Positions 1 to 23,946 of a stretch of 23,946 nucleotides of DNA are shown here, in pieces. Numbering within the stretch: the first letter of the stretch is position 1; each line of letters opens with the position of its first letter. The DNA comes from a virus: positions 1 to 23,946 of the IMG/VR virus record IMGVR_UViG_3300017776_000187; one strand, given 5' to 3'. The position numbers were made by a program, and so were the translations under genes. The notes under the pieces are model-generated. The model saw nothing but the letters and a program-made list of their open reading frames with translations, was not told where the DNA came from and searched no databases.

Positions 1-3000
1 GAAACACCAGATTCATCTTCTATTATTTGATTCATTTCTGACTCTAAGCTTATAGAAAATGCTCCAGCTTGTTCTACTTTGTTTTTAACATCTATAACAT
101 TTAAAACATCTCTAACAGCTTTTACATTTTTAATAGCGTCATCAGCAAAATAAAAGTTATTATATCCTTGAGCAGCTTTACCTAATATCCAATCAGCTTT
201 TGCTTCTGGTTTTCCATCAGCTAAACCTACTATGTTATTCATAGGTATGTTTAAACCTATACCTTTTAAAAACGCGTGTATTGCGTAAGCGGCTTCTTGA
301 GGCCTCGCTGTTAATATAAATATATCTTTACTAGTAAACTTATCTTGTCTTCTTGTGGCTAAATCAAATAAAGGTCCTTTTCTACCTTCAATAACCTCGT
401 TAAATTCTCTAAAATTAAATACAGCACCAGCAGCTTCTAGATCTGCAGATTGCAAAGCAAATTCTGTAGCGTTTATTTTAATAACACTACCATCAGGCAT
501 GTTAACTATAACTTGACTATTTGTTTGCGCAAGCGTATCATCAAAATCAAAAACACTAATACCTTTTATAGGTGAGTTAGGATCTCTAGCAACATCTAAA
601 GCAGCTTGCATATTTTGAAAAGTTTGCACTTGCTCTTGTATTGTTTGATCTTCTCTTACTACTATAGAAAAACTAGCGTTATCTTTTTTCATTTGCTGCA
701 CGGTGTTATATATCTCTACATAACCTTGACCATATACTTTACCATCTCTAATATCTTTTATAGCAAACTGAACTTCACCTTTAGTAAACATATTATAATA
801 TCTTTTACTAGGGTGCATACCTATTTCGTAATCAATAGTCATAGTAGATCCAAAATATTTTCCTATTATATTATCCATAGATATAGGTATTATAGCTACA
901 GAGTAATCGTTTAGTAGTGTGTTAATATCTACGTCCTTGTTATTTTTTAAATAAGATTCAGCCATGTAAAAAGCAACAACTCTAGCTGGTATTATATGTT
1001 CATACCTATAATCTTTAGGGTTTTTTGAAGGCTTAACAGTACTTATGTATCTGTAAGCTGCAGCCGCTCTCAAAGGTGTCTTCATGTTACCTAACAAACC
1101 AGCCACAGTCATAGCTTGGTTTATCTTTGTATATCCTTCTCTTTCAGAGCTCATAAATTCAAACGTATCTTTTAAAAACTGTTGAGCTTCTTTTGCTTTT
1201 ATTTCACCTAGCTCTATGTTTTCAGTTTCGTTTAAATGGCTTTTTGTGACTTTTTCGTTTACAGTTTTTGGTTTAAATTCTTGACCATTTATAGTTATAC
1301 CACCTCTTATAGACGTAACATTAAAAGCAGAGTCAATAGAGTTTAACATGTTTATAAAATCTGCTTTGTTATCGTATATCATAGCTCTTTTACCTCTACC
1401 CGTGCCGTTTTCAAAAGCAGCTCTATTAGTATAAAGTAATTCTATAGTTTTTCTAGTACCATACTTGCTAGCTAAAAAGTTAACAAGTTCACCACCAATA
1501 TACTGTCTCTGGTTTTGAACATGTCTCTCATCTCTAAATATAGCTGCCATACCTTCTTTTAAACCAAAATAATTTGATATACTAAGATAATCATCCATTT
1601 GGTTATCTACACTATTTATGTATTCTTCTATCGTACCTGGAAACTCTCTATTTGTTTTCTTGTATTGCTCTTGTGCTAAGTTAAAGTTCTTTAGGTTTTT
1701 ATAAAAATCATTTATAATACCATTGATATAAGTTCCAAAAAATCCTTTACCATAAGCGTCGTTTAAAGCTCTACGAATAGCAGGCTTAGTCATACCAAGC
1801 TCATTTATGTTGTTAAAGAAGTTTTCTCTATAAAGATTAAACTGAGAAGATAGATCTGATGGCAAACTTTGTATTGCTATAGAAAAAGCAGAATCAACAC
1901 CTCTATCAATATCTTTACTGATTTGAGCTAAATAATTATCTGGTAAAATAAAACCTTGTATTTCGTTAACAGTGTTAAATCTATTAGCAACACTTTCATC
2001 TTGTATAACTTCCATTGTTGCGTCAAAAGCAAGTTCTTCAGCTAACGCTTCAGATAAAGCATCTTTTCTAGTTCCTCTCGTTGAAGCACCTAGCTTGTCG
2101 CTTAAAAAATAATCTACAAATTCTTGTTGGTTAAAAGGTTTTTTATTAAAAATAGCATTACCTTGTGGTGTTTTTTCTCTAAGTTGTTTACCGTCTTTAT
2201 CTAGTACAGGAACTGCAAATTGTTTAAACCTTTTGTTTAAAGTGCTTTGAGGTAGCGCGTCGTAAATAACTTTAGCGTTACTAGTTACAAAATTAATATA
2301 ATTACCTCTTGTTCCAATACTCTTTTTTATTGTTTTAAAAAGCTCAGTTCTAAAGTTATCTTGTAGAGATTTTTTAAAAGCTTTTGTGCCAACTTGAGGT
2401 AATCTTATACCAAACGTTTTTACTACAGCTTGCTTTATTTTGTTGTAAAGCGTACCGTCTTTTTCTATATTTAGTTTTTTTCTTAAGCTTTCTTTTGTTA
2501 CTACTTGTTCTTGTACTGTTTCCTCAGCAACAACACCTCTTGCTTCCGTTACATCTATAGTAAACTTTTCTCCTAATACTCTATTAGCAGCTTCTATAGC
2601 TCTACTCTTTAAGTATTTATTTATGTAGGCAGCTAAAGGAACTTTTGACTCGGGATTGTAAGCCATCATTAAATCTAAAACACCTCTTCTACCAGTTAAT
2701 ATTTCTTCTATTAAAATATCTTTATTAATATCAAAATCAGGAACGCCAGAGTATTTATTAGCTATTTTTCTAGCCATAGGCTTATATAGGTTTATTATAT
2801 CCATAGCTCCTTCTATACCCTTACCTTTATATATTTCTTGCACTTGATCAGATAAAACTATAGAAAAACCATTTAGTTCTTCTTCAACACCATCTTCTAT
2901 TTCTTTACTTTTTCTAGCTGGTAATTTTAAAGTTCCTAACCCGGCAAATTCAGATGTACCATTAAAAGCGTTATACTTTATCATAAAAGATAATAAATCT

Positions 3001-5975
3001 TCTTCAGTCATCTTATTAAAATCTAGCTCAGTACGATTAGGTAAATAATCTTTAAACTTTTCCGCAAACAGTCTTTTGACTTTTCTTAATGCTCTAACAG
3101 CAACTGGATCTAAAGCTACTTGCTCGGCTTCTATATTTCTTAAAGCATCTGACAAACTTGTAAAAAATTCTTGTTGTCCTATTTTTGTATTTAAACCATA
3201 GCCTCTTGTTTTATATGCTTTCAACCTTCTTTCAAGTATACTACCTACTCTTTGAAGTGTTGTGTCGTTTGAGTTTTTTAAATTATCTAAAACACCTTTT
3301 GACAATGCTTGTAATTCTTTTGTATTAAAATTATCTAAAACAAAATGTAAACCCTCGTGGTGTATAACATTAGAACCAGATAAATCGTTCATGTTATTTA
3401 TACCGTTGTCAACTCTATCATCAAGAGCAAAAGCTTGATTACCTATTTTAACACCATAAGAATTGCCTTTTAAAAACTGATTCATAGTGTTAGACTGAAG
3501 CTCTTTTAACTCTTGTTCTAATGTTGACTTCTGCTCTTTACTTATGTTTTTGTCTTTTAAAGATTTTTTTATACCTGTTATTCTTTTAGACACATAATTT
3601 TTTAACTGATCTACGGTTTCAAATATACGCATAGATTTACCACCAAACACGCCATCATTACCGTTTATATATTTAGCAAACAACTTACCTGTTGACTTGT
3701 ATATACCAGCGGCTCTAAGCTTAGTGTTAGCATCTAACAACTCTTTTATATCTTCGTTTAAGCTGTTCGTTGCTTTTGTTTTATCAATACCAGTAATATC
3801 TTTATCGTTTTTAAGATCTTCTTGTTGTTTAAGTAATCTCTCTATTTTTATCTGGTTGTTGTATGCTTGTTTAAGATCTTTACCTTTTAAATATTTGTTT
3901 TTAGTATTTTTTAATACGTTTTCGGCTATTTCTAATTCAGCCATTTTTTCATTATATTGATCTAATGTATACGTACCTCTATCTAATAATGTTTTAAGAT
4001 ATTTTTTTCTACTATTAACTAAGTTTCTAACATGACCTTTATCATATTTAGCCATAAAATCAGCAGCTTGATCTTTACCAATAGTATAAGCACCACTTAC
4101 AGTTTTACCACCACCAACTAAAGTCAGTGTACTTAAAAGAGTTTGTATTGCTGTTTCACTATATCTTCTAACACCTTCCTCATCTTGCAAGTAATAACCA
4201 GGTGTTTGACCAGTTGCTTTTGAAACTTGATAATCGCTGTTTACTTCTTGAGCTAATTCTGTAGCAACTTCAGTACCTACACCAATAGCTATATCTTTAC
4301 CAAAAACTTTCCAGCCTTCTTTAGCAAACTGCGCCCATTTTTTTTGAACAGCAAATCTAGTAAACTGTTTAGGTAAAAACTTAACAGCTTTAGTACCTTT
4401 CAAAAAAACTACAAAATTACCAGCAAAATCTAAAGCGGCATTACCAAGTCCAGCTTTTTCTGCGGCAGCAACATCTACTAATCCCATATCTAAAGCTTGT
4501 CCCATGAACTTAGCCTTTTCTTCGTTGCTTAGTTTGTAAAAAGCTTCAGCTCTTTTACTATCATTTACTATATCAGGAAAAGCTAATTTACTTGCTTCAT
4601 ACATAGTCATTTCACCGTAAGCACCACTAAACTCTTGTAGATATGTTGAACCACCAAAAGACACAAGACCCAGCGCCATTTGACCTACCTGTGTACCCAT
4701 CATTTGTTGATATTCGTCAACATCAAAGTCAACATCCCAGTCTTTACCAAAAAACTGCGGAGCTCCTATTAGATTTATAGACTCTTGCATTTCTTGATTA
4801 TCTAAAAACTCAGCTGTTCTTTCGTTTTTAAGTTCAGCAAGTTTTCTCTTTGCTATAGATATAGCCTCTTCTCTATCGTTAGTTCTTATGTTTATTACAC
4901 CTGCACTTCTAGGCGCTTGCATTGAAGATGCTAACACATATTCACCATCTTTTGTTTTATATGAATCTACATTTTCTAAAAAATTATTATAATCACTTAT
5001 TCGAGTTGTAATACTTTTTACTTGCTGATTATTTAAACCCATTGATAACCGCTTCTTCAACTCATATAGTCCTATACCAAAGTCGCTACCTTCTAACCAA
5101 TCAGGTATTTCTTCAGATCTATTTTCTAGTTGAAGTTTTTCAGATATTGTTTGGTTAAATTTTTCATTTACAACATCTGAATATCTTGTCATTATGTTTT
5201 GATACTTCTCGTCTTTTAAAGCAGCGTCTTGTAGTATATTAAACTGAAACTGCTGCATGTCTTTCTCTGCAATCTTTAGTTCAGATGGATCATCTACATT
5301 ATATTTTTTTACTAATGAAAGTCCATAATCTTTTATTAAAGATTCGTTTGCGTTAAGTATTTTTTGGGAAAAATTATTTAGGTAAGGATCTTGTTCGAGA
5401 AGTTTATTGTATAAGTCTTTAGCTTGATCTTTTAACTCATCTGAAGTTAATGATCCTAATCTTCTAGCTACGCCTTTAGATGTGAGTTCGTATTTAGATT
5501 CTAGCAAACCATTGTCGTTAACTACATCTTCATTAGTAACATCATCTGAATTTTCTACAGGAGCATATATTTCTTGTTTTTGCCTTGCAATAATAGAGTC
5601 AGCTATGTTGTCTATGTTTTTATCGTCGTCTGATGTTAAAGAAACTAAACCTTTTTTCTTCATGCTACCTATGTAGTCTGTAAACTCCATATCGTATTTA
5701 ACAGCGGCATTTCTTAATTGCTCATCTGTGTAATCTACACCTTCTAGTCTATAACCTTTAGGTGGATCATAATCTAGCTCTTCCTCTTCTTCTTCAGGAT
5801 TATTAATTTTATCTCTCTTATATTCATCATAAGCAAAACTAGTTGCGCTTAAAAGTCCTTTTACAATAGGCGCGTATTTAGGCCCTAATAGAGCTTGTGC
5901 TACAGTTTGAAAAAACGGATCTTTCGAAGCTTTCTGCGCAACATCAGCTGGATTTTTTCTATCAAATTCTGACAT
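1..5975 (-). CDS. Giant multi-domain internal virion / polyvalent protein, C-terminus cut by window edge
   Basis: One frame stays open from an ATG at 5975-5973 to the left edge: 1991 codons and no stop, so the protein is partial at its C-terminus. The N-terminus is hydrophilic with a Glu run near residues 55-62. Hydrophobic or Gly-rich stretches lie at about 425-625, and a Lys/Glu-rich, coiled-coil-like region at about 630-800. An HExxH motif (H873, E874, H877) suggests a zincin metallopeptidase. Residues 1063-1134 resemble sigma-70 region 2. An EHIIP motif has its His at 1660. A HAD fold starts with DFDDT (1810-1814), continues with ILTAR (T1889) and ends with FADD (D1945, D1946). The gene follows two probable internal virion proteins after a 17-nt gap, matching the T7 gp14-gp15-gp16 order, so I infer packaging in the capsid and ejection with the DNA. 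A tape-measure role is less likely because no tail-tube genes are present. The frame is certain; enzyme activities are inferred from motifs. Confidence 0.9.
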   Translation of the reverse strand, partial: MSEFDRKNPADVAQKASKDPFFQTVAQALLGPKYAPIVKGLLSATSFAYDEYKRDKINNPEEEEEELDYDPPKGYRLEGVDYTDEQLRNAAVKYDMEFTDYIGSMKKKGLVSLTSDDDKNIDNIADSIIARQKQEIYAPVENSDDVTNEDVVNDNGLLESKYELTSKGVARRLGSLTSDELKDQAKDLYNKLLEQDPYLNNFSQKILNANESLIKDYGLSLVKKYNVDDPSELKIAEKDMQQFQFNILQDAALKDEKYQNIMTRYSDVVNEKFNQTISEKLQLENRSEEIPDWLEGSDFGIGLYELKKRLSMGLNNQQVKSITTRISDYNNFLENVDSYKTKDGEYVLASSMQAPRSAGVINIRTNDREEAISIAKRKLAELKNERTAEFLDNQEMQESINLIGAPQFFGKDWDVDFDVDEYQQMMGTQVGQMALGLVSFGGSTYLQEFSGAYGEMTMYEASKLAFPDIVNDSKRAEAFYKLSNEEKAKFMGQALDMGLVDVAAAEKAGLGNAALDFAGNFVVFLKGTKAVKFLPKQFTRFAVQKKWAQFAKEGWKVFGKDIAIGVGTEVATELAQEVNSDYQVSKATGQTPGYYLQDEEGVRRYSETAIQTLLSTLTLVGGGKTVSGAYTIGKDQAADFMAKYDKGHVRNLVNSRKKYLKTLLDRGTYTLDQYNEKMAELEIAENVLKNTKNKYLKGKDLKQAYNNQIKIERLLKQQEDLKNDKDITGIDKTKATNSLNEDIKELLDANTKLRAAGIYKSTGKLFAKYINGNDGVFGGKSMRIFETVDQLKNYVSKRITGIKKSLKDKNISKEQKSTLEQELKELQSNTMNQFLKGNSYGVKIGNQAFALDDRVDNGINNMNDLSGSNVIHHEGLHFVLDNFNTKELQALSKGVLDNLKNSNDTTLQRVGSILERRLKAYKTRGYGLNTKIGQQEFFTSLSDALRNIEAEQVALDPVAVRALRKVKRLFAEKFKDYLPNRTELDFNKMTEEDLLSFMIKYNAFNGTSEFAGLGTLKLPARKSKEIEDGVEEELNGFSIVLSDQVQEIYKGKGIEGAMDIINLYKPMARKIANKYSGVPDFDINKDILIEEILTGRRGVLDLMMAYNPESKVPLAAYINKYLKSRAIEAANRVLGEKFTIDVTEARGVVAEETVQEQVVTKESLRKKLNIEKDGTLYNKIKQAVVKTFGIRLPQVGTKAFKKSLQDNFRTELFKTIKKSIGTRGNYINFVTSNAKVIYDALPQSTLNKRFKQFAVPVLDKDGKQLREKTPQGNAIFNKKPFNQQEFVDYFLSDKLGASTRGTRKDALSEALAEELAFDATMEVIQDESVANRFNTVNEIQGFILPDNYLAQISKDIDRGVDSAFSIAIQSLPSDLSSQFNLYRENFFNNINELGMTKPAIRRALNDAYGKGFFGTYINGIINDFYKNLKNFNLAQEQYKKTNREFPGTIEEYINSVDNQMDDYLSISNYFGLKEGMAAIFRDERHVQNQRQYIGGELVNFLASKYGTRKTIELLYTNRAAFENGTGRGKRAMIYDNKADFINMLNSIDSAFNVTSIRGGITINGQEFKPKTVNEKVTKSHLNETENIELGEIKAKEAQQFLKDTFEFMSSEREGYTKINQAMTVAGLLGNMKTPLRAAAAYRYISTVKPSKNPKDYRYEHIIPARVVAFYMAESYLKNNKDVDINTLLNDYSVAIIPISMDNIIGKYFGSTMTIDYEIGMHPSKRYYNMFTKGEVQFAIKDIRDGKVYGQGYVEIYNTVQQMKKDNASFSIVVREDQTIQEQVQTFQNMQAALDVARDPNSPIKGISVFDFDDTLAQTNSQVIVNMPDGSVIKINATEFALQSADLEAAGAVFNFREFNEVIEGRKGPLFDLATRRQDKFTSKDIFILTARPQEAAYAIHAFLKGIGLNIPMNNIVGLADGKPEAKADWILGKAAQGYNNFYFADDAIKNVKAVRDVLNVIDVKNKVEQAGAFSISLESEMNQIIEDESGV

Positions 5976-5992
5976 GTGTTATTATTTAATCG

Positions 5993-7234
5993 TTATTTTG
6001 GATTTAAGGGGTCTTCTTCTTTTTTAGCTACTTCTTTTGGCCAGTAGCTAGGATCTACGCCCGCATATCTATATAGAACCTGTAGTGTTTTTGGATTGTT
6101 TAAATCATAGGCGCCCACGGAGGTACCGCTTTTTCCTATTTCGAGAAGACCTTCTTCAGTCACTCTCATGTTTATATTTGTTGGAAATAAAACTTCCAAA
6201 GCTGATACATCTTGTCCAGATATATTAGCCACAGCATCATCAATTAAACCTATATTTCTGTAAGCTTTTCTTTCGGTAGCAGTTGAACCTTTACCTCCTC
6301 CACTACCACTACTACTGCTTTTGGATCTAGGTCTGTTTTTAACTCCAAGCTTTGATTGTTTTAACAATATACCCATGTAGTTATCTACAACAACATCTCT
6401 AAGCTGAGCAAAAGGTATTTCACCAGAATTAAATCTATTTATTTGCTGTTGAATCATAGGGTCGTTAGCTAAAACAACATCACCAACTAATCCATCATGT
6501 AGTATAGACATTAATGTGTTTTTACCACCTTGATCTATAGCTGTTTTTAATTGATTTGATATTTGAAAATATTGAGGGTTTTCTTTACTTAAAGACAAAC
6601 CTGACTTGTAACCGTTTTGATAAACATCAACACCAAACTTAGTCATAGCGCTAGCTACATCATAATCTTTTATACCATAATCTGGTAGATCGCCCATTTT
6701 TATTTCACCATCATCTCCAATAAAAGAAAGATTACCGCTATCATCTATTTTAAGATCATACTCTTCGTTGTATACAGATCTTAATAAATTTATGTTAGCT
6801 TGGTTTTCACCATATAAAGAGGTTGTTTGGTTTTCAATATCTTCAATAATTGTTTTTTTATTGTTACCGTATATTTGAAACTGTTTATCTAAGTTTTCAA
6901 AACTGTTTTTTATATTATTCATATTAGAAACAGTTCGCATATAATCTTCAGCACCAACAACTAATTCATCTAATATACCAGCGTCTCTAACATATTCAGC
7001 TTTTTTATTTGTAAGAAACTGAGATATTTGACCTCTGTACTTATCAGGTATTTGAGTTAGATCCATGTCCTCAGGTAATTGTTTTAAATAATTACTAAGT
7101 TGTTGTTCGTATCTAGTTTTTACACTCATGACGGGGTTACCACTACCATTACCTTGGGTTGCTTCTTCGAAGCCAAGATCAAAAGCTGTCTTTGTGTCAA
7201 CTGACCTAAATGTTGAGTTATAATTTACATTCAT
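5993..7234 (-). CDS. Putative internal virion protein (413 aa)
   Basis: I do not recognise a named family. The protein is mostly hydrophilic and helical in character, with Asn/Gln- and Asp/Glu-rich segments (residues 1-300) and no membrane segment or signal peptide. A Ser/Gly linker at residues 304-317 (SKSSSSGSGGGKG) separates this part from a small C-terminal domain (320-413) that ends in charged, Pro-containing residues. It sits between a T7 gp14-like small protein and the giant multi-domain protein, so by position it would be the middle member of an internal/ejection protein set, comparable in place to T7 gp15, though I see no sequence similarity. The ATG at 7234 follows a 23-nt A/T-rich gap without a Shine-Dalgarno motif. 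The alternative is a tail or cargo protein of unknown role. Confidence 0.85.
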   Translation of the reverse strand: MNVNYNSTFRSVDTKTAFDLGFEEATQGNGSGNPVMSVKTRYEQQLSNYLKQLPEDMDLTQIPDKYRGQISQFLTNKKAEYVRDAGILDELVVGAEDYMRTVSNMNNIKNSFENLDKQFQIYGNNKKTIIEDIENQTTSLYGENQANINLLRSVYNEEYDLKIDDSGNLSFIGDDGEIKMGDLPDYGIKDYDVASAMTKFGVDVYQNGYKSGLSLSKENPQYFQISNQLKTAIDQGGKNTLMSILHDGLVGDVVLANDPMIQQQINRFNSGEIPFAQLRDVVVDNYMGILLKQSKLGVKNRPRSKSSSSGSGGGKGSTATERKAYRNIGLIDDAVANISGQDVSALEVLFPTNINMRVTEEGLLEIGKSGTSVGAYDLNNPKTLQVLYRYAGVDPSYWPKEVAKKEEDPLNPK

Positions 7235-7257
7235 AATTTTACTTTATAATTTTTATC

Positions 7258-7890
7258 CTATCCAAAACCACCAAAGGCTTTTAATCCAGCTGAAGCCATA
7301 CCCGTAGCTCCTTTTATCATCATTTTATCATTTGCCGCTTTTGAAGCTTGAGCTTTAGCTAAGTCTTGACCAGCAAAATTCATCATAGTTTCGTTCTTAC
7401 CCATTTCAGCTTCTCTTTGAGCGTAAGCTCCAGCTATTTCTTGTTGGTTTAATTTAGCTTGCTCATTTAAAGTGTTAGACTGTATTTGTTGTTCTTGGCT
7501 TCTCATATCTGCGGCAGCAGTGTTAGCATTTTGAGATTGCTGTTGCGACATAGCTTGTGCTAAAGCAGCAATACCAGATCCACCAGCAGACTGGCTAAAT
7601 TGATCCATTACGTTTGCTTGTTGTTGCATTTGTTGAGATTTTACAAACTCTGATGTTTGTTGATCAACAGTTTGATCTTCAAAAACGTTTTCTTGATCAG
7701 CATACATGTTAGAAGTGTCCATATTTTCATATTGCTTTCTTCTCATATCGTATTGACCTTGAGCTCTTTTCAACTCTCTTTTTGCTTTTTTACGACCTGC
7801 AAGCCCCATACCTAATTGAACCGCTGGGCCTATAAGTGCAGCCGCGGGTCCTATTTTAAAAGGAGAGGGTTTTTTCATTATTTTTTTCAT
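7258..7890 (-). CDS. Putative small internal virion protein, Gln/Ala-rich (T7 gp14-like layout)
   Basis: This 210-aa protein has a basic N-terminus, one hydrophobic Ala/Gly/Leu segment at residues 16-32, then a long Gln/Ala/Met-rich helical region (about 60-165) likely to form coiled coil, and a Gly/Ala-rich C-terminus with a further hydrophobic stretch (about 190-210). Size, hydrophobic start and Gln-rich helix match the general build of T7 gp14, an ejected internal protein that enters the outer membrane. The match is in architecture and position, not demonstrated homology. Two in-frame ATGs (7890 and 7878) are possible starts. The upstream one is used here because it adds the basic MKKI stretch and follows an A/T-rich leader. 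It is preceded by the 121-aa gene with a 29-nt gap. Confidence 0.85.
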   Translation of the reverse strand: MKKIMKKPSPFKIGPAAALIGPAVQLGMGLAGRKKAKRELKRAQGQYDMRRKQYENMDTSNMYADQENVFEDQTVDQQTSEFVKSQQMQQQANVMDQFSQSAGGSGIAALAQAMSQQQSQNANTAAADMRSQEQQIQSNTLNEQAKLNQQEIAGAYAQREAEMGKNETMMNFAGQDLAKAQASKAANDKMMIKGATGMASAGLKAFGGFG

Positions 7891-7919
7891 TTACAAATTC
7901 TTTATATTATAATTACACA

Positions 7920-8285
7920 TTATTTACTAGATTCAAATATTTCTGAACCAACTGAATACAACTCAGCTTTTATAGTCGCGTTGTTTGTCATTTCTACCTC
8001 AGCATAATATCCTAACAAACTAGCCATATTAGCTCTATTATCTTTACCAAAAAAGAAAAAACTAGTACCTGTAGGTAAAGGTGTTGCGTTTTGAATATCA
8101 GCCGTTACAATACCTGTTACGTAATTTATAGCTGTTATAGCTCCAACTTCAATTATACTGTTACTGTGAGGTATTAAAGTACCATCTTGCATTGTGTCAG
8201 TACTAGTATTTACATAAAATAGTATATCACCTATCTGTACAGACTCGTTTAGCTCGTTATTAAAATTTACTGTTATACTTGGCAT
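7920..8285 (-). CDS. Small virion structural protein (121 aa), unknown role
   Basis: A compact, beta-rich protein with alternating hydrophobic and polar residues through about residue 85. Its C-terminal part, with KDNRANMASLLGYYAEV near residues 81-97 and SVGSEIFESSK at the end, resembles a conserved tail segment that I associate with small structural proteins of marine phages; that recall is unverified. It has no signal peptide, membrane helix or catalytic motif. It lies 10 nt after the fibre-like 625-aa gene, so an accessory role in the tail or fibre is a reasonable guess. Head decoration or an internal role cannot be excluded. Confidence 0.85.
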   Translation of the reverse strand: MPSITVNFNNELNESVQIGDILFYVNTSTDTMQDGTLIPHSNSIIEVGAITAINYVTGIVTADIQNATPLPTGTSFFFFGKDNRANMASLLGYYAEVEMTNNATIKAELYSVGSEIFESSK

Positions 8286-8295
8286 GTTTTATATT

Positions 8296-10173
8296 TTAAG
8301 GATTTTGGCCTAAATCGGCAAAGGTAAAGTCTAATCTCATTTGCAGCTGGTCACCCGAAGCAACAGCTGGCGTAAAGTTTGCTACTGTTAGTGTTCCAGC
8401 TACTGTTACAGACTGTAAACTATTATCTCCTAAGTTACTAAAATTAACACTTGAAACAGCAACTGTATATGTTGTATTAGTGTTAGATCTAAATTTAGCG
8501 CTACTTCCTACAGCTACAGGCGAAGCAGCTACTGTTACCTCACCTTGTGTGTCGGTTGATAAAGGTAAATCAGGTCTTGATATAGTAATATTTGAGAAAT
8601 TATAAACAACACTTGTGGAGTTAGCAGTTCTACCAGTTACAACAATTGTTTGACTATCAGGGAATATTAAGTTTGCAAAACCAGAATTTGTAATATCAGC
8701 AAACCTAGTTGTTCCTATTAAAAGAACATTGGAATTTCCAGAATTACTACCGCCAGCTACTGTAAAGTCGTCAATATCAAAATTTATACTATGATCAGAA
8801 CTACCGAATTCATTTGTATAATAAGACGTGCCTGTTATTGTTAATCTTTTATCAGCTTGTCCTAATTGATTGTTAGATATAGCAGCTGTTGTTGTGCCTA
8901 TGGTTAAACTAGCGTTTCCAGTTTCAGTTAAGTTTGATTCTGTTAATGTTAAAGAATTACCAAGTGTAGTACTAAAATCAAAAGTTTGATCATCTTCTAT
9001 AATAACAACATAATTAAACAAAGCTTGGCCATCACTACCTCCTGTTTCATGTAAAGGTGTATTAAATATTGGACCTTGAGCTGTGTGGGTTATTGGATTT
9101 CCTTGGTAGTCTGTATAAGCTCTAGTGTAAGAAGTAAAAGAACCTCTTGATGTAGATGTTACTGATACTTCAACCTTTTTAAAACCTCTTCTTTGTATTA
9201 TAAAAGGATTTGATTGACTTGAAGAAAGGTCTATCGTTGTTGGTGATTTTGGAATTATTTCAATATCATAATCATCATCAGCTAGTATTGTTGGAAAATC
9301 AAAAGGATGTTGAGCCTGACCGTTTGCTTGAACAGTAATAGTTCCTGTTTCTGCAGAACCTGTTTGAAAAACACCAGTAGTAAAATTAAAGAACTGATTA
9401 GCATTGTTTTTAAGTTGAAGTCTAAAAGTAGCACCAGGATCTCCAATTACAGTTATTGATCTTCTTGTAAAACTTAATGGCGTTACATCTACATTAGCAA
9501 TATATGCTGTTATTTTATTAGAAGCAGATGGTAAATCTTCTGCTCTTGCATTTATAGCTATAACATCACCTGATACGTTTTCAGCTGGTATGGTAGCATC
9601 TACGTTTACAACCATAGATGTAAATGATGTTCCAGTGCCGTTAGGTGTTTTAGTTACAATGTAATTAGCAACGTCACCAGTAGTTACAGTTACTGTAGGC
9701 TCTTCAATAAAATAATGACCGTTAGTTGCGGCTAGTGTTATTTGAAATAAATCTTTAACTTGTCCTGTGGATCCACTTGCTGTATAAGTTGAGGCTGACA
9801 CAGCTGTAACATCACTGACGGTTACACTGTACGAGCCAGCTATTGTTTTAGGAATATCCTGCTCTCTAAGAGCTCTACCATCAATATCGATTGTAACTGT
9901 ATGATCACTTGTTCCTGGGTTAAATGTATCTTTTAAATCAACAGTAACTAAAACTAAGTTGTCAGCGGCATAAGCGGTGCCTGCGTCAGCAATTGTTATG
10001 CTATTTATAGAAGTTGGTAAAGTGCCAGTGTTGTTTGTAAAATCAACCGCAGCAACTCTAAAACCTTGATCAGGTCTTATCGTTAAAACTTGATTAGCAA
10101 CGCTATTACCTAGTTGAGTTGATGGATCAACTTGAACTGAACTTGAATTTATAGTACAATTATTTAATGCCAT
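8296..10173 (-). CDS. Ser/Thr-rich beta-sandwich repeat protein, probable tail fibre/appendage or surface decoration
   Basis: The 625-aa product is dominated by Thr, Ser, Val, Asn and Gly in alternating beta-strand patterns, with several stretches of roughly 90-110 residues that look like Ig-like or similar beta-sandwich modules (for example around residues 60-130, 225-310 and 420-500). No cysteines stand out, and there is no catalytic motif. Such proteins in phage structural modules are usually fibres, tail appendages or capsid decorations that bind cell-surface glycans. The start codon overlaps the stop of the 1446-aa gene by one base (TAATG), so translation is probably coupled and the two products may assemble together. 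The exact role and the number of repeats need structure prediction. Confidence 0.85.
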   Translation of the reverse strand: MALNNCTINSSSVQVDPSTQLGNSVANQVLTIRPDQGFRVAAVDFTNNTGTLPTSINSITIADAGTAYAADNLVLVTVDLKDTFNPGTSDHTVTIDIDGRALREQDIPKTIAGSYSVTVSDVTAVSASTYTASGSTGQVKDLFQITLAATNGHYFIEEPTVTVTTGDVANYIVTKTPNGTGTSFTSMVVNVDATIPAENVSGDVIAINARAEDLPSASNKITAYIANVDVTPLSFTRRSITVIGDPGATFRLQLKNNANQFFNFTTGVFQTGSAETGTITVQANGQAQHPFDFPTILADDDYDIEIIPKSPTTIDLSSSQSNPFIIQRRGFKKVEVSVTSTSRGSFTSYTRAYTDYQGNPITHTAQGPIFNTPLHETGGSDGQALFNYVVIIEDDQTFDFSTTLGNSLTLTESNLTETGNASLTIGTTTAAISNNQLGQADKRLTITGTSYYTNEFGSSDHSINFDIDDFTVAGGSNSGNSNVLLIGTTRFADITNSGFANLIFPDSQTIVVTGRTANSTSVVYNFSNITISRPDLPLSTDTQGEVTVAASPVAVGSSAKFRSNTNTTYTVAVSSVNFSNLGDNSLQSVTVAGTLTVANFTPAVASGDQLQMRLDFTFADLGQNP

Positions 10174-13100
10174 TAGTCGTTGTTTTCGTTTATTGTTATA
10201 GTTACTTTATTAGTGTAATCATTACTAGCTGTTACGGTTCCACCACCTAAACCTTGAACACTGAACTCACTTGTGTCTATATTTTCAGCTGTGGTTTGTG
10301 TTCCTTGTATATATTCAAACCATTTTCCTTCTTTTTCTTTGAAACTAACCACGTTACCTTCTTGTTTGTCTGAAGTTATAGTATTACTCCACCAACCAGC
10401 TCTTGCGACTCTATTTTCAAAAACATTATCTGAATCACTTCCTGAGTCTATAAATATTCTAGAATCAGAACCTTCATAGTTAAGAGTTTTAAATTGCTTA
10501 ACGGAACCAGAAACTTCGTTAAATATAAATTTAATACTAGAGTTATATTGAACACCATAAAAATTGTTTCTAATTTCATTATCGTGTACCCAAGGTTCTC
10601 CAAATTTAAATGAATAATATAAATTATTTAAGCTTACACCTGCTTCTTGTAAAAAGCTTTTTCTACTTGACCAAGCATTTGTTGTTTCTTTAAAACTAGC
10701 GGTATCAAAATTTAAAGTTAAATTATAAGATTTTTTATTTGTATCATAACTTCCTATAGCTGTAGTCGCAATAGCTAAGTTATCTTTAAAATAATCAGAC
10801 ATACCATATCTTGATATAGGTTCTAATCCATCAGCAGATAATCTTAAAACAACTCCTCTTGCTTTGTCTGTAAAATAAGCTCTATATCCGTATTGAGCAT
10901 AAGATTCAGGGTTTTTACTAATTCCAAACTCACCAGAATAAGGAGTAGCTGTACCTAATACGTTAGAAGAAACTGTTACTTGCTTGCTTCCATCAGCTGT
11001 AAATAATATATCTTTGTTAGTAGGTAGTTTAAAACATTTATCTTCACACAATACATCTAAGCCACCGTGTCTATGTCTCATTAACTGTATTGAACCATAT
11101 ACTGGGTTTAATGATTTAGTTATCTGATCAGCTTGTATAAATTGATTTGTGTTGTTAGTACCACTTATAGAGTTATATAATCCAGAGAATATAACTTGAT
11201 TTGTTTTTCTCTCTTCAGCATATGGTGTATCTAAAACAGTATTAGCTTTTATACCTTTAGGTATTGTAGGAGCGTTAAAATCATCTCTAATTCTATTTGA
11301 CTCAACCCCATTACCAAAACTAAAACAATTTGAATAATTAAGTGTTACTTGACTACCATGTGTACTTTTATTGTAGGCTTGACTAGCTTCATAGAATAAA
11401 TTTAAATCAACAACTTCTTTTGGTTCAGTTTCAAATATAGCTGGATTATTACTAGTGAAACCATCACCATCCATATAAGGATCTAAAAACTCTATAGAAG
11501 TTGCTGTTGCTTTTGAATTATGGTTATTATCACCTGGAACCCAAAGTAGCTGCTTGTCTAATTCTAAACTAAAACCTATAAGTCTTTCACTACCATACTT
11601 ACCGGCATACATTCTTCTTCCTCTATTATAAGGAACATAATAATTTCTTCTATATGCTTTTATAGTATAAACTGTTTGATCTGGATCATCTGCAAACCTA
11701 AACTTTGAGTTTTTCATCTCCATCAGTGAAATAGCTTTTTTAAACTGAGGTCTATAGTCTCTCTCAAAGTTATTCCAGTGACCCCATCTAGCGCTTCTAT
11801 CTTTACCTCCCCACCAATGGTAAGCTATTTCTATAAAGTTATTACCTGCTACAGCGCCTAAACCACCAGCTTGTCTAGCGGCGTTAGCTGTAGCGTGCCT
11901 ACCTTTGTACTTACCACCACCTGTTAAAGAGGTATCGTATGTACCACCACCATCTCTATATCTGTACATTACTCCCCAGTCAGCTATATGCCACTCAGCT
12001 GATCTTGCGCTTATACCTTGTGAGTGAGGATAACTTCCCTTGTTAGAATCTTGCCACCATGATTTACTAGAGTTTTGATTAGTTCTCATATCATAAGTAG
12101 GTAGTGTTGATGCTATTTTGTAGTCGTCAGGATTCTCGTTTCTCAATATAGCCTGTTCTAATACTCCGTCTCTTTCTATTTTAGTAAAAAATCTACCAGA
12201 AAATTCTGGTTTTACTTTCATTTGTTTTTGAGCTATCTCCATTGATATAGAGTCGTTAGCAGCGTCAAACTCTGTAGCATCACTATGTCTTGTAAACCTT
12301 ATATCGTCTTCTTCAAACCTTTCTTCTATTTCAACTCTGTAAAACCTGTTGTTTGAAGTTCCATCATCAAAATATTGTATATTTGCAATATTATAATATT
12401 TAGAAACACCTCCATTACCTAAAAATCTAAGAACTAAATCAGATAGTGAATGAACAGGTACTTGAAACATGTTACCATGCCTATTACTTGGGTCTGCGCC
12501 ACCGAAAACTTTTTCCCACTTAACTCTATTTACGTTAACATGACCACCGTCATCTTTTGGAAAACCATCTAAATCTCTAAATATATTTTCACCTGTAGTA
12601 TCTGTGTTAACAGCTGATAAAATACCTTTAGAAACTTTATCTTCTTTTAAAAATATAGGAGCTTCGTTTTCTATAGCTATAATTTTATATCTAGCTTCAT
12701 CTTCGACAAATAAATCATCATCGTGTGTTTTCTTTAATATTAAAAAAGTTTCTTCTGTTAATTTATTTCTTTCAGCAGAAGGAAAGCTAATCCAAACGTT
12801 ACCATCTTCAGCTTGATACCATCTATCCATTGCTACGTTATAATACTCGTCAGATGATTCTTTTACAAAATATTTATACGATTCAGCCCAATAAGGTATT
12901 GGACTAATTATACTAACCTGTATAACATTGTGTTGTATTGATGCTTCTTTTCCTAACGTAACAGAACCTGTCGGATCTGTAAATACAGGTGTTTCTCTTC
13001 CATATTTATCTCTATAAACAACACCTATTTGGTATGTTCTAATAGATTTTAATGACCTTTGAGGCTCTCTTATTTGAACAGGTATGTTTGTATTTTGAGT

Positions 13101-14513
13101 TATATTAACATTAAACTTGACACTTATATCATTATTAGAAGCGTCTTTAATATCAAAGTTTTCTAGATAATTACCATACATTATTCTATTAGCTGACATA
13201 GCTTGAGCTTTTGCTAATCTAGGCACGTTATCATATGGTCTTAGAGATTGTATTGCTGGTAAAACTTTAAATATAACATCTGATGTTATTTCAATTTCAC
13301 CGTTGGTTCCAGCTGTATATTCTGGATCAGATTTTTTAATGCTTTGAACTATATATAGATTGTTGTTAGAACTTTCTTTATATATTATGTCTATTTCTTT
13401 TACTCCAAAAGGAGCGCTAGCTGTAAAACCTCCTATTTTTAATGACCTTAGAGTGTTAACCATACCTTTATTATAACCTTTTTTAGGATCGTAATCAAAA
13501 TCACTTGGTAAAAAAGCAACCTGTGTATAAGGACCTATTGCTGAATATTCATTATCATCGTATTTATATCTATAAGCAAATTGAGGAAACTTAAATTCAA
13601 ATACAGCTTTTTTCTGAACTAAAACTGCAGACCAGTTTTGAAGATCATCAGCTATATCCTCAGGCATAACATCTATATTTATTTTAAATGTAGAAGTCTG
13701 TGTTGGAAAAACCTCAACTATACTTATTATTATTTCTTCATCTTCCTCTTCTTCTTCAGCGTCTAAAACTTTAATTTTAATTTTGTCTCCAACTATAAAA
13801 TTAGCTGCAGATGTAAAAGTAAAATTGCTATTACCGGTAGGATATGGACCTGTTGGTAGAGGTTCACCATTAGCATCTGTAAAGCTAGTCTGCATTAATG
13901 TAGTTTCTATTATACCACTTCTTAATGAGTTAGACATCACTATGCTAGGCTCTGTAGTTGGAGCTTTTTTAATCATTGTTATTTGATCTTCTGTAAAAGA
14001 CGAGCCGTTTATTTGAGTATGTTGAAAAGACGCGTTTGATGCGTTGTAACCTCTCCAGGTTTTTATGTTTATTTTTTTAGGCTCTGTTCTATTGTCAGAC
14101 CAAAACAACAAGTCATCTATTATGTTTATACCTGTTATTTTAAAATTTATATTAAAATCTAGAACACCAAGAGCATCTACTAAAATAGGGTGATAATCGT
14201 TTAAAATTTGATCATACTCTATTATAACAGACTTGCTATCACTAGCAACAAACCAGTATATTTTTTCGTTTTTAGTATCAGTAAAAACTCCAACAGTCTG
14301 AGGATTATTGCCTAATAAACCTTTTTGTCCTTGTAAGCTGTCACCATAAGGTAATCTGTTACCAAGAACATTTTGCACAGCACCAACATCTGAACCTTCA
14401 GAGCTTGATACTTGTATGTTTAAAGCATCTCTATATTGACCATTAGGAACTAATCTTTCGTCGAGGTCCTTGTTCATAGCACCTCCACCAAATTGTCTCT
14501 TTAATTCTGGCAT
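10173..14513 (-). CDS. Large tail nozzle/muzzle-like protein (1446 aa)
   Basis: The N-terminus (residues 9-50: Gly-rich, then NKDLDERLVPNGQYRDALN and a conserved VGAVQNVLGN) looks like the start of large phage tail nozzle or stabilisation proteins, which open with a beta-propeller (P22 gp10 and T7 gp12 are functional analogues). The rest alternates aromatic-rich beta-strands with many Trp, Tyr and Asn residues and no membrane segment. Residues 253-260 form an acidic run of Glu/Asp, probably a surface loop. Length far exceeds T7 gp12 (about 790 aa) but is in the range of the muzzle protein of crAss-like phages as I recall it. It follows the adaptor gene after one base (TAATATG junction) and overlaps the fibre-like gene, consistent with tail-tip assembly. 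Nozzle is the best call; a very large tail-hub protein is the alternative. Confidence 0.85.
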   Translation of the reverse strand: MPELKRQFGGGAMNKDLDERLVPNGQYRDALNIQVSSSEGSDVGAVQNVLGNRLPYGDSLQGQKGLLGNNPQTVGVFTDTKNEKIYWFVASDSKSVIIEYDQILNDYHPILVDALGVLDFNINFKITGINIIDDLLFWSDNRTEPKKINIKTWRGYNASNASFQHTQINGSSFTEDQITMIKKAPTTEPSIVMSNSLRSGIIETTLMQTSFTDANGEPLPTGPYPTGNSNFTFTSAANFIVGDKIKIKVLDAEEEEEDEEIIISIVEVFPTQTSTFKINIDVMPEDIADDLQNWSAVLVQKKAVFEFKFPQFAYRYKYDDNEYSAIGPYTQVAFLPSDFDYDPKKGYNKGMVNTLRSLKIGGFTASAPFGVKEIDIIYKESSNNNLYIVQSIKKSDPEYTAGTNGEIEITSDVIFKVLPAIQSLRPYDNVPRLAKAQAMSANRIMYGNYLENFDIKDASNNDISVKFNVNITQNTNIPVQIREPQRSLKSIRTYQIGVVYRDKYGRETPVFTDPTGSVTLGKEASIQHNVIQVSIISPIPYWAESYKYFVKESSDEYYNVAMDRWYQAEDGNVWISFPSAERNKLTEETFLILKKTHDDDLFVEDEARYKIIAIENEAPIFLKEDKVSKGILSAVNTDTTGENIFRDLDGFPKDDGGHVNVNRVKWEKVFGGADPSNRHGNMFQVPVHSLSDLVLRFLGNGGVSKYYNIANIQYFDDGTSNNRFYRVEIEERFEEDDIRFTRHSDATEFDAANDSISMEIAQKQMKVKPEFSGRFFTKIERDGVLEQAILRNENPDDYKIASTLPTYDMRTNQNSSKSWWQDSNKGSYPHSQGISARSAEWHIADWGVMYRYRDGGGTYDTSLTGGGKYKGRHATANAARQAGGLGAVAGNNFIEIAYHWWGGKDRSARWGHWNNFERDYRPQFKKAISLMEMKNSKFRFADDPDQTVYTIKAYRRNYYVPYNRGRRMYAGKYGSERLIGFSLELDKQLLWVPGDNNHNSKATATSIEFLDPYMDGDGFTSNNPAIFETEPKEVVDLNLFYEASQAYNKSTHGSQVTLNYSNCFSFGNGVESNRIRDDFNAPTIPKGIKANTVLDTPYAEERKTNQVIFSGLYNSISGTNNTNQFIQADQITKSLNPVYGSIQLMRHRHGGLDVLCEDKCFKLPTNKDILFTADGSKQVTVSSNVLGTATPYSGEFGISKNPESYAQYGYRAYFTDKARGVVLRLSADGLEPISRYGMSDYFKDNLAIATTAIGSYDTNKKSYNLTLNFDTASFKETTNAWSSRKSFLQEAGVSLNNLYYSFKFGEPWVHDNEIRNNFYGVQYNSSIKFIFNEVSGSVKQFKTLNYEGSDSRIFIDSGSDSDNVFENRVARAGWWSNTITSDKQEGNVVSFKEKEGKWFEYIQGTQTTAENIDTSEFSVQGLGGGTVTASNDYTNKVTITINENND

Positions 14514-14514
14514 A

Positions 14515-15603
14515 TTAGTGTTTTATAATTTTTGATTTGTTTTTCATTATTAGGTTAATCTCTTCTATTTTAAGATTAGATAATCTTAACTTAGCTTGTC
14601 TTATAGCTGCAAATCTTTCTTTTTTATATCTAGCTATAACAAATTCTGGAGTTCCAGCTCTTGAAGATAATATACCGTGAGCCGCCCATTTATATACTGC
14701 CTCTTCAGCAAACTTATGAATCCTTAACTCTTCTTCAGTACCTAAGTTATCACTTATGTATTTTAAAGTTACAGTCTTACCGTTTATACCTGAGCTAAAA
14801 TATATAAAACCTCTACTGTTATCTATAAAGTAAAGACCGTTAAATTGAGAGTTTTCAGGTGTTAAACCAAATCTTCTACCTTCAGCTAAAGTAGCGTCAA
14901 CATCTGGGCCACTAACAGTTTCAACAGTGTTTGTAGGTTGGTCAGCGTTTTGAAAATCTATCCAAGTGTTTGAGTCTACAGCTTCTAATAGTGTTTCGTC
15001 TTCATTAAATATATAATCAAAAGCATTATCTTGTAGTAAAGCTTTTGGGTTACTTGTTTTTCTTGCTGGATATAGTATTCTTTCAATACCAGCATTATCT
15101 TTCCAAGATAACTGAACATAGTTTACATAATCATGAGGTAGCCTCATTTTTAAAGATGGTGGTATTTCTATTTCTTGTGATTTTTCAGATCTTAAAGTAT
15201 CATAGCTTAATTCCGCTATAGCTCTTTGAATATGAAAAGATATTTCAGGTACTTTAACTTTTCTTATTATCTTGTCTTCACCTACATAGTTAACTTGAAA
15301 GTTAGCTATTAAATCATTTATAGCTACATATTGATAGTTACCAAGTTGTTCACTGGGTGTTATCTGTCTAACTAAAACAGAAGTACCAGATGCTAAAGCG
15401 GGGTTCATTGTAATAACACCACTACTAGCGTTGTAAGAGTATAAATTTGAATTTATCTCACTACCGTTTATGAAAACATCAAAATCAGCCTCTAACGTTG
15501 GTAGAGGGCTAAAAGTTAAAGCAGGTAAAGCTGCATTACCATTACTAACTAAAGTCTGACTATTATCGTAATACTGTCTTTGTGTTCCTTGAAATAATGG
15601 CAT
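14515..15603 (-). CDS. Head-tail adaptor/ring protein with T7 tail-fibre-like N-terminal domain (362 aa)
   Basis: Residues 1-83 look like the N-terminal virion-anchoring domain of T7-type tail fibres: an FDVFINGSEI strand, then a Tyr-rich strand, a VITMNPA strand and a closing VLVRQITP. The middle (about 115-290) is beta-rich with a predicted helix starting at ISFHIQRAIAEL, and residues 292-360 are strongly helical (RIHKFAEEAVYKWAAHG followed by Lys/Arg-rich helices). The latter layout fits tail-adaptor or tail-tubular ring proteins. Position between a second ring candidate and the nozzle protein supports a role in joining portal to tail. It is separated by 3 nt from the upstream gene and 1 nt from the downstream gene. 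The combination of a fibre-anchor-like domain with an adaptor body is unusual. The N-terminal assignment is by pattern only. Confidence 0.85.
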   Translation of the reverse strand: MPLFQGTQRQYYDNSQTLVSNGNAALPALTFSPLPTLEADFDVFINGSEINSNLYSYNASSGVITMNPALASGTSVLVRQITPSEQLGNYQYVAINDLIANFQVNYVGEDKIIRKVKVPEISFHIQRAIAELSYDTLRSEKSQEIEIPPSLKMRLPHDYVNYVQLSWKDNAGIERILYPARKTSNPKALLQDNAFDYIFNEDETLLEAVDSNTWIDFQNADQPTNTVETVSGPDVDATLAEGRRFGLTPENSQFNGLYFIDNSRGFIYFSSGINGKTVTLKYISDNLGTEEELRIHKFAEEAVYKWAAHGILSSRAGTPEFVIARYKKERFAAIRQAKLRLSNLKIEEINLIMKNKSKIIKH

Positions 15604-15606
15604 ATC

Positions 15607-16344
15607 TTATTGTTTTTCTGATTTTATATTTATTAATTCTTCACCAGCTAAAGATTGATAAAGTGCAGGATCTTTAATTACTATACCAGATAAAGCACAT
15701 ATCTTAAAAACTAAATCTGTTTCTTCTGACTGATGTAATTCAAAATGTGTAGTGTAAGAAGCTGCTGGATTGTACAAAGGTTTGTCTTGAACCATAGTGT
15801 AACCCCATCTAACAGTTGTTGGTCTAGCTACGTAGTTGCAGTAAACTTCTGAAGTTATAGCCTCAGGATAAACCTGTATTCTTCGTTCTCTGTTTGTTTG
15901 ATTGTCCCCAGCTACTGAATACCTAACATATATAGGTCTAGTTAGTGTTGGTTCTGTTAAAGGTGAGCTTAGATATATGTGATGTTCGTTTTGTTCAACG
16001 TTTTCAATTTCATAATATCTATTAAGTTTTTTATGATATAAAGCGCCCATACGGTAATAATCAGGTAATACACCTACTCCGCTACCACTGCTCATATCTA
16101 CTGTCACTCTGTATTTTTCAAAGTGATCTATTTTTTCTTGTAAAATATCTACAGTATCTGCATATATAGTTTCATTTATGCTGTCTGTTCTATGATATTG
16201 ATTTAAATCATAGAAGTATTGCTCAAATATATCCATCTGAGCTTGATTAGCAAGTATATTAAACTCCTGTGGAGTTATATATCCTCTTTGCTCTTTATTA
16301 GCAATGGTTAATACTCTTTGATATACTGTATTTATATTGACCAT
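15607..16344 (-). CDS. Probable head-tail connector / ring protein (245 aa)
   Basis: The N-terminal helices (VYQRVLTIANKEQRGYITP, residues 7-25, then FNILANQAQMDIFEQYFYDL) are typical of a small adaptor that packs against the portal in Bacteroidota and marine podophages. The remainder is beta-rich (residues 75-190) with a short C-terminal helical part. No catalytic residues or membrane segments are seen. It lies between the capsid and nozzle genes, next to another adaptor candidate, so the two may form successive rings under the portal (compare the T7 gp11 position). Preceded by an A-rich leader with an upstream hairpin (16365-16389) and no Shine-Dalgarno motif. The family assignment rests on remembered sequence style and gene order. 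Confidence 0.85.
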   Translation of the reverse strand: MVNINTVYQRVLTIANKEQRGYITPQEFNILANQAQMDIFEQYFYDLNQYHRTDSINETIYADTVDILQEKIDHFEKYRVTVDMSSGSGVGVLPDYYRMGALYHKKLNRYYEIENVEQNEHHIYLSSPLTEPTLTRPIYVRYSVAGDNQTNRERRIQVYPEAITSEVYCNYVARPTTVRWGYTMVQDKPLYNPAASYTTHFELHQSEETDLVFKICALSGIVIKDPALYQSLAGEELINIKSEKQ

Positions 16345-16364
16345 ATTTTTTTTGTTTTATAGTA

Positions 16365-16389
16365 GTAGTCACCCATATAGAGTGACTAC
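16365..16389. repeat. 8-bp perfect inverted repeat in gap before connector gene
   Basis: GTAGTCAC and GTGACTAC are separated by nine bases, in the gap between the 242-aa gene and the 245-aa connector gene. On the coding strand the hairpin is followed by TACTATAAAACAAAAAAAA rather than a T tract, so it is not an intrinsic terminator for these genes. It could be an RNA-processing or stability element, an operator, or chance. Confidence 0.6.
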
Positions 16390-16404
16390 CCTATAAAGTG
16401 ATTA

Positions 16405-17133
16405 TTAATTTAATCTTTTTTCAATTGTTTGAAAAGCAGCCATACCTTCATCAGTTTTAAACCAAGCGGCTAGTGCTGAATAAGGATGCTCTTCATGTGG
16501 TACTTCAAATAGTTTTCTACCATTTGATTTCCATTTAAATGTTCTTTGATCTTGTGTAAGTTCTAATATACCAGCTTCAGTAGCTTTAATACCTATGTTT
16601 CTCAACATAATGTTATCATCTTGAACCAAGTCTAAAAACATTTTAGGACTTCTTTGAGCCATAATAATAAGATCTCTTCTTATTTCTTTAGTGGTCATTT
16701 TACTAACCTCACTACCAATTTCAACTCTTAATATAGCTTCAGCTTGCTCTATTTCCATATCTTTAGCATATTTCATAGATTCTACTTGAAACTCTAAGAA
16801 ATCTAACTGATCTTCAGCTATTTCAACTTTATCGTGTTCTTTGAATAACTTACCGTTTAATGGGTGTTTTTCTAAAAACTTTATTAAGTTTTGTTGTCTA
16901 CCTTCTACGTGCATTTTACCGTTTCTAAAAGCAATATGTCCTAAAGTTGCAGGACCAACTTGTTCATCAACAAATGGTGACTTTTGGTTTGTAGCATATC
17001 TTAATTCTCTATTGTAACCTTTTTCAGGGTCAAACCACATTAAAGGGTTTTTTCTAGTATGTCTTGATGGTATTTTATTTAATATTGGTTGATACCTACC
17101 AATTAACTCATACAATTTATCTTTGTATTCCAT
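16405..17133 (-). CDS. Conserved-looking hypothetical protein downstream of capsid gene (242 aa)
   Basis: I do not recognise this family. It is soluble, charged and largely helical, without signal peptide, membrane segment or clear catalytic motif. Residues 12-55 are basic and aromatic (RYQPILNKIPSRHTRKNPL, WFDPEKGYN), residues 62-100 contain a GHIAFRNGKMHVEGRQQNL segment and a short Lys-rich helix, and residues 105-165 form Glu/Lys-rich helices. It lies between the capsid terminator and the adaptor genes, where head completion, decoration or connector proteins are normally encoded, but a non-structural role (for example nucleic-acid binding suggested by the basic N-terminus) is possible. The gene starts about 24 nt past the capsid terminator, so its expression probably depends on read-through or on a local promoter I could not identify. 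Confidence 0.8.
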   Translation of the reverse strand: MEYKDKLYELIGRYQPILNKIPSRHTRKNPLMWFDPEKGYNRELRYATNQKSPFVDEQVGPATLGHIAFRNGKMHVEGRQQNLIKFLEKHPLNGKLFKEHDKVEIAEDQLDFLEFQVESMKYAKDMEIEQAEAILRVEIGSEVSKMTTKEIRRDLIIMAQRSPKMFLDLVQDDNIMLRNIGIKATEAGILELTQDQRTFKWKSNGRKLFEVPHEEHPYSALAAWFKTDEGMAAFQTIEKRLN

Positions 17134-17156
17134 AATATAATATAATTAAAAAGTTT

Positions 17157-17195
17157 AAAAAAATAAGGTATTGGGCGCCGAAGCGCCCTTACCTT
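17157..17195 (-). terminator. Strong intrinsic terminator after capsid gene (UUCG tetraloop)
   Basis: On the minus strand, AAGGTA and then GGGCGC lead into a TTCG loop closed by GCGCCC and TACCTT, followed by ATTTTTTT. The inner stem of six G-C-type pairs carries the extra-stable cUUCGg loop; a second six-pair stem lies below a small internal loop. A seven-T tract follows within three bases. This is a textbook Rho-independent terminator and starts 16 bases past the capsid stop. It should cap transcripts of the terminase-portal-scaffold-capsid group and lower expression of the genes further left. Confidence 0.93.
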
Positions 17196-17210
17196 AATAG
17201 TTATTAGCAA

Positions 17211-18695
17211 TTAGCTCTTAAATAATACGAAGTTGTTTGCTGCTTGAACGCATAAACATCTTTCAGATAAGAAGTTAACTACCATCTCATCAGCATCAGA
17301 AGTGTAGTTTCCACCAACAGATCCAGTGATCCATGATTTCATTTTTCTATCATCAGCTTCAGAAGCTCTATATCTAACATGTAAGAATGGTCTAGAGATA
17401 TTTTTACCCATAGATTGATCATACACAGTAGATGTACCAGCTGGTACTAAAAGACCTTGAATATCAGTCAAGTTTCCTCTAGTAGTTGAATCATTTAAGT
17501 ATTTCCAGTCAGATTTGTAGAAGTCATAAGAACCTCTTCTGAAACCAGAGAAACCTAAATTTAACGCCATATCTTCTGCGTTGTTGAATACTCCATAAGA
17601 AGCACCACCAGCAACGTGTGAATTTACAGACGCTAACATGTTATCAATTTCTAGAGCAGTGTTTCTATCTAAGAACATCATGTTCTCTTCAATAGCACCT
17701 TGCTTGTCTAATTCTTGAAGAATAGTATCAAATTCTGAAAGACCAGAGTTTGCAACGTATGAACCAGCAGAACCAGCACCGCCATCAGCAGCAGCATAGT
17801 TAAGTTGTACGTCAAAATCAGTTCCAGTAAATACTAAACCTCTTGATTCAACAGCCGCAAAAAGACCTTCAGTACCTTGAACACCAGTAATTGCAGAACC
17901 AGCAGCTACCTGCTCAGCTTCTAACATAGACATTTCTAGGTAGTCTTCAAATCTTAATCTAGCTTCGTGTTCAGACTTCATGTACCATAAGTAACCAGAA
18001 GCTCCGTTTTCAGTTGTAACTTCAACCCAACCGATCTGTGCAGTGTCAGAACCATTAACTTGGTATCTGTCTCTTAAGATGATTGGTCTGTTGCTAAACT
18101 GAGTAAACCCAGCGTCGATGCTACCAACGATTCCTGAAGAACCTTTTGGATATTCATTACCATAAACGAATACTTTGATGTCATCAAGATTAGCAAACAA
18201 AGCGCCATCAGCTAAATCATTAGTTGAATAAGGTAAAACTGTAGCTCCTGTATTTGTAATAGCAGATACTCTACATTTTATTGTATTACCTAATCTAGCT
18301 GATTCATTGTTTACAATGATAACTGTATCAAATTGTTGTACTAAGTGGCCAGCAGGTAATGTAATTGTATTATCAGCAGCTACTGCAACTTGTACAGAGT
18401 TAGCTCCAGATTCTAACGAATCATAAGCGACGTGTAATCTTCCTTGTTCAGACCAAATAACTTGATCAGAAGCAAGAGGCATTTCAGCTCCTACCATTTT
18501 AAGGAAACCAGATACAGTTCTTTTTCCGTATCTTTCTACTTCCTTTTCATAAATTTCTGGTAAAAATTGTTGTGCGAATGTTCCACCGCCAGATGCAGAA
18601 TCGAAGCTCAAATAATTGTCTCCCCACAACGATTGAGTTGGGCGAGGTGTCAAGTGCTGTAATTCAGCACCTTGAGCGGGATTAATAAAAGGCAT
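17211..18695 (-). CDS. Major capsid protein
   Basis: The 494-aa product follows the portal and the scaffold-like gene, the normal place for the shell protein. It starts with MPFINPAQGAELQHL and continues with helix EIYEKEVERYGKRTVSGFL (residues 48-65), then long beta-rich and Gly/Ala-rich segments, a helix EARLRFEDYLEMSMLEAEQ, and a C-terminal domain ending near residue 494, compatible with an HK97-type fold. Its G+C is visibly higher and its codon choice more even than in the neighbouring genes, as often seen for the most expressed virion gene. An A-rich leader without Shine-Dalgarno precedes the ATG and a strong intrinsic terminator follows the stop, both pointing to high, separately controlled expression. 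The fold has not been tested, but order, size and expression signals make the call strong. Confidence 0.9.
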   Translation of the reverse strand: MPFINPAQGAELQHLTPRPTQSLWGDNYLSFDSASGGGTFAQQFLPEIYEKEVERYGKRTVSGFLKMVGAEMPLASDQVIWSEQGRLHVAYDSLESGANSVQVAVAADNTITLPAGHLVQQFDTVIIVNNESARLGNTIKCRVSAITNTGATVLPYSTNDLADGALFANLDDIKVFVYGNEYPKGSSGIVGSIDAGFTQFSNRPIILRDRYQVNGSDTAQIGWVEVTTENGASGYLWYMKSEHEARLRFEDYLEMSMLEAEQVAAGSAITGVQGTEGLFAAVESRGLVFTGTDFDVQLNYAAADGGAGSAGSYVANSGLSEFDTILQELDKQGAIEENMMFLDRNTALEIDNMLASVNSHVAGGASYGVFNNAEDMALNLGFSGFRRGSYDFYKSDWKYLNDSTTRGNLTDIQGLLVPAGTSTVYDQSMGKNISRPFLHVRYRASEADDRKMKSWITGSVGGNYTSDADEMVVNFLSERCLCVQAANNFVLFKS

Positions 18696-18714
18696 AATTT
18701 TTAATTTTTAATGT
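18696..18714 (-). promoter_or_regulatory. A-rich translation-initiation leader of capsid gene (no Shine-Dalgarno)
   Basis: The 19 bases upstream of the capsid ATG read, on the coding strand, as two near-copies of TTAAAAA followed by TTATG. There is no GGAG-like motif. A-rich leaders of this kind stand in for Shine-Dalgarno pairing in Bacteroidota, so this is the likely ribosome entry site of the most expressed gene. Confidence 0.55.
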
Positions 18715-19941
18715 TTAACTTATTTTATTTGTGTTTCTGTTAAACCGAACTTTGAAGTCGTTAGATGAATTACCAGACATAGCTCTAACTTTCATACCAC
18801 CAGACTGTATAACATTTCCATGTGTTTGGTTAGGTGACATATCAACATTTTTAGCTTTAGCCATACTATCCTTGATAGCATCTGCTTTACCTTGTTGATA
18901 GAAATGATTAGCAACTAAATCAGGATTCATAGCTGTGAATAAAGATTTATGATAACCTTTAGCATCCCCAACTTGTTGTGTTTTACTATCAGTAAATTTA
19001 TTAACAAAATTTGTTAGATCCATTTGGTTATTTTTAACCTTATCAGCTTCTTTAATGTTAAGTCTAAATCTTTTTTCTCCAACTCTATATTCAAAACCTT
19101 TGAATTCGTCGTTAAAAACATCATTTGTTTTCTTTTGAAAAACAGATTTATTCTTTTCAATAGTTTTAGCGTCCTCATTGTATCGATTAAAGAAGTCAAT
19201 AGCTTTTTGTTGTTCAGGCGCTAACCTGTTTCCAGCCTTGACTTCAGCATAATATTTGGACTTTTGCCCGTCCAAGTGGCTTTTGGCATTCGCAACTTGC
19301 TCTTTTAATGCCAATTTTTTTCTTTTAATATCTTTTGGGTCGTCAACCTCTTCATCATAAGAATAAAGATCTTCCATAACGAATAATCTTTCTTCATCTG
19401 TTAAGTGAGGTTTTGTTTGTTTAAAGTACTCGTTAAGTAAATCATTATCACCCATATCTGAATAATCTTGATTTAATCTAACGTAATCATTTAAACTACC
19501 ACCGGTTTCGTTCATAAACTCAACTACCTTTTGTATGTTTTCAGGTAGTGGTTCACCAGTATCTTGAGCTTCAGTTACAGCTTCTTCAACTTCTTCTTGA
19601 AGCTCTTCAGTTTTTTCTTCTATTTCTATTTCAGTAATCTCTTCAACAACAGGTGTATCTTCTACCTCTGTTTCTGTTTCAGGAGTAACCTCTTCTTTAA
19701 CCTCTTGTACAGGTTCTTCTTTTGGTTCTTCTTCTTTATTAGATAAATCTACTTTAGCTACATCAGTATCTTGTTTTTTATCAACTTTAGCCCATTTATC
19801 TAAATCTACTTTAATAGTTCCATCATCTTTAACCTCATTTGGATTTGAGGGTTCTTCAACCTTTTGTTCTTCAACAATAGGCTGTTCTTGTACTTGTTCA
19901 ACGATTTCTTCAACCGCCTCAGCTTTCTTTTTTTTAGCCAT
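18715..19941 (-). CDS. Scaffold-like capsid assembly protein
   Basis: A 408-aa hydrophilic protein. After a short Lys stretch (MAKKKK), residues 8-135 are extremely Glu/Val/Pro/Thr-rich and low in complexity. Residues 140-280 are helical and charged, with likely coiled coil (for example KLALKEQVANAKSHLDGQ). The C-terminal third is basic and ends with VRFNRNTNKIS. An acidic, disordered N-terminus, helical core and basic C-terminus located between portal and capsid genes is the usual pattern of phage scaffolding proteins, whose C-terminal basic end binds the capsid protein. No protease motif (Ser/His triad) was seen, so it is unlikely to be a head maturation protease. The start is the only good ATG and is preceded by an A/T-rich leader; the 19-nt gap to the capsid gene suggests co-transcription. 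Confidence 0.8.
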   Translation of the reverse strand: MAKKKKAEAVEEIVEQVQEQPIVEEQKVEEPSNPNEVKDDGTIKVDLDKWAKVDKKQDTDVAKVDLSNKEEEPKEEPVQEVKEEVTPETETEVEDTPVVEEITEIEIEEKTEELQEEVEEAVTEAQDTGEPLPENIQKVVEFMNETGGSLNDYVRLNQDYSDMGDNDLLNEYFKQTKPHLTDEERLFVMEDLYSYDEEVDDPKDIKRKKLALKEQVANAKSHLDGQKSKYYAEVKAGNRLAPEQQKAIDFFNRYNEDAKTIEKNKSVFQKKTNDVFNDEFKGFEYRVGEKRFRLNIKEADKVKNNQMDLTNFVNKFTDSKTQQVGDAKGYHKSLFTAMNPDLVANHFYQQGKADAIKDSMAKAKNVDMSPNQTHGNVIQSGGMKVRAMSGNSSNDFKVRFNRNTNKIS

Positions 19942-19967
19942 AATATAATATTATAAAATTAAACAAA

Positions 19968-22394
19968 TTATCTCGGTTCAAAGGCATTCATGCCAAAACC
20001 GCCACCCATTATATCATTACCTGAAGATTCAAAGTTTTTAGGTGGTTTTTTATTATTTCTTTGATCTATTAATTCAGATTGTTGTGACGCTTGGATTTTT
20101 GTTCTTTCGTCCTTGCGATCTTCTTTTACTTTTTCTTTAGTTTTAAGTATCTCAGTCTCCATTTGCTTTAACTTTAAGTTTAATTCAAACTCAAAATTCA
20201 TAAGCTCTTTCTTAAGCATAGCTTCTTGTTGCATTTTCTGTAACTCTAATTGGCTCTTACCTTGTTCTAATTGCATCTGGCTTTGAGTTAAAGCTTGATT
20301 TTTTTGAACTTCAGCTTGAGCAGCAACTTGTTGAGCTTGAGCGTTTGCTTGTGCTTGTGCTTGTATGTTTTGCTGTTGGATCATTTGATCTTCTTCAGCC
20401 TTTCTTTTACGTTTTAGTTTTAATAACTGATTAGCAAGCTTTATATTTTTAATCTCTCTAATATCTATAGCATCTTCAAGATTTATACCTTGTTGTTGTA
20501 ATGCTTGCTGTATGTTATTTTCTAACATAGCTTTTTCTTCTTCATCAGGTGTTAACTCAATAAATATACCAAAATCATATAAATGCAAGTTGGACATTTC
20601 AGTTAACGTAGCGACATTATGTCTACCTAATTTTTGAACAAAAGCTTCTCTAGTTGGTGAATATTCTATTATATCAGATATTCTAAGTGATAAACACTCT
20701 GCTAATTCTGTTGTTAAGAATAAACCAGCTTGTAATATATGTCTTGTAGCTGTGTTACTATTAGCGGCTGCTAACTTTTGAACACCTACTAATGTCTTAG
20801 CATCTGGCATACTACCATCACGTGCCTCGTTTAATCCCGTGACATCTCTGATCATTTGTAGGTAGTAGTTATATGTTTGTATAAGTGAAGCTAGTTTTTG
20901 TCCCCCAGACCCACTTTGTATTTCTTGAATAGGTACTTTACCTGGATTCATATCACCATCAGACGTAAACGATCTACCAATTATACTACCAGTTTGGAAA
21001 AACATGTTTAATGCTTCTTGTGGATTATAGTTTGTTCCATTACCTAAATCTATTTCAGCTAAACCATCAGCATCTAAATATATACCATCTGGAACCATTC
21101 TAGACATCACCTGTTGAATTTTAAGGTGTGTTAGTTGAATCATATCAGCGAAAGTAGTAATTCTACTAACTAATGACTCTATTTTACCCTTATACATTCT
21201 AGGCGCAACTATATTATAGTTCATTTTGACCTTAGTGTAATCACTCTTAGGTCTCATCATGTTGGATGCTAGTTTCCACTTTAACATTTTTTTAGATCCT
21301 AAAACCATAGCCCCTTCAAATAAAACCTCAATTTGTTTAGATAATTTACCAAAATTAGCTTCTAACAACTCTGTAGGAGGATTAAATTGATCATCTTTAA
21401 CTATAACTTTACTAGCACCTGTTGATGTTGTTTTTGTCTTATAAACTTGAGTCATGTATGTCTTATAATTAAAATATAAGATTTGAACTTGATTTTTATC
21501 TAAATTTGTTGACTCAGATAAAGATCTATTATAAAAACCAGTAGTTTGATGACTTTGATTGCTTAACTCTTTTAAGTCAGCTTCAGTTAATTCTGGAAAC
21601 TCTTTTACTATTTCGTTTATAGGTAGAGTTTTTATTTCACCAAAATAATATACATCTTCGAAATATGGATCCTCAGTATATGAATAAACTATATTTGCTG
21701 GATCAACATACTCTACTTTTACTCCTTGAGATGTATTAAAGCTATTTTTAACACAAGCTATACCTAAAACAGTTAAGTCGTAATTTAATTTTTTACGAGT
21801 TAACTCATATCTATTACCATCTAATAAAACATTTATAGCTTGTTCTTCAGCTATTTCTACAGCTTGCTTGTAGTTTAACTGCATATGAAGTTGTAATTCA
21901 TCTTGGTTTTGAGGTAATACTTCTAGTTGACTAGACATTAAATTTACTCCAAAAGCTTCAGCTGCGTAATCAGTAAGTTCTTTAGACTTCATATCAGCTA
22001 ATATGTTTTCCATATACTTAGTTCTCTTATCTACTCCAAAAGGATCTTGTGTATAAGCTTTTATATCGTATGATCTTTCTGATATACCATTTACTACTAT
22101 ATCTACAAATTTAGGTATAATAGGTACTGGCTTCCAGTCTAAATTAAGATATGATAAATCACCATTTATAGACAACTCATCTTTATATTTTTGAATAGCT
22201 TGTTCTCCTCTCGCGTACAATCTAAGTTTATGGAAGTTATTTTGGTTACTTGCAAATCTATTAGTGCCAGAGTCTCTTTTAAACCACTCGCTTTCTATAG
22301 CTTTACCTATTTTTAAACCGTAATCTAAGGATAACTTCTCTTTGTCAGATACTACTTGACTAGGAAAATAATTGCTCATGTAAGACTCAGCCAT
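19968..22394 (-). CDS. Portal protein
   Basis: An 808-aa protein directly after the terminase gene. Residues 20-600 have the mixed alpha/beta character of portals, with a helix-rich stem/crown part and the conserved-looking MIRDVTGLNEARDGS (residues 514-528), a segment I associate with portals of Bacteroidota and marine podophages. Residues about 655-770 form a long Gln/Lys/Glu-rich coiled coil, and the last 35 residues are Gly/Phe-containing and flexible. The extra C-terminal coiled coil makes it longer than T7 gp8 (536 aa) and could extend into the capsid as a barrel, as known for P22 gp1; this is inference. Start and terminase stop are linked by a TAATATG junction with one base between them, so translation is probably coupled. 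Confidence 0.9.
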   Translation of the reverse strand: MAESYMSNYFPSQVVSDKEKLSLDYGLKIGKAIESEWFKRDSGTNRFASNQNNFHKLRLYARGEQAIQKYKDELSINGDLSYLNLDWKPVPIIPKFVDIVVNGISERSYDIKAYTQDPFGVDKRTKYMENILADMKSKELTDYAAEAFGVNLMSSQLEVLPQNQDELQLHMQLNYKQAVEIAEEQAINVLLDGNRYELTRKKLNYDLTVLGIACVKNSFNTSQGVKVEYVDPANIVYSYTEDPYFEDVYYFGEIKTLPINEIVKEFPELTEADLKELSNQSHQTTGFYNRSLSESTNLDKNQVQILYFNYKTYMTQVYKTKTTSTGASKVIVKDDQFNPPTELLEANFGKLSKQIEVLFEGAMVLGSKKMLKWKLASNMMRPKSDYTKVKMNYNIVAPRMYKGKIESLVSRITTFADMIQLTHLKIQQVMSRMVPDGIYLDADGLAEIDLGNGTNYNPQEALNMFFQTGSIIGRSFTSDGDMNPGKVPIQEIQSGSGGQKLASLIQTYNYYLQMIRDVTGLNEARDGSMPDAKTLVGVQKLAAANSNTATRHILQAGLFLTTELAECLSLRISDIIEYSPTREAFVQKLGRHNVATLTEMSNLHLYDFGIFIELTPDEEEKAMLENNIQQALQQQGINLEDAIDIREIKNIKLANQLLKLKRKRKAEEDQMIQQQNIQAQAQANAQAQQVAAQAEVQKNQALTQSQMQLEQGKSQLELQKMQQEAMLKKELMNFEFELNLKLKQMETEILKTKEKVKEDRKDERTKIQASQQSELIDQRNNKKPPKNFESSGNDIMGGGFGMNAFEPR

Positions 22395-22395
22395 A

Positions 22396-23946
22396 TTATT
22401 GTTTTATTAATTTTGAATGATACCCTCTATTTTTGTATCTAGCTATTTTTAAATTTATTTTTTCTTTTTCAACATTTTCTCTTGGTGAGTATAAATGTCT
22501 ATTGCAAGCCATTATTGCTAATCCGCTACTAATACTCGCGTCGAACTTAGTTCTTCTTGTTATATCAAAACCAGCCCAATCATTTAGTGTTTGATTAAAA
22601 GCCATATCACCATAACTACCATCTTGCTTCAATCCCACGTGGTCTTGTATATACATTTCAATAGCTGCGGCGTGTGCTTGCTTAATATCTTCACTTGAGT
22701 TAGGCATGCCACCTACTTCTCTTTCAGCAACTGACAGTTTGTTCCAAACTTTATCAGGTCTGTTCATAGAGTATTTTCTATATCCTCTACGTTTTAAATA
22801 GTATAATAATCTAGGTTTATTGTTTTCAGCAAGTATTGGCATACCGTAAAAAACTAATGCCATTAAAACATCTTCAAAAAATATTTCAGCTGTTTGAGGT
22901 CTAGCTATATATTCTAAAAAGAAACTACTAGCAGGCGCATCCTCCATGCTAAACTTAGTTAAACCGTGTAAAGCACCTTTAGATCCTTTACCATCAACTG
23001 TACCTGATATATCGTAACTGTCACAACCAAAAGCACCCATATGCTCATTACCTGGATGTTTAGCTCCATTTTTTACTATTTGTTTATTTTGTAAATGAAC
23101 AGGTGGTACCCATGATATGTTAAATCTACCTTGTTGATTTGGTAAAAACCTAACACTGGTATCTTTTATACCTCCAGCCCATTGAAAATTTCCAGTAGTA
23201 TAACCACTAGACTCTTCATTTACATCTATTTGTTCGTATATTTTAACTAAATTAAATATACTATTTTTAGTTTCATCTCTGAAAGCATGTTCTTCAGTAC
23301 GTGGAAACTGTCTATAAAATTCGTTTAAAGCATCTTGATCATTACGTAAACCATCTGCTTCGTTTTGCCAGTGATCAATAACACCTGTGTCTATGTAATC
23401 CCCATACGGGCCTTTAACCTCTTGCTCTGGTGTTTTGAATACAGGTATTCCATAAGAATCAATGAATCCCTCGTAGTTCCATTCCATAGGTATGAACAAA
23501 CTATATAGTCCCGAACTAGTCTGTCCGTTGCGGTTTCTTTTGGTAACATCTGAGTTTTCATATAGTTTTTTAAAGTTATCACCACCTTTATCTAAAGCGT
23601 TTGATGTTGATCCCATCATACACTTACCAATTACTCTACTACCTAATCTAAGGGTGGTTTTCGTAACACGCCAGTTGTTGAGGATGTTGTTCGGCCTCTC
23701 CCACTTGCCGGATTCGTCATGTACAAGTAGTTTGAGTTTCTCTCCATCGTAGGAGTTGTCCCCCGTGTTCTTCCAGTCGATCGTGGTGTCCAAGCCCTCG
23801 AGCTCCTGTACGGTTTCGTTACTGGTAAGTTTTCTTCTGGTAAGCTTACTGGCTGGGACTCTGAAGGCAAGCTCGGTCTTTGGACGGTCCATTCCGTCCT
23901 GGATGGGCTTGAAAAAGAAGGGATAGTTAACTGATATGGGTACCAC
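22396..23946 (-). CDS. terL: Terminase large subunit, N-terminus cut by window edge
   Basis: The packaging motor ATPase and nuclease. The visible part (516 codons) starts at the right edge, so the Walker A region lies outside. Residues 71-79 (numbered from the edge) are a Walker B strand LKLLVHDES with D77 and the catalytic E78. Residues 111-122 (MGSTSNALDKGG) match the coupling motif. The C-terminal RNase H-like nuclease has AFGCDSYD with D309 and D312, and AENN with E374, as candidate metal ligands. The last 30 residues are strongly basic. A GTG occurs at the very edge, but it is simply where the window ends. The first 306 bases are near 50% G+C, far above the rest of the gene, while the protein stays in frame and plausible. 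It heads the structural module; stop and portal start are one base apart. Confidence 0.92.
   Translation of the reverse strand: MVPISVNYPFFFKPIQDGMDRPKTELAFRVPASKLTRRKLTSNETVQELEGLDTTIDWKNTGDNSYDGEKLKLLVHDESGKWERPNNILNNWRVTKTTLRLGSRVIGKCMMGSTSNALDKGGDNFKKLYENSDVTKRNRNGQTSSGLYSLFIPMEWNYEGFIDSYGIPVFKTPEQEVKGPYGDYIDTGVIDHWQNEADGLRNDQDALNEFYRQFPRTEEHAFRDETKNSIFNLVKIYEQIDVNEESSGYTTGNFQWAGGIKDTSVRFLPNQQGRFNISWVPPVHLQNKQIVKNGAKHPGNEHMGAFGCDSYDISGTVDGKGSKGALHGLTKFSMEDAPASSFFLEYIARPQTAEIFFEDVLMALVFYGMPILAENNKPRLLYYLKRRGYRKYSMNRPDKVWNKLSVAEREVGGMPNSSEDIKQAHAAAIEMYIQDHVGLKQDGSYGDMAFNQTLNDWAGFDITRRTKFDASISSGLAIMACNRHLYSPRENVEKEKINLKIARYKNRGYHSKLIKQ

Follow-up and report, generated by a model that had tools for sequence, protein, structure and literature searches.

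A giant predicted multi-enzyme protein encoded behind the virion genes of a marine crass-related phage belongs to a widespread family of probable polyvalent proteins

Introduction

What could a single reading frame of at least 1,991 codons be doing at the end of a phage's virion gene cluster? The question is raised by the window studied here, i.e., the whole stretch of DNA analyzed, a 23,946-base virus record in which the late genes all lie on the minus strand in one cluster. An earlier reading of the letters alone (here, the sequence-only reading) had described in this frame a giant multidomain protein. Of the features it listed, the frame itself, a zincin (HExxH metallopeptidase), a HAD domain, and the neighboring genes proved to be present, whereas the hydrophobic stretches are weak and the likeness to sigma factors is distant. 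The analysis below places the protein in a family that is a widespread, undescribed version of the phage "polyvalent" proteins, an already known class.

Extent of the giant frame and its relatives

The frame of at least 1,991 codons is real; it starts with an ATG and remains free of stops up to the contig edge, the stop codon lying outside the contig. Its overall layout is as follows.

3..5975, minus strand: giant polyvalent protein, 1,991 aa visible, 3' end outside the contig
5316..5753, minus strand: N-terminal block, residues 75 to 220, common to relatives L024, L027, and L077
1836..2498, minus strand: helical block, residues 1160 to 1380, present in part of the family

Because the ORFs of L024, L027, and L077 begin at the residue-75 block, residues 1 to 74 of the window giant are an N-terminal extension. 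The absent 3' portion is the family's most conserved part, and an exact search found no contig overlapping and extending the gene. The hydrophobic stretches of the sequence-only reading are weak: across the visible part, no 19 consecutive residues average more than 1.06 on the Kyte-Doolittle scale, so there is no clear transmembrane helix.

The whole giant gave no match as a query against PDB sequences or in a direct scan of viral contigs. Against 50,697 deposited phage records, tblastn returned no match either for the window giant (E ≤ 1e-5) or for a family HAD domain (E ≤ 0.01). The sole PHROG match was a weak one to polynucleotide kinase in the C-terminal portion (E = 9.5e-4); Pfam matches to COG2_C and CCDC-167 were discarded as coiled-coil noise.

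After the failed whole-protein scan, relatives were sought via the muzzle (tail-tip) protein and then via the HAD alignment. The muzzle scan of IMG/VR led to 42 loci, and in whole-record searches the giants adjoining those muzzles matched the C-terminal part of the window giant. The HAD-alignment scan returned at least 590 matching stretches, 80 of which were kept; in these loci, the HAD domain sits inside very long ORFs. Most complete relatives, all from contigs of marine viruses, measure about 2,200 to 4,400 aa, and those beside the muzzles about 2,500 to 4,400 aa; the nearest relative (L077, ORF of 2,406 aa) aligns over residues 75 to 1991 of the window giant. Across the family, the N-terminal and central regions diverge far faster than the tail. 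Two loci (L049 and L081) that looked like a natural two-gene form of the giant were dismissed, as frameshifts explain the splits.

At their very C terminus, the giants of L050, L052, L055 to L058, L060, and L064 carry tandem Cys/His-rich units (L055 to L058 were not all checked in full), and this end of the L057 giant is matched by PF19067 (DUF5763; E = 2e-7). Related phages also encode GroEL/GroES (L044, 6679-8307 and 8264-8569; L178, 24233-26046), and several contigs carry ORFs resembling these.

Cultured relatives of the window phage infect Flavobacteriia, which are probably the hosts of these phages. Assigning a host from genome contigs was abandoned, the matches being scattered across unrelated MAGs (Alphaproteobacteria, Aliivibrio, Woesearchaeota, and Flavobacteriaceae), mostly on short contigs, and taken as misbinned phage. 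The phage-family fragments L155 to L167 come from MAGs labeled Alphaproteobacteria, Aliivibrio, Woesearchaeota, etc., and are likely misbinned.

Gene neighborhood and virion context

The minus-strand cluster runs through terminase, portal, probable scaffold, MCP, ring/tail proteins, muzzle, and small proteins to the giant; the source phage is marine, crass-related, and probably short-tailed. The genes ahead of the giant that matter here are the following.

10173..14513, minus strand: muzzle (tail-tip) protein of crassvirus type (PF25729, E = 1.8e-8; phrog_14478, E = 1.6e-151)
7258..7890, minus strand: 210-aa Gln/Gly-rich internal virion protein in the first ejection/cargo position, homologous to phi40:1 gp99
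5993..7234, minus strand: second ejection/cargo position, encoding 413 aa, with homologues in phi46:3 (gp118) and Panino

The muzzle seems to be split in three in the window, as the genes for a 121-aa (7920-8285) and a 625-aa (8296-10173) protein are fused to the muzzle in relatives (L002, L023, and phi38:1 gp97).

Phi38:1, phi40:1, Gundel, elemo, and Panino all keep the order terminase-portal-scaffold-MCP-ring-muzzle-cargo-giant, although Gundel shows a local rearrangement. The 210-aa protein has homologues in phi40:1 (gp99, 2.7e-26), Gundel (gp072), and elemo (gp20). In phi40:1, gp097 to gp101, including the same-position giant gp101, are annotated "based on experimental MS/MS proteomics analysis." The earlier placement of the giant after two probable internal virion proteins is therefore borne out, both genes being present and the 210-aa product being homologous to MS/MS-annotated gp99. 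For the giant itself the proteomic support is positional only, because phi40:1 gp101 is not significantly homologous to it; neither this protein nor the near-identical phi38:1 gp101 gave a significant match to the window giant. Virion packaging and polyvalent membership are well supported overall, and we infer packaging of the window giant itself from synteny.

The giants of the cultured phages are related to the window protein to different degrees. Phi40:1 gp101, Gundel gp074, and elemo gp18 all occupy its place behind two ejection-type proteins, and elemo gp18 shares the zincin region with the giant family (3.8e-8) while Gundel gp074 shares the family tail (5e-11). Unlike the window giant, none of the three has a significant HAD match, and gp101 of phi40:1 and phi38:1 also lacks HExxH. 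Two deposited giants in the equivalent position are probably misannotated, one as a tRNA methyltransferase (PP540027, 28228-33717) and the other as a reticulocyte binding/rhoptry protein (MW202828, 741-12320).

Crassvirus cargo proteins have been detected by MS and, in part, by cryo-EM; in crAss001 both capsid and tail hold such proteins, and partial unfolding is thought to accompany their ejection (PMC10172136). The window locus resembles crAss001 gp45, gp46, and gp47 in its muzzle-cargo-giant order, the large proteins being virion stored in crAss001 (PMC10172136). The two differ in that crAss001 gp47 is described as RNA polymerase associated (PMC10172136), whereas the window giant has no polymerase signature. 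This comparison bears on whether the giant could be, by analogy with gut crassviruses and N4, a virion RNA polymerase or one of its subunits. Its genomic position matches that of large crassvirus cargo genes, and a zincin is also carried by the N4 vRNAP (PMC5512222). Against such a role, a pattern search found no DxDGD-type RNA polymerase catalytic motif in the family giants, no T7-type catalytic motif was found, and no polymerase family matched the window giant or three relatives. Among the profiles, PF00623 is no fair negative for phage RNA polymerase, as it misses the known phi14:2 enzyme too, and PF00940 matched no control and so is not evidence of absence. We regard a polymerase as extremely improbable.

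Metallopeptidase domain

Upstream of the HAD domain lies a predicted gluzincin.

3126..3488, minus strand: gluzincin metallopeptidase, residues ~830 to 950, with invariant H873, E874, H877, and E936
3345-3359, minus strand: codons of HExxH, residues 873 to 877; third ligand E936, codon 3168-3170

In 94 giants the sequence reaches far enough ahead of HAD, and 88 of these carry exactly one HExxH, compared with 0.008 per giant expected from shuffling; it lies 823 to 1,431 aa (median, 984) upstream of HAD. The six HAD-bearing giants without HExxH are L103, L123, L124, L134, L142, and L146. In a 39-sequence alignment the invariant columns are H873, E874, H877, E936, E1659, and H1660; since the 39 rows were selected for HExxH, the invariance of that motif is partly by choice, that of E936 and of E1659 H1660 being unaffected. 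The zincin active site is under strong constraint, as judged from the alignment, because mean column identity between zincin and HAD is just 15%. In a medium-confidence model, helices span residues 867 to 880 (HExxH) and 931 to 945, the second carrying E936, the expected third zinc ligand.

Pfam matches to the domain are weak and spread across M78, SprT-like, DUF3267, M90, M4, and M61. Foldseek of the zincin fold against PDB gave no significant match, the search being dominated by the 1,161-residue helical query; with the large models, i.e., zincin containing and HAD plus tail, nothing was retrieved at E ≤ 0.001. With both HExxH and the later-helix Glu present, and invariant in 39 aligned relatives, the metallopeptidase call stands as solid, and the domain is predicted from its sequence to be a metal-dependent protease.

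HAD phosphatase and EH domains

Two further conserved domains follow toward the C terminus.

3..572, minus strand: HAD phosphatase, residues 1802 to 1991, with D1810, D1812, T1814, T1889, K1926, D1945, and D1946
696..1148, minus strand: "EH" domain, residues 1610 to 1760, with invariant E1659 H1660 (codons 996-1001)

The four HAD motifs, i.e., I (D1810, D1812, and T1814, within DFDDT at residues 1810 to 1814), II (T1889), III (K1926), and IV (D1945 and D1946), are invariant in 15/15 aligned sequences. Most of these members have HAD-superfamily Pfam matches: 12 to DUF2608, which from its clan assignment we take to belong to that superfamily, and 9 to HAD. The best match to Pfam Hydrolase has an E value of 2.7e-5. 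In the model of relative L084 the HAD core is Rossmann-like, and Foldseek gives its top probabilities in PDB to HAD-type proteins, among them the Nir2 C-terminal domain (0.89) and a class C acid phosphatase (0.57), with E values that are not significant for a query of the whole 877 residues. The HAD phosphatase call is thus solid, and the domain is very probably catalytically active. Action on nucleic acid ends or nucleotides can be proposed tentatively, as somewhat less than an even prospect. In L061, L062, L063, and L065, HAD motif I lies ~75 to 230 residues upstream of the rest, suggesting an inserted segment.

Could the giant instead be a purely structural ejection protein, T7 gp16-like by position, that forms a DNA channel and retains its enzyme-like domains as relics? 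Its gene comes third in the row, behind those of two internal virion proteins, the family tail is all-helical, and the same-position giants of phi38:1 and Panino have neither HExxH nor the HAD motif. That every catalytic residue of both zincin and HAD is invariant despite such low identity in the region between them argues against relics, and we consider this reading improbable.

The EH domain carries a previously unreported Glu-His motif in a further conserved domain, the pair being invariant in 39/39 sequences of the main alignment and in 29/29 of a separate one. No homologue was found in PDB; the domain is possibly another enzyme.

Conserved tail and polyvalent class

After HAD, the relatives continue into a helical tail, mostly ~650 to 790 aa, that is cut off in the window; judging from the L077 sequence, the window giant would carry a similar one. 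Mean column identity is 52% in the HAD-plus-tail alignment, and L077 and L084 are 69% identical over this stretch. Against BFVD, the HAD-plus-tail model of L084 matched MuF C-terminal (7.6e-9), PolyVal ADP-ribosyltransferase (3.5e-8), ART-PolyVal-like (8.6e-8), large polyvalent protein associated domain (6.4e-7), and an elemo structural protein (1.6e-4). No Pfam LPD family matched the giants at the curated cutoff. The proposed membership of the polyvalent class is supported by this tail fold of the relatives, together with the MS/MS annotation of the syntenic phi40:1 giant, and the window protein is very likely a virion-packaged polyvalent cargo.

Like the polyvalent proteins of Iyer et al. 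2017 (PMC5512222), the giant is very long, multi-enzyme, and encoded near late virion genes, and it has a zincin with HExxH plus a downstream Glu; it combines in one polypeptide two unrelated predicted enzymatic domains, zincin and HAD, with both active sites complete. It differs from them in adding the HAD, the sigma region 2-like segment, and the EH domain; the words haloacid, phosphatase, and sigma do not occur in the main text of that paper. Three deposited proteins, A0A218MMX7, A0A218MLT5, and A0A7S9STY3 (Virus NIOZ-UU157), share the HAD-plus-tail module at 35 to 50% identity; they are deposited as uncharacterized, and we found no functional description of them.

Sigma-70 region 2-like segment

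2526..2798, minus strand: sigma-70 region 2-like helices, residues 1060 to 1150 (hmmsearch of PDB and hhalign)

Residues 1060 to 1150 resemble sigma-70 regions 2.1 to 2.3. When a 13-member profile of the segment was searched against 177,635 PDB sequences (hmmsearch), the top two matches were sigma factors (E = 0.019 and 0.11), and RpoH was likewise among the matches. In an hhalign comparison with region 2 of four E. coli sigma factors, the probability was 87% (E = 3.9e-6, as calculated for one comparison), compared with <0.5% for control slices elsewhere in the giant and 27% and 9% for two slices overlapping the segment. The Pfam region 2 family (PF04542) weakly matched 2 of the 13 members (best E = 0.015), the window giant itself being unmatched. 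By eye, the alignments do not retain the RpoD W433/W434 pair of region 2.3, mainly one Y/W position being kept. The iterated profile found the segment in 34 ORFs only, and it is not common to all members. Even with E values up to 1 admitted, Pfam showed no region 4 in the visible giant.

The segment is a probable distant homologue of sigma region 2, as far as these profiles indicate. The likeness first noted by the sequence-only reading is therefore real, if distant, without region 4, and not family-wide. Its further step, that the protein engages host RNA polymerase, is a guess, because the match is distant, region 4 is absent, and sharing is incomplete; contact of this part with RNA polymerase seems unlikely. 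Still less likely is that the giant delivers a sigma region 2 mimic that is freed by the zincin and binds host RNA polymerase at entry. If true, phages without a recognizable virion polymerase would redirect or silence host transcription ahead of any phage gene expression.

Discussion

The whole explanation that we consider reasonably probable is that the giant, an enzymatic and self-processing protein, closes an ejection/cargo set as its large member, behind the 210-aa and 413-aa proteins. It would be packaged in the head and threaded out via portal and muzzle, either before the DNA or together with it. Refolding would follow in the envelope or the cytoplasm of the host, and the helical tail would act as a putative packaging/ejection module. 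The zincin would most likely release the domains by cleaving its own polypeptide, either during assembly or once the protein has entered the cell, and the HAD might strip phosphate from a small molecule or nucleic acid end in the newly infected cell. Where present, the sigma-like helices may be a docking element for host RNA polymerase, or they may be just structural.

No domain is commoner in polyvalent proteins than the zincin, which was proposed to process its own polypeptide, be it ahead of packaging, inside the head, or once injected, with targeting of host proteins as the alternative (Iyer et al. 2017, PMC5512222). The earlier suggestion that the protein cuts a host protein is sound as to the domain, while self-cleavage may be its role, as Iyer et al. 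propose. On balance we lean toward self-processing rather than host cleavage, because the zincin active site is near-universal in the family. An injected effector, with the zincin cutting a host protein and the HAD dephosphorylating a host or defense signal, has in its favor that host targeting is the alternative zincin role of Iyer et al. (PMC5512222) and that the N-terminal and central parts outpace the tail in divergence, as arms-race regions would. Near-universal active-site residues, however, suit a housekeeping task, e.g., processing, better than lineage-specific host targets; we hold an effector to be possible and rather doubtful. To call the delivery system unusual, as had been done, was an overstatement, since injected polyvalent and crassvirus cargo proteins were already described (PMC5512222, PMC10172136).

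The family is common, with at least 590 IMG/VR matches, yet neither tblastn query found it among the 50,697 records of deposited phages, and we found no description of it. Its invariant EH domain is a possible further enzyme. With catalytic residues identified as targets for mutation, the family offers a case, open to experiment, of a multi-enzyme protein that abundant ocean phages, probably of Flavobacteriia, would inject.
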